A stretch of DNA of 64,000 nt from assembly GCF_013402815.2 (NCBI RefSeq), contig NZ_CP058601.1:992001-1056000 (forward strand). The letters are read 5' to 3'. This document shows, piece after piece, positions 1-64,000 of the stretch (positions are counted from its first letter, which is position 1; each line of letters starts with the position of its first letter). Under the pieces are notes generated by a model. That model saw only the letters and a program-made list of their open reading frames with translations, made no database searches and was not told the origin of the DNA. The position numbers were made by a program, and so were the translations under genes. The stretch is from Natrinema halophilum (lineage in GTDB: Archaea; Halobacteriota; Halobacteria; Halobacteriales; Natrialbaceae).

Positions 1-624
1 GCGATCGCCCGAATAAATCCGTACGCGGCCGGGTTCGACAGCTGCGACGGCAGCGATCGATGCTGGATCTACCGACGCAAGAGGGAGCGCGATGTCGCTG
101 TACGACTCGACGACGGCGACGTCGGCCCTTTCGATCTCGTTGGCCAGTCGCTCGAACGTTGGAACGTACTCCCGTTCGGCGAGGGCATTGAACTCTTCTA
201 CCGTGTCGACGGAAATCGCGTCCTCGAGCGGGAGCGCATCGGCCACCGCGTCGGGGACGTCGGCAGTGGCATTGCGAACGAAAAGCGGTTCGTCGTCGCT
301 TCGTCCGATGCGGTCGACGACGAACTCGCGATCGGTTCGACCGAGCAAGCCGTTTCCGCCGCCCGGTGTGGGTTGCCAGAGGCGATGGACGGGATTCAAT
401 TCCTCGGGTGGCCTGCCGCGGCCATCAGCTGACGAAAGACGAGCAGCGTCCTTGCCGTAGAGCCGGCCGTCGGTGATCGCCCGCAGACAGTCGTCGTGGT
501 CGAACCAGAAATCGTTCCCGGCGCGTGGTTTGTAGCCGACTGCGCCAGTCCGATAGAGCAAACCGGTCGAAAACGTCGTCTTGCCGGCGTCGACCCGATC
601 GGCGCCGACCACAAGGAGGATCAT
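1..624 (-). CDS. Predicted P-loop ATPase/GTPase (3' end cut by the window edge)
   Basis: Reading leftward from an ATG at 624, the frame stays open to the window edge (about 208 residues seen). The N-terminus carries a Walker A-like loop, GADRVDAGKTT, at residues 7-17. This resembles the small archaeal family annotated as predicted P-loop ATPase/GTPase, whose substrate is unknown. Later segments keep a regular alpha/beta pattern (VAVVESYSDIALP). Its ATG overlaps the TGA of the upstream 88-aa gene, so the two are almost certainly cotranscribed and translationally coupled. The C-terminus is outside the window. Family assignment is moderate and function is unknown. Confidence 0.7.
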   Translation of the reverse strand, partial: MILLVVGADRVDAGKTTFSTGLLYRTGAVGYKPRAGNDFWFDHDDCLRAITDGRLYGKDAARLSSADGRGRPPEELNPVHRLWQPTPGGGNGLLGRTDREFVVDRIGRSDDEPLFVRNATADVPDAVADALPLEDAISVDTVEEFNALAEREYVPTFERLANEIERADVAVVESYSDIALPLASVDPASIAAVAAVEPGRVRIYSGDR

Positions 625-887
625 TCTTTCAGTCCGTAGTAGCCCGGCTCGTCTTCAGACCGAGGCTCGGCGACGACGAGATCATCCGCGTTGGTCATAA
701 TCCACGGAATTGCCCAGTCGAGCAGAATATCTTCGGTCTCTCGGTCGATATCGGCTTCGGGCTCGAGGCCCTGTAATAAGCGTGCGATTTCGTAGACAGT
801 GTACATGTGATCGGTCTCGAGGAGTTCCTCGGGTGTGTAGAAGTCACACGGCGGAAGGTTCTCGAATTCGGATTTCGGGACGGGCAT
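621..887 (-). CDS. Small acidic conserved hypothetical protein (88 aa)
   Basis: This 88-residue acidic protein starts MPVPKSEFENLPPCDFYTPEEL and contains no membrane segment, signal peptide or recognisable catalytic motif. It looks like a small soluble helical protein. Its stop codon overlaps the start of the P-loop ATPase by 4 nt, and high third-position GC supports real coding. No function can be assigned. The tight overlap suggests it works with or regulates the ATPase, which is inference. Confidence 0.65.
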   Translation of the reverse strand: MPVPKSEFENLPPCDFYTPEELLETDHMYTVYEIARLLQGLEPEADIDRETEDILLDWAIPWIMTNADDLVVAEPRSEDEPGYYGLKE

Positions 888-1184
888 ACGCTGACGTACT
901 GGCGGCCGATGCCTAAATCGTTCGTTCGACCCCGCCCGTACCGAACGACGCGAGATAGTCCTCGAAAACGGACGATCGTCGACGGATGGATACGGCGGTA
1001 TTCCGTACGATGATACTACCGTGTACGGAAACGGTATTTCTTAGGAGTTTCGAGAGCTGACGACTGCGGTACGAAACCAAACCGACGAATTAAAAGAGAC
1101 AAAGCACACAGACCCCAGAAACCTGCACCCTCCGGTCCCGGTGGGCTGATAAAGTTTTATTTCCAAACATATCATCAGTTCCTA

Positions 1185-2973
1185 ATGGCGGGAGGTAATG
1201 GGTTAATACAACTAATCTACGGTCTCTCAACCGCCACTGCACTTTTCGTCGGATTAAAAATACATAGTTATAGAGGCAGGAAAGGCGCTGAACGAATAGC
1301 CATTTACATGTTTGGCTCGGCTATCTGGGCTGGTTCGCTCTTTCTCGCCACGATCGTTGACGGATTTGCACTTTCCTTTTCTTCCAACAGTCACTCTACG
1401 TCGGCGTCGTCCTCTCTGTCGCCGCAGCGTTCCGTTTCGGACTCGAGTATACCGGCCGCGAACGGTTCGTTCATCCCAGAATAATCGCGCTGCTCTCGAT
1501 CGAACCAATCGTCGTCGTTGCGCTCGTGTTTTCGAATCCGTGAGATATTTTTTACACATCGCTCGCACGGGATCCGACGACGCCGACCGGCGTCGGATCG
1601 AACTGGGACCTGGATTCGCGCATCACACCGTCTACTCGTACGTCCTTCTTACGGCGTTTACGCTGATGATCGTCGAACTGTTATATAATTCGCAGTCGCT
1701 GTACCGGGGACAGGCGCTCGCTCTGTTCACCGGAACGATATGTACCTTAGCTCTGAACGTAATCACGATCTTCGGTTTGGTCGACATTCATTTGACGCCG
1801 ATCGGGGTCATCCTCAGCGGGACGCTGTACTCGGTCGCGATCATCCGCTATCGGCTGACCGATATCGTGCCGATCGCCCGCGATCGCGTGCTCGATCACG
1901 TTTCGGACGGCGTCTTCGTTCTCGACAGGGACGACCGATTGATCGACGTCAATCCGGTCGGTCGAACCCTTCTCCAAGATCTCGATTCCGCTCCGATCGG
2001 AGAACGCGTCGATTCGCTGTTCGCTCCCGTTCCGAAGCTCAAGGACGAATACGCAGCACTGACCGAAATCCGGACCGACGACGAGCGCGAGATCGAACTC
2101 GATGGCGACTACTTTTACGCACAGGTGACGCCGATCGACGATGGTCGCGACCGCCACGTCGGCTGGCTCCTCATCATCCGCGACGTCACCGATCGAAAGC
2201 GACGCGAAGCCCAGCTAAAACGCCAGAACGAGCGCCTCGAGCGATTCGCCGACGTCGTCTCCCACGACTTGCGAAACCCACTGAACGTCGCTGACGGCTA
2301 CCTCGAGTTGGCCTCCGAGGCCGACGACCCCGAATCGCACCTCCACAAAATCGAGCAGTCTCACGATCGAATGGAAGCGATCATCGAGGACGTCCTTACG
2401 ATAGCTCGAGAAGGCGACGCCGTCTCTGACACAGAGCCGGTCGCACTGGGAGAGCTAGCTGAGCGGGCCTGGGCGACCGTCGATAGCGGCGACGCCACGC
2501 TGACGGTTGCATCCGACAAGCCGTTTCTCGCCGATCCCGGTCGGATGCGGCGACTGCTCGAGAATCTGTTTCGGAACGCGATCGAACATGGCAGGACAGA
2601 CGATTCCGACCCAGACGGAACGGACGGCGCTAGCGGCTCGGGTGGCTCTCCGCTCCACGTCGAAGTTGGCAATCTCGAACTGGATACGACCGATGAGAGC
2701 GCTGGATTTTACGTAGCGGATGATGGCCGAGGACTTCCTGCTGACAGAGACCGCGTCTTCGAAGATGGCTACACCACTGACGCAAAAGGGACGGGATTTG
2801 GCCTGCGTATCGTCCGCGGAATCGCCACCGCCCACGACTGGGAGGTCGACGCCACCGTAGGCGAGGCCGACGGTGCCGGATTCGAGTTCCTCGGTGTCGA
2901 GACAGTCACAGATACTGGCCCATCGGATTCGGTGGTCAGTCCCGATTCAGAGGGAAAGCCCGCATCCTCCTGA
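1185..2973 (+). pseudogene. 7TM-PAS sensor histidine kinase, decayed sensor domain (kinase array copy 1)
   Basis: It is homologous end to end with the two kinases downstream. The start at 1185 reads MAGGNGLIQLIYGLSTATALF and matches their N-termini, with a TTTTAT box 25-30 nt upstream. The frame breaks twice relative to the paralogs. One base is missing near 1377-1379, where the paralogs read ALSVFF. A second is missing near 1597-1605, just before GPGFAHHTVYS. An in-frame TGA lies between them at about 1541, where the paralogs have NPDG or NPRD. From about 1606 to 2973 the PAS domain, HisKA box (SHDLRNP, His codon at 2263), N box (LFRNAIEHG) and G boxes (DDGRGLP, GTGFGL) are intact in one frame. 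The membrane sensor is therefore broken while the cytoplasmic kinase is still readable. A truncated soluble kinase from an internal start is possible. Confidence 0.85.
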
Positions 2974-3124
2974 CCGGTGGGTGAACTGAGGCCGTCAGAT
3001 GTGGAGACGGTCGTTCGATCGACCGGCTTCCGAGACTGGGTTGTTTCTGTCTCCTGCTCTGTGAATCACATTCGTCACGCCGCCTCCTTGCCGGAGACTA
3101 CCCGCGAGGGTATTCTTATCCCTC

Positions 3125-3236
3125 TCTCGCAGTCGTTGATCGTCATTGCCGACCCCGCTCGCGAAGTCGCGGCCAGCGAGTACTCGCTTGCCGCAGCAGT
3201 GCGAACGGTGGGTCCATCGTTTCAATGAGTACTATA
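3125..3236. repeat. Palindromic ~112-bp dispersed element, copy 1 (most degraded)
   Basis: This is the same element as at 5279-5390 and 14197-14310. Shared blocks are GCAGTCGTTGA at the left, ACCCCGCTCGCGAA, CGGCCAGCGAGTACTCGCT, GCAGTGCGAACGGTGGGT, and CATCGTTTCAATGA at the right. The arms are complementary but more diverged than in the other copies. It fills most of the spacer (2974-3281) between the broken and intact kinases. The rest of that spacer shows nothing else recognisable. The ATG at 3225 lies inside the element, so it is unlikely to be the natural start of the next gene. Confidence 0.8.
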
Positions 3237-3281
3237 TTGCCAGTATACTTTAGTAACGTTACGTATCAGTACGTTCCAGTA

Positions 3282-5150
3282 ATGGTCGGGCACGGGATGG
3301 CACAGGCGATCTACGCCATTGCGGCCGTTACGGCACTCCTCGTTTGTAGCATTATATTCCGTCATCGAGAGAAAAAGGGTGCTGTTTGGCTGGCCGTGTT
3401 TATGTTCGCTTCTGCTGTCTGGGCCGGTTCGCTCTTTCTTGCGACCATCGTTGACAGTTTTGCCCTTTCGGTTTTCTTTCGAAAATCGATCTACTTCGGC
3501 GTGGGTCCAGTCGTCGCCTCAATGCTTCTGTTTGCCCTCGAGTATAGCGGGCGCGAACGATTCGTTCGTCCCGAAATCGTCGGTCTGCTCTCGATCGAAC
3601 CGATTCTCGTCATCGTACTCGCGTATGTGAATCCTCGGGACTTTTTCTTCGCAACGGTCGAACCGGATCCGACGGTTCCATCCGGCGTTATTATCGACAT
3701 AGGACTCGGTTTCGTGCTTCACACCGTCTACTCGTACGTCCTTCTCACGGCGTTTTCGCTGATGATCGTCGAGATGCTCTACAATTCGAAGTCGCTGTAT
3801 CGAGGACAGTCGGGTGGCCTGCTCGTCGGAACGGCATTCACGTGGGCGATGAACGTGTTAACTGTTTTCAGTTCGGCAGAGGTCGACTTGACGCCGATCG
3901 GATTCATCGTCGGCGGGACGTTGTACTCGGTCGCGATCATCCGCTATCGGCTGACCGATATCGTGCCGATCGCCCGCGACCGCGTGCTCGATCACGTTTC
4001 GGACGGCGTCTTCGTTCTCGACAGGGACGACCGATTGATCGACGTCAACCCGGTCGGACGAACGCTCCTCGAGGATATCGAATCGTCTCCGATCGGAGAG
4101 AACATCGGTTCGCTGTTCTCCGACTATCCCAGGTTACACGATGAGTACCAAACGCTGACGGCAGCCCCGACAGACGGTGAACGCGAATTTAAACTCGATG
4201 ACAATCACTTTCACGCGCGAACGACGCCGATCGACGATGGTCGCGACCGCCACGTCGGCTGGCTCCTCATCGTCCGCGACATCACCGATCGAAAGCGACG
4301 CGAAGCCCAGCTAAAACGCCAGAACGAACGCCTCGAGCGATTCGCCGACGTCGTCTCCCACGACTTGCGAAACCCACTGAACGTCGCAGACGGCTACCTC
4401 GAGTTGGCCTACGAGGCCGACGACCCCGAATCGCACCTCCACAAAATCGAGCAGTCTCACGATCGAATGGAAGCGATCATCGAGGACGTCCTCGCCCTGG
4501 CTCGGGAAGGCGACGAGGTCTCCGATCCGGAACCGGTTACGCTGGCAGAGCTAGCCGAGCAGGCCTGGGAGACGGTCGATAGCGGCGACGCCACGCTGAC
4601 GGTCGCATCCGACGAGCGGTTTCTCGCCGATCCCGGTCGGACGCGGCGACTGCTGGAGAACCTGTTTCGAAACGCGATCGAACACGGCATGTCGAACAAT
4701 GGTGATCCGAGCGAGGCAGGCGAACAGGGTCAACAGACCGACCACGATTCGGGTTCAGAGATCGAGTCGGGCGCGGACGATACCGCGTTCGCGTACAGCG
4801 GCGACGTAACTGCCGACTCGGATCCCTCGGCGCTCAACGTATCGGTCGGGAATATCGACTCGGAAGAGAAGAGTGGTCAGACAGGGTTTTACGTCGCCGA
4901 CGACGGTCGGGGCCTTCCCGACGACCGTGACCAGGTCTTCGAAGACGGGTACACGACCAACGAAGACGGAACAGGGTTCGGCCTGAGTATCGTTCACGGA
5001 ATCGCCACCGCCCACGACTGGGAGGTCGACGCCACCGACAGCGAGACCGGCGGTGCCAGATTCGAATTTACCGGCGTCGAACCGGTCACCGAAGCGGTCT
5101 CCGAAAGTTCTGCGATCGATCCCGATATAGAATCAGGGTCGCCCCCCTGA
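3282..5150 (+). CDS. 7TM-PAS sensor histidine kinase (kinase array copy 2)
   Basis: This is a membrane sensor kinase of 622 aa. An N-terminal block of about seven hydrophobic helices (residues ~1-225) resembles the histidine-kinase 7TM sensor module. It is followed by PAS (~235-345; GVFVLDRDDRLIDVN), HisKA (SHDLRNP, H360) and an HATPase domain (LFRNAIEHG; DDGRGLP; GTGFGL). I chose the ATG at 3282 over the in-frame ATG at 3225. The sequence around 3282 aligns with the starts of both paralogs, a TATACTTTAG box lies ~30 nt upstream, and 3225 is inside a repeat. An acidic Ser/Asp-rich insert lies between the N and G1 boxes. No response regulator is adjacent, so the partner is unknown; phosphotransfer is family knowledge. 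Confidence 0.9.
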   Translation: MVGHGMAQAIYAIAAVTALLVCSIIFRHREKKGAVWLAVFMFASAVWAGSLFLATIVDSFALSVFFRKSIYFGVGPVVASMLLFALEYSGRERFVRPEIVGLLSIEPILVIVLAYVNPRDFFFATVEPDPTVPSGVIIDIGLGFVLHTVYSYVLLTAFSLMIVEMLYNSKSLYRGQSGGLLVGTAFTWAMNVLTVFSSAEVDLTPIGFIVGGTLYSVAIIRYRLTDIVPIARDRVLDHVSDGVFVLDRDDRLIDVNPVGRTLLEDIESSPIGENIGSLFSDYPRLHDEYQTLTAAPTDGEREFKLDDNHFHARTTPIDDGRDRHVGWLLIVRDITDRKRREAQLKRQNERLERFADVVSHDLRNPLNVADGYLELAYEADDPESHLHKIEQSHDRMEAIIEDVLALAREGDEVSDPEPVTLAELAEQAWETVDSGDATLTVASDERFLADPGRTRRLLENLFRNAIEHGMSNNGDPSEAGEQGQQTDHDSGSEIESGADDTAFAYSGDVTADSDPSALNVSVGNIDSEEKSGQTGFYVADDGRGLPDDRDQVFEDGYTTNEDGTGFGLSIVHGIATAHDWEVDATDSETGGARFEFTGVEPVTEAVSESSAIDPDIESGSPP

Positions 5151-5278
5151 CCGGTAACCGCAAATTGGTCGCTAGGATCGACTACCAACGAACGTCTCGA
5201 ACGTGTCTCTCGAGTGATGGAAACTACGCGATGATTCGGGGTGGGTCTCCGTTGCGTCTGAAGCCCTCGCTCAGAAAC

Positions 5279-5390
5279 TATCGTAGTCGTTGACCGTCAC
5301 TGCACCCCCCGTTTGCGAATTCGCGGCCAGCGAGTACTCGCTGGCCACAGCAGCGTGAGCGGTGAATGCGTCGTTTCAATGACTCCTATA
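5279..5390. repeat. Palindromic ~112-bp dispersed element, copy 2
   Basis: The outer arms are imperfect inverted repeats: left TATCGTAGTCGTTGA, right end complementary to TATAGGAGTCATTGA (12 of 15 match). The core at 5325-5346 is a perfect 22-bp palindrome, GGCCAGCGAG-TA-CTCGCTGGCC. GCGAATTCGC just before it is another perfect palindrome. The element lies in the 369-bp spacer between kinases 2 and 3, in the same relative place as copy 1 between kinases 1 and 2. The rest of 5151-5519 holds only the promoter region of kinase 3. Confidence 0.85.
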
Positions 5391-5519
5391 CGTACCAGCG
5401 ATCGTACGCCCCCCGAAAAGTCGGTTTCGTCGACCAGTTTACGCTGAAGCACGACAGCTATACGCAAATATATCTGTCTGCCAACAACCTTTTGGTATAC
5501 TGAATACCAGTATTGTCCA

Positions 5520-7292
5520 GTGAGATCAGGGGACGTGATATTTCTCGTAATTTACGCTATCGCCACGATTACGTCGTTTGCCGTCGCCGGAGTTATCTAT
5601 CACTATCGAGATAAGAAAGGGGCGATTCCCCTGGCCGCATACATGTTCGGCTCGGCTATCTGGGCTGGATCACTCCTAGTCGCCACTGCCGTCGACGATT
5701 TTGCGCTGTCGGTCTTCTTCCAGAAACTGCTCTACGTCGGCGTCGGCATCGTCGTCCTTTCCGTATTTATTTTCGCCCTCGAGTACACCGGCCGCGAGCG
5801 ATACGTTCGACCCGGAACGATCGGGCTCCTATTTCTCGAACCAATCGTCGTCCTCGCCCTGGTGTTTCCTAATCCGGACGGCATCTTTTATGCGACCTTG
5901 GAGCCGAATCCGGCGATGCCGACCGGTGTCGGCTTCGAGTTTGGACCCGCATTTCTCCTTCACACGGCCTATTCCTATCTTCTGCTGATCGGAACGACGC
6001 TGATGATTTTCGAAATGCTGTACAGTTCTCAGTCGCTGTACCGAGGCCAATCGCTCGCCTTGCTCGCCGGAACGGTATTCACATGGATCATGAACATCGT
6101 TCACGTTGTTGGCCCGATCAATGCCGACATAACGCCGCTCGGATTCATGGTCGGTGGGACGCTGTACTCGGTCGCGATCATCCGCTATCGGCTGACCGAT
6201 ATCGTCCCGATCGCCCGCGATCGAGTCCTCGATAACGTCTCGGACGGCGTCTTCGTTCTCGACAGGGACGACCGGTTGATCGACGTCAATCCGGTCGGTA
6301 AGGCGCTTCTCGAGGATATCGACTCGTCTCCGATCGGGGAACGGGTCGATTCGTTGTTCGCCACGTGGCCGACGTTGCACGACGGATACGAATCACTGAC
6401 TGCAACCCCTACGGATGGAGAACACGAATTCGCACTCGACGCGGGTCACTTTTATGCACGAGCGACGCCGATCGACGATGGTCGCGACCGCCACGTCGGC
6501 TGGCTCCTCATCGTCCGCGACATCACCGATCGAAAGCGACGCGAAGCCCAGCTAAAACGCCAGAACGAGCGCCTCGAACGGTTCGCCGACGTCGTCTCTC
6601 ACGACCTGCGAAACCCGCTGAACGTCGCAGACGGCTACCTCGAGTTGGCCTCCGAGGCAGACGATCCCGAATCCCACCTCGACGAAATCGAGCAGTCTCA
6701 CGACCGAATGAAAACGATCATCGAGGACGTCCTCACACTCGCTCGCGACGGAACGGACGTCACGGATCCGGAACCGGTTTCGCTGACAGACCTTGCCGAA
6801 GGGGCGTGGGAGAACGTCGATACAGGCGACGCCACCCTGACGGTCGCGTCGAATGCGACGATCCTCGGAGACGCCAATCGAGTAACGCGGTTGTTCGAGA
6901 ACCTGTTCCGGAATTCGGTCGAACACGGCACGCCGAAAGAGTCGAACGATTCAACCGAGGTCCTCGGGTCAAACCACACCTCGCTCGACGTCGAGGTGGG
7001 GACCATCGACACCGGCGCGACCAACGATCCGACGGGGTTCTACGTCGCAGACGACGGCCACGGACTGCCGGATGGCGGTGACCGTATCTTCGAGGACGGA
7101 TACACGACCGAGATGGATGGGACGGGATTTGGCCTGCGTATCGTCGACGAGATCGCAACCGCCCACGGCTGGATTGTTGAGGCCGCGGAAAGCGACGCCG
7201 GCGGTGCTAGATTCGATTTCCGCGGCGTCGAAACGGGAACGAACCAACATCTCACGGATTTCGTCGCTGACATCGAGGGTACGACCGAGTGA
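5520..7292 (+). CDS. 7TM-PAS sensor histidine kinase (kinase array copy 3)
   Basis: This is an intact paralog of 590 aa beginning with GTG at 5520. It has about seven membrane helices (~1-225), PAS (~235-345), HisKA with SHDLRNP (H361), the N box LFRNSVEHG, and G boxes DDGHGLP and GTGFGL. An AT-rich GGTATACT box sits just upstream, and the start context (TTGTCCAGTGAG) aligns with the other two copies. The PAS/HisKA linker is nearly base-identical among the three kinases, while the sensor domains and C-terminal inserts differ. They may therefore sense different cues but share a phosphotransfer partner. No cognate regulator is adjacent. Confidence 0.9.
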   Translation: MRSGDVIFLVIYAIATITSFAVAGVIYHYRDKKGAIPLAAYMFGSAIWAGSLLVATAVDDFALSVFFQKLLYVGVGIVVLSVFIFALEYTGRERYVRPGTIGLLFLEPIVVLALVFPNPDGIFYATLEPNPAMPTGVGFEFGPAFLLHTAYSYLLLIGTTLMIFEMLYSSQSLYRGQSLALLAGTVFTWIMNIVHVVGPINADITPLGFMVGGTLYSVAIIRYRLTDIVPIARDRVLDNVSDGVFVLDRDDRLIDVNPVGKALLEDIDSSPIGERVDSLFATWPTLHDGYESLTATPTDGEHEFALDAGHFYARATPIDDGRDRHVGWLLIVRDITDRKRREAQLKRQNERLERFADVVSHDLRNPLNVADGYLELASEADDPESHLDEIEQSHDRMKTIIEDVLTLARDGTDVTDPEPVSLTDLAEGAWENVDTGDATLTVASNATILGDANRVTRLFENLFRNSVEHGTPKESNDSTEVLGSNHTSLDVEVGTIDTGATNDPTGFYVADDGHGLPDGGDRIFEDGYTTEMDGTGFGLRIVDEIATAHGWIVEAAESDAGGARFDFRGVETGTNQHLTDFVADIEGTTE

Positions 7293-7338
7293 TTTCGATG
7301 CTGACCGGGCGATACCGATCACGAGCGAGCAGTTCCCG

Positions 7339-8466
7339 TCACTCATCTCGTGTCCCACCGTCCAGATAGTACCGAATTCGGTCACGGCTCGAATCGGCTA
7401 CCTTTACGAACTCGACGACGCGCTCCCCGTTCTCACACTGATCGAACTCTCGTTCGATCGTCAGCGAATGCTCGTGTAAGTGGTCGAAGAGTGCGTCGAT
7501 CGTCTCCGGGTCACCCCTGACTCTGTGGCGTTCACCGACTGTTTCACCGGCTGCCACGTCCTGAATGGTCGAGATCATCGGGCGGAGGATGGATTCGCCG
7601 AGGTCCCGTGCTCGCTCCTCGAGTTGCTCCTCGCTCTCGTCCAACTCAACGGCCTGAAACGCGTCTCGAACGACCCGGGAAAAGACGAAATCCCGGCCGT
7701 AGTCGAACGGCATCGAGAAGGCGTAGGCGAGTTCGCCGTGGTGTTGGGTTTTCGTCGTGTACTTGACCATCTGCACTCCGTCTGCCGATTTCAAGACGAC
7801 GCCTTCACGGCCCACCGCGTCGAGGTCGTCGATGGTGTCCCGAACCGTCGCGATCGTATCCGACGCGACCGCTCGCCCGAAGAGTCGCGGTTGGCCGAAG
7901 CCGTATTCCTCGCAGAGTTCACGACGATCAGCCACTGGAAGCGGCACACCGGATTCGCAGTCGCGAACGTCGAACACCCGAAATTCGTGGGTGTCAATCC
8001 CCTCGTAGTCGTGGGTTGTATAGGGCGTTTCCGGGCCGATCAGTTCGGCACAGATCGTCTTCCGAGGATGTGCCGCAAAGAACTCCTCGAGCGGAAGGGA
8101 ATCGCGAGCTTGCGCCGTCGTGTACGGACAAACGTAGCCGCTTCTGGTAAACGCAAGCGGGTCGCCCACGTCCGCGATTCGGACGTTAAACCCGTCGAGT
8201 TTCTCCTCGATGGCGACGGTCTCTCCCCCCTCGAAGAACGAAGGGATGCCGGGATCGAGAACGAGAATTCGGGGAATACTCGGATATCCGCGAACGACGA
8301 CGTCGGCGTCCTCGACGATAACTGTCCCCCGCTCGACGCCGTGGCGGGCCGCGGTAAGCACGTAGTGTGTCTGACCAGCCACCGAGCGTTGCTCGAAGTG
8401 CTCGAAGAGGTCGTCGGGCTCCGCCGTGGTGGCCTCGAGTCGCTCGAGATACTCCTCGGGGACCAT
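7339..8466 (-). CDS. ATP-dependent RNA ligase (archaeal Rnl3-type)
   Basis: This is a nucleotidyltransferase-fold ligase of 375 aa. Motif I is EKLDG with the presumed adenylated lysine K89. Motif IV-like EGVVLKS and motif V-like VKYTT follow. An all-helical C-terminal region matches the Pab1020-type archaeal RNA ligases, which join RNA ends and can circularise RNA. I prefer the ATG at 8466 to the in-frame ATG at 8511, because a TTTTTTAC box sits about 30 nt upstream of 8466 and the family starts near this residue. It is divergent from the PIN-domain partner at 8613, and such pairs recur in archaea. RNA repair or processing is the likely role; the natural substrate is not known to me. Confidence 0.85.
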   Translation of the reverse strand: MVPEEYLERLEATTAEPDDLFEHFEQRSVAGQTHYVLTAARHGVERGTVIVEDADVVVRGYPSIPRILVLDPGIPSFFEGGETVAIEEKLDGFNVRIADVGDPLAFTRSGYVCPYTTAQARDSLPLEEFFAAHPRKTICAELIGPETPYTTHDYEGIDTHEFRVFDVRDCESGVPLPVADRRELCEEYGFGQPRLFGRAVASDTIATVRDTIDDLDAVGREGVVLKSADGVQMVKYTTKTQHHGELAYAFSMPFDYGRDFVFSRVVRDAFQAVELDESEEQLEERARDLGESILRPMISTIQDVAAGETVGERHRVRGDPETIDALFDHLHEHSLTIEREFDQCENGERVVEFVKVADSSRDRIRYYLDGGTRDE

Positions 8467-8612
8467 ACCTCGTCCGACCACAGACCTGGTAAAAAACACC
8501 GGGCCGGCCACCGATTGGTGGTCGGTTCTGCAGTTATCGGCTGTCCCTCGAAACCGCGACGTGGTTCAAATCCGGGACGAGGTCTATGTGGGTCCTCGCC
8601 GTCTTATCGAGT

Positions 8613-9296
8613 ATGCCCGGTGAACTACCGCGTCAACGGTTCGTCCTCGACACGTCGTTGTTCATCACGGAGGAGATCCGTCGAGACGGCGAATCGCTCG
8701 AGGAGGCTGTCGGCCGCCTGCTCGACCTCGTCGCGACCGCCCGGCTCGAACTCAATATCTCCTGTTACGTGCCGCCATCGATCCACGACGAACTTGCCAC
8801 GATGTTGCGCGACCGGAATATCGAGGAAGACGTATTCTCGCGACTCGATACGTGGGTCGTTCGAAAGAGTCCCGACCGGTACGGCATCACGATACCCGCA
8901 AACGTCGTCTACAACTTTATCGATGAGATGAGCGACCGAGTGGATCGGGGCCTTCGCGTCTCCGAAAAGGCGATCCGCGAAGTCGAACAGCTCGAGCCGG
9001 ACGACCTCGTCACCGATGCGAATACGGACGGACGAGAGGAATACATGACCGACGCCGATCGGATTCTCTCGGACTTACGAGATGAGTATCGACGCGCCCT
9101 CAGACAGGGCGTCCTCGATTCGCGGGAGGATTTCGACCTGCTGATCCTCGCTCGAGAGTTAGACGCCGGCGTGGTCACCGAGGATCGGGGCATCATCTCC
9201 TGGGCCGACGAGTTCGGACTCCGGTACGTCCGCGGCGGTCAGTTCCCGACGCTGCTCGAAGAATACCAGCGAGCGACCGGTGTCGATGACGAGTGA
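8613..9296 (+). CDS. RNA ligase partner protein, PIN-domain-like (UPF0278 / MJ1548 family)
   Basis: This 227-aa protein opens with FVLDTSLF, the typical first acidic strand of PIN nucleases (D13). Further acidic positions follow toward the end ([22 protein letters not shown], where D and E residues complete the usual metal site). The family is named for its genomic association with archaeal RNA ligases, and here it is divergent from one. The start at 8613 is preferred over 8586 because the conserved region begins at once and an AT-rich stretch lies upstream. A metal-dependent RNase that makes or trims ends for the ligase is plausible, but this is inferred from fold and context. It converges on the FAD/Fe-S gene with a 6-nt gap. 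Confidence 0.85.
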
Positions 9297-9302
9297 GCCG
9301 CG

Positions 9303-12300
9303 CTACGGATCGAGTCCCCCCGCGAGCAACTCGACGGGGTGGGCGGGTCGCTCGTACCCCTCGAAATCGCCGATCTGCGTTCGACAGGAGGTCCCCGGCG
9401 CAACGACGAGTCGCTCTCCGTCCCCGCCAGCCCGGCCGTTCGCACCGTTCCCACTGTTCTCGCCGCCGCCATCGAAGTCATCTGCCGCCAGTCGTCCAGC
9501 CGACGGGGCTGAAGCGGCGCTGTCCTCGAGTTTCTCCCGTAACAGCGAGCCGATCGCCCGCGAGAGCTCGTAGTGTTCTGCCTCGTAGCCGAAGCTGCCC
9601 GCCATGCCACAACAGCCCGAGTCGACCGGCTCGACGGTGTAGCCCGCCCTGCGTAGCACACCGACCGCGTGGTGGTCCGCGCCGCGAGCTTTCTGGTGAC
9701 AGTGGCCGTGGAACGTACAGGGGGTTCCCGCCGTTTCAGCAGGGTCGAACGACAGATCCTCGACGAGCCGGTTTTCATCGAGGTACTCGCAGACCCCGAA
9801 CGCGTTCGCTGCAAGCGTTTCGACTCGCGTCGTTTCGAACAGTGACCGGTACTCGTCGACGACCATCGCGGCGTCGGACGGTTCGACGAACAGTACCGAC
9901 CACCCTCGCTCGAGGAAGGGATCGAGGTCGTCCAGTAACGTTCGCCCCTGCTCGGCAGCGACCTCGAGCATTCCCTGTGAGTAGGCTGCGCGCCCGGTCG
10001 GCCCCAGTTCGGGGATCACAACGTGGATATCCGCGGCCTCGAGGACCTCGACGGCGGCTTTACCGGGTGCCGGATTCGAGTGGTTGGTGTGGGCGTCGGG
10101 ATAGAGGACGACTCCGGCGGTGGCAGTTTCGGAATCGACGGACGCACCGCGTTTCCGGAACCAGTCGGTGAGCGTCTCCCGCTGGAACGACGGCAGCGAT
10201 CGATCGCCGGCGACTCCGACCGTCTTCTCGAGGACGGTCCGAGAACCCGGGAGATCGGAAACGCGGTTTGCGACCGGCGCAAGTGCGCTTCCGACCGCTG
10301 CGAGCCGGTCGACGTTAGCGAACAGGCGCTCGCGCAGGCTCGTCCCTTCGCGATCGTGGTACTGGTGTTTGACTTCGGCCTTGAGTTTCGCGAGATCGAC
10401 CCCGGTCGGACAGTCGCTCTGGCACCCCTTGCAGCCGATACAGAGGTCGAGTACCTCCTCGTGAAATCGTTCATCGTAGAGTTCCTCGTGATCGATCTCG
10501 CCGCTGATCGCAGCTCGGAGCAGGTTGGCCCGACCTCGCGTGGTCGCGATTTCCGCTTCCGTCGCTCGGTACGTCGGACACATCACGTCGCTGCCGGTCT
10601 GTCGACAGGTCCCACAGCCGTTACAGAGTTCGACGAGATGCGAGAAGCCACCGTCGTCTTCGAAGTCGAGCGTCGTCCGCGGCTCGAGCGCGGCGTAGTC
10701 GGGTCCGTATCGGAGATGGTCGCGGATGTCGGTTGGCTCGTCGTCGCGGTAGACCACTTTTCCGGGATTCATCAGCCAGTCGGGATCGAACACCGACTTC
10801 ACGTCTTTGAAGGCCTGCCAGAGGTCAGGGCCGTACAGCTTGGGATTGAACTCCGTCCGCGCGAGTCCGTCACCGTGTTCGCCAGAGAACGAGCCGTCAT
10901 GTTCGACGACGAGCGAGGTGACGTCGTCGGCGATCGCGCGCATTTTCTCCACGTCGTCCCCGTCTTTCAGGTTCAGGACCGGCCGGATGTGGAGCGTGCC
11001 GACGCCCGCGTGCGCGAAGTACGCCGCGGTGGTGTCGTGCGTTTCGAGCACTTCCTGAAAATCGGCAACGTAGTCGGCGAGTTCCGCGGGCGGGACTGAA
11101 GCGTCCTCGACGAACGGGTACGGCTTCGGATCGCCCTCCATGCTCATCAACAGCGGGATGGCAGCCTTCCGGAGCTTCCAGAGCCGGTCTTGCTCCGCGG
11201 GAGAAAACGCCTGGAGGGAGTCGAATGCCGCCCCGTTCGCGACGAGCGCCGTCGTCGCTGCACCGATCGCATCCGGCAGGTCGTCGGCAACTTCTGAGTC
11301 GAACTCGAGCATCAGCGCTGCCTGCGTTCCGTCGGGAATTGGCTCCGCGTACTCGACGTATTCCGTCGATTCGGCGGCCAGCCGGAACACCTCGCTGTCC
11401 ATGAGTTCGACTGCGCTGGGGTCGTGTGCGAGCGCGTCCGGAACGGCGGAAAGTGCCTCGAGCAGATCGTCGTAACAGCAGACCGTAAGGGCGGTTTCGT
11501 CGGGCCGCGACACGAGCGAGAGCGTCGCTTCGACGACGACACCGAGGGTCCCTTCCGAACCGACCAGGAGCTTCGAGAGGTCGATCGTCCGCGTGCCGGT
11601 CGCATCCGTCCCGAGAACCTTCTGCAGATTGTATCCGCTGACGCTGCGCTTGAGGTCGGGATAGCGCGACTCGATCTCGGCGGCGTTATCATCGACGATC
11701 GCTCGAACCGTCCGATAGATCGCGGCTTCGCGGTCGTCTTTCGAGACGATCCGGTCCCACTCCGGGCTATCGAGTGCTATTTCTCGGGTCCGGAGCAGCG
11801 ACCCGTCCGCGAGGACGACCGCACACTCCTCGACGTAGGCGTCGGTGATGCCGTAGCGAACCGAGTGTGCCCCCGTCGAGTTGTTTCCGATCCCGCCGCC
11901 GATCGTCGCTCGGTTCGACGATGCCGGATCGGGAGCGAAGCGCAGGCCGTATGGTTCGAGGGCGGCGTCGAGATCGTCCTGGACGACCCCCGGCTGCACG
12001 ACGGCGGTTTGCTCGTCCGGATCGACATCGCGGATCGCGTCCATGTGTCGCGACAGGTCGAGGACCACACAACCCGGCCCGACCGCCTGTCCGGCGAGCG
12101 AGGAACCAGCTCCCCGGGCTAGGACGGGTGCGCCGTGATCGGAAGCGACGGCCAGCGTCGCCCGAACGTCGCTCGTGTCTCGAGGGAACACGACGCCTGC
12201 CGGTTGTGCGCCGTAAATGCTTCCGTCCGTTGCATACAGGACCCGTGTATATTCGTCGAATCGAACGTCACCATCGCAGGCGGTTCGGAGATCGGCCGCG

Positions 12301-12407
12301 AGCGCTTCGCCTGCGTCACCTGGGTTCGATTCGGCCTCGATCGAGGGGTTGTCCGGATTCAGACGTCGATCCTCCCCGTTCACCTGTGGCCCGTCCTCAG
12401 CAACCAT
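9303..12407 (-). CDS. FAD-linked oxidase fused to Fe-S / cysteine-rich (CCG) domains
   Basis: This 1034-aa fusion has an N-terminal FAD_binding_4 domain (~60-220; ARGAGSSLAGQAVG), an FAD-oxidase C domain, two ferredoxin-like clusters (CNGCGTC near 595 and CIGCKGCQSDCP near 656) and two CCG-type regions (GHCHQKA near 900, SGCCGMAGSFG near 934). The layout matches the GlcD/DLD-GlpC fusions that oxidise D-2-hydroxyacids such as D-lactate, glycolate or 2-hydroxyglutarate and pass electrons to the membrane quinone pool. The exact substrate cannot be read from sequence. The gene stands alone between the PIN gene and sod. Nothing recognisable lies in the 211-bp upstream gap beyond promoter-like AT-rich sequence. 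Confidence 0.85.
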   Translation of the reverse strand: MVAEDGPQVNGEDRRLNPDNPSIEAESNPGDAGEALAADLRTACDGDVRFDEYTRVLYATDGSIYGAQPAGVVFPRDTSDVRATLAVASDHGAPVLARGAGSSLAGQAVGPGCVVLDLSRHMDAIRDVDPDEQTAVVQPGVVQDDLDAALEPYGLRFAPDPASSNRATIGGGIGNNSTGAHSVRYGITDAYVEECAVVLADGSLLRTREIALDSPEWDRIVSKDDREAAIYRTVRAIVDDNAAEIESRYPDLKRSVSGYNLQKVLGTDATGTRTIDLSKLLVGSEGTLGVVVEATLSLVSRPDETALTVCCYDDLLEALSAVPDALAHDPSAVELMDSEVFRLAAESTEYVEYAEPIPDGTQAALMLEFDSEVADDLPDAIGAATTALVANGAAFDSLQAFSPAEQDRLWKLRKAAIPLLMSMEGDPKPYPFVEDASVPPAELADYVADFQEVLETHDTTAAYFAHAGVGTLHIRPVLNLKDGDDVEKMRAIADDVTSLVVEHDGSFSGEHGDGLARTEFNPKLYGPDLWQAFKDVKSVFDPDWLMNPGKVVYRDDEPTDIRDHLRYGPDYAALEPRTTLDFEDDGGFSHLVELCNGCGTCRQTGSDVMCPTYRATEAEIATTRGRANLLRAAISGEIDHEELYDERFHEEVLDLCIGCKGCQSDCPTGVDLAKLKAEVKHQYHDREGTSLRERLFANVDRLAAVGSALAPVANRVSDLPGSRTVLEKTVGVAGDRSLPSFQRETLTDWFRKRGASVDSETATAGVVLYPDAHTNHSNPAPGKAAVEVLEAADIHVVIPELGPTGRAAYSQGMLEVAAEQGRTLLDDLDPFLERGWSVLFVEPSDAAMVVDEYRSLFETTRVETLAANAFGVCEYLDENRLVEDLSFDPAETAGTPCTFHGHCHQKARGADHHAVGVLRRAGYTVEPVDSGCCGMAGSFGYEAEHYELSRAIGSLLREKLEDSAASAPSAGRLAADDFDGGGENSGNGANGRAGGDGERLVVAPGTSCRTQIGDFEGYERPAHPVELLAGGLDP

Positions 12408-12618
12408 ATCCTGTCTGAAATCGTTTCACACGAAGTTAAACCATCGTAGTCTATGGCGCCACAGTGTTGGCTGCCGATCGAACGAATCGCTGGTTCGAGG
12501 GGGGAGGAAACGAACGTATCGCCCGCGGTATAGCGACTGTTTTCACTCACTTATCCAGTCGCGGTTGAGGCCAAAAATGACGTGATTAACCGACTCGTCG
12601 CTCGTATCGGAGGCAGGA

Positions 12619-13221
12619 TTACTCGAAGTGGTCGAGGCACTTCTGGTATTCTTCTTCGGACTTCTCCCAGTTGACGACGTCGAAGAAGGCATCGATAAAG
12701 CTCCCGCGATCCGGTCCGTAGTCGTAGTAGTAGGAGTGTTCCCAGACGTCTAGCGCCAGAATGGGATGGGAGCCCCAGAGTGCACCTTGGTCGTGCTTGT
12801 CGACCGCAACGTTTCGCAGCTGCTTTGCGACTGGATCGTAAATCAGCAGCGCCCAGCCACCAGCAGCACCGGCAGCAGCCTCGAATTCGCCCTTCCAGCC
12901 CTCGTACGAACCGAAGTCTTCCTCGATACGGTCGGCGAGGTCGCCTTCGGGTTCGCCGCCGCCGTCGGGCGACATGTTTTCCCAGAACAGCGTGTGGAGG
13001 TAGTGGCCACAGCCATTATGGGTAACGTTGTTGAGGGCGCCGGGCGTCGATCCGAAGTCGCCCTCCTCGCGGTTCTCTGCGAGGGTTTCTTCGGCAGCGT
13101 TGAGGCCGTTAACGTAGCCCTGATGATGGGTATCGTGATGCCAGGTCAGTACCTGCTCGGACAACGACGGTTCGAGCGCATCGTAGTCGTACGGAAGTGG
13201 TGGAAGTTCGTGGTCAGCCAT
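12619..13221 (-). CDS. sod: Superoxide dismutase, Fe/Mn type
   Basis: This 200-aa enzyme disproportionates superoxide to peroxide and oxygen in the cytoplasm. It shows the family metal-ligand motifs: TWHHDTHHQGYV near residue 27, the His of GHYLHTLFW (H76), and DVWEHSYYYDYG near the C-terminus (Asp and His ligands). I chose the start MADHELPPLPYDYDAL at 13221; an upstream in-frame ATG at 13287 would add 22 residues with no match to the family. Haloarchaeal enzymes of this group mostly use manganese, but metal preference cannot be decided here. It is a single gene with its own AT-rich upstream region. Confidence 0.95.
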   Translation of the reverse strand: MADHELPPLPYDYDALEPSLSEQVLTWHHDTHHQGYVNGLNAAEETLAENREEGDFGSTPGALNNVTHNGCGHYLHTLFWENMSPDGGGEPEGDLADRIEEDFGSYEGWKGEFEAAAGAAGGWALLIYDPVAKQLRNVAVDKHDQGALWGSHPILALDVWEHSYYYDYGPDRGSFIDAFFDVVNWEKSEEEYQKCLDHFE

Positions 13222-13430
13222 AGTATGCACCTCATTGTCTGTATCGGTATCTCGCTTGTTAAGTTTTGAGGAGTGAAACGGTATCACACCTCATAAATAC
13301 TTGGCCGTCCTGTCGTGCGATGTACCGACACGTCGGTGGTTTCCACTACAGACTCCGTCTTAAACCTTTCAGCACCGCTGTTTGATACCCCCATCGGTAC
13401 GTCAACCACCATCGACCCCGAAATTGTCAA

Positions 13431-13853
13431 TTATGCTACTTCTTTGTGATAGGCGTGTTCGAGCCACTCTTCGAGCGACGGTTGACTCCAGTATCGTACC
13501 GTCTCACTCCGCCTGTCGTGTTCGAGAATGCCTGCATCCTCGAGTTTCGGGAGGTGAACGTGCGTGAGTTCCGTTCGGATACCCGTTTGCTTGTCCACCG
13601 GTTCGCGGTCGGAGCCAAGATCGAACGTCGAACTCGTGGTCACGGCATCGTCTGCGTCGTTGGTTTCGGCGGTCCGCTCGAGAGTCAAAACGTTCTCGGT
13701 AAGCGCTTCGACGGATGCGACGCCGTCCGGTTGATCGTTGAGGTAGTATAGCGCATACCGACGGCGACAGTTGGAAAGCAATTCGAAAACGAGACTGAGC
13801 GACGGTGTCGTATCGGCTGTCAACGCCGCCGTTTCGCCCTCTGTTTCACGCAT
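13431..13853 (-). CDS. Small HTH transcriptional regulator (DUF7344-like)
   Basis: This acidic 140-aa protein has the haloarchaeal DUF7344-type pattern. An N-terminal helical segment ends in LLSNCRRRYALYYLNDQPDGVASVEALTENV, which reads as the first helices of a winged HTH. A Thr/Asp-rich insert follows, then THVHLPKLEDAGILEHDRRSETVRYW, the recognition helix and wing. Such regulators are abundant in haloarchaea and most have unknown targets. The gene is monocistronic, between sod and a 575-bp non-coding stretch. It probably binds nearby promoters or its own, but no operator is evident. Confidence 0.75.
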   Translation of the reverse strand: MRETEGETAALTADTTPSLSLVFELLSNCRRRYALYYLNDQPDGVASVEALTENVLTLERTAETNDADDAVTTSSTFDLGSDREPVDKQTGIRTELTHVHLPKLEDAGILEHDRRSETVRYWSQPSLEEWLEHAYHKEVA

Positions 13854-14039
13854 CCACTAACCACCTACCATGTGTTACCATTCGAAACCACCAGCCGATC
13901 CTACTGCAGCCGTCACATTAGACCTTACGTCTACCTAGAAAAATACCTGTTTTATATACGTTAATATACTGCTGGAGAAAAACGGCTGAAACGACGACGT
14001 CGTGAGTTGCCAATCAACACCACGATCGTTCGCGAGGAG

Positions 14040-14186
14040 ATGAACCGTTCGTTTGACTGTGAGACGAAACTGGATCCCACAGTGCGGTATGGAGCGTTCC
14101 GTTTTGTCCTTCCAGAGGGCGTGGCAACCGGATTTTATGAAGAGATGGGTACAAAACGAGTATTTGAACGGGCTGGCCGTTGCTGA
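14040..14186 (+). other. Possible 48-aa peptide or gene remnant
   Basis: Within the 575-bp gap 13854-14428 a short frame from ATG 14040 to TGA 14186 reads like real protein (TVRYGAFRFVLPEGVATGF...). The frame stays open upstream to about 13965. TATA-like sequence (TTTTATATACG) occurs near 13950. The frame ends 10 bp before the palindromic element, so it may be a gene truncated by, or decayed next to, that element. I do not recognise the family. The rest of the gap holds only the element and the upstream region of the minus-strand HTH gene. Confidence 0.25.
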
Positions 14187-14196
14187 TGGGATGGTC

Positions 14197-14310
14197 CTCT
14201 AGTAGTCGGCGAAAGTCATCGCCCACCCCGCTCGCGAATTCGCGGCCAGCGAGTACGCGCTGGCCACAGCAGTGCGAGCGGTGGGTACATCGTTTCAGCG
14301 ACTACTATAG
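14197..14310. repeat. Palindromic ~114-bp dispersed element, copy 3 (best preserved)
   Basis: The terminal inverted repeats are nearly perfect: CTCTAGTAGTCG at the left and the complement of CTATAGTAGTCG at the right. Nested inside are CCCACC..GCTCGC paired with GCGAGCGGTGGG, the palindrome GCGAATTCGC, and a hairpin core at 14244-14265 (GGCCAGCG / CGCTGGCC). It contains no coding frame. It lies between the HTH gene (or the remnant) and ndk. Size, terminal inverted repeats and dispersion fit a MITE-like non-autonomous element. An alternative is a structured regulatory or RNA element. Confidence 0.85.
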
Positions 14311-14428
14311 CGAAAACTCTCGGATCGCTCGTTCACCGCGCAGATGGAAACGACCGACGAAAAAGGTCAGCAGTTGCGAACCGCACAGATCGTCTGACCG
14401 CCAGAATACACTCGACAGGCAGACGTAA

Positions 14429-14893
14429 TTATTCGTAGAGCCACTCGGCGTCGTTTTGCTCGTAATCGGTCAACTCCTCTGCGTCGAAGTGAATCCCGAT
14501 TTCCCGTTCGTTGGCACCTTCGTCCTCGTGGTCTGCAGCGTGAACGACGTTTCGGCCGAGGTCGAGTGCGTAGTCGCCTCGGATCGTTCCGGGTTCGGCC
14601 TCGAGCGGATCGGTTTCGCCGATCATCTGGCGTACCTGGCGGGTGGCATCCTGTCCCTCCCAGACCATCGGAACGACCGGACCCGAGGTAATGAAGTCGA
14701 CGAGGTCGTCGTAGAACGGTTTGTCCTCGTGTTCGCTGTAGTGTTCTTCGGCCCGCTCGCGGGGCATCGTTTCGACTTTGATCCCGACGAGTTTGAGTCC
14801 GCGGTCCTCGAGACGGGAGATGACCTCGCCGATCAGACCCCGGGCAAACGCGTCAGGCTTGACCATCACGAAGGTCCGCTCGTGATCGCTCAT
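14429..14893 (-). CDS. ndk: Nucleoside diphosphate kinase
   Basis: This 154-aa enzyme transfers the gamma phosphate of ATP to nucleoside diphosphates. It has the N-terminal [12 protein letters not shown] strand and Lys, and the active-site His in NVVHAAD (H118), which is phosphorylated during catalysis in this family. Length is normal and the composition acidic. Its start overlaps the L24e stop by 4 nt at the end of an L7Ae-S28e-L24e-Ndk operon. It probably shares the ribosomal promoter near 16060. Confidence 0.96.
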
Positions 14894-15309
14894 TGTTCGG
14901 CCTCGGTCTCGGCTTCGCTGCTCTCTTCGTTGCCGCCGGCGACATCATCGGATTCATCCTCGGCGGCGCGCTCGGCTTCTCCTTCGACGGATTCGCCTTC
15001 GGCGATGTCTTCGTCACCGGCCGACTCGGTACCTTCGCCCTCGTCGACGGCTTCGGCGTCTGTTTCGACGTCTTCGTCGTCCGCAGCCGTCTCTTCCTCA
15101 TCGGCTGCCGTGTCGACCTGGGATGGGCCTTTGCCGCGGCGGCCTTCTTCAGTCCACTCGAGATCCCGTGGTTCGCGCCCGAGCTTGTAGTTTTTCTCCG
15201 CTTTCGAATCGACAAAGTGGAGTACTGTACCGTCGTTCTGGACGTACATGATGCCCGTGCCGGGCTCGATCTCTTCGCCCGTGTAGTCGCAGGTTCGTTT
15301 TTCGACCAT
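14890..15309 (-). CDS. rpl24e: Large-subunit ribosomal protein L24e with acidic C-terminal tail
   Basis: The first ~60 residues are L24e ([21 protein letters not shown]...DLEWT). The remaining ~75 residues are almost entirely Glu, Asp, Ala and Ser, a low-complexity halophilic tail. Zinc-binding L24e proteins have two Cys pairs (CxxC and CxxxC). Here only the first Cys remains (C7): the second position is Thr (CDYT) and the later pair reads VDSKA, so this version probably does not bind zinc. It overlaps S28e upstream by 1 nt and ndk downstream by 4 nt. Confidence 0.92.
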
Positions 15310-15533
15310 TATTGTCCACCGATGGAATCGGCCTCGCGAGCCGTCTCGCGAAGCTGGAGTACGTCCCCTTCGCGAACCGGTCCGAGGCAGTTACGGGTGA
15401 TGATGCGTCCTTGATTCTCGCCCTCCTTGATTCGGCATTTGACCTGCATGGCTTCGCCGTGCATGCCGGTCTTGCCGACGATCTCGATGACCTCGGCGGG
15501 CGTAGAGCCGCTTTCTTCATCTTCAGCACTCAT
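15309..15533 (-). CDS. rps28e: Small-subunit ribosomal protein S28e
   Basis: This 74-aa OB-fold protein of the 30S subunit contains the typical core [32 protein letters not shown] and the C-terminal LRETAREAD signature. It has the usual archaeal length plus a short acidic N-terminus. It follows L7Ae by 11 nt and overlaps L24e by one base, the standard archaeal order L7Ae-S28e-L24e-Ndk. Confidence 0.96.
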
Positions 15534-15544
15534 CTCTGATCACC

Positions 15545-15907
15545 TCAGTCGAGATCCTCGACCTTGTCGGCGATATCCTCGACGTCGTCTCCCGCTTCAC
15601 CGGCGTCGACGATCGCCGCGGCGGCCGAACCGACCTCGAGGCCGGCAGCGTGACCGACGTCGTCTTGTGTCTCGATGAAGATGACGGGGATACCCTTTTC
15701 ATCCGCGAGTTCCGGGAGGTGCATCACGATCTCCTCGGGAGAGACGTCTTCGGCGACGTAGACGAGGTCGGCGTTGCCGCGTTCGATCGCTTTCGTCGTT
15801 TCGTTGGTTCCTTTCTTTACGCGTCCTGTGTCTCGAGCGACCTCGAGCGCCTCGAGGGCATCGTCTGCGAGGTCGGCTGGGATGTCGGTTGTTACGTAGA
15901 CTGACAT
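15545..15907 (-). CDS. rpl7ae: Ribosomal protein L7Ae / kink-turn RNA-binding protein
   Basis: This 120-aa protein shows the L7Ae signature [29 protein letters not shown]. It binds kink-turn RNA in 23S rRNA, C/D and H/ACA guide RNAs and RNase P. I chose [10 protein letters not shown] at 15907, preceded by AGGAGAGGTGAAC, which resembles a Shine-Dalgarno sequence; a longer frame to 15967 lacks family similarity. It is the first gene of the operon and has a long leader, whereas many neighbours appear leaderless. In other archaea L7Ae can repress its own mRNA through a leader kink-turn; whether it does so here is untested. Confidence 0.96.
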
Positions 15908-16065
15908 TGGTTGTTCACCTCTCCTACGCGCGGGCTCGCACTCCCCTGCCGTCCGGGCGCTGGGCACCCGTGCCGAATTCGTCTCGGCGGAAGTCCTGTG
16001 AGGCTAGGAGCATCATCAACCCCGCGTAGGGTGTACACTCGAGTAGCGTTCCCCCCCTTAAAAGC
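15908..16065 (-). promoter_or_regulatory. Promoter and ~125-nt leader of the L7Ae ribosomal operon
   Basis: On the minus strand a TATA-like CTTTTAAG lies at about 16057-16064. Transcription would start about 25 nt below it, near 16033, leaving a leader of roughly 125 nt before the L7Ae ATG. The leader ends in AGGAGAGGTGA, similar to an anti-16S Shine-Dalgarno, and contains a small hairpin (GCCGAG / TTCGGC). No clear kink-turn was found by eye. Beyond the box, 16066-16296 shows no gene or repeat. Confidence 0.55.
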
Positions 16066-16296
16066 GTGTTCAAACGCACGAAGCCGTGGGAGAGTGACGC
16101 ACAGGAGTGGCGGTCGCGATTTGCGAGGGAGCGCACGAACGGATGGACGGACTGTCCGGCCGTCTCGAGTGGCGGGCCTATCCGGGGTCGGTCCGGCGAG
16201 TTAAACGCCTTCCCGTTTTCGCTGCGGATCGTGATACTGGTTCCGAACGCGGGCTGCGATCGCAAGCCGGAACCCCGCCGAGATCGGGAGGCTCGC

Positions 16297-17911
16297 CTAC
16301 CGGAAGGCAGCCTTCGCGGCGTCCATCAGCACGTCCGGCTCGTACTGGTGGGCGCTGATCGGCGGCACCTCGTCCTCGAGTTCGAGTTGTTCGTAGACCG
16401 CCATCATCGCGGATCGGACCGAGTACTCGACGGTGAACACCACGTCGTCGGGCACCTCGGCAAACTGCCCGATGAACGCGAGGTTGTTCGACCCCGGCGG
16501 GACGACATCAGGTCGATCGCCGCGGGTTCGCGGCATGAACTGGCTCGTGATGTACGGCATGTTGCAGGGAATGCAGTTCGCGTCCTCGAGGACCGACGGG
16601 AGTTCGTCGAGGTAGCCGAGGTGGTAACACAGCTCTTCGAGGATCTCTTCACCGGTGCAGTCTTCCATCTTCTTCTCGACGTGGTCGCCCTCCTCCTCGG
16701 GGAACAGTCCGTACCCCCAGAAGATCTTCACATCGTCGGGCTGGTGCGCGAAGTGTGGCTGTGCGGCGACGACGATCGACATCAGCCAGTTCGATTCGGT
16801 GAACGTGATCAATCCGTTCCCGGGTTCTTCACCGGTGACCTCGACGATGTGTTCGAGCAGATCCGGCTCGTCGAGCGTGACCGTGTAGGACGGCCACTTC
16901 GTCTCCTGAACGTGGTCGGCGAACGCCGAAGGCGTCCCGAACTCCGGGTGGTCCTCGACGACGGTCTTCCACAGTTCGAAGGAGGCGCCCGTCGTGTTCA
17001 GATCGGGTGCCTCGGTCATCGATCCGAGGTCCGATCCATCGGTCATCGACCCGTTCGTCACGAAGACGAGGTCAGTCGGATCGACGTCGATAGTATCGGC
17101 CGTGCCGTCGGACTCGTAGTGGATGGTCTCGACCGTCATCCCGGCCCGAGCGGGCACGATGTCCAGATCCGACACTTCACAGCCGCCCCGGAACTCGACG
17201 CCGTGTTCTTCGAGCCACCGCCGGATGGGCCGCACCAAAGAGTCGTACTGATTGTACTTGGTCCGGTCGACGCCTTCCAGGGTATGCAGCCGGGGGGAAC
17301 TCGTGCATAAAGCGGTGCATGTACCGGCGCATTTCGGCGGCGCTGTGCCAGGGCTGGAAGGCGAACGTCGTCGACCACATGTACCAGAACGGTGTGTCGA
17401 AGAACGACTCAGAGAACCACTCCTCGATCCGGGTATCACCCAGTCGCCGTTCGGGCGTCAGCACCAACTGTAACAGCGAGAGTCGGTGCTCCATGTCGAA
17501 GTCGTACGACGAAACGTCGAGCACCTCCTGGTCGTCGCCTATCAGCCGCGCCTTCGCGTGCGTCGGGTTCCGTTCGTTGAACTCGTCTATCACGTCCTTG
17601 ACCGATCTATCGCGGTCTTCAAGCGACGGTATCGTCTCCAAGAGATCCCACGTACACTCGTACGTCGGATAGTTCAGCATCCGACCGCCGCGGATGATGT
17701 ATCCGTCTTCCGGTGACCCGGCCCCGTCGAGTGCACCGCCCATCACGTCTACCCTTTCGAGGATGGTAACGTTCTCACCGGGCATCTCGCCGTCACGAAC
17801 CAGGAATGCGGCCCCGGCGAGGGACGCGATCCCGCCGCCCACGAAGTAGGCGTCGCGATCAGCGACGTCCTGTTGTTGGCTGCCGTCGTTGCGTGTTGAT
17901 TCAGTGGTCAT
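16297..17911 (-). pseudogene. Oleate hydratase (FAD, MCRA family), interrupted by a frameshift
   Basis: Two adjacent frames together make one full-length oleate hydratase of ~537 aa. This family hydrates unsaturated fatty acids. The N-terminal part (17911 down to ~17297) has the FAD-binding YFVGGGIASLAGAAFL and MGGALDGAG. The C-terminal part resumes at RLHTLEGVDRTKYNQYDSL and continues to 16297 (SQFMPRTRGDRP, FIGQFAEVPDDVVFTVEYSVRSAM). The break is in a run of six G (plus strand 17292-17297), where five would restore HEFPRLHTL. This is either a genuine single-base insertion or a homopolymer error; everything else looks functional. Haloarchaea use isoprenoid lipids, so a fatty-acid substrate would be exogenous, or the true substrate differs. 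Confidence 0.85.
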
Positions 17912-18118
17912 TGGTGCTCACGTGGGACTGTCGGACCCGGACCGGTAGAAAACTTCAAACTGAGTCTCGATTTCTAAAAATATCCGTAGCCGTATTCACT
18001 TGGCTCATGAAATTCACTTCGGAAATGAACCGCCGAAACTGCGCGATCGCGAGACCACCGGCACTGGATCGAGCCGAAAAAGAGGCCCATGTTACGACCG
18101 GACGACCGTTCGAACACT

Positions 18119-18130
18119 GCTATAACGTTA
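18119..18130 (+). promoter_or_regulatory. TATA-like promoter of tmcA
   Basis: The sequence GCTATAACGTTA ends about 19 nt before the ATG at 18149. Its centre is ~25 nt upstream, the spacing expected for a leaderless haloarchaeal transcript. It supports 18149 over the in-frame ATG at 18089, which lies upstream of the box. Confidence 0.5.
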
Positions 18131-18148
18131 GAGTCCCCAGGCGGACAC

Positions 18149-20458
18149 ATGGCCCCGGATTCGGACCCGGATGCGTCGGTCGTCGAACTCGCGCGCAGTC
18201 TCCACAGGGAAGCAACGCGGACGAACGAGCGCAGGCTTCTGGTGCTCGCGGGTGATCGCGACCGGGGCTACGCGGCCCTCGAAACCGTCCTCGACGATCT
18301 CCCGATTCCGATCTCGCGGACGACGCTCGTCGGCCCCGAGGATCGACTTCGCTGCGAACGGGTCCCGCAGTCACGTGCCGGCAACCTCCTCGGGACGACG
18401 CGGGACGCCGTGGCGATCGACGCACACGCGGAGCTTCAACCAAACGCCGTCGGGAAACTCGTCGGCACCGTCGACGGCGGCGGCCTGCTCGTCCTCGTGA
18501 CGCCACCGCTCGACGCGTGGGCAGATCGACACGACGGGTTCGACGAGTCGCTGGCCGTACCCCCATTTTCGCTGTCGGACGTACGCGGTCGGTTCCGGCG
18601 ACGATTCGTCCACACCCTCCGCGATCACCGCGGGATCGCGATCGTCGACTGCGATGTCGGCGTGATCGAGGACGACGGGCTGACGAATCCTGCACCGCGG
18701 CTCGCCGCGGACAGCGCATCCCCGGACATTCCGGAGGACCGCCGCTTCCGATCGGCCGCTTACGACGCCTGCCTCACGGCCGATCAAGTCGAGGCCGTCG
18801 CAGCGTTCGAGTCACTGGCGGGCGACGAGTCCGAACGCGACGAACCGCGGGCGGTCGTCCTCGAGGCCGATCGGGGCCGGGGCAAGTCGAGCGCTGCGGG
18901 ACTCGCGGCAGGTGCACTCGCCGCCGACGGCGCGACCGTGCTCGTCACCGCACCGCAATACCGGAACGCGCGGGAGGCGTTCGACCGTGCGGGCGAACTC
19001 TGCGAATCGCTGGGCGTCGCGTCCACCGTCGAATCGACCCTGGTGAAGACGGACACCGGAGGGTGGGTCCGGTTTGGCGACCCGGTTGACGCCGTCGACG
19101 AGTTCGACGCGGCGGACATCGTGATCGTCGACGAGGCAGCCGCGCTCCCGGTCGTGACGCTCGAGGAACTGCTCGCCGCCGATCGCGTCGCGTTCTCGAC
19201 GACGATCCACGGCTACGAGGGTGCGGGACGGGGTTTCTCGGTCCGGTTTCGGAACCGACTCGCCGAGAGTGACCACGTCGTCACAGACTGCTCCCTCGCA
19301 GAGCCGATTCGGTACGCTGCAGGCGATCCAGTCGAGGTATGGGCCTTCCGTGCACTGTTGCTCGACGCGCGGCCGCCGGTCGAGCCCCTCGTTGCCGACG
19401 CCGATCCCGAGACAGTCGAGTATCGGCGGCTCGACTCCGACGACCTGCTCGCCGACACACACCTGCTCCGGGAATCATTTGGTTTGCTCGTGCTCGCTCA
19501 CTATCGGACCGAACCGAACGATCTCGCGCGGTTGCTCGACGCTCCGAACCTCGAGGCACGCGCCCTGACGTACGACGGTCACGTCGTCAGCGTCGCGCTG
19601 CTCGCACGCGAAGGTGCTCTCCCCGCCGACGTTCGGTCGATGATGTACGAGGGCGGCCGCGTTCGCGGTAATATGCTGCCCGACGTACTGACGAGCCAAT
19701 TACGCGACGAAACGGCGGGCGAGCCGGCGGGCATTCGAATCGTCCGCATCGCGACCCACCACAGTACGCGGTCGCGAGGGTTGGGAACACACCTTCTCGA
19801 GCGTGTTCGAGAGGAGTTCGCCGACGACGACGGAGACGGCACGATCGACTGGTTCGGAACAGGCTTCGGCGCGACCCCCGGCCTCCTCGAATTCTGGCAG
19901 AAAAACGGCTACCGGACGATACACGTCTCGATGACCCGCAACGACGCCAGCGGCGAGTACTCCGTGCTCATGCTCGCGCCGACGAGTGACGCAGGACGGG
20001 CACTCTACGAGCGCCACGCGGACTGGTTCGCCGGTCGGTTCGCCGCACTCTGTACCGATGCGCTGGACGACCTCGATCCCGACGTCGCCCGCGCGGCGCT
20101 CCGAACCGTCGGTTCCGGCGCCGAACTGTCGCTCGAACTGACCGACCACGAGTGGCGAGTCGTCGCCGGTGCCGCGTACGGACCGGGACTGTTCGACGTC
20201 GACCCCGGACCGTTTAGACGACTCGTCGTTCGATATTTCGTCGACGATTCCGACACCGACGACCTGACCGATCGCGAGGAGCGGTTACTCGTGCTCCGCG
20301 CGCTTCAGGGCCGCAACTGGTCGACCGTAGCCGACCGCCTCGGGTATCCATCGGCCGGACAGTGCAAGCGAGCTCTCGGCGACGCATTTTGCCCACTTGT
20401 CGACCGTTACGGAACGGAGACGGCGCTTACCGTTCGGGACCGATTTACGGACGACTGA
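18149..20458 (+). CDS. tmcA: tRNA(Met) cytidine acetyltransferase
   Basis: This 769-aa enzyme makes N4-acetylcytidine in RNA using acetyl-CoA and ATP. Domains in order are an N-terminal DUF1726-like region, a RecD-like helicase with P-loop EADRGRGKSSAAG near residue 240 and Walker B IVIVDEAAALP, then a GNAT acetyltransferase (RIATHHSTRSRGLGTHLLERV) and a C-terminal tRNA-binding tail. Archaeal members modify tRNA elongator Met and, in some lineages, many rRNA and mRNA sites. The start at 18149 is chosen from the upstream TATA box and because the extra 20 residues of the longer frame lack family character. It is monocistronic and converges on the SDR gene. Confidence 0.93.
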   Translation: MAPDSDPDASVVELARSLHREATRTNERRLLVLAGDRDRGYAALETVLDDLPIPISRTTLVGPEDRLRCERVPQSRAGNLLGTTRDAVAIDAHAELQPNAVGKLVGTVDGGGLLVLVTPPLDAWADRHDGFDESLAVPPFSLSDVRGRFRRRFVHTLRDHRGIAIVDCDVGVIEDDGLTNPAPRLAADSASPDIPEDRRFRSAAYDACLTADQVEAVAAFESLAGDESERDEPRAVVLEADRGRGKSSAAGLAAGALAADGATVLVTAPQYRNAREAFDRAGELCESLGVASTVESTLVKTDTGGWVRFGDPVDAVDEFDAADIVIVDEAAALPVVTLEELLAADRVAFSTTIHGYEGAGRGFSVRFRNRLAESDHVVTDCSLAEPIRYAAGDPVEVWAFRALLLDARPPVEPLVADADPETVEYRRLDSDDLLADTHLLRESFGLLVLAHYRTEPNDLARLLDAPNLEARALTYDGHVVSVALLAREGALPADVRSMMYEGGRVRGNMLPDVLTSQLRDETAGEPAGIRIVRIATHHSTRSRGLGTHLLERVREEFADDDGDGTIDWFGTGFGATPGLLEFWQKNGYRTIHVSMTRNDASGEYSVLMLAPTSDAGRALYERHADWFAGRFAALCTDALDDLDPDVARAALRTVGSGAELSLELTDHEWRVVAGAAYGPGLFDVDPGPFRRLVVRYFVDDSDTDDLTDREERLLVLRALQGRNWSTVADRLGYPSAGQCKRALGDAFCPLVDRYGTETALTVRDRFTDD

Positions 20459-20484
20459 GCCATTAGTGTGTGTCACGCTGTCGC

Positions 20485-21225
20485 TCAAAACAGCCGTCGG
20501 AGCAATCCGTCCGGAACGAGGTCCAGGAACCACGCAACCAGCCGCCACCGTCGGACGACGTACGCGTGCGTCCGCTTTTTGTGGATCGCTCGAGCGATCT
20601 GGTCGGCTGCCGTTTCCGGCGAACACTCCCAGAGTCTGCCCAGGGAAAGGTCGCTATCGACGTATCCCGGTTCGATAGTCGTGATCGTCACGTCCGCGTC
20701 GCGATCTATCTGGCGACTTCGCAATCCCTCGAGATACGTCGAGATGTAGGCCTTCGAGGCGTTGTACGCCTGCACGTTGCCCATTCCGAAGTGTGCCGCG
20801 ACTGAGGAAATGCCGACGAGATGGCCATCCGTTTTACTGGCGTGATCCGGATGCTGTTCGAAATACTGTATCGCGGCTGTCGCAATCGCTGTGAACCCGC
20901 GAACGTTGACGTCTATCGTCTCCCGTTCGAGTTCCCACTCGAGATCGCGATTGACGTGTGCCACGCCGGAACTGATGACTACGACGTCGACTGACGACAT
21001 AGCGTCGGCAAGTTCGAAAAACCCTTCGCGGGCGTCTTCGGTGTCGGTGACGTCTATCGTCGCAACGTACGATTTGGTTGGAAGCTCCGATCCAATTTGA
21101 CGCATGCGTTCCGTTCGTCGAGCAACGAGGCCGATTTCGTACCCGTCATCGGCGAGTCGCCGAGATAGTGCCGCCCCGATGCCCGAGGATGCGCCGACGA
21201 TGATCGCGCCACGCTCCTGTGACAT
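20485..21225 (-). CDS. Short-chain dehydrogenase/reductase
   Basis: This 246-aa Rossmann-fold oxidoreductase carries the NAD(P) motif GASSGIGAAL near residues 11-20. The SDR catalytic set is present: Ser in VGISSVAAHF and YNASK with Y154 and K158. R38/R39 after the second strand (LVARRTERM) suggests NADP(H) preference. The C-terminus ends with a hydrophobic, basic segment (RRWRLVAWFLDLVPDGLLRRLF) typical of membrane-associated SDRs. The substrate cannot be inferred. I chose MSQERGAIIVG at 21225; the longer frame to 21363 adds unrelated residues. It is divergent from the DUF456 protein. Confidence 0.88.
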   Translation of the reverse strand: MSQERGAIIVGASSGIGAALSRRLADDGYEIGLVARRTERMRQIGSELPTKSYVATIDVTDTEDAREGFFELADAMSSVDVVVISSGVAHVNRDLEWELERETIDVNVRGFTAIATAAIQYFEQHPDHASKTDGHLVGISSVAAHFGMGNVQAYNASKAYISTYLEGLRSRQIDRDADVTITTIEPGYVDSDLSLGRLWECSPETAADQIARAIHKKRTHAYVVRRWRLVAWFLDLVPDGLLRRLF

Positions 21226-21413
21226 ACCGACACGTTCGGTTCCTGATACGTATAGTATTCGCTGTCCGTTCGACCCGATCCGCGGAGTGACCGTGATCCG
21301 ACGCCGAACCAAGACGGCGACGTCGGCAACGATCCGTGTCACTCGGCACGGAGAACGGCACAAACGGCACTGAAGGCAGTACGGTTTTCCCGTCGTCGCT
21401 CGTCGAACGTCGT

Positions 21414-21899
21414 ATGGTCGACATCGTTACTGTCTTTGCATTCGCGTTGCTCCTCGGTGCGATCGTTGGTGCGGCCGTCCCGATGGTTCCCAGCGGCCTC
21501 CTCTCGATCGCCGGACTCGTGCTCTACTGGTGGGGCGCCGGATTTGCCGAACTGAGCGCCCTCACGTTCGCCGTTCTCGTTTTCCTCGCCGTGATCACTG
21601 CGCTCGTCGAGTTCTTCGGCGGTTCGATTGCCGCCCGCGCCGGAGGCGCATCCTGGTTGACGACTGTCGTTGCCGCCATCGTTGGTATTATCCTCATGGT
21701 CGTCACTGGACCGCTCGGCCTCCTCGTCGGACTCTTCGGGACGGTCTTTGCGCTCGAGTTCGTCCGAAACGGCGAACTCGAGGGGAGCACGCGATCGGCG
21801 GTCTACACGACGATCGGAATCCTCGCGTCGACGGCGGTTCAGGTTCTGCTGACGATGTCGATCCTCCTGGGGTTTGTCGTCGCCGTCTTCCTGCTCTGA
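21414..21899 (+). CDS. DUF456-family membrane protein
   Basis: This 161-aa protein has five or so hydrophobic helices and a Gly-rich inner region (EFFGGSIAARAGGASWLTTVVAAIVGIILMVVTGPLGLLVG). That glycine-zipper pattern is typical of DUF456 proteins, whose function is unknown. The start MVDIVTVFAFALLLG at 21414 puts the first helix at the N-terminus; the upstream in-frame extension is polar and unsupported. It is a stand-alone gene in the inner membrane region between the SDR and gltX loci. Confidence 0.8.
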   Translation: MVDIVTVFAFALLLGAIVGAAVPMVPSGLLSIAGLVLYWWGAGFAELSALTFAVLVFLAVITALVEFFGGSIAARAGGASWLTTVVAAIVGIILMVVTGPLGLLVGLFGTVFALEFVRNGELEGSTRSAVYTTIGILASTAVQVLLTMSILLGFVVAVFLL

Positions 21900-21953
21900 G
21901 GGAAACACTGAAGCCGTGGGTACCGTTGACTCGGATTGATGGAGTGTTCCGAG

Positions 21954-22184
21954 TCACACTGCGAACGTCCCGCGGCGGTCGAACTGCACATCCCCTGGGA
22001 CGAGAATCGTCTCGTCTGTGCTGCTCATGCCCGCGTCCTCGGCCGGCAAGACGGCGTCGTGGCCGATCCGAATCCGGATCGGGCCGAGGATCTGCTCGGC
22101 TAGGAAGGGGGTCGACGGAGCGGAGCCGCTCGTATACACGCGGGTCGACAGAAACCGGCGCCATTTTCGTGGCCCATCGGCCAT
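21954..22184 (-). CDS. Small hypothetical protein (76 aa)
   Basis: This short frame follows gltX by about 20 nt on the same strand. The second half (EQILGPIRIRIGHDAVLPAEDAG...VPGDVQFDRRGTFAV) has G/C-rich third positions and a plausible beta-rich pattern. The first half is basic and less convincing, so the real start may be internal. No motif is recognised. It could be a genuine small protein cotranscribed with gltX, or the tail of a decayed gene. Confidence 0.35.
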   Translation of the reverse strand: MADGPRKWRRFLSTRVYTSGSAPSTPFLAEQILGPIRIRIGHDAVLPAEDAGMSSTDETILVPGDVQFDRRGTFAV

Positions 22185-22205
22185 CGCTGCAACAAACGGA
22201 ATCGA

Positions 22206-23924
22206 TCAGGGATGCGTGTAATATGCGACCGTTTCCTCGTCGGCGTGACGGTCGATTCTCGCGAATCCAACCCGTTCGAACTGAACAATCCCATCGGGCT
22301 CGATGTCGGCGACGCCCGGTTCCGCCCGGCCGGTGACGTCGCCGTCCATCGTCCGCATGCGGACGGGGACGCTCTCTGCGGCCGGCACCCAGTGAACGAC
22401 GTCGACGTCGCCCTCCCGGACGACGTCGATATCCTCGCCCGTGTACTGCAACACGTCTCGTGTGAACTGGAAACAGCCAAGCCCCTTGAGCCAGATGCGA
22501 TCCTCGCGCTGGGGGAGGTCGTCCGGCTCGAGCAGGACGGAGTCGCCGACCGGAATCTCCCGAACGCCACGGTCCTCGTAGTTGGGATGGAACGGCGGAT
22601 TCGCTTCATCGGGCGGACTACCTGCGAGGGGGACCTGATTGCCATCGCGGACGAGAAACCGTCGATCGGTCTCGTCGTCGATTCGCTCGCGGTTGTTCGC
22701 ATAGATCGCGCTCATCGCGAGATCGACGTCGCTGGTCGAGGTGCCGAGGCCGACCATTGCCTCGACGATCGCTCCGCCGCGGATTCCACGCCGGCGCAGG
22801 CTCTTCAGCGTCGGCGCACGCGGGTCGTCCCAGCCGTCGAGTTCGCCTCGATCGATCAACGTAGCGATCGTCGAGGTACTCATCTTCACGTCGTAGTCGT
22901 CGAGTTGGACGTGCCCCCAGTGGATGACCTCCGGGTAATCCCAGTCGAAGTAGTCGTAAACGAACTGCTGTCGTTTCGCGGAGTCCTGCAGATCGATGCC
23001 GCGGATGATGTGCGTGATCTCGAGGAGGTGATCGTCGACGCCCGACTGGAAGTCGAGCATCGGCCAGCAGCGGTATTCGCTTGCGTCCTCGCGAGGGTGG
23101 GGCGTATCGATCATCCGGAAAGCGACCCAGTCCCGAAGCGCCGGATTCTTGTGCTGGATGTCGGTTTTGACTCGAAGGACCATCTCTCCGCTACTGAACT
23201 CGCCGTCGACCATCGCCTCGAATTCGTCGAGGACGGTGTCAGCGCCCTTGTCGCGGTGCGGACAGGGCTCGCCGTTGTTTTTCAGTTCCGAGAACGCCTC
23301 GCCGGAACACGAACACGTGTAGGCTCCTCCCTTCTCGATCAAGTCTCGAGCGTGGTCGTAATAGGTCTCGAGCCGATCGCTCGCCCTGTACGTCGCATCG
23401 GGTTCGAAGCCGAGATAGTCGAGATCGTCGAGAATCGCGTCGTAGGCGTCGAGGTCCGGGCGCTTGGTTTCGGGATCGGTGTCGTCGAACCGAACGCAGA
23501 ACCACCCGTCGTAGCGGTCGCGATAGGTGCCGATGACGGCGGGCATTCGGGCGTGGCCGACGTGCCAGGGTCCGTTCGGATTCGGCGCACACCGCATCCG
23601 GATCTCCCCGTAGTCGTCCGCGTTCGGGAGAGCCGGCAAATCGTGTTCGTCCTCCTCGTCTTCCGCCTCTATCTCGGCGAGTTCTTCAGGTGCCAGTTCC
23701 TCGAGCCGAGCGCGTTTTTCCTCGTACTCGAGATCGTTTACCCGACTGACGACTCCGCCGACGACATCGGGAACGGCATCGGCGTGTTCGCGAAAGTCCG
23801 GATTGTCGCCCATCAACGGCCCCATCACGGCGCCGACGGCGGCGTCGCTCTCGTGTTTGACGGCGTTCAATAGCGCGTGCTTTTCGGTCTCTCGCTCGAC
23901 GCGCTCGCGTAACTCATCGTTCAT
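22206..23924 (-). CDS. gltX: Glutamyl-tRNA synthetase, archaeal (GluRS/GlnRS) type
   Basis: This 572-aa class I synthetase charges tRNA-Glu; in archaea lacking GlnRS it also misacylates tRNA-Gln for GatDE amidation. The HIGH motif is HVGH (near residue 120, in PNPNGPWHVGHARMP) and KMSKS appears as KMSTS (near residue 347). The beta-barrel C-terminal anticodon domain ends FARIDRHADEETVAYYTHP. The archaeal N-terminal helical extension (~100 aa, acidic stretch EIEAEDEEDEHD) is normal for haloarchaea. It usually neighbours idsA and rnj, and does so here with a lipoprotein gene between. Confidence 0.95.
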   Translation of the reverse strand: MNDELRERVERETEKHALLNAVKHESDAAVGAVMGPLMGDNPDFREHADAVPDVVGGVVSRVNDLEYEEKRARLEELAPEELAEIEAEDEEDEHDLPALPNADDYGEIRMRCAPNPNGPWHVGHARMPAVIGTYRDRYDGWFCVRFDDTDPETKRPDLDAYDAILDDLDYLGFEPDATYRASDRLETYYDHARDLIEKGGAYTCSCSGEAFSELKNNGEPCPHRDKGADTVLDEFEAMVDGEFSSGEMVLRVKTDIQHKNPALRDWVAFRMIDTPHPREDASEYRCWPMLDFQSGVDDHLLEITHIIRGIDLQDSAKRQQFVYDYFDWDYPEVIHWGHVQLDDYDVKMSTSTIATLIDRGELDGWDDPRAPTLKSLRRRGIRGGAIVEAMVGLGTSTSDVDLAMSAIYANNRERIDDETDRRFLVRDGNQVPLAGSPPDEANPPFHPNYEDRGVREIPVGDSVLLEPDDLPQREDRIWLKGLGCFQFTRDVLQYTGEDIDVVREGDVDVVHWVPAAESVPVRMRTMDGDVTGRAEPGVADIEPDGIVQFERVGFARIDRHADEETVAYYTHP

Positions 23925-24022
23925 TGTCGTGGGATATTCGTGCCCGACCCAAAACCCTCGCGATTCGCTGTGTCTCCGGTTTGCGTTGTCCCGTTTGCAC
24001 GGAGGGATTTCGGCTCCCCTCG

Positions 24023-24655
24023 TCAGTCCTCGAAATCTTCCTCGTAGACGCGTGTGTTGAGGACGTTGCTCATGAGGATCATCGCAGCCGCAGCTGCCGG
24101 AGACGTGTTTGACTCGTTTGTACTGGTGTCGTTTTCTGTACCATTGCTGGTGGTCGCATTCGTCTCGGTCCCGTCGTCGGCACTGCCACGCTTACTATCG
24201 GTGACGGCGGCGTTGTACCGCTCGCACCATTCCGTTTTGACTCCCCAGCCACGTGCCTGTCCGTCGAACGGATCGGCGATCTCCGTATAGAGCATACCGA
24301 TCCCGGCGTCGTTTTTCACCAGATTTTCGTTATAGACTGTCGTGATGATCTCGATCTCCGTCGTGGATTCCGATTCGGTCTCGGCGCTCGAAGAGTACCG
24401 TAATACCAGATCCGAGCCGTCTTTGCGAAGGGATTCGACCGGAATGTCGTTTCGTTCGACGAGCGTGTAAAACTCGCCGGGGGTCCCCTTGCGTGGTTGA
24501 CTCGGCTCAACGGGTTCGATTTCGTTCGCGGTCGACGTCTGGCGTAGCGATCCGACGCAGCCAGCCGCCGCAGTCGAACTGGCGGCAACGGCCGTCACGA
24601 GAAATCGTCGTCGGGATCGGCCCACGGGAGAGGTATCGGGAAAGTCGGCTGTCAT
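24023..24655 (-). CDS. Predicted Tat-exported lipoprotein, haloarchaeal
   Basis: This 210-aa protein begins with a twin-arginine signal (RRRFLVTAVAASSTAA) and a lipobox ending in Cys (AAAGC, C33), so it is probably exported folded by Tat and lipid-anchored outside the cell. The mature part (FYTLVERNDIPVESLRKDGSDLVLRYSS...TEIEIITTVYNENL) has an alpha/beta look. A Thr/Asn/Ser-rich acidic linker (GTETNATTSNGTENDTSTNES) follows, probably flexible and possibly glycosylated. A short helix precedes the C-terminal NTRVYEEDFED. The function is unknown. Confidence 0.75.
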   Translation of the reverse strand: MTADFPDTSPVGRSRRRFLVTAVAASSTAAAGCVGSLRQTSTANEIEPVEPSQPRKGTPGEFYTLVERNDIPVESLRKDGSDLVLRYSSSAETESESTTEIEIITTVYNENLVKNDAGIGMLYTEIADPFDGQARGWGVKTEWCERYNAAVTDSKRGSADDGTETNATTSNGTENDTSTNESNTSPAAAAAMILMSNVLNTRVYEEDFED

Positions 24656-24814
24656 AACCGTCGCTCAGTACGGTATCCGCAAAAAGTCCCGGTCGATATC
24701 GAGCTGTGAGTTGCGCTGAAGTGCATGGGTCACCAAAACTCGTTTGCGAGCCGAGTACCCCCGCAAAGAGTGAGGTTCTCCCTGCTAGTACATCCGCCAG
24801 GCCAAACGGATGCG

Positions 24815-25867
24815 TCAGTATCCCCGCTCAATCAGGTAATCTGCAATCTGACAGAGAAGGTCGCGAGCCTCGTTGTCCGGAAGGACCTCGAGTCTGTCTT
24901 TCCCTTGCTCGACTAAGTCGCGGGCGGTTTCGTTGGAGTAGGCGATCGAACCGGCGGCCTCGAGTTCGGCGACCGCGTCGTCTATCTCGGACTCGGTGAC
25001 CGCGTCGACGTCGTCGGTATCGACCAGAGTGTTGACGTCGACTCCTTGTCGACGGGCGTGGACGGTGATCAACGTCTGTTTGTTCTCGACGAGGTCGCTC
25101 CCTCGTTGTTTACCGAGTTGCTCGCTGGGTACCGTCAGGTCGAGAACGTCGTCCTGTATTTGAAACGCGCGACCGATGTCGAGGCCGTAGCCATATAAGG
25201 CGTCGATCGTGTCGTCGTCAGCCCCCAGCAAGATTGCGGGGAGACACGCAGAAGCGGCGTACAGGACGGCCGTCTTCTGTTCGATCATCTCGAGGTATTC
25301 CTCGGGCGAGACGTCGGCGCGTTCCTCGAAGGTGACGTCGAGGGATTGGCCTTCGCATATCTTCGTACAGGTCGTCGCGAGGACGTCGAATGCCTCGACG
25401 ATACGATCCGATTGGGCCTCCGTCTCGAGCATGATCTCGAAGGCTTTTGAGTAAAGAGTGTCGCCAGCCAAAATAGCCGTCTCGAGGTCGTATGCCTCGT
25501 GTACGGCGGGTACTCCCCGCCGAAGGTCGTCGTCATCCATGATGTCGTCATGAATCAGCGTGAACGACTGAATAACTTCGACGCTGACGGCTGCTGCCAT
25601 CACGTCGACAGGGTCCTCTTCGTGAAGCGACGGGAACGACCGATACTCTGTTGAGAGTGGGTCGACATCACCCAGAGCCTCCGCCGTCGTCAACAGGACG
25701 GCTGGCCGTAACCGTTTGCCGCCCGCATCGAGCAGATATCGGGAGGCCTCATAGAGCCGTTCGGGTCGCTGGATCGGTAACTCTTCAGGGATCGCTTCGT
25801 TGACCTGCTCACGACGGTGCCGTACCGCCTCGAGCACCGCTTCTTCGCGTGCCTCTGGGCTCGTCAT
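24815..25867 (-). CDS. idsA: Geranylgeranyl/farnesyl diphosphate synthase (polyprenyl synthetase)
   Basis: This 350-aa trans-prenyltransferase makes the C15-C20 prenyl diphosphates used for archaeal lipids. The first Asp-rich motif is DDIMDDDDLRRG (near 112), with the second at DDVLD (near 239, FQIQDDVLDL). Also present are GGKRLRP and the KTAVLYAASA segment. Length and layout match bifunctional archaeal IdsA enzymes, though chain length cannot be read with certainty. It follows rnj by 1 nt, the standard haloarchaeal arrangement. Confidence 0.93.
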   Translation of the reverse strand: MTSPEAREEAVLEAVRHRREQVNEAIPEELPIQRPERLYEASRYLLDAGGKRLRPAVLLTTAEALGDVDPLSTEYRSFPSLHEEDPVDVMAAAVSVEVIQSFTLIHDDIMDDDDLRRGVPAVHEAYDLETAILAGDTLYSKAFEIMLETEAQSDRIVEAFDVLATTCTKICEGQSLDVTFEERADVSPEEYLEMIEQKTAVLYAASACLPAILLGADDDTIDALYGYGLDIGRAFQIQDDVLDLTVPSEQLGKQRGSDLVENKQTLITVHARRQGVDVNTLVDTDDVDAVTESEIDDAVAELEAAGSIAYSNETARDLVEQGKDRLEVLPDNEARDLLCQIADYLIERGY

Positions 25868-25868
25868 A

Positions 25869-27221
25869 TCAGTCTACTAACTGGATGAGGTTCCCGTTTC
25901 GCGTAACGTGGAGATCCCGTCCAAGTTGGTAGCCCTCGCTCTCACAAAGGTTGACGTAGCTGGAATAGCCGCTCATGTCCTGGTGAGCCGGAATGATGTG
26001 TTGGGGCTGGAGTGCGTCGAGCATCTCGTAGTGGCCCTCCTGGTTGAGGTGACCTGAAACGTGAATGTCGTCGTACACCCGCGCACCTTGCATGCCGAGC
26101 AGTTTCTCAGCCTGATACCGTTGGCCCTCGTTGGTCGGTTCCGGAATGACGCGAGCCGAGAAGACGACCTTGTCGCCGTCGTCCAGTTCGTACGGCGTTT
26201 CGCCGCGTGCCATTCGAGTGAGCATAGCGCGAGGTTCACCCTGATGACCGGTGACGACGGGAAGGTAGTCGCCCTTGCCCTCGTTCATGATGCGTTTGAA
26301 CGTTCTATCGACCGATTTTCGGTGTCCGAACATCCCCAGATCAGTGGGGAAGTCGATGAAGTCGAGTCGCTCTGCGGTGCCGGAGTACTTCTCCATCGAC
26401 CGACCGAGCAAGACAGGTTGGCGACCGATGTCGTCGGCGAATTCGACCAGGGATTTCACCCGTGCGATGTGACTCGAGAATGTGGTCGCGACGATGCCGC
26501 CGTCGTAGTCCTCGAGGCTGTAAAGGACGTCGCGGAGATGTTCGCGAGCGACGTTTTCGGAGGGCGTCCGGCCCTTCTTGCTCGCGTTAGTACAGTCCTC
26601 GATGTAACAGAGAACGCCGTTGCCCTCGCGGCCGATCTCGCGGAACCGATCCATATCGATCGGATCGCCGATGACCGGCGTGTGGTCCATGCGTTTGTCG
26701 AGACCGTAGACCACGGCGCCTTCGGGCGTGTGGAGGACGGGGTTGATCGCGTCGATGATCGAGTGAGTGACGTTGACAAACTCGAGATCGACCTTTCCGG
26801 AGTCGCCGATCGACATCGTCTCGCCGGCGTCCATCTTGATCAGGTCGTTTTCGACGCCGAACTTCTGTTCGCCTTCGATCTGTTGTTTGACGAGTTCGAT
26901 CGTAAACGGCGTTGCGACGATCGGCGCGTTGTACCGGTGTGCCAACTTCGAGATGGCACCGATGTGGTCCAGGTGGCCGTGAGTCGGCACGATAGCCTTC
27001 ACGTCGCCTTCGAGGTCGCTCATGACCCGGTCGTCGGGGATAGCGCCCATGTCGATCAGGTCGAGGCTGTGCATCCGTTCGGTTTCGACGTTGTCGTGGA
27101 TCAGCACCTGCGAGAGGTTCAGACCCATATCGAAGACGACGACATCGTCGCCAGCGCGGACGGCTGTCATCTGCCGTCCGACTTCTTCGTAGCCGCCAAT
27201 GGTTGCGATTTCGATTTCCAT
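25869..27221 (-). CDS. rnj: Ribonuclease J (beta-CASP metallo-beta-lactamase)
   Basis: This 450-aa 5'-3' exoribonuclease has the zinc-site motif THGHLDH (H81, H83, D85, H86), the beta-CASP region ([17 protein letters not shown]), and the late motifs [24 protein letters not shown] and [10 protein letters not shown] chose [18 protein letters not shown] at 27221 because the family starts there; a longer frame to 27299 adds 26 unrelated residues. It is the first gene of the rnj-idsA pair. In many haloarchaea ipk and mvk lie directly upstream, but here the Trk island intervenes. Nothing recognisable lies in the 386-bp gap 27222-27607 beyond promoter-type sequence for the divergent trkA. Confidence 0.93.
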
Positions 27222-27607
27222 GATTCTGTAGCACTGAAAGCCGCATCGTGGACTCTCATTCAAACGGTCCGCGGACTCCCGGTCGTGCGGCCCCGGCATC
27301 TTTCAGCGCGTCGGCCATCCCGCTATGCGCACGGAACAACGGCCGGTCCATCGTTGTCGACTCACGACATCGTGAGTCCCGAACGCACTTGCCCGCGGGT
27401 TTCGCTACGTACCTGTACACGGCCGGGTGTTAAAAACGCAGCGGGTTGGGTCGTAGCGTCATCCGTCCTATCGTGAGGCCAGTTGCGTCGGCAGATCTAT
27501 CGAGTGACGCGAGGTTCCGCGTCAAATGCCACTTTTTAACACATCGTAATCCATTTGCCAGTCGCTCCGAAAATGGGTGCAAGAACCATGATTTCGGAGG
27601 AATCGTC

Positions 27608-28939
27608 GTGTACGTAATTATCGTCGGGGCCGGTGAGGTAGGCCGCTCGATCGCCGCTAATCTGGAAGATGCTCACGACGTGGTCATCATCGACCGTGAC
27701 GCAGAAGTAATTGAGGAACTCACCTACTCGCTTGACGTGCTCACGATTCACGGCGACGGGACCGACCTCGAAAGGCTGCGTGAGGCCGGCCTCGAACAGG
27801 CGGGCCTCGTCATTGCCTGTACGGACAACGACGAGACAAACGCCGTCGTCTGCGGCGCCGCAAAGGCAGCCACCGATGTGTTTACTATCGCACGAGTTCG
27901 GCGCCGGACGTTACTGGAAACCTGGCAGGGATCACAGGGCGCGTTCGGCGTCGACTTTATGGTCTGTACGGATCTGCTGACCGCCCAGACTATCTTCCGA
28001 ATATCGGGTCTACCAGGTGCACACGACGTCGATACGTTCGCGGGAGGCCTCGTTCGGATGGCCGAGTTCGACATCCCGGTCGACAGTCCGATCGCCGACC
28101 GGACCGTCAGCGAAGCCGACTATTACGATTCTCTCACCTTCGCCGCGCTCTTTCGAGACGACGAAATGATAGTAACTCGGGGCGATACGGTAATTCGAGG
28201 CGGTGATCGAATCGTCGTGATCGGGAGCCCTGATTCGATCAACGACTTCGCCGACGAAGTGACAGCGACGCCGGACGACGCAGAAGAGGTCGTCATCGTT
28301 GGTGCCAGCGAAATCGGCTTTCAGGCTGCTCGCGAGTTCGAGGAACACGGCTTTCGCCCCCGCCTAATCGAACAGGATCACGACCGCGCTCGCGAGGTCG
28401 CCGAATCGTTACCCAACACGATGGTCATGGAAAGCGATGCGACCAACACCCAATTCCTCGCCCGGGAACACGTCGGGGAGGCGGATGTCGTCGTCGCGGC
28501 TCTCGACAGCGACGAGAAGAACCTTCTCGTCTCTCTGCTCGCCGACCGCCTCGGCGTCGACAGAACCGTCGCCGTCATCGAAACCGTCGAGTACGCTGAG
28601 CTCTTCGAGACCGTCGGGATCGACGTGGCGATCAACCCTCGAGAAGAAACCGCCGAGGAAATCGTCCGCTTTACGCGAACAGATCACACCGAGCAGGTCG
28701 CAATGCTCGAACACGACCGCGCAGAAGTCATCGAAATCGAGGTCGGCGTCGATAGCGTCCTCGTCGGCCGAAACATCGCAGACGCGACCAACGATCTTCC
28801 GGCTGGCGTCGTCATCGGAGCGATCTCCCGCGGCGGCGAGCACATTACCCCCCGCGGCTCGACGGCCGTCCAACCCGGCGACCACGTAATTATCTTCGTA
28901 GACGCAGCGGTTCTCGATGAGGTCGTCAACCTGATATAG
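27608..28939 (+). CDS. trkA: TrkA-type K+ uptake regulatory protein, two RCK units
   Basis: This 443-aa protein contains two tandem RCK (TrkA-N plus TrkA-C) units that bind NAD(H)/ATP and gate a TrkH pore. The first Rossmann loop is GAGEVGRS; the second is degenerate, GASEIGFQ, so its nucleotide binding may differ. Each unit is followed by an RCK-C core (ADRTVSEADYYDSLT and VLVGRNIADATNDLP). The GTG at 27608 is chosen because YVIIVGAGEVGRS is the natural N-terminus; the frame upstream is not family-like. It is divergent from rnj and lies at the left end of the Trk island. Confidence 0.9.
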   Translation: MYVIIVGAGEVGRSIAANLEDAHDVVIIDRDAEVIEELTYSLDVLTIHGDGTDLERLREAGLEQAGLVIACTDNDETNAVVCGAAKAATDVFTIARVRRRTLLETWQGSQGAFGVDFMVCTDLLTAQTIFRISGLPGAHDVDTFAGGLVRMAEFDIPVDSPIADRTVSEADYYDSLTFAALFRDDEMIVTRGDTVIRGGDRIVVIGSPDSINDFADEVTATPDDAEEVVIVGASEIGFQAAREFEEHGFRPRLIEQDHDRAREVAESLPNTMVMESDATNTQFLAREHVGEADVVVAALDSDEKNLLVSLLADRLGVDRTVAVIETVEYAELFETVGIDVAINPREETAEEIVRFTRTDHTEQVAMLEHDRAEVIEIEVGVDSVLVGRNIADATNDLPAGVVIGAISRGGEHITPRGSTAVQPGDHVIIFVDAAVLDEVVNLI

Positions 28940-29152
28940 TTGCGTCGTCGACGTAGCGTATTGCCGTTGGTATTCAACCGGCCCGGTTTCGACACTGGAC
29001 CGATCGTACTGTCGTCGCTCTTTCACTCTCGAGCGATCATCGCTTCTACCCGAGACGGTGATTTCGTTTGGACGCAAACGCCGTCGTGGCGTCTCGTACT
29101 GTGGATTCTCTCTCGCCTCGAGTTTCCCGTCCGAACGCGACCGACCTGAGAC

Positions 29153-29356
29153 TCAGCTCCGCACTCCCAGATAGAGGATATATGCGACGAAAAAGAGGAC
29201 GTACGTCGTCGCGATCCCGGTCGTGATAACCGACCGACCGAGGATTGCAATGCCGACGATGAGAACGGGACCGATGAGCAAGAGCCCGTCGAAGACACGG
29301 TCCTCGGCCCCCGATTCGAGAAGTTGCCCGACGACGGGGAGATCGCTGACCGTCAT
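29153..29356 (-). CDS. Small two-helix membrane protein coupled to TrkH (67 aa)
   Basis: This is a 67-aa protein, MTVSDLPVVGQLLESG followed by two hydrophobic stretches (GLLLIGPVLIVGIAILG and GIATTYVLFFVAYILYLG). It starts with an ATG overlapping the TGA of trkH by 4 nt and must be cotranslated with it. No family is known to me. Overlap with a K+ transporter suggests an accessory subunit, by analogy with small KdpF-like proteins, but this is only inference. The 92-residue longer frame is rejected because of the overlap geometry. Confidence 0.7.
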   Translation of the reverse strand: MTVSDLPVVGQLLESGAEDRVFDGLLLIGPVLIVGIAILGRSVITTGIATTYVLFFVAYILYLGVRS

Positions 29357-30903
29357 TCGTAGATTCCTCCACGTCGGAAGACCGCCCGTAGCGTCACCAG
29401 AACGGGAATTATCTCGAGCCGGCCGATCCACATGTTAAAGAGGAATACGACCTTCCCGAGCGTCGGAAGCGACTCTGGACCGGTAATTCCCGCTGAGAGG
29501 CCGACGTTACCCTGTGCACTCGCGACTTCGAAAATGATATTCTCGAGCGTGTACTCGCCCTGCGGGAGTATGAGTAAGAGGACGAACATCCCGATACCGA
29601 GGAAGATGAACCAGAGTAACCCAATAATCGCCGCTTCTTCGAACTCCTGTCGCATTTCCCGTTCGTCGAGTCGGCGACCGTTGATTTTCAGTCGGCGGAC
29701 GGCCGTTTCCGGGTAGAAGACGTCCGTGATTCGGAATCGGATCCCTTTCAACAGGGTGAGTACGCGGATCAGTTTGATACCGCCGACGGTCGAACCGGCT
29801 GCACCGCCGACGATCATCCCGAACGTGACGGTGAGTTGTGCCTGTGCCGGCCACCGTCCCAGAGCGACGTTAGTGGTGTCAACCGCAGTCTGGAAACCGG
29901 CGCAGGTCGCCGCGGAGACGAACTGAAACGACCCGTACCGGAACGCCGCGAACAACGAGTCGTACGTGTCGCTCGCGTACACAAGTGCGGTGAGAGCGAA
30001 CGTTCCGACGCTCATGTAGATGAATACCCACCGCGTCTGGAGATCCGCATAGAGATTCCGAAGATCGCCCTGCAAGATGAGATAGTGAACAGGGAACGCG
30101 ATACTCCCGAGGAGCATGACCGGCAGGAGTGCGAAATCGATCGCCGCGCTATCGTAAGTGGCGATCGAGTTATCGGTGATCGAAAATCCGCCGGTCGACA
30201 GGCCGGTCATCCCGTGGTTGATTGCCCCCCAGATCGGCATGCCAGCGGTCCAGAGGAGCAGGATCGAGACGAACGTAAAGAGGATGAAGATCCACCAGAT
30301 CGTCTGCACGGTCGAGACGATACTCGGATGAATTCGCTCCGACCGCGCTTCGCTCTCGTAAAGGGTCAACGAACCGCTGCCGGGCCGTGCGAGAATCGCC
30401 GTCGTGAGGACGATCACGCCGACGCCGCCGACCCACTCGCTGAACGAACGCCACCACTGCAGCGTCCGCGGCAAGACCTCCTCGTTGTCGGTCATCGTTA
30501 GCCCGGTTCCCGTAAAGCCGCTCATGCTCTCGAACAGCGCGTTGAGCGGATTGGTAAACGCCGCAAGCGTCCCCGTCTGTGACGGTGTCTCGAGCAGCGG
30601 CAAGCCGATCTCTACCGTCCACGCGATAAGCAGGAAGGGAACTGATCCGAAGACTGCGACACAGAACCACCCCGTTGCCGCGATGATCATCCCGTGTAAC
30701 TTACCCGGTCTGGTCGCCTCCCGAAACCTCGTTCTGAAGAAATACCCGATAGCGAACGGAATCGATCCGGAGACGATCAGCGCGGGAATCGCGTAGTATT
30801 CGCCCCAGACGAGGGGGACAATAATCGAGACGAACAGCAAACCGGCCAGCGCCTCGAGCATTCGCCCGAGGTCCCGACCGATCGTTTCAATCGTCTCGTT
30901 CAT
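29353..30903 (-). CDS. trkH: TrkH-family potassium transporter pore subunit
   Basis: This 516-aa membrane protein has the fourfold M1-P-M2 layout of TrkH/KtrB. The four selectivity-filter loops are visible: SMSGFTGTGLT, GLSTGGFS, ATCAGFQTAV and SAQGNVGLSAG, each with the essential Gly. The helix motif EWVGGVGVIVL and the C-terminal WIGRLEIIPVLV are typical. I chose MNETIETIGRD at 30903; an upstream frame to 30987 is polar and unsupported. It sits between an upstream trkA (31030-31716) and the overlapping small membrane protein, in a four-gene minus-strand operon. Confidence 0.92.
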   Translation of the reverse strand: MNETIETIGRDLGRMLEALAGLLFVSIIVPLVWGEYYAIPALIVSGSIPFAIGYFFRTRFREATRPGKLHGMIIAATGWFCVAVFGSVPFLLIAWTVEIGLPLLETPSQTGTLAAFTNPLNALFESMSGFTGTGLTMTDNEEVLPRTLQWWRSFSEWVGGVGVIVLTTAILARPGSGSLTLYESEARSERIHPSIVSTVQTIWWIFILFTFVSILLLWTAGMPIWGAINHGMTGLSTGGFSITDNSIATYDSAAIDFALLPVMLLGSIAFPVHYLILQGDLRNLYADLQTRWVFIYMSVGTFALTALVYASDTYDSLFAAFRYGSFQFVSAATCAGFQTAVDTTNVALGRWPAQAQLTVTFGMIVGGAAGSTVGGIKLIRVLTLLKGIRFRITDVFYPETAVRRLKINGRRLDEREMRQEFEEAAIIGLLWFIFLGIGMFVLLLILPQGEYTLENIIFEVASAQGNVGLSAGITGPESLPTLGKVVFLFNMWIGRLEIIPVLVTLRAVFRRGGIYE

Positions 30904-31029
30904 ATAGTGATCAGTTTCTATTCGGGATTCATATACACGTCGAACCGTTGACCACGGGGCCGAGGACAGGCGCTCGAAAGATCCCATCGCGCCCGACGGG
31001 TGCGGTGCTGTCGTCCGCCCGTTCGCCCG

Positions 31030-31716
31030 TCATTTCAGCCGGTCTTCGTAATGCCCGAACACGTCGGTGAGCTCCGGATCCGCACCGAATCCCGAATAGA
31101 CGGTGAGTAAGTCCCCAGTCCGAATCGTCGTATCGCCTTTCGGAGTAATGGGCGGGTCCTCTCCCTCGCGTTCGATCGCGACGATCAGAACGTCATCAGG
31201 GAGTATCTCCTCGTGGGCCGCCTCGACGATCGTTCGGCCGGAGATCGGCGCGTTCTCTGTGACGCGAATTTCGAACACCTCCGCTTTCTCCCCGATCCGC
31301 ATGTAGTCGACGATCGCCGGACGAGCGACCGCACGGTAGAGGTATCCAGCGATGAGTTCCTGTGGGTTTTCCATCGTGTTGACGCCGATCTGGCGGAACA
31401 CGTTCATGTGCTCTGGATCGTGAACCACCGACACGATCGTCGGAACCTCGTGTTCCTGTGCGAGCAAGCAGACCATGATGTTGATCGCATCCCGGTCGGT
31501 GGTGCTGATCAGTGCGTCTGCCTTCTCGATTCCGGCATCCTTGAGCGTGCCGTGTGCCGTCGCATCGGCGTTGAGAATCAGACAGTCGTATTCTCCGGCA
31601 GCCCGGTCGGCCCGCTCGGGATCCTTTTCGATGACCACGACTTCGTTTCCCGATCGGGTGGCGATATCGATGAGCGGTATTCCGATATCGCCCGCGCCGA
31701 CGATAACGATGTACAT
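31030..31716 (-). CDS. trkA: TrkA-type K+ uptake regulatory protein, one RCK unit
   Basis: This 228-aa protein has a single RCK unit, a Rossmann domain MYIVIVGAGDIGIPL with an acidic second-strand end (VVVIEKDPERAD), and a TrkA-C domain (APISGRTIVEAAHEEILPDDVLIVAIER...TGDLLTVYSGF). It would form a gating ring under TrkH and respond to nucleotides. The start MYIVIVGAG at 31716 is clear. It lies 126 nt upstream of trkH on the same strand, and is much smaller than the 443-aa paralog at 27608. Confidence 0.9.
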   Translation of the reverse strand: MYIVIVGAGDIGIPLIDIATRSGNEVVVIEKDPERADRAAGEYDCLILNADATAHGTLKDAGIEKADALISTTDRDAINIMVCLLAQEHEVPTIVSVVHDPEHMNVFRQIGVNTMENPQELIAGYLYRAVARPAIVDYMRIGEKAEVFEIRVTENAPISGRTIVEAAHEEILPDDVLIVAIEREGEDPPITPKGDTTIRTGDLLTVYSGFGADPELTDVFGHYEDRLK

Positions 31717-31846
31717 TAGGCCGTTCTTGTCACCGTTCCGTTGAAAATATACCGAAACGCAACGCCCTATCACGACGGACTATGTGGAACGGAGGCCACC
31801 GACCGGTACACGCTAGCGGTTCGAAACCGGAATCCCGTCGTCAACG

Positions 31847-32092
31847 TTACTGATTCCACGGCGGCTTCCGTCGTCGCCGTTGCGAACGCTTCGCGGATTC
31901 GGCCAGAATCCGTTCGATGGCCCACCCGGCCCAGATGAAGACGACCGTCATGAAGACGGCCATCTCGAGCCTGATGACCGACCCATACCGAAGCGTGAGT
32001 ACGAGCGCCATTATCGTGACCGCCACGGCAACGACGCTAAAGACGTCGTAGAACGTCTGCGGGTGACGGACGCTCGGTAATCGGATGGTCAT
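31847..32092 (-). CDS. Small two-helix membrane protein in the Trk island (81 aa)
   Basis: This 81-aa protein starts MTIRLPSVRHPQTFYDVFS. It has two hydrophobic segments (VVAVAVTIMALVLTL and EMAVFMTVVFIWAGWAIERIL) and a strongly basic tail (AKRSQRRRRKPPWNQ) that should lie in the cytoplasm. An ATG 21 nt upstream (32113) would add 7 residues. It is the first gene of the minus-strand Trk operon, divergent from the second trkH. No family is recognised; a Trk accessory role is suggested only by position. Confidence 0.65.
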   Translation of the reverse strand: MTIRLPSVRHPQTFYDVFSVVAVAVTIMALVLTLRYGSVIRLEMAVFMTVVFIWAGWAIERILAESAKRSQRRRRKPPWNQ

Positions 32093-32377
32093 AGTCCATA
32101 CTACGTGTGGCACGTATTTAGACCTGCGTCACGTGACACGTTTGGAGAGCCGATGCGACGGATCGACGAATCACCCAGCGCGTACCGTCGCCTTTCCCAA
32201 ACGAATTAGCGGCCGTACTTCGCCAACCTGGGCTGCCTACCGATCCGGTCGATTCTGTCTGTTCGGGGCGAGAATCCCAACGTGTCCCCCTTTTTGCGTG
32301 ACGATGGATTAATACGGTCCTAACGAAACTCCATTACATACCGTGTCGGGAAACCACCATGCGAGCAGGGTGTTTCT

Positions 32378-33916
32378 ATGAGGCTCCGAACCGATTGGCG
32401 CGCCAGTTTCGCGCTCGTCGGTACCGTTCTGAAGTATCTGTCCGTTCCGTTGGTTATTCCGGTCGTCGTCGCGCTCATCTACAACGATCCGCTAGTCCCG
32501 TTCATCGCGACGATCGCACTCACCATCGCCGTCGGTCACGGCCTGGAACTCCTCAATCCGGAACCGGACCTGGAAGTTCGGGAGGCGATGCTATTCGTGG
32601 CGATTTCGTGGCTCGCAGTTGCAGCCGTGGGTGCCGTACCGTACGTCATCGCGGGTTGGGGAACAGGATCGACGCTCGCCCACCCCGTCAACGCGCTGTT
32701 CGAGTCGATGTCCGGCTTCACGACGACCGGAGCGACGGTCCTCGGGGAAATATCGCTCGAACGCCACTCACACGCCGTGATGATGTGGCGCCAGCTCACC
32801 CAGTGGCTCGGCGGGATGGGGATCATCGTGCTGATGGTCGCGATCCTGCCAGAGCTCGCGGTGAGCGGCGCTCAACTCGTCGAGTCGGAAGCACCGGGTC
32901 CGCAGCTGCAAAAACTCACACCGCGAATCGCCGAAACGGCACGCATCCTCTGGCTCGTCTACTTCGCATTTACCGTCGTTTACATCGCAATTCTCTACGG
33001 TCTCCACCTGGCGGGAGCGGCTCCAAACATGACGCTGTACAACGCTATCGCCCACGGGTTCACGACGCTTCCGACGGGTGGATTCTCACCGGAAGCCGAC
33101 AGCGTCGCGGCTTTCTCTTCGATCGTACAGTGGACTGCCATCCCGTTCATGATCGTTGCCGGGACCAACTTCGCCCTGTTCTGGCACGTCTTTAGCGGAG
33201 AGAGCCACAGGTTCGTCAGAAATACCGAATTCAGGGCCTACACCGGCGCAATAGCTGGATTTGCCGTTCTACTAGCGGGTATCCTGTACGTCGGTTCCGC
33301 ACCCGCACTGGGAGAACTCGGCGGCGTGACGGAAGGCGTCGTCGAGAACTCGCTGCGACAGAGTGCCTTTCAGATCACGTCGCTGTTGACGTCGACCGGG
33401 TACGCGACGAGCGACTTCGCCACCTGGAATTCGACCGGCCAAGTCGTGCTCCTGTTCGCGATGCTCGTCGGCGGGTGTGCCGGCTCGACCGGCGGCGGCA
33501 TCAAGGTCGTCCGGTGGCTGATCATCTTCAAGGTGCTTCGTCGGGAGCTGTTTACGGCGTCTCATCCCGAAGTCGTCCGGCCGATCCGGCTCGGCGGCAA
33601 CATCGTCGACGAAGACGCTATTCGCGGTGTTCTCGGCTTTTCCTTCCTGTATCTGGTTATATTTGCTATTGCGACGTTAGTCATCATGCTGGATGCGAGT
33701 CGCATCGGCTACACGTTGACGCCACTCGAGGCGTTCAGCGCGAGTCTCGCGACGATCGGCAACATCGGTCCCGGATTCGGCTCTCTCGGACCGTTCGGTA
33801 GCTACCTTCAGTTTCCGGTCAGCTCGAAGCTCCTGATGATCTTTCTCATGTGGCTCGGCCGCCTCGAGATCATCCCCGTCCTCGTCATGTTCACTGGTGG
33901 GTTCTGGACGCGCTGA
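32378..33916 (+). CDS. trkH: TrkH-family potassium transporter pore subunit (second copy)
   Basis: This 512-aa Trk pore protein has P-loops SMSGFTTTGAT, TLPTGGFS, TSTGYATSD and TIGNIGPGFG, plus the conserved WLGGMGIIVL and C-terminal WLGRLEIIPVLVMF. It is only moderately similar to the minus-strand TrkH, so these are old paralogs rather than a recent duplication. It starts MRLRTDWRASFALVG. The 285-bp gap to the divergent 81-aa gene is AT-rich in places and probably holds both promoters. It has no trkA immediately downstream and may use either regulator in the island. Confidence 0.92.
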   Translation: MRLRTDWRASFALVGTVLKYLSVPLVIPVVVALIYNDPLVPFIATIALTIAVGHGLELLNPEPDLEVREAMLFVAISWLAVAAVGAVPYVIAGWGTGSTLAHPVNALFESMSGFTTTGATVLGEISLERHSHAVMMWRQLTQWLGGMGIIVLMVAILPELAVSGAQLVESEAPGPQLQKLTPRIAETARILWLVYFAFTVVYIAILYGLHLAGAAPNMTLYNAIAHGFTTLPTGGFSPEADSVAAFSSIVQWTAIPFMIVAGTNFALFWHVFSGESHRFVRNTEFRAYTGAIAGFAVLLAGILYVGSAPALGELGGVTEGVVENSLRQSAFQITSLLTSTGYATSDFATWNSTGQVVLLFAMLVGGCAGSTGGGIKVVRWLIIFKVLRRELFTASHPEVVRPIRLGGNIVDEDAIRGVLGFSFLYLVIFAIATLVIMLDASRIGYTLTPLEAFSASLATIGNIGPGFGSLGPFGSYLQFPVSSKLLMIFLMWLGRLEIIPVLVMFTGGFWTR

Positions 33917-33936
33917 CCGTTCGCATCGCTTCGCAT

Positions 33937-34677
33937 CTAGTCGATCGTCGTCCCTGGAGTGGACCCGTCGAGGAACGTACGCAGCGCATCGAGACCGAAG
34001 ATCGATGCCTCGGCGTCTATGTCCAGTAGCGTCCGTACCTTCCCGGCCATCCCGCCGGTCACGTCAGTCGCCTCGCTCGCACCGAGCGCCGACGCGACGG
34101 ACCCGAAGTCGGAGATTCGGTCGACGACTGCATCGTTTTCGTCCAGAACACCGGGGACTGTCGAGCAGAGGCCGACGCGGTCGGCCGCGAGGGCCCGGGC
34201 GAGTTCGGCGACGAGTTCGTCGCCGCTGACGACCGTCGCGCCCGCACCGGAGTGGGCGATCACGTCGCCGTGAAGGACTGGGACGAATCCCTCCGCCAGC
34301 ATCGTTTCGACCTGTTCGGTCGGGAATTCGAGACGGGCCTCGACGTCCCGATGAGCGGTCGAGAACGGATGTACGGGAACCGCTTGCACGTCTCGATCGA
34401 CTAGTCGGCTCAGAACGAACTGGTTCAGCGTCTTCATCGCACCGTGGATTTCTAGAATCGCACTCGCGTCGTGAGTCCCGTTAGTCGTGCTGACACCGTG
34501 CTCGCTGGCGTTGTGGTGTCCGAAACTTCCGCCACCGTGGACGACGATGAGATCGTCGAGTCCATCGGCACGCGCCGCCGCGATAGCATCGGCCGCTCGC
34601 TCGAGTGACTCTCCGTCGAGCGTTTCTGGCCGCTCTTTTTCGGTGATGACGCTGCCGCCGAGTTTGAGGACCATCAT
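33937..34677 (-). CDS. ipk: Isopentenyl phosphate kinase
   Basis: This 246-aa amino-acid-kinase-fold enzyme phosphorylates isopentenyl phosphate to isopentenyl diphosphate in the archaeal alternative mevalonate pathway. It shows KLGGSVITEKERPETL at the N-terminus, VVHGGGSFGHHNASEHG with the catalytic-type His, and TGGMAGKVRTLLDI near the C-terminus. Its ATG overlaps the mvk stop by 4 nt. In many haloarchaea rnj and idsA follow directly; here the Trk island separates them. Confidence 0.93.
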   Translation of the reverse strand: MMVLKLGGSVITEKERPETLDGESLERAADAIAAARADGLDDLIVVHGGGSFGHHNASEHGVSTTNGTHDASAILEIHGAMKTLNQFVLSRLVDRDVQAVPVHPFSTAHRDVEARLEFPTEQVETMLAEGFVPVLHGDVIAHSGAGATVVSGDELVAELARALAADRVGLCSTVPGVLDENDAVVDRISDFGSVASALGASEATDVTGGMAGKVRTLLDIDAEASIFGLDALRTFLDGSTPGTTID

Positions 34678-35660
34678 TCGAGCGACGTCACCCCATTCTC
34701 GGTTAGTTCGGCGCGGAAGGCATCCTCGCAGCCGGGTGTAAACGAGAGTGCCGTCTCGGTCTCCGGGGTCGGATCCAGGGCGACGATACAGCCGCCACCA
34801 CCGGCGCCGGTGAGTTTCGCTCCGTGTGCGCCTGCGTCGCGGGCCGCCCAGACCATCGTATCGAGCGAGCGAGAGGAGACGCCGAGCGCGGACAGCAGAC
34901 CGTGGTTGAAGTTCATCAACCGACCCAGTTCCTCGACGTCGCCGTTGGCGAGCGCCTCTTCCCCGTTCCGGACGACGTCACCGATCGCGCCGACCGTATC
35001 GGCGGCGAAATCGTATTCGTCGCGGAGGTCGCGTACACCTGCGACCAACTGTCCTGTATCGCCTGCGCCGCCATCGAAGCCGATCACGATCGGCAAGTCC
35101 GGTGCTTCGAGCGAGCGGCAGTCGTCCCCCTCGACGCGGACCGCGCCGCCAGTGGCCGAACAGAACGTATCGGCTCGCGACGCCTGACCATCCTGGACCA
35201 TGTGTTCGGTTCTGTATGCTCGCTCGGCGAGCTCGGCGGTCTCGAGGGTGACGCCGAGTTCGCGGGTGGCGGCGTCGATCGCAGCGACAACGACTGCCGC
35301 GGAGGAGCCCAGTCCCGCCCCCAGCGGGATGTCGCTTTCGATCGTGACGTCGAAGCCGACCTCGTCTTCGCCGGTCACGTCACGGACTTGCTCGATAGCG
35401 CCGTCGACGTAGCCCATAGCGGCGCTTAACAGCGACTCAGAGACGTCGACGTCAGGACCGTTACCGGTCGATCCATCGTACTCGACGGTAAAGCCGTCGA
35501 GACTGAGATCCTCAGCATGAACCCGGAGTTTGCCGTCGTCGCGTCGTTGGACGCCAACCCGCGCCCGTCGCTCGATCGCACAGGGGACCGCTGGTTCGCC
35601 GTAAACCACCGCGTGCTCCCCGAACAGGTATACTTTCCCAGGAGCGCTCGAAAGTGCCAT
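34674..35660 (-). CDS. mvk: Mevalonate kinase
   Basis: This 328-aa GHMP kinase phosphorylates mevalonate to start isoprenoid synthesis. Motif 1 is PGKVYLFGEHAVVYGEPA, motif 2 PLGAGLGSSAAVVVAA, and motif 3 KLTGAGGGGCIVAL. Lengths and motif spacing are standard for the archaeal enzyme. It is the first gene of the mvk-ipk pair and is divergent from the thiR-like gene. An acidic halophilic composition is evident. Confidence 0.94.
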   Translation of the reverse strand: MALSSAPGKVYLFGEHAVVYGEPAVPCAIERRARVGVQRRDDGKLRVHAEDLSLDGFTVEYDGSTGNGPDVDVSESLLSAAMGYVDGAIEQVRDVTGEDEVGFDVTIESDIPLGAGLGSSAAVVVAAIDAATRELGVTLETAELAERAYRTEHMVQDGQASRADTFCSATGGAVRVEGDDCRSLEAPDLPIVIGFDGGAGDTGQLVAGVRDLRDEYDFAADTVGAIGDVVRNGEEALANGDVEELGRLMNFNHGLLSALGVSSRSLDTMVWAARDAGAHGAKLTGAGGGGCIVALDPTPETETALSFTPGCEDAFRAELTENGVTSLE

Positions 35661-35787
35661 GCTCGGGCGTTCGCACGACGATGGTTAATAGCTATCTTCT
35701 CCAGACCGTTCCGACGCGCGTAGCTGAACCAGAGTCGGCCCGACCGCGGTAGTCGGACTTAAGAGCGAGTCGGCACAACGCGATCGT

Positions 35788-36720
35788 ATGTCTCTCGTTT
35801 TGCCGAGCGAACTCGTCGTCGATCGGTTTCTGCCGACGGTTCGGGCCATGCTGGCGGCTCGACTCGCCGAACGCGGACTAACCCAACAGGAGATCGCCAC
35901 CCAACTCGGCGTGACACAGGCTGCCGTCAGCAAGTACGTCAGCGGGAACGGCGGCGGCGGTGATGACCGGTTTCGCGACGATCCCGAGACGGTCGCGACC
36001 GTCGAACGTATCGCCGACGGGCTTGCGACCGACGAAATGGATGGCTACGACGCGCTCGCCGAACTCCTCTCGCTCGTCCGAAGTCTCGAGAACCGCGGTC
36101 CAATCTGTGAACTTCACGAGGAAGTGATGCCCGAACTTCGCGGGCTCGGCTGCGATCTCTGTGTTCGCGGACTCGACCCCGACGTGCGAGCCGAACGAGA
36201 CGTCCTCGCGAACGTTAGAACCGCCGCTCGGACCTTCGCATCGATCTCCGGTATAGCAGATTACGTCCCGAACGTCGGGACGAACGTCGGAATGTGTCTT
36301 CCGAACCCTCGCGACGAAACTGACGTCGCCGCGGTTCCCGGTCGGATCTACGCTATGGGCGGACGGATCGAAATTCCGGCCAATCCCGAATTTGGCGCGT
36401 CGAAACACGTTTCGACGGCCATTCTCGCCGCGACTGCCGTCGATCCCGAAATCCGCGGCGCTCTCAATATTGCCACGGACGAAGATATACTCGCAGCCGC
36501 GAAAGCGGCGAGCGGGATCGAATCACTCGAATTCGACGCAGATTACGAAGAACGCGGTACCCATCTCGAGAATCGGTTTCGGGAGCACGGATCAGTCCCC
36601 CAGATCGCGTACCACTGCGGTGCGTTCGGGATCGAACCCGCAACGTACGTCTTCGGAACGACAGCCGTCGACGCCACAGAACTGGTCGCGGATTTGCTCT
36701 CGACGTCATCCGGGAACTGA
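35788..36720 (+). CDS. thiR: ThiR-like regulator: N-terminal HTH fused to a ThiN domain
   Basis: This 310-aa protein begins with a helix-turn-helix (AERGLTQQEIATQLGVTQAAVSKYVSG, residues ~30-56). The C-terminal half (~120-305) resembles ThiN, the archaeal thiamine-phosphate synthase domain (VPNVGTNVGMCLP, GRIYAMGGRIEIPANPEFGASKHVST, FGIEPATYVFGT). Archaeal ThiR proteins with this layout repress thiamine genes when the ThiN domain binds a thiamine-related ligand. No thiamine genes lie in the window, so targets are elsewhere. It is single-gene and divergent from mvk. Catalytic activity of the ThiN part cannot be decided here. Confidence 0.85.
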   Translation: MSLVLPSELVVDRFLPTVRAMLAARLAERGLTQQEIATQLGVTQAAVSKYVSGNGGGGDDRFRDDPETVATVERIADGLATDEMDGYDALAELLSLVRSLENRGPICELHEEVMPELRGLGCDLCVRGLDPDVRAERDVLANVRTAARTFASISGIADYVPNVGTNVGMCLPNPRDETDVAAVPGRIYAMGGRIEIPANPEFGASKHVSTAILAATAVDPEIRGALNIATDEDILAAAKAASGIESLEFDADYEERGTHLENRFREHGSVPQIAYHCGAFGIEPATYVFGTTAVDATELVADLLSTSSGN

Positions 36721-36895
36721 TTCCCCTATATATCCGGACATCAGCGGTCGGTCTTCGACTCGAGTGGTGTCCGACCGAGGGCTTCTCGGCCGATTTTGAC
36801 GGCGGATTTCGAGCGATCGAGATGACGCGGGCCACGATTACTCCTGTCGATTACTCTCGAGCCCCGTCTACCCGATAGCTAATCGAATGAAACGG

Positions 36896-37007
36896 TTGCA
36901 GCCACCACCATCGTCTATAAATAGGTGTCTGTGCCAGGTTCGCGTTTTCGGTGAGGGCACTCTCACAACTGAAATTATAATACATATATTGCACACGGTG
37001 GCTGTAA
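36896..37007. repeat. Inverted-repeat-bounded AT-rich segment upstream of the glycosyltransferase pair
   Basis: TTGCAGCCACC at 36896-36906 is matched by the complement of TTACAGCCACC at 36997-37007 (10 of 11). They enclose ~90 bp that includes TATA-like CTATAAATAGG, a small hairpin (GTGAG..CTCAC) and an A/T-rich run. With 36721-37060 this is the only sizeable non-coding stretch before the module. It could be a small insertion or a promoter with flanking operator halves. It does not match the 112-bp element. Confidence 0.4.
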
Positions 37008-37060
37008 ACATATGATTAAAAAAGTCGTAATAAAGCCATTGTACTTACTTTAATCAGTTG

Positions 37061-38212
37061 ATGGACATCATCATCACGATGCAGCATGGGGGGAATGTTC
37101 ATTTCTTTAAACACGTTATACGAAAACTTCAGACTACAGGACACAATGTCTCCGTATTTGCTCGAGAGGCAGAAGTCGTCGGTTCCCTCCTGGATACGTA
37201 CGATATCGACCACGAACTCCTCTGTGACGAACCGGATAGTTTGTTCGCTCTCGGACTAACTCAGTTGCGTTACGAGGCGAAAATTTTCAAGCGGGCCCGC
37301 GTTATCGACCCGGACTACATCATCAGTAGTCACGGTATCGCGGCGTCTCACGTTGCCAAACTCGTGGGGGCGGAAAGCCACGTCTATATCGACACCGAGA
37401 CCAGTATCAATCACGGAAACCGCCTCACGATTCCGTTCGCAGACCGTATCTACACACCCTCGAGCTTCAACGAGGACATCGGCAGCAATCACGTGAGATA
37501 TCCCGGCTACCACGAACTCGCATACCTCCATCCGGATCGATTCGAACCGGACCCGGAGCTCCTTCGTCGAAACGGCGTCGAACCGGACGATCGGTACGCC
37601 GTCGTTCGCCGTGGCGCGTTCAACAGTAACCATGACATCGGGAAAAGTGGAATCTCGAGGGACGGCTATCAGCGTATCGTCGACGAACTCGCCCAGGACT
37701 GGACGGTGTACGTCTCCGACGAAAGCGACCGTCCGCTGCCGGAAAACGCCGAACGGATTCCCGTCGACCCGGCGACCTTTCACCAGTTGCTCGCGTTCGC
37801 TGATCTGGTCGTCGGAGACGTCGCCACGACGACGATGGAAGCCGGCATCCTCGGGACGCCCACCGTTCGCATCAGCCCGTTCGCGGGATCGTCGGACATG
37901 GGGAAATTCCTCGATCTCGAGGAGTACGGTCTCATCAGATCGTTCCCGTTGGATCGCGAAGACGAGGCGATCGAAACGATCGAGCGTCTCTACCGCGATC
38001 CCGCAACGACCGAGAAGTGGCAGCAACGGCGGGAGATGCTGCTCGAAACGAAAATTGACGTTACCGAATACCTCCTCAAACAACTACTCGACGAGACGGA
38101 ACTCGATGATATATCGGGAACGACGGATGACGAATCGGTCACGCTCGAGCGGCGGCCTGCCGAGTCGAATACTGATGACCGACAGGCCGACGAAGCGGTC
38201 CCCAATTCATGA
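37061..38212 (+). CDS. DUF354-family glycosyltransferase-like protein
   Basis: This 383-aa protein has the two-Rossmann GT-B look of DUF354 proteins. The N-terminal half begins MDIIITMQHGGNVHFFKHVIRKLQTTGHNVSVFARE and the C-terminal half has GDVATTTMEAGILGTPTVRISP, a nucleotide-sugar-site-like stretch. Family members are thought to transfer sugars, without a proven substrate known to me. I chose the ATG at 37061 over the overlapping TTG at 37058. The C-terminal ~50 residues are a polar acidic tail. It overlaps the next gene by 4 nt, so the two are coupled. The upstream region is unusually AT-rich. Confidence 0.8.
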   Translation: MDIIITMQHGGNVHFFKHVIRKLQTTGHNVSVFAREAEVVGSLLDTYDIDHELLCDEPDSLFALGLTQLRYEAKIFKRARVIDPDYIISSHGIAASHVAKLVGAESHVYIDTETSINHGNRLTIPFADRIYTPSSFNEDIGSNHVRYPGYHELAYLHPDRFEPDPELLRRNGVEPDDRYAVVRRGAFNSNHDIGKSGISRDGYQRIVDELAQDWTVYVSDESDRPLPENAERIPVDPATFHQLLAFADLVVGDVATTTMEAGILGTPTVRISPFAGSSDMGKFLDLEEYGLIRSFPLDREDEAIETIERLYRDPATTEKWQQRREMLLETKIDVTEYLLKQLLDETELDDISGTTDDESVTLERRPAESNTDDRQADEAVPNS

Positions 38213-39165
38213 GTTCGACCCGCGTTTTGAGCCTCACGACAACCGACTGGCGAAGTTTCTATGAAACACAGATCGCGGCCCTCGAGGCGGAAGATATCGA
38301 GGTGACGACCCTGGCGGTCCCAGGAGACCATCGTGCTCTCGATGACGAAGTTAAACGGCGAACGCCGTTCGATTACCTGCGCTATCTCCCGCAGGTACTT
38401 CGCGAGGCCAGCACCGGCTACGATATCGTCCATGCCAACTACGGACTCACCGCGCCGTTTGCCTTCGCAGCATCGGCGATTCCAACGATCGATCTCCCGT
38501 TCGTCTGTACGCTCTGGGGTGGCGAATACGTCGGCAATCGATACACGCCGGTCATGAAGCCGTTCGTCTCACGCGCCGATCGTATCGTCGTCCCCTCGAA
38601 CGTGATGGCCGACCGCATCGACCACCCATGCGACGTGATCCCGTTCCCGGTCGATACCGACCTGTTCCGGCCGATCCCACGCACAGACGCCCGCGAATAC
38701 GTCGGCTGGGAGACCGATAAACGAGTCGTCCTCTTCCCGTATGCACCCTCGCGATACGAGAAGAACTATCCGCTGGCGAAACGCATCGTCGACGGCCTCG
38801 AATGTGACGTTACCTTGCGGACTGTCGCCAACCAACCCTACGAGGACGTCCCATACTATTTGAACGCAGCTGATGTCGTTTTGATTACGTCTCGATACGA
38901 GAGCGGGCCGATGACGGTCAAGGAAGCTGCCGCCTGTAACGTCCCGGTCGTCTCGCGCGACGTCGGCTTCGTCCGGGAGGTACTCAATGGCATCCCGAAC
39001 TCCTACGTCGTAGACAGCGACGACGCGCTCCGAACGCGTCTGGCGTCCGTCCTCGAGGCCGACGAACCTGCAGCCGGCAGAGAACGAATCGCCGACTACG
39101 GCCTCGACGAAATGGGAACGCGGCTACGTACCGTCTACGACCGCTGTCTCGCTGAGACGACGTAG
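38209..39165 (+). CDS. Glycosyltransferase family 4-type enzyme
   Basis: This 318-aa GT-B glycosyltransferase starts with MSSTRVLSLTTTDWRSFYETQIAALEAEDIEV. It has the acceptor-side GEYVGNRYTP region, the mid-chain VIPFPVDTDLFRP, and the C-terminal nucleotide-sugar motif SRYESGPMTVKEAAACNVPVVSRDVG, where E-x7-E-type residues are typical of GT4. It is coupled to the DUF354 gene by an ATGA overlap. It probably builds a surface glycan or glycolipid together with its partner. Sugar and acceptor are unknown, and no flippase or other glycan gene is next to it. Confidence 0.88.
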   Translation: MSSTRVLSLTTTDWRSFYETQIAALEAEDIEVTTLAVPGDHRALDDEVKRRTPFDYLRYLPQVLREASTGYDIVHANYGLTAPFAFAASAIPTIDLPFVCTLWGGEYVGNRYTPVMKPFVSRADRIVVPSNVMADRIDHPCDVIPFPVDTDLFRPIPRTDAREYVGWETDKRVVLFPYAPSRYEKNYPLAKRIVDGLECDVTLRTVANQPYEDVPYYLNAADVVLITSRYESGPMTVKEAAACNVPVVSRDVGFVREVLNGIPNSYVVDSDDALRTRLASVLEADEPAAGRERIADYGLDEMGTRLRTVYDRCLAETT

Positions 39166-39251
39166 CGCGTCCCGGAACGCGTCGCTAGTCGTGAGACAAA
39201 TGGCTCTCCTGTGCTTCGGCGAGAAAACGACCAGCGCTGATGGTGAACGGT

Positions 39252-40058
39252 TTAGACGGTGCTCTCGAAGTCCTCGAGCGAGTAAGACGGCTCGGCACCG
39301 CGTCGATCGAGGACCTCGTTTGCGAGGAGCCAGTAGACGACCGAGAGAGCTTTGCGGCCCTTGTTGTTCGTCGGGACGACGAGGTCGACGTTACTGAGCT
39401 GATTGTTCGAGTCACACATTGCGATAACCGGGATACCAACCGTGATGGCCTCTTTGACGGCCTGGGCGTCACCGATCGGGTCAGTGACGACCACAACGTC
39501 CGGTTCGATGTAGCCATCGTACTTCGGATTCGTCAGAGTTCCCGGAATGAATCGCCCGGTTCGAGCGCGCGCGCCGACGGCCTCGGCGAACTTCTCCGCT
39601 GGGAACCGTCCGTACTGGCGGCTCGAGGTGACCAGAATCTGTTCCGGATCGTAGTTTGCGAGGAAGTCCGCGGCTGTGCGAATCCGGCCGTCGGTCTTCG
39701 AAACGTCGAGCACGTACAGACCGTCAGTCCGGACGCGGTGGATGAACCGTTCCATGTCCGCGGTCTTCTGCTGGGTGCCGATGTGGACACCGGCGCCGAG
39801 ATAGTCCTCGACGGGGATCAGCAGGTCCGCTTCCTCGTCGGACATGACGTCGTCGTCGAGAGTCGGACCGGCGTCTTCGCTCTCGGCGTCGTCGGCTGGT
39901 TCTGCGTCGGCCGTGGGCTCTCCCTCGGCGTCGGTGGGCTGTTCGTCTACTGGCTCGACGTCCTCCTCGGCGGCGGGGCCAGCCCCTTTGGCTGGCTCCT
40001 CGTCGATTTCGTCTTCGGCGGCGTCGAGCCCTTCCTGGGTTGCGTCGTTTTCTGTCAT
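39252..40058 (-). CDS. rps2: Small-subunit ribosomal protein S2 with acidic N-terminal extension
   Basis: The S2 core begins at [38 protein letters not shown] (residue ~80) and continues through PGTLTNPKY to the C-terminus. The first ~75 residues are a low-complexity acidic segment ([27 protein letters not shown]...), as in other haloarchaeal S2 proteins. It is the last gene of a thirteen-element minus-strand operon and overlaps eno by 4 nt. In other haloarchaea mvk follows S2; here glycosyltransferases and thiR lie in between. Confidence 0.95.
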
Positions 40059-41260
40059 GTCGCGTCGTCTGCGATTCGAATGAGCTCGTTGAGCTTTGCG
40101 GTTCGCTCGCCGCCGACGGCACCCGTCTTGATGAAGGGTGCGTCAGTTGCGACGGCAAGGTGTGCGATCGTCGCGTCTTCGGTCTCGCCCGATCGGTGGG
40201 AGACGACCGAGTCGTAGCCGTTCTCTGTGGCGAGTTCGATCGCATCGAAGGCGTCCGACAGTGTTCCGATCTGGTTTGGTTTGATCAGGATGCTGTTGGC
40301 CGCGTTGCGATCGATCCCATCGACGAGGCGGTTGGTATTGGTGACGAACAGGTCGTCACCGCAGATCAGCGTCTGGTCGCCGACCTCGGCGGTGAGGTCT
40401 GCAAACGCGTCGTAATCGTCCTCGTCGAGTGGGTCCTCGACATAGACGAGGTCGTATTCCTCGACCAGATCGGCGATATAGGCGATCTGCTCGTCGGTAT
40501 CTCGACTCCGGTCGCTGTATTCGTACGTTTCCGACTCGGCATCGTACAACTCCGCGCCAGCGACGTCGAGCCCGAAGCCGATGTTGAAGCCGACCTCGTC
40601 TTGGACCATCGACACCGCCTCGGCGACGATTTCGAACGCCTCGCTGTCGTCGATCGATGGCGCCCATGCCCCCTCGTCGCCTTTCCCACAGGGAACACCG
40701 CGTTCGGAGAGTAGGTCGGCGACGGCGGCGTGGACGGCTGCGTTGGCGAAAACGGCATCTTCGACGCTCGGTGCGCCGACTGGTGCCGCGAGAAACTCCT
40801 GAATGTCGGTCGCGTCGGCGGCGTGTTCGCCACCGCCGACGACGTTTCCGAGCGGAATCGGGAAGTTTTCACCGCGGAACGTCCCGCCGAGGTGCTGAAA
40901 GAGCGGAGCACCGAGGACGTCGGCACCAGCTTTCGCAGCGGCCATCGAGATAGCGACCGCGCTGTTGGCACCGATTTCCGAGAAGTCGGTGGTTCCGTCG
41001 GCAGCGTGAAGTGCAGCGTCGACCTCACGCTGGTTACCAGCGTATACCGTGCCGACGAGCCGAGGGACGGCGTGTTCCCTGGCCGCAGCGATTGCCTCTG
41101 TCGGCGGTCGTTCGACAGCTTCGTACTCGCCAGTACTGGCGCCACTGGGTGCTGCGGCGCGACCGAAGCCGCCGCTTTCAGTAACGACGTCTGCCTCCAC
41201 CGTCGGGTTCCCTCGAGAGTCGAGGACTCGACGCAGGCGGACGTCGGTAATGAGCGTCAT
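40055..41260 (-). CDS. eno: Enolase (phosphopyruvate hydratase)
   Basis: This 401-aa glycolytic/gluconeogenic enzyme interconverts 2-phosphoglycerate and phosphoenolpyruvate with Mg2+. It has the N-terminal [14 protein letters not shown], the [12 protein letters not shown] loop, metal ligands in [13 protein letters not shown] and [10 protein letters not shown], and the catalytic-lysine strand [11 protein letters not shown]. The end matches [20 protein letters not shown] chose [18 protein letters not shown] at 41260; longer frames are non-homologous. It overlaps rpo6 and S2 by 4 nt each, the archaeal Rpo6-Eno-S2 order. Confidence 0.95.
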
Positions 41261-41442
41261 TTCCGGTCGTACCCCCGCTTGACGGTGAACGGAAGGACGC
41301 CAGCGTCGTACTCCTCGGCCGCGATGAGGATCGGTTCCGTCTGCTCGGTTTCGATCAACACCGGCGCGCCGTAGGAGACCTGCAGCGCTCGCGCACCGAG
41401 GATGCGTGCCTTCTCGTAACGGTTGTGTTGTTGTTGTTGCAT
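41257..41442 (-). CDS. rpoK: RNA polymerase subunit Rpo6 (RpoK)
   Basis: This 61-aa homologue of eukaryotic Rpb6 and bacterial omega helps assemble RNA polymerase. The core [25 protein letters not shown]-type sequence is recognisable (here [19 protein letters not shown]), ending [10 protein letters not shown]. The N-terminus is Gln-rich ([10 protein letters not shown]) from a CAA/CAG-type run, a short low-complexity stretch. It follows Rpo10 and overlaps eno by 4 nt. Confidence 0.95.
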
Positions 41443-41445
41443 TGG

Positions 41446-41640
41446 TTACTGGTACGGGGAGACGACGTCGACGAGGTCGGTGTGACTGACGAGCATGCGC
41501 CGACAGCAGTAGCGCTCGACGCCCAACTCGTCGAGGACTTCCTCGGGATCCTCGTTGCCCTCGTTCGCTCGCTCGTCGAACGCTTCCCAGTGTTCGGCGA
41601 CGACGTTGCCACAGGTGAAACACCGGACCGGTACCATCAT
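41446..41640 (-). CDS. rpoN: RNA polymerase subunit Rpo10 (RpoN)
   Basis: This 64-aa zinc-bundle subunit (Rpb10 homologue) starts with [18 protein letters not shown] and carries the second Cys pair in [10 protein letters not shown], giving the standard CX2C...CC site. Length and layout are normal. The in-frame double Met (MMVP) allows either start. It lies between S9 (12 nt) and Rpo6 (3 nt) in the ribosomal/RNAP operon. Confidence 0.95.
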
Positions 41641-41652
41641 GATTGAATCACC

Positions 41653-42051
41653 TTAGCGGTAGGATTTCTGGTAGCGCGCCCGAGCGCCCGGGCCGCCCCA
41701 CTTCTTCGGTTCGGACTGGCGAACGTCGTTGACCAGCAGCGATCGGTCGAATTCCATGAACGCATCGCGAAGTTCGGCGTCGTTGGTGTGCTGGACGACC
41801 CCGCGGGCGATGGCTGTGCGGACGGCGTCTGCCTGTCCGCTGATGCCGCCACCCTCGACGCGAACGTCGATGTCCATCTCGCCCCGCAGATCCTCGCCGA
41901 CGATGCGAAACGGCTCGAGCATCTTGAGCCGAGACATCTCCGGTTCGACCAGTTCGACGGGTTGTGAATTGATTCGAACGCGACCCTCGCCTTCGCGCAC
42001 CGTGGCGCGAGCGACGGCCGTCTTTTTCTTGCCACTCGTGTTGGTTACCAT
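41653..42051 (-). CDS. rps9: Small-subunit ribosomal protein S9
   Basis: This 132-aa protein has the archaeal S9 N-terminus [22 protein letters not shown], the internal [20 protein letters not shown] and the C-terminal [17 protein letters not shown] tail that reaches toward the tRNA in the P site. Its start overlaps the L13 stop by 7 nt. It is the fifth protein gene from the 3' end of the operon. Confidence 0.96.
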
Positions 42052-42494
42052 GTGACGTTAGCACCTAACTGTTCGGACACTTCGTGCAGATGGACGAAGC
42101 GGATGTTCGACAGTCGATCCAGCGACGTCCCCTCGAGAACCTCCGACTCGCGGCCGTCGTCGTTCTCGTAGGGGTTACCGACGTAGACGCGGACGCTGTC
42201 GAGCGCCTCGCGACCGCGCGGCTTTTTGTACGGCAACATCCCGCGAACGGACCGCTTGAAAATCGTGTCCGGACGGCGGGGGTAGTACGGCCCGCTGTCC
42301 GAGCCCATCTGTAGCCGCGTGCGGTACGTTTCGAAGATGTCCTCTTTTCCGCCGGTGATGACCGCGTCCTCCGCGTTCACGATCGCAACGCGCTCGCCGT
42401 CCAGCGCACGCTGGGCGACCTCGCTGGCGACGCGACCGAGGATACAGTCTTGGGCATCGACGACGGTGTCTGCGTCGAACTCTGCGAGACTCAT
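42045..42494 (-). CDS. rpl13: Large-subunit ribosomal protein L13
   Basis: This 149-aa protein carries the archaeal L13 pattern [38 protein letters not shown] and the [20 protein letters not shown] motif. It is of normal length. It overlaps L18e upstream by 4 nt and S9 downstream by 7 nt, so the three are translationally coupled. Confidence 0.96.
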
Positions 42495-42844
42495 CGAATC
42501 ACCCTCACGTCGGATCCTTCGGGGTTTTCTTCGAGCACTTGCTCGAGCGATACCGGTTCGCCGACCTGTTCGATCTTCGTCTCTGCGGACGAAGAGAAGT
42601 TGACGGCCGCGACGGTGACGTTTTTCTGTAATGCGCCAGATCCCAGCACTTTGCCGGGAACGACGACAGTCTCTTCTTCGCGTGCGTACCGCTCGATGCG
42701 GCCCAGGTTCACCTCAGCGTGGGTGCGCCGGGGCTTCTCGAGTCGATCCGCAACGTCTCGCCAGACGTCGGCGTCCGTCTCTCGGGACGTCGACTTTAGC
42801 TCGGCGATGAGATCGGTGAGCCTCGGATTAGTCTTGCTACTCAT
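42491..42844 (-). CDS. rpl18e: Large-subunit ribosomal protein L18e
   Basis: This 117-aa member of the L15/L18e family contains [41 protein letters not shown] and [25 protein letters not shown], the conserved glycine-rich segment. It is the first protein gene after tRNA-Leu in the operon, 87 nt below it. A standalone promoter is not evident. Confidence 0.95.
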
Positions 42845-42931
42845 TGGTTTCCTCCAAATACTGCAACTGCTGGAACGTCGATAGCACGAGAAACGGTGCC
42901 GTCGACGGTGGAATCGATTCGAGAGAAGTGA

Positions 42932-43016
42932 TGCAGGGAGCAGGATTTGAACCTGCGGACTCCTACGAGACAGCGCCCTGAACGCTGCGCCGTTGGCCTG
43001 ACTTGGCTATCCCTGC
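42932..43016 (-). tRNA. tRNA-Leu (anticodon CAG)
   Basis: Read on the minus strand, this 85-nt class II tRNA has acceptor GCAGGGA pairing with TCCCTGC and discriminator A. The D-arm region is GCCAAGTCAGGCCAACGGC. The anticodon stem CAGCG/CGCTG has loop TTCAGGG (anticodon CAG). A long variable arm follows, then the T arm GCAGGTTCAAATCCTGC. No CCA is encoded and I see no intron. It sits inside the ribosomal operon between rpoD and L18e, so it is probably cut from the polycistronic transcript. Confidence 0.93.
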
Positions 43017-43145
43017 TCGCACTTCCGTCTACCCGTCGCCCCTTCAAACCCCTTTCGATTCCAGTGGGTACGCGATCGCCGGTCTCGTCGCTCACGGCGC
43101 CGGCAAACGGCGTGCCCTGATCGGGTCGGGGGCGTCGGTTCATGT

Positions 43146-43895
43146 TTACAACTGTACAGCTTCTTCGAGTTCAGTCGCGCGCGCCTCGAGCGTCTCGGCG
43201 GCTCGCGTGACCAGTTCTTCGATGGTAAAGGAGCCGTCCGTCTCCACGTGGAAGACGAAGGCATTGGGGACGTCCTCGACCCTGACCTGCTTGCCCGGAT
43301 AGCGATTCGAGAGGTCGTGATCGAACTCGTTCGTGGAAACGAGTTCGCCATCGTCTTCGATGACGCCGCGGATTATCCGGCGTTCCTCCTCCTCGAACTC
43401 GGGGAGATCTCCGTCGACTTCGATGCGCTGGAGATGCTGATACCCGACCGCGACCCCGCCCTGGTGTTTGGCGTGGTCTTTACCACGGTCGAGAACGGCG
43501 TCAGCCTCGGCCTCGAGGCGTTGGCCGTCCTTGAGTTCGATGATCGGGACGTTTTTGTCTGCGGGACGAACGAGATCGTCGCTGGTGATGAGATCGCCGG
43601 AGTAGGCGGTGGCCGGCCCTTCGACGTCGATCGAGAGCGTGACGGTGTCGTCCTCGCTGAATTCGCCGACCGGTGGCGTCGTTAATGGGACGAGACCGAG
43701 CCGAAGTGCGAGTTGCTCGTCGAACATGACTGACGAGTTCTCGACGAACCGGACGGTATCGATCGCCATCGTAGGCACGTCGGCGACCATTGCTCGGCGG
43801 ATGCCATTGGCGAACGCAGGCGTCACGCCGCGAACGAGGAATCTAGCTTCTCGATCCTCGCGTTCGACGAACTCGACGTCGTACTCCTCAGTCAT
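43146..43895 (-). CDS. rpoD: RNA polymerase subunit Rpo3 (RpoD)
   Basis: This 249-aa homologue of eukaryotic Rpb3 and bacterial alpha N-terminal domain forms the assembly platform with Rpo11. The fold is recognised from [40 protein letters not shown] (the alpha-motif region), [16 protein letters not shown] and [18 protein letters not shown]. There is no Cys-rich ferredoxin insert, so no iron-sulfur cluster is predicted, unlike some archaeal Rpo3 proteins. It lies 3 nt below S11. Confidence 0.95.
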
Positions 43896-43898
43896 GAT

Positions 43899-44288
43899 CT
43901 AGTAGCCGCCCTTGCCTTTGGGAGCGCGCGATCCGTCGTGGGGGATCGGCGTGACGTCCTCGATGCGCCCGATCTCGATACCCGAGCGGGCAAGCGCACG
44001 AATCGTGGCCTGCGCGCCGGGACCGGGGGATTTCTGGAGATTGCCGCCGGGACCGCGGACACGAACGTGTAGCCCCGTGATGCCGGCCGCTTTGACCTCT
44101 TCGGCGACGGACTCGGCCATTTGCATGGCTGCGTACGGCGACGCTTCGTCTCGGTTCTGCTTGACCGCCGTCCCACCGGAGGACTTGGCGATCGTTTCCG
44201 CACCCGTGAGGTCCGTCACGGTCATAACGGTGTTGTTAAACGATGCGTGTACGTGGGCGATGCCCCATTTGTCGTCGTCCTGACTCAT
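43899..44288 (-). CDS. rps11: Small-subunit ribosomal protein S11
   Basis: This 129-aa 30S platform protein starts [39 protein letters not shown] and ends [19 protein letters not shown], the signature C-terminus of the family. The start at 44288 gives the exact family length; longer frames extend into S4 and are not homologous. It follows S4 by one nucleotide. Confidence 0.96.
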
Positions 44289-44289
44289 G

Positions 44290-44811
44290 TTATTGACCCT
44301 CCGCGCGTTCGGGGTGGAGTTCGTCAGCGAGCGGGCTGTTCTCGTCGAAGGCCACCAGATCCTCTTCGTCGACGTCGACGATGTAGGATGGAACGCGGTG
44401 GCGCTGGTCGCCGACCACGACGTGACCGTGTGTAATAAACTGACGTGCCTGTTGGGTCGTATTCGCCAGTCCGGACCGGTAGACGACCGTCTGCAGGCGG
44501 CGCTCGAGAATGTCCTCGATTTCGAGCGAGAGGATATCGCCGAGTTCGTCCGTTTCGTCCAGAATGCCGACGCGCTTGAGTCGACCGAGGAACTCCTCGG
44601 AGCGCTGTATGACGATCTCGTCGTCCTGTGCCTGGCCGAGCAGTTCTCGAGCCTCGCGCCGGTAGGAGCGAAGTTCGGACTGGGCACGCCAGAGCTCTTC
44701 TTTGTTCGAGAGCCCGTAGCGGTCGACGAGGGAGTGCTCGGAGGCGATGCGTTCACCCTGGTACGGGTGGTTCGGCGTCTCGTATTGCTTGGTGTCAGTG
44801 CCGAGTGGCAT
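44290..44811 (-). CDS. rps4: Small-subunit ribosomal protein S4
   Basis: This 173-aa protein carries the archaeal S4 N-terminus ([47 protein letters not shown]) and an S4-type RNA-binding domain with [24 protein letters not shown]. Its ATG overlaps the S13 stop by 1 nt. It is one of the early genes of the tRNA-Ser/S13 operon and nucleates 30S assembly. Confidence 0.96.
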
Positions 44812-45335
44812 TATTCACCCTCGTCCTCTTCGGCGGCGGCTTCTTCGGCCTGTTCTTCACGGATCTCTTCGACGTTGACTCCGATGGTGCCCTCCGTCCG
44901 GCCGGTGGACTTGGTTCGCTGCCCGCGGACCTTCTGGCCGCGCTTGTGGCGCGTCCCCTTGTAGGAGTCGATCATCTTCATCCGGTTGATGTCGTGCTGG
45001 CGAGTCAGCTGGAGATCGTTACCGATCTGGTGGGTCGTTTCGCCGCTGTAGAAGTCCTCCTGACGGTTGTTGAGCCAGTTTGGAACTTCGTCGGCGTAGT
45101 TCTCGACGATCTCGACGACCTCGTCGATGACGTCGTCGTCGAGTCGACCGAACGTTGCCGTCCGGTCGACGCCCGCTTCTGCGGCGATGAGTCGGGCGGT
45201 TCGTCGACCGATCCCGTTCATCTCCGTAAGCGAGCGCTCGACGGATTTCGTCCCATCGAGGTCCGTTTGCCCGATGCGGACGAAATACTGGAGATCTTCG
45301 TCGTCCTGTTGTTCTTGAGGTTCTTCCGCGCTCAT
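44811..45335 (-). CDS. rps13: Small-subunit ribosomal protein S13
   Basis: This 174-aa protein contains [35 protein letters not shown] and the [35 protein letters not shown]-type C-terminal region, with an added acidic tail ([14 protein letters not shown]). I chose the ATG at 45335; the long frame reaching 45569 runs across the tRNA gene and is not coding. It is the first protein gene of the operon, 72 nt below tRNA-Ser. Confidence 0.95.
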
Positions 45336-45407
45336 ATGTCGTGTATCTGTGTCTGGTCTGCGTGCGTTGCAAGTCGACTGGCGGGAAAACGCCAGCGTTG
45401 AATCCGA

Positions 45408-45490
45408 CGTCGTGGCGGGGATTCGAACCCCGGAGGCTTGACGCCACATGGTTAGCAACCATGCGCCTTGGGCCGCTTGGCTACCACGAC
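45408..45490 (-). tRNA. tRNA-Ser (anticodon GCT)
   Basis: Read on the minus strand, this 83-nt class II tRNA has acceptor GTCGTGG with CCACGAC, discriminator G, and a D-arm containing AGCCAAGCGGCCCAAGGC. The anticodon stem ATGGT/ACCAT has loop TGCTAA, giving GCT for AGC/AGT serine codons. A long variable arm and the T arm GGGGTTCGAATCCCC complete it. No CCA is encoded. It leads the S13 operon; a TATA-like CTTAAGTAG lies about 80 nt upstream. Confidence 0.93.
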
Positions 45491-45619
45491 ACCGTCGGTC
45501 AATCGTCGCCCTCTCGGACTCGGGGATCGCTCCCCTACACGTATCGCACCCGAACCTACCCCCGTGCACTACTTAAGCGCAACGAAAGGTGGCCGGATTC
45601 TGCGCGCATGTTTCGTGCC

Positions 45620-45654
45620 AATCACGGACAAACTCCCAAATCACGGACAAACTC
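45620..45654. repeat. 16-bp direct repeat, two copies with 19-bp period
   Basis: AATCACGGACAAACTC occurs twice (45620-45635 and 45639-45654), one helical-turn multiple apart, within the 235-bp gap between tRNA-Ser (upstream side) and the end of moaA. It is upstream of the putative TATA box of the tRNA-Ser/S13 operon (near 45570). It may be a regulator site or a small duplication. The rest of the gap shows nothing else. Confidence 0.45.
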
Positions 45655-45725
45655 TCCCGGGTTCCGTACATCCAAATAGATCCGAGATGAGCGCATTCAC
45701 ACCGGACGAAATACGGACGGGAAAG

Positions 45726-46697
45726 TCAGGCTCCGGCGTACTCCTCGATATACTTATCATTGATCTCCCACTCGCCCTCGTCGTTTCGAATCATGTACTC
45801 GCCGTAGTAGGGGACCCGGTTTGCAACGACATCGCGGAAGGCCGCTCGAATCTCGGACCTGTCCATGTCGCCCATCGAGACGAGGTCGTCGTTGCGGTTG
45901 AGACAGCCTTTCAGATACCCTTCGTGGGTAACGCGAACTCGGTGACAGTTCGCGCAAAACGTCGGATTCTCGACGGGGTCGACGATTTCGACCATCCCGC
46001 CGTTTATCCAGTAACGCTTTCGGTCGTGCATCTCTCTGTGTTCGATATCGTCCGCCTTCTCGGCTAGCCAGTCGTGAACGCGCTCGATGTCGATATTCCA
46101 CTCCGGCTTGCCGGTCAGTTCGGGCATATACTCGATCAACTGAAGCTGGAGGCCCTCGTTCTCGGCGACGTGGTCGACCATCTCCGGGACGTAACCGGCG
46201 GTGTGTTCGAAGACGACCATATTGAGTTTGACCGGCGTGAGACCCGATTCGAGCGCGGCGTCGACCCCCTCTATGACCTTCTCGTACGCCCCACTCTTGG
46301 TGATCTCGGCGAAATCCTGTGGATCGAGCGCGTCCTGCGAGACGTTGACTCGTTCGAGACCGGCGTCGACGAGCGCCTCGGCGCGCCCGGGGAGAAACGT
46401 GCCGTTGGTCGTCAGAGAGACCTCCATCTGGTCGGGAGTGCGTCTAATTATTTCCTCTAAGTCCTGTCGAAGCATCGGCTCTCCGCCGGTGAACTTGACC
46501 GAGTCAACGCCGAACTCGGCTGCAACTTCGAGAAAGCGAACGACGTCGTCCGCGCCCATCTCGTCGTCTTGGGGGTCCATCGGCCCCCGGGTGTCGCCGA
46601 GGCCTTCGTTGTGGCAGTAGACGCAATCGAAGTTACACCGATCGGTGAGAGAAACGCGAACCCCCGTTACCTCGCGCCCGAACTCGTCGGTGAGCAT
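45726..46697 (-). CDS. moaA: GTP 3',8-cyclase (molybdenum cofactor biosynthesis)
   Basis: This 323-aa radical SAM enzyme starts molybdopterin synthesis by converting GTP to 3',8-cH2GTP. The SAM cluster motif is CNFDCVYC (C21, C25, C28). The second cluster site near the C-terminus is visible as CANCHRVRV...[14 protein letters not shown] and SLTTNGTFL are typical. Length is close to the family norm. No other molybdenum-cofactor gene is adjacent. It is divergent from the HTH gene at 46864. Confidence 0.93.
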
Positions 46698-46863
46698 GGC
46701 ACCGGTTTGCAGCCGGATCCGCTTAAACGCGCCGGCTTATTCGATCTTCCGTAACCGAAATCGGTTTCGTCTGCTGACAGCTCGCAGTCATGAAGCTGAT
46801 CGTCCACCGGTCGCGGACGGACGAGGTCCGGGACTCTTGGTCGTCGACGTGATACCGTCCGAC

Positions 46864-47532
46864 ATGAGTACGATCGCGGAGTTCGCGGTCCCTGCTGCCG
46901 AGTTCGCACTCCGGCACACGCTCGAGGCGACCGACGACCTCGACGTGGAGATCGAACGCGTCGTCGCGTACGATCCGGATCACGTTATGCCGTACGTCTG
47001 GTTTTCCGGGACGGGGGAGACGCTTGAAACACTCGGCGATGCGCTAGCGAACGACCCTAGCGTCGAAGAGGCCGAACAGCTCACGGACCTCGACGACGAG
47101 CGGTTATATCGAATGAACTGGGTAGACGACGTCACCGTGATACTCCACCTGTTGACCGAGGAGCAAGCGACGGTTCTCGACGCGCACGTCAAGACCAAAC
47201 GGTGGCGGTTTCGGGTTCTCTTTCCCGAGCGGGAAGCGCTCTCTCGGACCTACGATTTCGCATCCGAGCAGGGGCTTGGCATCGAGATCCACAAGATTCA
47301 CCAGTTGGAAGAGAACCGCCACGGTCGGTTCGGCCTTACCGATGCTCAGTACGAGACACTGGTCGCAGCCCTCGAAAGCGGGTATTACGAGATTCCCCGC
47401 GGGATGGACATGGACGAGCTATCTGGCGAGCTCGAAATCTCTCATCAGGCGCTTTCCGAGCGGCTTCGACGAGCACACCGCGCGCTCGTCGAGGAAGTAA
47501 TCGACATCGGTGAGTCGGACGAAGGGGAATAA
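46864..47532 (+). CDS. Bacterio-opsin activator-type HTH regulator (HTH_10)
   Basis: This 222-aa regulator has an N-terminal sensory region (MSTIAEFAVPAAEFALRHTLEATDDLDVEIERV...) and a C-terminal HTH_10 domain (FGLTDAQYETLVAALESGYYEIPRGMDMDELSGELEISHQALSERLRRAHRALVEEV). This is the common haloarchaeal bacterio-opsin-activator-like layout. The start at 46864 is the first Met of the conserved region; the upstream frame is non-homologous. The last nine codons (DIGESDEGE-stop) are the first unit of a 33-bp tandem repeat. The target genes and signal are not known. Confidence 0.9.
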   Translation: MSTIAEFAVPAAEFALRHTLEATDDLDVEIERVVAYDPDHVMPYVWFSGTGETLETLGDALANDPSVEEAEQLTDLDDERLYRMNWVDDVTVILHLLTEEQATVLDAHVKTKRWRFRVLFPEREALSRTYDFASEQGLGIEIHKIHQLEENRHGRFGLTDAQYETLVAALESGYYEIPRGMDMDELSGELEISHQALSERLRRAHRALVEEVIDIGESDEGE

Positions 47533-47616
47533 ACCGACATCGGTGAGTCGGACGAAGGAGAATGAACCGACATCGGTGAGTCGGACGAAGGAGAATGAAC
47601 CGACATCGGTAAGTCG
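47502..47616. repeat. 33-bp tandem repeat, 3 full units plus 16 nt, at the end of the HTH gene
   Basis: Units begin at 47502, 47535 and 47568 with CGACATCGGTGAGTCGGACG, and a fourth partial unit starts at 47601. The first encodes the last residues of the HTH protein (DIGESDEGE) and a TAA. The next two contain TGA at the same place. So the repeat copied the end of the gene together with its stop codon. Units 2 and 3 are nearly identical, implying recent slippage or recombination. The 33-nt length keeps frame. Confidence 0.9.
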
Positions 47617-47728
47617 AGCAGCGAACGCCGAATCGACACCGATGAACGGCACAACGGACCCGTTTCCTTCCTGTGATACGATAAGGGAGGACGGAAGACC
47701 TACCCTGATCAATCTCGAACGTGCCACC

Positions 47729-47935
47729 ATGGACGAGGATATGCTCGCAGACCAGCGTCGCCTCGTAGAGATCATCGAGGAGGAAGGTTGGGACGTCACC
47801 GACCTCGAGATATCGGCCTACGACAGCCCGTGGGCCGACGAGGACGATCCGGAAGCGACGGTGACGATCACCGCTCGAAAACCGTACGAAAGCGACGACG
47901 ATGACGACGACGAAAGTCCGTATCGGTTGAAGTAA
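47729..47935 (+). CDS. Small acidic haloarchaeal hypothetical protein (68 aa)
   Basis: The sequence MDEDMLADQRRLVEIIEEEGWDVTDLEISAYDSPWADEDDPEATVTITARKPYESDDDD... is a compact alpha/beta protein with a very acidic tail (PYESDDDDDDESPYRLK). The start at 47729 is preferred because the frame upstream reads through the tandem repeat and encodes repetitive TKENEPTSVSR units. A short region after the repeat (47617-47728) should hold its promoter. No function or known domain is seen. Confidence 0.6.
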   Translation: MDEDMLADQRRLVEIIEEEGWDVTDLEISAYDSPWADEDDPEATVTITARKPYESDDDDDDESPYRLK

Positions 47936-47991
47936 GCGCAAGCCGAACGTCGAGTAGATCCGGTCCCGTTGTGTCGGACCGCAGATGTCAC

Positions 47992-49452
47992 TTATCCTTT
48001 GATGTTACAGACCGGGAACGTTCGCGCGACCGTATCGCCGATACCCAGCTCGTCGGAGACGCGGACGACCTCGTCGACGTCCTTGTAGACGCCCGGTGCT
48101 TCCTCGGCGACCGTCGCGCCGGACTGGGCTTTGACGTAGATCTGATTCCGGTCTTGTAACTGCTGTTTCACGTCACCGCCCCAGTACTCCTTTTTCGCCT
48201 GCGTGCGGCTCATGAGTCGTCCCGCCCCGTGGGCGGTCGAGCCAAAGGTGAGGTCCATCGAGTTTTCCCCGCCTCGGAGGACGTAACTGCCGGACCCCAT
48301 GCTGCCGGGGATGATAACCGGTTGACCGACGTCGCGATAGGCCATCGGGACCTCGGGATGGCCGGCCGGAAACGCCCGTGTCGCGCCCTTGCGGTGGACG
48401 TACAGTTCGCGCTTTTCGTCGCCGACTGTGTGCATCTCCTTTTTGGCGATGTTGTGGGCTACGTCGTACAGCAAGTGCATGTCCATCTCCTCCCAGGAAC
48501 GGCCAAACACGCGCTCGAAGACCTGGCGCGTGCGATGCATGATCAGCTGGCGGTTGACCCACGCGAAGTTAATCGCCGCGTTCATCGCGCCGTAATAGTC
48601 CTCGGCGAGCTGGGACCCGGCTGGGGCAGCAGCGAGTTCTTTGTCCGGTAGTTTATTCAACAGCCCCTGATGTTGCTGCTCGATCTTTCGCAAGTAGTCA
48701 TTGCAGGTCTGGTGGCCGAGTCCGCGTGACCCACAGTGAATCAACACGACGATCTGCTCTTCCTCGAGTCCGAACGCCTCACCCACCTCGTCGTCGAAGA
48801 CGTCGGTGACCCGCTGGACCTCGAGGAAGTGGTTGCCCGATCCCAGCGAACCGATCTGATTCTTTCCGCGATCTTTGGCCTTTTGACTCACTTTCGACGG
48901 ATCGGCCCCCTCGCGCATGCCCTCGTCCTCGCAGTGGAGGAGGTCGTCCTCGACGGCGTGGCCGTTCTCCAGCGCCCAGTCGACGCCGCGGGCGAGAATT
49001 TCGTCGACGGTGTCGACGCCGGCTTCGACGACGCCACCGCCACCCAGGCCCGACGGAATGTTGGTAAACAGGGAATCGACGAGTTCCTCCTCGCGGCCCT
49101 GCAACTCGTCGTACGTCAGGTTCGTCCGCATCATCCTGACGCCGCAATTGATGTCGTAGCCGACTGCTCCCGGCGAAATACAGCCGTTTTGGGCGTCAAG
49201 CGCCCCCACTCCGCCGACCGGAAACCCGTATCCCTGATGGCCGTCGGGCATGCAGATCGCGTGTTTCGTTATCCCTGGTAGGTGGGTCGTGTTCGTGATC
49301 TGCTCGAGCGTCTTGTCGTCCGCGATCTCCTCGAGCAACGCTTCACTCGCAAGCACCCGCGCTGGGGCGCGCATCCCGTCTCGTTGTGGGATCTCCCAGA
49401 CGTATTCGCGTACCCGCTCGAGCGAGATACCGTTGGCGTCGAAGGTAGTCAT
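47992..49452 (-). CDS. rtcB: RNA-splicing ligase RtcB (GTP-dependent 3'-phosphate RNA ligase)
   Basis: This 486-aa enzyme joins 2',3'-cyclic phosphate or 3'-phosphate RNA ends to 5'-OH ends, notably in tRNA splicing. Metal-site and active-site signatures are present: NCGVRMMRT, HCGSRGLGHQ, HNIAKKE and GSMGSGSYVLRG. The guanylylated-His segment is STAHGAGRLMSR. Length is normal and no intein interrupts it. It is followed by archease (49504-49935) on the same strand, upstream in transcription. The two RNA-ligase systems of the window (this and 7339-8466) are unrelated families. Confidence 0.95.
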   Translation of the reverse strand: MTTFDANGISLERVREYVWEIPQRDGMRAPARVLASEALLEEIADDKTLEQITNTTHLPGITKHAICMPDGHQGYGFPVGGVGALDAQNGCISPGAVGYDINCGVRMMRTNLTYDELQGREEELVDSLFTNIPSGLGGGGVVEAGVDTVDEILARGVDWALENGHAVEDDLLHCEDEGMREGADPSKVSQKAKDRGKNQIGSLGSGNHFLEVQRVTDVFDDEVGEAFGLEEEQIVVLIHCGSRGLGHQTCNDYLRKIEQQHQGLLNKLPDKELAAAPAGSQLAEDYYGAMNAAINFAWVNRQLIMHRTRQVFERVFGRSWEEMDMHLLYDVAHNIAKKEMHTVGDEKRELYVHRKGATRAFPAGHPEVPMAYRDVGQPVIIPGSMGSGSYVLRGGENSMDLTFGSTAHGAGRLMSRTQAKKEYWGGDVKQQLQDRNQIYVKAQSGATVAEEAPGVYKDVDEVVRVSDELGIGDTVARTFPVCNIKG

Positions 49453-49503
49453 ACCTCAAAGTCGGACTCCAGCGATGAAAGATGTTCGTCTCTCCTCTCG
49501 ACC

Positions 49504-49935
49504 TCACACGTCGAAGACGACGTACGCTTCCCAGCTCCCGTCGATACGCTCGAGTTGCATTTCAGAGTAAGTCACGGCCTTTACTTCGCGAGCGTCGATG
49601 GCTGCGAGCGGGACGCCGCGGGCGCTGGCCTCGAGGTGCCACTCCGGCGAACCGTCGGCCGACTCGACCCGCTCCACCGACTCGACGCGGTGATCGACGG
49701 GAAGTTCCACGCGGACGTCCCGCAAATAGATCAGTTCGTCGAGATAGTCGAACAGTAAGGCGTCGCGGCGCTCCGCGCTCACAGCGAGTGAAAAGCGCTC
49801 ACCCGTATCGCCGGGTATCTCCCCGCACGATGCCGCCGCGAGACCATCCGCCACGGCCCCGAATATCGCCTCGAGCGAATCGCCGGTCGCCGAGACCGCG
49901 ATGTCAGCCGTGTGGTCGCGCAGTTCGAAGTTCAT
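49504..49935 (-). CDS. Archease, RtcB activator
   Basis: This 143-aa acidic protein begins MNFELRDHTADIAVSATGDSLEAIFGAVADGL, the archease signature with its metal-binding DHTAD. It stimulates RtcB guanylylation and turnover. It ends EAYVVFDV. I chose 49935 over the longer frame to 50043, which adds unrelated residues. It lies upstream of rtcB on the same strand (51-nt gap), a usual pairing. Its start is divergent from the GNAT gene. Confidence 0.93.
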   Translation of the reverse strand: MNFELRDHTADIAVSATGDSLEAIFGAVADGLAAASCGEIPGDTGERFSLAVSAERRDALLFDYLDELIYLRDVRVELPVDHRVESVERVESADGSPEWHLEASARGVPLAAIDAREVKAVTYSEMQLERIDGSWEAYVVFDV

Positions 49936-50114
49936 TTTTGAGTCCTTCGTCGTCGGTGATCCTATGCCCGTCGTTTCGGTTTCCCGTTTCGGAGCCGCCG
50001 TCGAATGTCGGATTGATACTGGATCGGAATACCGGACACTCATTATTACCGTCTGACGTTACAGAGCCACATGTGCCGGTGGAATTATATTGACGTCGCT
50101 GGTATGCTGTGATA

Positions 50115-50591
50115 GTGAGCGTCAACATCGACAGTCGCGTCGTCGCCCCGGGGAGCGACGATTTCGTCGACGAAGCCTGGCAGCTGAAAGAGGAGATAAA
50201 CCGTCAGGAAGGTGTACTCAAACAGCGGCACGATTTCTTTACCGACGCATATCGCCGGTCGACGGTACACTGTTACGTCCAGAAGGGGGACCTCATCGGA
50301 TTCGCCGCCGTCCGTCGCGACGGATATTTGCTCTTTCTGGCAGTGGCTCCCGACTACCGAAGCGAAGGGATCGGCAAACGTCTCATCGCTCACGTGGCGG
50401 AAGATCACGATGCGATCACGTGTCACGCCCGGACGACCAACGAGAACGCCCTCCAGTTCTACGAGCACCTCGGCTTCGAGATAAAGCGCAGAATCGACAA
50501 TTATTACGAAGACGGCGGCGATGCCTACTACCTGAAACTCGGTGCCGACGTCGGTATCGCCGACCGGATCACGGATCTGATCCGCCGGTGA
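50115..50591 (+). CDS. GNAT-family N-acetyltransferase
   Basis: This 158-aa acetyltransferase shows the GNAT motif A APDYRSEGIGKRLIAHVAEDH, with Q/RxxGxG/A for the acetyl-CoA pyrophosphate, and motif B CHARTTNENALQFYEHLGFEIKRRIDNYY. It starts with GTG at 50115; an earlier GTG at 50109 adds two residues. The family resembles RimI-like enzymes. It is divergent from archease and precedes priS with a gap of 122 nt. The substrate is unknown. Confidence 0.85.
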   Translation: MSVNIDSRVVAPGSDDFVDEAWQLKEEINRQEGVLKQRHDFFTDAYRRSTVHCYVQKGDLIGFAAVRRDGYLLFLAVAPDYRSEGIGKRLIAHVAEDHDAITCHARTTNENALQFYEHLGFEIKRRIDNYYEDGGDAYYLKLGADVGIADRITDLIRR

Positions 50592-50713
50592 GGCGTCTCC
50601 TCCCCGACCGAAAACGAGACAGCCCGCTACGCTCGCAGTTACATTCACACGGACGTCGACCGTCATTCCTTTCGGCAGGATTATAGACCCCCACCGACGA
50701 CTACTCGAGGCGC

Positions 50714-51889
50714 ATGGAGGAGCGAACGAGGGCCTACCTTCGGGGGCGGTTTCGCGATCACTATCGACGGACAGAGATCACACCGCCACCAGCCGCCAAC
50801 GAACGCGAGTGGGGGTTCATTCCCTGGACCGACGGTCCCGACACGACGATGGTCCGTCATCGATCGCTGCTCGAGTTAGGCGATCTCTCGGAGTTTCTCG
50901 TCAGGAAGCGGCCGCGACACGTCTACTTCTCCGCGGGACACTTTCGCGATCCCGGCGCGAGCTCGATGCACGCCAAAGACTGGCAATCCGCGGATCTCGT
51001 CTTCGACCTGGACGCGGATCACCTGCCGACCGTCACGCTCGGCGAGGACAGCTACGCGGAGATGCTCGCGAAGTGCAAGGACGCCCTCTTTCGGCTGCTC
51101 GATTTCCTCGAGAACGACTTCGGCTTCGACGACCTCGAGATCGTCTTTTCGGGCGGCCGGGGCTACCACGTACACGTTCGCGACGACGGTGTTTCCCGCC
51201 TCGAGCGGGAGCACCGGCGAGAGATCGTCGATTACGTCCGCGGTATCGGCCTCGAATTCGACGAACTGATCGAGAGCGAGACGGTGGTCGGTGTGGGTCG
51301 TAAGACCCCGGCTGAGCGTCGTATTCTCCAAACCGAAGGCGGCTGGGGTGCCCGAACCCACGAGCACTTCATGGAGTACGTCGACAACCTGCTCGAACTA
51401 GACGAAGACGTGGCTCTCGAGCGCTTACAGGAATTCGACGGCATCGGTGAGGGGAAAGCCACAGCAACGCTGAATGCGGCCCGCAACAATCGAGAGCAGC
51501 TCGAGGCGGGCAACGTCACCGTTCACACCGCGATCGCACAACTCGCCGAGCGGTTTTCGAACCTGGCCGTTGAGCGGGACAATGCCCCTATCGACGAGCC
51601 GGTCACTACCGACACGAACCGCCTCATCCGATTGCCGGGCAGCCTCCACGGCGGGAGCGGGCTTCGGACCGTACGGCTCGATCGCGACGAACTCGATGCG
51701 TTCGATCCACTCGTCGATGCCGTTCCCGAGACGTTTCGCGGTCACGAGATTACAGTCGACGTGGTCGAGGGGGGCGAGATCGAACTGGGAGGAGATAGCT
51801 TTACGGTCCAGGAAGGCAACCAGTCACTACAGGAGTACGTTGCCGTGTTTCTGATGGCACGCGGCCGCGCAGAAAAGGAAAAAGAATGA
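50714..51889 (+). CDS. priS: DNA primase small (catalytic) subunit
   Basis: This 391-aa archaeo-eukaryotic primase starts MEERTRAYLRGRFRDHYRRTEITPP. It contains the catalytic Asp motif DLDADHL (near residue 97), FSGGRGYHVHVRDD, and the KTPAERRILQTEGG region. It makes RNA/DNA primers with PriL, which is not in the window. It overlaps gins51 by 4 nt, a recurrent archaeal primase-GINS pairing. Its C-terminus ends in a charged segment (AEKEKE). Confidence 0.94.
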   Translation: MEERTRAYLRGRFRDHYRRTEITPPPAANEREWGFIPWTDGPDTTMVRHRSLLELGDLSEFLVRKRPRHVYFSAGHFRDPGASSMHAKDWQSADLVFDLDADHLPTVTLGEDSYAEMLAKCKDALFRLLDFLENDFGFDDLEIVFSGGRGYHVHVRDDGVSRLEREHRREIVDYVRGIGLEFDELIESETVVGVGRKTPAERRILQTEGGWGARTHEHFMEYVDNLLELDEDVALERLQEFDGIGEGKATATLNAARNNREQLEAGNVTVHTAIAQLAERFSNLAVERDNAPIDEPVTTDTNRLIRLPGSLHGGSGLRTVRLDRDELDAFDPLVDAVPETFRGHEITVDVVEGGEIELGGDSFTVQEGNQSLQEYVAVFLMARGRAEKEKE

Positions 51890-52908
51890 ATCTAGACGAA
51901 TTGCGTTCGATCCAGAGCAAGGAGCGCCAGAAGGATAGCCTCCAGAATTTGCGCCCTACGTTCTATCAGGAGGTCGGCGAGTACATCGCTAGCCTCGAGA
52001 CCGAACGCGATCGCGTCGCCGAGCAAGCCGACGACCCCTTTTCCTCTCCGGAAGTCAGTCGACTGACAGACGAAATCGAAACCGCAAAAGACGTCGTCGA
52101 AGCGGTTTACGAGCGCAGAATGGGAAAGCTCGTCAAACAGGCCAGTCTCGCCGCGGCCGGGATGGCAGCCAATGATGAGGGTCTAACGGCCGAAGAAGGA
52201 GATCTGTTCGAGGATCTCGTCGATCGCATCGGCTCGAACAAGAACCGTGTACTCGACGTTCTCGAAAACGTCGACGATACGGCCGTAGCATCGAGTGCTA
52301 CCGAGACCGACTCGCCTCGTACAGCGGAGTCGGAGGATTCTACCATCCACGCCGCGGATGCGGCTCCCGATCAGCATTCCTCGGACGACGCCCCGCAACC
52401 ACCGCCCGACCACCGTCCGGCGGATACCGGTCGAACGAAGGACGAGATGACCGAGCCGGGATCGGAAACGGTGTCGGACGACTCGAGTGGTGTTTCCCCC
52501 GCGGATGTCATGGGCGAGAGCGGATCGGCAGTCGATGAAGCAGACGACAACGCGGCCGGGCGTGACGAGGCCACTTCGACCTCCCACAATACTCAGCCGA
52601 CGAAAGCAGGAAACGAGAACTCGGGCGAACCGGACCAAACGAACGCCACGCCTATCTCCGATACCAGTTCCGAGTCGGCAAGTCACGGAGCCGACCCTGG
52701 ACCGGGCGCGGATGCGGGAGCCAACGATGGTGCGAATACCGTCACCGCAGACGTCGACCGAACCACAGTCAGGATCACCAGCGACATCGGTTCGATTCTC
52801 GGCGTTGACGACCGCGAATATACCCTGACCAGCGACGATGTCGTTACGCTGCCCGAACAAAATGCCGCTCCTCTCGTCGACCGGGAAGCGGCTGAACGAC
52901 TCGAATGA
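51886..52908 (+). CDS. GINS complex subunit (Gins51/Gins15 family)
   Basis: The protein of 340 aa has a GINS A-domain at the N-terminus (MNLDELRSIQSKERQKDSLQNLRPTFYQEVGEYIASLE, residues 1-110) and a small B-domain at the C-terminus (VRITSDIGSILGVDDREYTLTSDDVVTLPEQNAAPLVDREAAERLE). They are separated by an unusually long acidic, Ser/Thr-rich linker of ~160 residues (130-290). It is an MCM-associated replisome factor. The linker is low-complexity and probably disordered, and is longer than the short linkers of most archaeal Gins51 proteins. It is coupled to priS by overlap. Confidence 0.85.
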   Translation: MNLDELRSIQSKERQKDSLQNLRPTFYQEVGEYIASLETERDRVAEQADDPFSSPEVSRLTDEIETAKDVVEAVYERRMGKLVKQASLAAAGMAANDEGLTAEEGDLFEDLVDRIGSNKNRVLDVLENVDDTAVASSATETDSPRTAESEDSTIHAADAAPDQHSSDDAPQPPPDHRPADTGRTKDEMTEPGSETVSDDSSGVSPADVMGESGSAVDEADDNAAGRDEATSTSHNTQPTKAGNENSGEPDQTNATPISDTSSESASHGADPGPGADAGANDGANTVTADVDRTTVRITSDIGSILGVDDREYTLTSDDVVTLPEQNAAPLVDREAAERLE

Positions 52909-53004
52909 CGCCGTCGAACGTCGAACTCCCGTTCGTCGTCGCGACCGGACGCTTCTCTCGTGTGAAACCGTAACGCATACAATACCTGTCGCTAACTGGC
53001 GTGC

Positions 53005-53478
53005 ATGCTCGACGTCGGTGACGAAGCACCAGAATTCGAACTGCCGAACCAACACGGCGAAACGGTTCGCCGCTCTGACTTCGACGGCAAGCGACTCGTC
53101 GTATATTTCTATCCCCGGGCGAACACGGACGGCTGCACCGCCGAGGCCTGCGGATTTGACGACTCACTGTCCGAATTCGCATCTCTCGATGTGAGTATCG
53201 TCGGCATTAGCGACGATTCCGTCGACGACATCGCCGACTTCGCGGCGGACTACGACTTCCAGTTCGATCTGCTCGCCGACGAATTCGGCGAAGTCGCCAC
53301 GCTGTACGAATCGTACGGCGAAAAACGGATGTTCGGCACGACGTTCGATGGAGTCTTTCGAAACACGTACCTCGTCGGACCGGCCGGTCAGATCGAAGCG
53401 GTTTACGAGGACGTCTCGCCCGACGGTCACGCCGAGGAAATCCTCGCCGACCTCGATCCTGTCGACGTCACCCTCTAA
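53005..53478 (+). CDS. bcp: Peroxiredoxin (Bcp / PrxQ type)
   Basis: This 157-aa thiol peroxidase has an N-terminal MLDVGDEAPEFELPNQHGETV and the active-site YFYPRANTDGCTAEACGF with peroxidatic Cys C44. A second Cys (C49) five residues later is the PrxQ pattern for an intramolecular disulfide. It reduces H2O2 and organic peroxides using a thioredoxin-type donor. It is a single gene; the 277-bp region 53479-53755 after it holds nothing I recognise. Confidence 0.92.
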   Translation: MLDVGDEAPEFELPNQHGETVRRSDFDGKRLVVYFYPRANTDGCTAEACGFDDSLSEFASLDVSIVGISDDSVDDIADFAADYDFQFDLLADEFGEVATLYESYGEKRMFGTTFDGVFRNTYLVGPAGQIEAVYEDVSPDGHAEEILADLDPVDVTL

Positions 53479-53755
53479 GACTGCTCGTCCATTTGGTCCT
53501 CGAGCGGCCTCAATACGGCCTCGGTCGGGATGAAACAGTAGAAATCGGCTGGGATGAGTCACGACCTCATCGAACCGGTTTCGTGACGCGCTCGAGTGAC
53601 CGTTGGCGGTTGCCGATAGAGGTGCTACTGACAGTCGGAACATACCCGATTGCACGACGGCTGTGCGATGGATGTGTATACAGTTTTAGGTAGTTCCGCA
53701 GCCGCAAATCGATCGAAAACAGAAACGCCAAACGACGAAACCGGAGGTGGCGACC

Positions 53756-56017
53756 TTACTGGAAGGTTCGACCGACCTGTTCTTCGCCAGTGGGTTCGGC
53801 CTGCTGAAACTCCTCTTCGAGTTCTTCGTACTGCTCTCGCGTCTCGGGAGTCACGCTCGGATTGACTTCGTTGAGTGCGTGCTCGAAGTGTTCTTTCCCG
53901 ATGCGAACGTTGCCGATGGTGTCGTCCATCTCCTCGGGATCGACCGAGTTGATGAACTCGCGACTGGCTGCCATCGATGCCTCGCGAGCGACCGCTTCGA
54001 TGTCAGCACCGACGTAGCCATCCGTCTCGCTCGCGAGCCATTCGAGGTCGACCGCCTCGGCCAGAGGCTTGTTGCGGGTGTGGACCTCGAAGATCTTTTT
54101 GCGGCCACCCTCGTCGGGAACCGGCACGTGGACGTGGCGGTCGAGCCGACCTGGTCGCAACAGGGCGCTGTCGATCAGGTCCGGGCGGTTGGTCGTCGCG
54201 ATCACGACGACGTCCTCGAGTTCCTCGAGCCCGTCGAGTTCGGTCAACAGCTGGGAGACGACGCGTTCGCCGACGCCGGAATCACCCTGACGCTGACCGC
54301 GTTCGCCCGCGATCGAGTCGATCTCGTCGAAGAAGATCACGGTCGGGGCGTTCTCGCGAGCCTTCTCGAAGACCTCGCGAACGCCCTTCTCGCTCTCTCC
54401 GACGTATTTGTTCAGCAGTTCGGGGCCCTTGATCGAGATGAAGTTCGACTGGGCTTCGTTGGCGACTGCCTTTGCCAGCAGCGTCTTCCCGGTGCCAGGC
54501 GGTCCGTACATGAGGACACCCTTGGCGGCCTGCATGTCCATCGCCTCGAACACGTCGGGGTAATCGAGCGGCCACTGGATCGTCTCGCGGAGGCGCTCTT
54601 TGGTGTCTTCGAGTCCACCGACGTCGTTCCAGGTGACGTCCGGCACTTCGACGAAGACCTCACGAAGCGCAGATGGCTGGATACCCTTGAGTGCCTCCTT
54701 GACGTCGGCTTCGTTCACCTCTAGTGACTCCAGGACGTCGGCATCGATCTCCTCGGACTCGAGGTCGAGCTCGGGACGGATCCGACGGAGCGCGTTCATC
54801 GCGCTTTCGCGAGCCAGCGATTCGAGGTCGGCACCCACGAAGCCGTGCGTGTTTTCGGCGTACTGTTCGAGATCGATCGACTCCGAGAGCGGCATTCCGC
54901 GGGTGTGAACCTGCAGGATTTCCTTTCGGCCCTCCTTGTCGGGAACGCCGATCTCGATTTCGCGGTCGAAGCGCCCGCCGCGTCGGAGTGCGGGATCGAT
55001 TGCGTCGACGCGGTTGGTTGCGGCGATGACCGTGACTCGCCCTCGTTCCTCGAGGCCGTCCATCAGTGAGAGCAACTGGGCGACGACACGTCGTTCGACG
55101 TCGCCACCGGCCTCCTCTCGTTTGGCGGCAATGGAGTCGAGTTCGTCAATGAAGACGATTGCGGGCGCGTTCTCTTCGGCCTCCTCGAAGACTTCACGGA
55201 GTTGTTCTTCGCTCTCTCCGTAGTACTTCGACATGATCTCCGGACCGGAGATCGTTTCGAAGTGAGCATCGATTTCGTTGGCGACGGCCTTTGCCATCAG
55301 GGTCTTTCCGGTGCCCGGCGGGCCGTGCAGGAGGACGCCCTTCGGCGGCTCGATTCCCAGTTGCTGGAACAGCTCGGGGTGGCGCATCGGCAACTCGATC
55401 ATCTCGCGCACCTGGTCGAGTTCGTCGTCCAAGCCGCCGATGTCCTCGTAGGTGACGTTCGGGACGCCTTCGGCGGACCGTCCACCGCTGGAACTGACCT
55501 GCTCGGCCGGCGTTTCGGAGATTTCGATGTTCGTCGAATCTGTAATGACGACCGTCCCGCTTGGCGACGTGTTAGCGATCTTCAGCGGGACTGATTGGCC
55601 GGAACTGGCCATCGGCCCGAACGAAAGCGAGAACGGCACCGTCTGGCCTTCGGTGACGGCCTGACCGCTCAGCTTGTCGCGAACGAGGGGACCGATATCA
55701 CCGCGAATCCGCAGGTTCTGCGGAAGCGCGACGGTTACCGACTTCGCGGGCTTGACGTCGGCTGGTTCGACCGTGACGGTGTCGTCGATCCCGACGTTGG
55801 CTTCCTGACGCAGGCGGCCGTCGATCCGGACGATTCCCCGGCCTTCGTCCTCGGGGTAACCAGGCCAGACGCGTGCAACGGCCTGTCCGTCGCCCTTTCC
55901 GTCGATGACTATGTAGTCCCCGTTCTCTAGATCGAGTTCGTTCATCGAGACGCGGTCGATTGCAGCCAGACCGCGACCCGCGTCTTTCTGTTTCAGGGGT
56001 TTGACGGTGAGTTTCAT
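53756..56017 (-). CDS. cdc48: Cdc48/VAT-type AAA+ ATPase
   Basis: This 753-aa unfoldase has an N-terminal Cdc48 N-domain (residues ~1-185, double-psi barrel [19 protein letters not shown]) and two AAA modules. D1 Walker A is [14 protein letters not shown] (near 233) and D2 [14 protein letters not shown] (near 506), with Walker [11 protein letters not shown] and IFFDEIDSI. Both Arg-finger regions are present ([26 protein letters not shown]). It extracts or unfolds proteins for degradation. It overlaps the Hsp20-like gene upstream by 4 nt, so the pair is coupled. The C-terminus is short and acidic ([20 protein letters not shown]). Confidence 0.95.
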
Positions 56018-56262
56018 CGTTTCTCCTCCAGTTCGATAGTGAGGACGCCGTTTTTGATAAACGTGTGCGCGTCCTCACCAGTTTTGGGGAGTTCGATCTC
56101 GTACTGGTCGTCCTCGAGGACGACGATGACGGTGTCGTCGACGAGATCGACCGTGGCGTTGGTCCCGTCGGTACCGAAGTCAACGGCAAACACCGTGCCG
56201 TCGTCGTAGTCGTACCGACGGGCCAACTGCCCATCTTCGCGGGTGAATTGTTCGAGAGTCAT
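56014..56262 (-). CDS. Small Hsp20/alpha-crystallin-like protein (DUF7127-like, 82 aa)
   Basis: This 82-aa protein reads as a short beta-sandwich ([30 protein letters not shown]). It ends [19 protein letters not shown], matching the GVLTI-type C-terminal motif of Hsp20/alpha-crystallin domains. It lacks the N-terminal arm and is about half the normal length. It starts at 56262 (a longer frame to 56322 is non-homologous) and overlaps cdc48 by 4 nt, so both share one transcript. A role as Cdc48 cofactor or mini-chaperone is inferred only from context. Confidence 0.75.
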
Positions 56263-56293
56263 GCTGTAACTAACCCAAGGTAAGCACCCAAAG

Positions 56294-56305
56294 CATATAT
56301 ATCTT
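56294..56305 (-). promoter_or_regulatory. TATA box of the Hsp20-like/cdc48 operon
   Basis: On the minus strand AAGATATATATG lies 32-43 nt upstream of the ATG at 56262. It is one of the strongest AT-rich boxes in the window and the only one serving the operon. The remaining gap to the hydrolase (56306-56499) contains a separate TTTATGCC box near 56470 for that gene. Confidence 0.5.
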
Positions 56306-56499
56306 TCCATGGTATATCGCAAGAAGGCGGCGGGTCCGATCTGTAGTCCTTTGTTCGTGGTTCACGGAGAATCAGCCTTCGTCCAGTCTGGTGTACGGTT
56401 CGGATGAGTATTCGGTCGGAACGATTATATCACCGGTGCTGGCAGTTTCCGGGACGGCCGGATCGAGTCTTTATGCCAATTCCGCTCGTTTCGCAACGT

Positions 56500-57276
56500 A
56501 TGGAAACGGTACCACACCACGGCCGGGAGACGGCTTACGATGTCGTCGACCGAGGCGGTAACGGTCCTCCGATCTGTTGTATCCACGGAAGCGGCGGTTC
56601 GCGCGGCATCTGGACCGGCCAACAGTCACTGGCGGATCGGTATCCGATCGTTACGGTCGATCTAAGCGGTCACGGAGATTCGTCTGATGCGGACGCAAGT
56701 GCCGGGTACACGGCGCTATCAGCCTACGCGGACGACGTACTAGCCGTCGTCGATGAAACTGACGCCGAAATCCTCGTCGGGAATTCACTCGGCGGTGCCA
56801 TCGTATTACATATCTTGCTCGAGCGCGAGTTCGATCCGACGGCGGTCGTCCTGACGGGGACCGGTGCACGACTCGGCGTCCTCGACGATCTGCTTACGTG
56901 GCTCAAATCGGACTTCGAACGAGCAGTCGAGTTCCTGCACGGACCGAACAGACTCTTTTACGATCCGGATCCCAAACTCCGAGAGCAATCGGTAGAACGA
57001 ATGTACGACTGCGGACAGAGAGTGACTCGACGGGATTTCTTGACCTGCCACGAGTTCGACGTCCGCAACGAACTCGGCAGTATCGACGTTCCCGCCCTCG
57101 CTGTGTACGGCGAATACGATCAGTTGACGCCGCCGTGGTTTCACGAGTACCTCGCCGACGAGATCGATGACGGAGAACTGGCCGAAATCGAAGACGCGGG
57201 TCATCTGGCGATGCTCGAGCAACCGACGGCGTTTAATGTGGTTGTCGACGACTTCCTGACGAAAACCAGCACGTGA
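56500..57276 (+). CDS. Alpha/beta hydrolase
   Basis: This 258-aa serine hydrolase has IHGSGGS for the oxyanion hole, the nucleophile elbow GNSLGG, a catalytic Asp candidate in YGEYDQLTP and His in AGHLAML. The ATG at 56500 is chosen because a TTTATGCC box lies 25-30 nt upstream and the fold begins there; a longer frame to 56404 is non-homologous. The substrate is unknown; similar proteins are esterases, haloperoxidase-like enzymes or lactonases. It stands between the cdc48 operon and DUF655. Confidence 0.85.
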   Translation: METVPHHGRETAYDVVDRGGNGPPICCIHGSGGSRGIWTGQQSLADRYPIVTVDLSGHGDSSDADASAGYTALSAYADDVLAVVDETDAEILVGNSLGGAIVLHILLEREFDPTAVVLTGTGARLGVLDDLLTWLKSDFERAVEFLHGPNRLFYDPDPKLREQSVERMYDCGQRVTRRDFLTCHEFDVRNELGSIDVPALAVYGEYDQLTPPWFHEYLADEIDDGELAEIEDAGHLAMLEQPTAFNVVVDDFLTKTST

Positions 57277-57357
57277 GTGTCGTAGGACGAGGGTCGTCGT
57301 CTCGGGTCGTCGGCAATTCGTATACGGGCGCCGCTGGGTCGAGTCCAGTCGCCGTCG

Positions 57358-57954
57358 TTACTGGTCCTGCTGTTGTTCCCGCCGGCCGACGAACGTCTGG
57401 TATTTCAAGTCGTCGTCGCGCAACTCCTCCAGAATGCGGTCGACGAGGATTTCGTCTGGGTCGTGCAGCCCGGATACCCGCTCGGACAGTTCCTCGAAGC
57501 TCTCGAACGGTTTGCGTTTGCGCTCGTCGAGGATCCCATTTCGGAGTTTCTTTCCGATTCCGGGCAGCAGATTCAACTGGTGGAGTCGCAGCGTAATCGG
57601 CTGCGCATCGTTGTAGAAGTCGACGAAGCGCTCTTCGTTCTCCTCGACGAGATCAGCGACGACGTACTCGAGTTCCGATTGTGCACCCGACGAGAGATCG
57701 TCGTACTCGACGCGATGTGCCTCGGTGACGACGTCCCGGTGAGCGGGCGGCTCGATGACTATCTCGCTCCCGATGGTTATCCGCTCATCTTCGTCAAACG
57801 CGACCTGATAGAGCTGAAAGTCCTCGATTCCGACAGCATAGCCTGCCGGTGACTTCGCATACTGTGGTCGGCCGTCGTCCGACAATCCGTGTGCGAGGTA
57901 ATCCAACACGACCGCTCGTCGAACGTCCATCTCGTCGTCATCGGCTTCGCTCAT
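57358..57954 (-). CDS. DUF655 protein (OB-fold plus helix-hairpin-helix)
   Basis: This 198-aa protein starts MSEADDDEMDVRRAVVLDYL, has an OB-like beta region, and then an HhH-type segment (RLHQLNLLPGIGKKLRNGILDERKRKPFESFEELSERVSGLHDP) that suggests nucleic-acid binding. DUF655 proteins have unknown function and in many archaea lie directly downstream of L21e and Rpo4. The start at 57954 is preferred over 57978: a TTTAAG box lies ~27-32 nt upstream. An amino-acid permease now separates it from Rpo4. It ends in a Gln/Glu-rich tail. Confidence 0.82.
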   Translation of the reverse strand: MSEADDDEMDVRRAVVLDYLAHGLSDDGRPQYAKSPAGYAVGIEDFQLYQVAFDEDERITIGSEIVIEPPAHRDVVTEAHRVEYDDLSSGAQSELEYVVADLVEENEERFVDFYNDAQPITLRLHQLNLLPGIGKKLRNGILDERKRKPFESFEELSERVSGLHDPDEILVDRILEELRDDDLKYQTFVGRREQQQDQ

Positions 57955-58207
57955 TTGATACAGATACGGCGACGGCATACTTAAAGAGTCGGCCCATTAG
58001 TCGGCGGAGTCGGATTCCGTTCACATCCGACGCTTCTCTCCGAACGGCGCTATCATGGCCGTGAATACACCGCTGCCGAAACAGTAGTAACTCACGGATC
58101 GAGTTCGATGGGTAGGTGTCGGCTGTGATACGTTTTGGGATCGCAAGTGACGAGACCGGATGCGGAAAAACCGGCCACGGTGAGGCGGATTTCGGTTTGA
58201 ACGGCAA

Positions 58208-59659
58208 TCAATCGATAGCCACGAACCAGAGCCCGATACCGACGACTATCGCCGCGACACCGAGCACCACGGCGGACAGTTCCAGGCTCGCCAGCAATAT
58301 AAGGTTCGACCCAACTGCGGCCATCGGGACCCACGGAACGGCCGGAACTCGAAACAATCGTTCTCGATCCGGGTTCTTCCGGCGAGACCAGATCAGCGCA
58401 CCGTTTACGAACACCAGCGCGGCGAGTAGCATGAAGTCGGCGAGGTGGGCGAGCGACTCGAGGCCTAACACCAAGCCGTGGGATTGCCCGGCTTCGGCCG
58501 ATGGCGTCCCGAAGAGAACGCCGAAAAACATGAAAAACGCTAGAATCAGGCCACCAGTCAAGATAACCGCCACCGTCGGAACGCCGGATTGTGGATCGAC
58601 CCGGTCTACTGGTTCCGGGAGATGATCCCGGTCGGCCATCGCCAACTTCACTCGCGAGCCGGCAAGCACCGTCGCGTTGGCAGCCGAGATCATGGATAGC
58701 AATGCACCTCCGATAAAGACGTAGAACCCGATATCGCCGAGGTAATACTGAGCCGCCCGCGCTAACGCGACTTCGCCGTGGGTAGCGACAAATGTTGTGG
58801 CAGCCGTAGACGAGGACATCGACGTTCGCTCGGCGAGAAATGCGTGAAAGCCCGCATCGTTGATCGCCAGCACCACCACGACAACGACGAACATATACAG
58901 CACGGTTACGATACCGATGCTCAGAAAGATGGCCCTGGGGACCGTCCGTTCGGGTGCTTCGATCTCGCCTTCGCTCGTCGCGATCGCTTCGAATCCGAAA
59001 AACGTGATGAATACGAGTGCTGACGTAAGAGCAACGTCTTCGAACTGCGCTGCGTGAGTTGCGAAAGACGTAGCAACGACATCCGCGTCGAACGCGCGAA
59101 ACCCGCCGACCAGAAAGAGGCCGATCAGAGCGACTTTCAACCCTGTTAGTGCGATCTGTAACGTTCTGGTTTCTGCCGTACCGATGAGATTGATCCCAAC
59201 CAGTACCGCGAGGACGGCGATTCCAGGGATCCAGTAGGGAAGCGCCTGGGGCAATGCAATTGCAGGACGTGCGAATCGGTTGAACCAGTCCGAAAAACTT
59301 GCCAGGTAGAAGGCTGCGCTGGCGGGATACCCTAGAATCAATAGCCAGCCGACGAGATACGACCAGTCCGAATCGAACACCTCAGCCACGTACGCGTAAC
59401 CTCCGCCATCGACGGTGTAGACGGTCGCGAATTCGGCGTAGGTCAGGGCAGTAAACGACGCGGCGACCGCCGCTAGCGCGAACGAGACGGTCGCCGCTGC
59501 GCCGACGTTTCCGACTGCAAGTCCCGAGAGTACAAAGATACCCCCAGCGATCATCGTCCCCGCACCGATCGCGGTAGCTCCGAGGAGGCCGATATCACGT
59601 TCGAGCGTTTCGGATTCAGAATCCGACCTCGAATCAGTCACCGCATCGGCTGGAGCCAC
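58208..59659 (-). CDS. APC-family amino acid/polyamine permease
   Basis: This 483-aa polytopic protein with about twelve membrane helices begins in GLLGATAIGAGTMIAGGIFVLSGLAVGNVGA, the APC helix-1 unwinding (GAG/GGIF) motif where substrate binds. Later helices include GYPASAAFYLASF and EGEIEAPERTVPRAIFLS. Amino acid or organic amine transport is inferred from the family; direction and substrate are unknown. It is inserted between the Rpo4 gene and DUF655, breaking a common archaeal order. A 249-bp gap (59660-59908) and a 253-bp gap (57955-58207) flank it without recognisable content. Confidence 0.88.
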   Translation of the reverse strand: MAPADAVTDSRSDSESETLERDIGLLGATAIGAGTMIAGGIFVLSGLAVGNVGAAATVSFALAAVAASFTALTYAEFATVYTVDGGGYAYVAEVFDSDWSYLVGWLLILGYPASAAFYLASFSDWFNRFARPAIALPQALPYWIPGIAVLAVLVGINLIGTAETRTLQIALTGLKVALIGLFLVGGFRAFDADVVATSFATHAAQFEDVALTSALVFITFFGFEAIATSEGEIEAPERTVPRAIFLSIGIVTVLYMFVVVVVVLAINDAGFHAFLAERTSMSSSTAATTFVATHGEVALARAAQYYLGDIGFYVFIGGALLSMISAANATVLAGSRVKLAMADRDHLPEPVDRVDPQSGVPTVAVILTGGLILAFFMFFGVLFGTPSAEAGQSHGLVLGLESLAHLADFMLLAALVFVNGALIWSRRKNPDRERLFRVPAVPWVPMAAVGSNLILLASLELSAVVLGVAAIVVGIGLWFVAID

Positions 59660-59908
59660 TATCTACACCCCCTCTCGGTGTTCATCCCCTGTTTAAGAAC
59701 CGCAGGGTAGTCCGCAATCGGACGACGTCCCTGAAGAGATTGTCATCGTATCGCTCTCCGGGACAGGTCTCGAAAAGGAGTATCGCTCTCACGTTTACTC
59801 GATCTTTCTGATGCGTATTTGATTACGCTTGTGGCCCTTCGAAACGCACGACAACACTGGAGTTTCGTGCTTTTCGATCCACAACAGAACGGTAATCCGC
59901 TCGGCCTG

Positions 59909-60265
59909 TTAGACGTACTGAGCGATGACGTTGAGAATTTCGTCGAGTTCATCGCCCGACAGTGAATAGCGTTGCTGTGCATACACCGACCGGAGCTCGT
60001 CCCGATCGCGGGGCAGGAGGTTCGCTATCTTATATGCAGTCGGTTCGTCGACCTTCTCTATATCTCGCAAGTCGTCGACGAGCGCCTGGGATTCCGCTGG
60101 CTCCAAGACGGTAAATCGGTTTGCGTGTTCGATCGCTCGCGCGAGTTCATAGCGCAGTTCGCGATTCTCGTCCATCGCGCGTTCGGCTTCGATGTCGGCG
60201 AGCAGTTCCTTCGTTTCCGAGACCGTCAGGAACTCCTCGTCGACGATCTCTTTGAAGATCGTCAT
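59909..60265 (-). CDS. rpoF: RNA polymerase subunit Rpo4 (RpoF)
   Basis: This 118-aa Rpb4-family subunit forms the RNA polymerase stalk with Rpo7. The helical pattern LTVSETKELLADIEAERAMDENRELRYELARAIEHANRF and IANLLPRDRDELRSVYAQQRYSLSGDELDEILNVI fits the family. It follows L21e by 6 nt on the same strand; the pair L21e-Rpo4 is standard. Confidence 0.92.
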   Translation of the reverse strand: MTIFKEIVDEEFLTVSETKELLADIEAERAMDENRELRYELARAIEHANRFTVLEPAESQALVDDLRDIEKVDEPTAYKIANLLPRDRDELRSVYAQQRYSLSGDELDEILNVIAQYV

Positions 60266-60271
60266 CCCCGA

Positions 60272-60580
60272 TCAGATCCGGCTTTTTTCCTGGTTTTGCG
60301 CCCGCAGATGGGCCGCGGTTACCAGCAGCGTCTTGTTCTTGCCGCCATCCTCGATCTGAACCTTGAACGCGCTTCCCTGTTTGCCGACGACTTCGCCGGT
60401 CCGACCGTCGAATCGTGGGTGGAAGCGTCCGTTTGGGACGCTTGGGTCGATTTTCAAATGGACTTTTTCGCCCGGCTCGTACTCCTGAATCGCACGCTGA
60501 GGCGGTGACGTGCCGCGATCCCGGGGATTGTTCGCGAGCTTCCTTCGAGTTCCCTGACGAGGGCCATTAGACTTCGGCAT
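60272..60580 (-). CDS. rpl21e: Large-subunit ribosomal protein L21e
   Basis: This 102-aa protein starts [66 protein letters not shown], the classic L21e signature. The ATG at 60580 is chosen; a longer frame to 60673 adds 31 non-homologous residues. It is the first gene of the L21e-Rpo4 pair. Confidence 0.95.
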
Positions 60581-60681
60581 GGTCGTACGACCGGATTGTC
60601 CGGTGACGGTTATAAAACACACGTATTCCGTATTGACCGCTCGACGAGGCCAGTTTCCCGACCGGGCGGCCACCTGGATCG

Positions 60682-61713
60682 CTACCCTGTCAACGAGTCC
60701 TCATGCTCGGGCTGGTCCACTCGGTTCGGGCTATCGACCGATTCGTTCGTGAGCGACTCGAGAACCATTCCCCGGACGGGGTCCCAGTTCTCTGCCTCCC
60801 AGTCGGTGACGAGCAGGGTTCCGTCGCTCGTCTTGACGACGAATTGCTGGCTCGCCTGGAAGACCTGAACCACCGTTCCCGGTCGCTCGTCGAGCAGCAG
60901 ATCCGAGGAGAACGGCTGGGCGTTCCAGATCGTTATGCGTGTTCCATCGTGTTCGGTGAACGCGCCCGGATATGGATGTGCGACGGCCCGAACGAGGTTG
61001 TAGATCGTCTTCGTCGGGTCTTCCCAGTGGATAGCGCCATCCTCCGGGTTCCGCTTCGGATAATAGGTCGGCTCAGCCGTCTGAACCTCGAGCTCGGCGG
61101 TTCCAGCTAATACGTCGACGAGGATTTCCTCGAACAGTTGCTGGCCGGTCATCACGAGCTTGTGATACAACGACTGGATCGTGTCGTGGCGGTTGATGTC
61201 GAACTTTTTCGTGGCGACCACGTCACCCGAATCAGCCCCTTCGTCTAAATGCATTACCGAGAGGAGGAACCGATCGAGGTCTTCGATGAGCGACCAGTTC
61301 ATCGGCGACCGCCCCCTCCCCTTCGGCAAGCCAAAGGCCGACCCGTGGAGGCCAAGTGCTCCGCGTGTGAACGTCTCGAGAACATCACCAGGGATGAGTC
61401 GTTGCCAGCCGTGGACGAGCAATAAATCGGCATCGAGGGTGACGAAGTGGTCGACGTCTCTGTCGTCCATTCCGTAGGTTTCGGGATAGTAGATCGAAAC
61501 GTCGTGGTCCGCGGCGTACTCGGCGTGATCGTAGTAGCTACAGACGCCGTATCGCTCGCCCTGTTCGGGCGTCAGCGAAACGAGTTCGTCTACTTCGACC
61601 AGCTCCTCGTGAACGTACCGAAAAAGGTCGAACCCGGCATCTGTACAGCTGGCAAACACTATTTGCGGATCGCGAACCGGTTCGTCGTCAGTTGCGAGTT
61701 GATCGTGGGTCAT
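60682..61713 (-). CDS. Formyltransferase-fold protein (Fmt/ArnA-like), variant active site
   Basis: This 343-aa protein has an N-terminal formyltransferase domain and a C-terminal OB-like region ([36 protein letters not shown], a typical Fmt/ArnA-type stretch). H123 in [20 protein letters not shown] and D161 in EGADSGDV match two of the three conserved N10-formyl-THF transferase residues. The usual Asn two residues before the His is Gly121, so catalysis may differ. Sugar N-formyltransferases and methionyl-tRNA formyltransferases share this fold. The neighbours suggest a glycan role, but this is inference. It follows the deacetylase-like gene by 47 nt. Confidence 0.75.
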
Positions 61714-61760
61714 GTGGAGATCGTCGGATCGTAAATCGGCTGTCGTCTAGCTCGGTCGTT

Positions 61761-62540
61761 TTACGAGCGGCTTACGTTGTCGTCGATGAACTGGTGATTG
61801 AGGAATCCACTGAGCGACCGAAACCGATTATCGCGTTCGCGATACAGTCGCTCGGCGAACGACTGGTCGGATTCGGCCCACAGCCCTGGGTGGACCAGAA
61901 TCTGCAGCCGGTCGGGAAACCCATCGGCAAACGGAGGCGAACCACGCCACCGCTGGTTCGAGTCACCCCGGTACGCGATGGAAGTGAAGAACCGTTCCTC
62001 GTACGTACTCACGAACCCCTCGTAGCTCCGTTTCAGCACCCAATCCGGCGGGATGTGAAACGAGACGGCGTCGATCGGTTCCTCGATTGCCATCGAGAGT
62101 ATGTTGCGTTCCTTGTCGACTGCCGCGACGAGATCCTCGTTTGTGGGTTCCGACGACCAATACTGGTGCGGGCTAAAGTGCAGGCCGATGTCGTGACCCA
62201 GCGAGGTGATCCGATCGATGGCGTTTCGCGTTTCCTGACATAATGTGTTATAAAACGGCGACGAGAGCAGGAAGAAGTACGTAGCGGTGACGTCGTTGTC
62301 GGACTCGAGTTGCGCCATCTTCGTCGCCCGCTTCGGTGACCAGTCTACGTCGTGTCGCAAAAGGATCTCGCCATCGTCGATGGGGCCACCGTACGACGTG
62401 AACTCGTATCCACGCGACCGTAACTGAACGAGGAGTTCCTCGTACGTATCGTACGTAAACTGGATCGAGTTCGGGCAGTCATTCCCTCCGTTTTCGAGGT
62501 CATCCGTTGCGTTTTGTGATAACGACCCAACCATACCCAC
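61761..62540 (-). CDS. Polysaccharide-deacetylase-like (NodB-fold) protein
   Basis: This 259-aa protein carries the NodB-type RHDVDWS (residues 62-68) and GHDIGLHFSPH (115-125) motifs. These supply metal-site Asp and His residues in carbohydrate esterase 4 proteins. The start could be M1 at 62540 or M3 at 62534. It shows no signal peptide, so the enzyme is probably cytoplasmic and may act on a nucleotide-linked or lipid-linked sugar. It is followed closely by the formyltransferase gene and preceded by a 294-bp gap (62541-62834) with nothing recognised. Confidence 0.75.
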   Translation of the reverse strand: MGMVGSLSQNATDDLENGGNDCPNSIQFTYDTYEELLVQLRSRGYEFTSYGGPIDDGEILLRHDVDWSPKRATKMAQLESDNDVTATYFFLLSSPFYNTLCQETRNAIDRITSLGHDIGLHFSPHQYWSSEPTNEDLVAAVDKERNILSMAIEEPIDAVSFHIPPDWVLKRSYEGFVSTYEERFFTSIAYRGDSNQRWRGSPPFADGFPDRLQILVHPGLWAESDQSFAERLYRERDNRFRSLSGFLNHQFIDDNVSRS

Positions 62541-62834
62541 TTCGGTGCGACGATGGATGAAAGTTATGAGCGATGAAGGATCACCTAGGCTGCCATTACG
62601 ATCGGGATCGTTCCTCGAACGTACTACCGGCTACTCGTATCCCTAATGGGATGATGACTGCGTTTAGCGTCGAAAGCTGTTCATACTGGAGGAGCACTCA
62701 CTCCACATTCAACTGGAGGCGATGCCCGCTCAGTTCGGTCCGACGGGTTTCGGTGGTGGACCGATACCCAGCGCCGCATACAGGGAGAGTACTATAGAAC
62801 CGAATCCGGGAACGAGTACGCCGTGACCCGGCCC

Positions 62835-63830
62835 TCACTTGAGACCCTCGCTCGAGATGTGATAATCCAGTATTTGTTCGAACCCCTCGAGATATGCCCC
62901 TATATCGACACTCTGAATCTCGGATTCGAACTGCATCGCTCGTTCGTACTCGCCACGCCAACACTTCAGGAAGTGCTCGACGACGTTTGAGTGACGAATC
63001 GACTCGACGACGGAGCGAATCGGCGCCTCGGTCGGATTCTCCCTGATCAGTTGTATCGTCTCGTGAGAAACGATGTCGTTTTCCATCGCGTAGACGACGA
63101 CGCCGGAACTACAATCGCCCTCGGCTAGTTCTCGCTTCCAGGTCGAAATCCAGTTTCCAATGCGGGCCATCCGTTGGGTCCGGTCGCAGACCTGCCGGAG
63201 AACCGATAACTCACTCGAGTCGAACGTCGGGGCGTTCGAGAGGTCGATGTCGGCGTAGACGAAAATGAGCATGTTGTAAACGTCGTACCGCCATAGTTCG
63301 CGTTCAGAGACGAGACCGGGGTACGCGTTCGCGAGATACGAGTATTTGATCGCCTGAAAGACTTCCTGAAGGTCGAACTGAAGCAACTCCCTGAACTCTT
63401 TCGATCGAGGTCCGCTATCGTACAGCGTCGAGAACCGCTCCCAGACATCCGTTAAAAATCGAACGACGTCGCCGTCGACGTCGTCGCGGTCTGGATTCGC
63501 GCGCCGGTGGTCGAACGGAATCGCAGTCAGTTCGTCGAACGTCGCTCGGTCGGCGTGTTGTTCGGCGACGTCGTCAGCAACGACTGCGAATATCGTCGCA
63601 ACCAGTTTTGCGTCGCGAACGGGGCGGGTACGCTCCTCGTGGACGCAGGAAAGTCTAACCGTCGGAAAGAGGTGATAGAGCCATTGCCAGAGGAAACGAT
63701 CCCTGTCACCGGCAATATCGTCGTACGAATCAATCAATGGCAGGACTGTCTCGGGGAGATTTTGTTGTCGAACGGCAGCAAGTGGCCTTTCACCAGTACT
63801 GTGAGTGGAAACTTCAAACTCGTTTCGCAT
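62835..63830 (-). CDS. Class I terpene synthase-like protein (divergent, 331 aa)
   Basis: This all-helical protein has the spaced signature of class I terpene cyclases. An Asp-rich ADDVAE (D86, D87, E90; DDxxE type) lies near residue 86. An NSE/DTE-like NWISTWKRE (N226, T230, E234; D2 position is Trp) lies ~140 residues later, followed by the usual LAEGD tail, with a basic residue patch upstream. Length (331 aa) matches bacterial terpene synthases. Class I enzymes ionise a prenyl diphosphate with Mg2+; IdsA in this window could supply substrate. The start at 63830 is chosen over 63878: an AT-rich TATA stretch lies ~34 nt upstream, and the first 16 residues of the longer frame are not family-like. 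I infer the function only from motif spacing; a structural relative without activity remains possible. Confidence 0.6.
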   Translation of the reverse strand: MRNEFEVSTHSTGERPLAAVRQQNLPETVLPLIDSYDDIAGDRDRFLWQWLYHLFPTVRLSCVHEERTRPVRDAKLVATIFAVVADDVAEQHADRATFDELTAIPFDHRRANPDRDDVDGDVVRFLTDVWERFSTLYDSGPRSKEFRELLQFDLQEVFQAIKYSYLANAYPGLVSERELWRYDVYNMLIFVYADIDLSNAPTFDSSELSVLRQVCDRTQRMARIGNWISTWKRELAEGDCSSGVVVYAMENDIVSHETIQLIRENPTEAPIRSVVESIRHSNVVEHFLKCWRGEYERAMQFESEIQSVDIGAYLEGFEQILDYHISSEGLK

Positions 63831-63897
63831 TACACTGAAGCTGAAATTCAGGATTAATAAATTTATACATTCGCACACAAATTACTGGAGGCAATTT

Positions 63898-64000
63898 ATG
63901 ACGATTGTCTCTCGAATCGCGACGACACCGGAGAGTAACACACGCCTATCGTGCTGGCACCAAAGAAACACCCAATTCTATCGTGCTGGCACCGGAAAGG
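63898..64000 (+). CDS. Possible 5' end of a gene, truncated by the window edge
   Basis: The ATG at 63898 follows GGAGGCAATTT, a Shine-Dalgarno-like sequence, and the frame stays open to the edge (MTIVSRIATTPESNTRLSCWHQRNTQFYRAG...). It is divergent from the terpene-synthase-like gene and shares an AT-rich region with it. Part of it is a direct repeat whose 32-nt period does not keep frame. It is too short to identify. Confidence 0.3.
   Translation, partial: MTIVSRIATTPESNTRLSCWHQRNTQFYRAGTGK
63946..63993. repeat. 16-bp direct repeat with 32-nt period at the window edge
   Basis: CTATCGTGCTGGCACC occurs at 63946-63961 and again at 63978-63993. Only two units are visible, with a 16-nt spacer, and the window ends just after. 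The spacing and short size do not fit known haloarchaeal CRISPR repeats. It could be the edge of a mobile element or a longer tandem array continuing to the right. Confidence 0.5.

Follow-up and report, generated by a model that had tools for sequence, protein, structure and literature searches.

Terpene synthases make scents and many natural drugs, and isoprenoid lipids and carotenoids are what haloarchaea depend on. The window, a 64,000-nucleotide stretch of the Natrinema halophilum genome (4.84 Mb, three contigs), carries near one end a reverse-strand gene that probably encodes an active class I terpene synthase, predicted to be a stand-alone, Mg2+-dependent enzyme. Terpenoid biosynthesis in archaea is reportedly the subject of a bioRxiv preprint by Samusevich et al. 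(10.1101/2024.01.29.577750). Archaeal terpene synthases characterised in yeast are mentioned in two papers that cite this preprint (PMC12797696, PMC13235557), and a direct literature search on archaeal terpene synthases by name returned nothing. In the accessible part of a further report, antiSMASH 'terpene clusters' in Halomicroarcula are given without enzyme identity. Since archaeal terpene synthases have reportedly been described by Samusevich et al., archaeal terpene synthesis is not new in itself; what may be new here is the description of a whole family, its missing sensor and RY elements and its linkage to regulators.

Identification of a terpene-synthase-like gene

The features of the locus, in window coordinates, are as follows.

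62835-63830, reverse strand: gene starting with ATG, for a 331-aa protein resembling class I terpene synthases (Pfam, AlphaFold2, conservation)
63129-63155, reverse strand: codons of N226-W-I-S-T230-W-K-R233-E234, the NSE/DTE triad with Trp at the D2 position, in predicted helix 205-236
63162-63164, reverse strand: codon of invariant R223, possible diphosphate ligand (family conservation)
63195-63197, reverse strand: codon of invariant R212, possible diphosphate ligand (family conservation)
63561-63575, reverse strand: codons of the aspartate-rich Mg2+ motif, D86-D87-V-A-E90, with which predicted helix 65-90 ends
63853-63867, reverse strand: TATA-like box TATAAATTTATTAAT, recognised by sequence, its centre some 27-30 bp before the ATG
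63951-64000, forward strand: first part of an MBL-fold hydrolase gene, divergently oriented, that runs past the window, a conserved neighbour in Natrialbaceae

Re-translation agreed with the first-pass annotation in giving a 331-aa protein with ADDVAE at residues 85-90 and NWISTWKRE at 226-234, followed by LAEGD. The spacing that it had put at about 140 residues is exactly 140 from D86 to N226, which matches the usual DDxxD-to-NSE distance, the two motifs of bacterial enzymes lying at about positions 90 and 230 (PMC5082573). Pfam assigned the protein to PF19086 (Terpene_syn_C_2) with 33.2 bits, the cut-off being 23.7 (E 5.7e-8), while an NCBIfam search gave nothing convincing and the PF03936 profile found no match in the N. 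halophilum genome. An alternative GTG start lies 48 bp upstream of the ATG at 63830; the TATA-like box, however, is centred such that a leaderless haloarchaeal transcript would begin at the ATG rather than at the GTG. The closest named relative, from Natrinema gelatinilyticum, is 78% identical, and comparison of the N. halophilum gene with five relatives gave dN/dS values of 0.14-0.27, indicating purifying selection.

Structural comparison with class I enzymes

PDB sequence searches found no significant match to any solved terpene synthase, so structure comparison was needed. The AlphaFold2 model, built with 59 relatives in the alignment, is all helical (mean pLDDT 92.9, pTM 0.90). Foldseek returned 29 matches at E ≤ 0.001, all terpene synthases or prenyl-diphosphate-synthase-type enzymes, with the diterpene synthase VenA (7y9g) at the top (E 1.4e-4). 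In VIA-align the best 50 rows were terpene cyclases throughout, with Z scores of 19.8-21.6 over about 280 superposed residues, above the range that the tool flags for unrelated helical bundles; bornyl diphosphate synthase (1n20) gave Z 21.6 (282 residues, 3.4 Å), LrdC (6oh8) 20.8 and selinadiene synthase (4okm) 20.3. The fold check that the first-pass annotation had proposed thus came out in its favour, the predicted structure containing the alpha-domain helical bundle of terpenoid synthases.

Profile comparison led to the same motifs. Aligned by hhalign with 13 terpene synthases of Streptomyces clavuligerus, a 24-member family profile gave E 2.1e-4 over 265 columns and placed DDVAE on DDHFD and NWISTWKRE on NDVLSLEKE, bearing out the identification of both as class I cyclase motifs in register with the DDxxD and NDxxSxxxE of these enzymes. 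This register, together with the superposition over about 280 residues, implies that the two motifs probably line a single active-site cavity. Among solved chains the wider family profile picked out Sat1646 alone, a class I pimarane-type diterpene synthase (7e4n/7e4o), in which NDLASYERD stands in register with NWxxTWxRE and whose structure superposes with VIA Z 21.0. Its sequence match, although the best in the PDB, is not significant (E 0.21), and it has Asp at the D2 position where the haloarchaeal family has Trp.

Human GGPP synthase and other elongases were also among the Foldseek matches, as would be expected if the protein were a chain-elongating trans-prenyl diphosphate synthase or a relative of squalene/phytoene synthases, and the class I fold is common to it and the trans-prenyl diphosphate synthases (PF00348, including the IdsA-like gene in the window). 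These enzymes carry two DDxxD motifs, however, whereas the FARM and SARM pair is absent from the N. halophilum protein, which has one aspartate-rich motif and NWxxTWxRE as its second. Given also that the best VIA-align rows are all cyclases, that the Pfam family is a terpene synthase rather than polyprenyl_synt or SQS_PSY and that separate genes of both kinds are present in the same genome, we regard an elongase as extremely improbable.

Conserved predicted metal ligands and departures from bacterial enzymes

Class I enzymes are defined by two metal motifs, and typically three basic residues also bind the diphosphate (PMC10563020). Conservation was counted over 97 related sequences using N. 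halophilum numbering. In the aspartate-rich motif, residue 86 is Asp in 93 members and Asn in 4, D87 is invariant, and residue 90 is Glu in 86 and Asp in 11; in the NSE/DTE triad N226 and E234 are invariant and residue 230 is Thr in 93 and Ser in 4. The predicted metal ligands are kept also in putative Methanomicrobia and other distant members. Ten further residues (R43, W48, W50, D196, R212, R223, W227, W231, R233 and D239) are the same in all 97 sequences, K75 is nearly invariant, and the family signature reads RxGNWxxTWxREx2EGD. The Trp at D2 that had been remarked on in the first-pass annotation is therefore present but is no defect of one copy, W227 being invariant. In one sub-branch the first Asp is replaced by Asn, NDLSD standing in place of DDxxE/D (loci L105, 5956-6936; L106, 5998-6972; L109, 5998-6966); L105 and L109 have a neighbour cluster in common with L110, the L105 copy of which is a cobalamin adenosyltransferase.

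Compared with bacterial PF19086 class I enzymes (the S. clavuligerus set, 4okm, T-muurolol synthase 9hqm and VenA), the haloarchaeal proteins have in common the alpha-helical fold, the length and the pair DDxxE/D and NxxxS/TxxxE about 140 residues apart. They differ in the invariant Trp after both the Asn and the Thr of the triad, in their own signature and in lacking two elements that bacterial class I enzymes usually have. The pyrophosphate-sensor Arg described 46 residues before the NSE motif (PMC5082573) is found in 16 of the 97 family members versus 11 of the 13 S. clavuligerus enzymes; the N. halophilum protein has an Arg at -45 (R181) instead, a position that is not conserved in the family. 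Similarly, an RY pair 70-95 residues after the triad is found in 10/97 and 11/13, respectively, and was looked for and absent in the C-terminus of the N. halophilum protein. By fold and metal ligands the family is class I, but its accessory residues for diphosphate binding set it apart from the bacterial group. A point against activity is that altered motifs can leave Streptomyces homologues weak or inactive (PMC10509563).

In the mechanism that we propose, D86, D87 and E90 together with N226, T230 and E234 would hold three Mg2+ ions that bind the prenyl diphosphate group, and R43, R212, R223, R233 and K75 would bind the diphosphate in place of the sensor Arg and RY pair. Loss of diphosphate would then generate a carbocation within a hydrophobic cavity, from which a terpene hydrocarbon or alcohol would be released. 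The candidate substrates are FPP (C15), GGPP (C20) and GFPP (C25). The fold and ligand set rest on comparison, and from these we infer ionisation, substrate and product.

The same motifs and fold would suffice for a lyase or hydrolase of prenyl diphosphates that does not cyclise them. Such an enzyme would follow a variant of the class I mechanism with a different product: GGPP or FPP would be ionised and the cation quenched by water or by proton loss to give a linear terpene alcohol or polyene. With the sensor Arg and RY pair missing, the active site could be looser and template the product less. The invariant aromatic residues W48, W50, W227 and W231, however, suggest a shaped cavity, as judged from sequence, and we consider a non-cyclising enzyme rather unlikely.

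Possible substrate supply in N. halophilum

The N. halophilum genome gave four matches to polyprenyl synthases and has two squalene/phytoene synthases, so that substrates exist for a terpene synthase. One of the four lies in the window at about 25040-25762 and matches 'IdsA', in keeping with the first-pass annotation, which had named IdsA as the supplier. The fourth match is weak (26.8 bits) and falls in a 403-aa frame near a contig end (G000:C1:4357834-4358322, L241), which may be a diverged prenyl synthase relative. The terpene synthase is proposed to stand alone, drawing on the general prenyl pool of the genome and not on a dedicated cluster.

Occurrence among haloarchaea

The N. halophilum protein passes the gathering cut-off of the bacterial-type PF19086 profile but many relatives score below it; at E ≤ 0.1 the profile matched 19 of 24 diverse family members. 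PF19086 alone found 18 of the 393 genomes of the phylum and thus badly undercounts the family, a profile of which gave matches in 121 of 391 Halobacteria genomes and 39 of 86 genera, mostly in single copy. Wherever annotation was seen, relatives, including plasmid-borne ones, are labelled 'hypothetical protein'. That few archaeal examples were known to the first-pass annotation therefore reflects missing annotation, the family being common in haloarchaea. At one locus (L078, 5944-8329; genome G263) the gene is present in two tandem copies.

Outside Halobacteria but within the phylum, the family was found in a single genus of one class, putatively Methanomicrobia (6 of 149 genomes). Further members came from a deep-sea archaeal MAG and from MAGs labelled Methanohalobium, Lysobacteraceae and Anaerolineae, the binning of which is uncertain. 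No relative was found in the viral contigs searched. In the tree the 77 haloarchaeal rows formed one group (SH-aLRT 99), within which most genera hold together, although duplicates and splits also occur. We drew no account of horizontal transfer from the members in bacterial MAGs (L202, L214), which are possibly mis-binned contigs.

The presence of a conserved terpene synthase family, kept by purifying selection, in about a third of haloarchaeal species suggests that part of their chemistry has gone unrecognised. In the literature search no haloarchaeon turned up with a cyclic terpene assigned to it, nor did any identified product of this family. The family can be tested directly in cultivable genera, would serve as a test of how class I ionisation proceeds when sensor Arg and RY pair are missing, and would give salt-stable enzymes.

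Regulators and other neighbours of the gene

Neighbours were surveyed using codon-scored genes. Among 58 loci outside Natrialbaceae, five regulator clusters (Bat/HTH_10, histidine kinase, HalOD1, FilR1-type and DUF7344) occupied the -1 position in 41% and the +1 position in 21%, falling to 16% at -2, 10% at +2 and 0-4% at positions 4-6. By Pfam, BAT and HTH_10 occurred in 15 and PAS_9 in 23 of 116 immediate neighbours; BAT and HTH_10 were not among the 25 commonest families in 104 genes four positions away. Bat-like genes surround the terpene synthase gene in three different arrangements, a variety that speaks against simple descent of a single block, although the loci are related and the counts carry no phylogenetic correction. 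In several loci the next gene downstream encodes a FilR1-type regulator and either overlaps the terpene synthase gene or lies no more than about 45 bp from it, and with FilR1/HVO_A0261-type winged-helix genes at 2 bp spacing or overlap (L004, 10980-11741; L063, 5117-6001; L005, 10813-11736) the terpene synthase gene likely forms a two-gene operon.

This proximity to regulators, together with the unconserved sensor Arg and RY pair, would suit a diverged non-catalytic relative, which the first-pass annotation had left as its alternative. Such a protein might bind prenyl diphosphates and serve as a sensor partnered with the neighbouring regulators. That all members keep the metal ligands or replace them conservatively weakens this alternative, since a pure binder need not keep all of them, including Glu or Asp at 90 and Thr or Ser at 230. 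The N. halophilum copy, moreover, has no regulator beside it at its own locus. We therefore consider a non-catalytic sensor improbable and favour an active terpene synthase. More tentatively, and less likely than not, haloarchaea might possess their own ancient class I branch that ionises its substrate although sensor Arg and RY pair are missing. The terpenoid it makes might be a signal or a stress metabolite, its production linked to Bat-type PAS/GAF sensors and other such regulators and controlled by light, oxygen or redox state.

We also weighed a biosynthetic gene cluster and discarded it, since no tailoring enzyme adjoining the gene is conserved across the surveyed loci. In Natrialbaceae the gene has a mostly fixed chromosomal place, with an MBL-fold hydrolase diverging upstream and rpl21e/rpoF downstream. 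The hydrolase (PF00753, weak ODP; L001, 9951-10685) belongs to a cluster with members at 23 loci, where it is arranged in more than one way, and is a possible functional partner of the terpene synthase gene. A cystathionine gamma-synthase, also downstream in Natrialbaceae, is missing at the N. halophilum locus. Between the terpene synthase gene and rpoF/rpl21e lie, at 60682-62540 on the reverse strand, genes for a formyltransferase (ArnA/Fmt-like) and a weakly polysaccharide-deacetylase-like protein; the pair recurs behind metB in one other Natrinema and looks like a sugar N-formylation pair unrelated to the terpene synthase gene.
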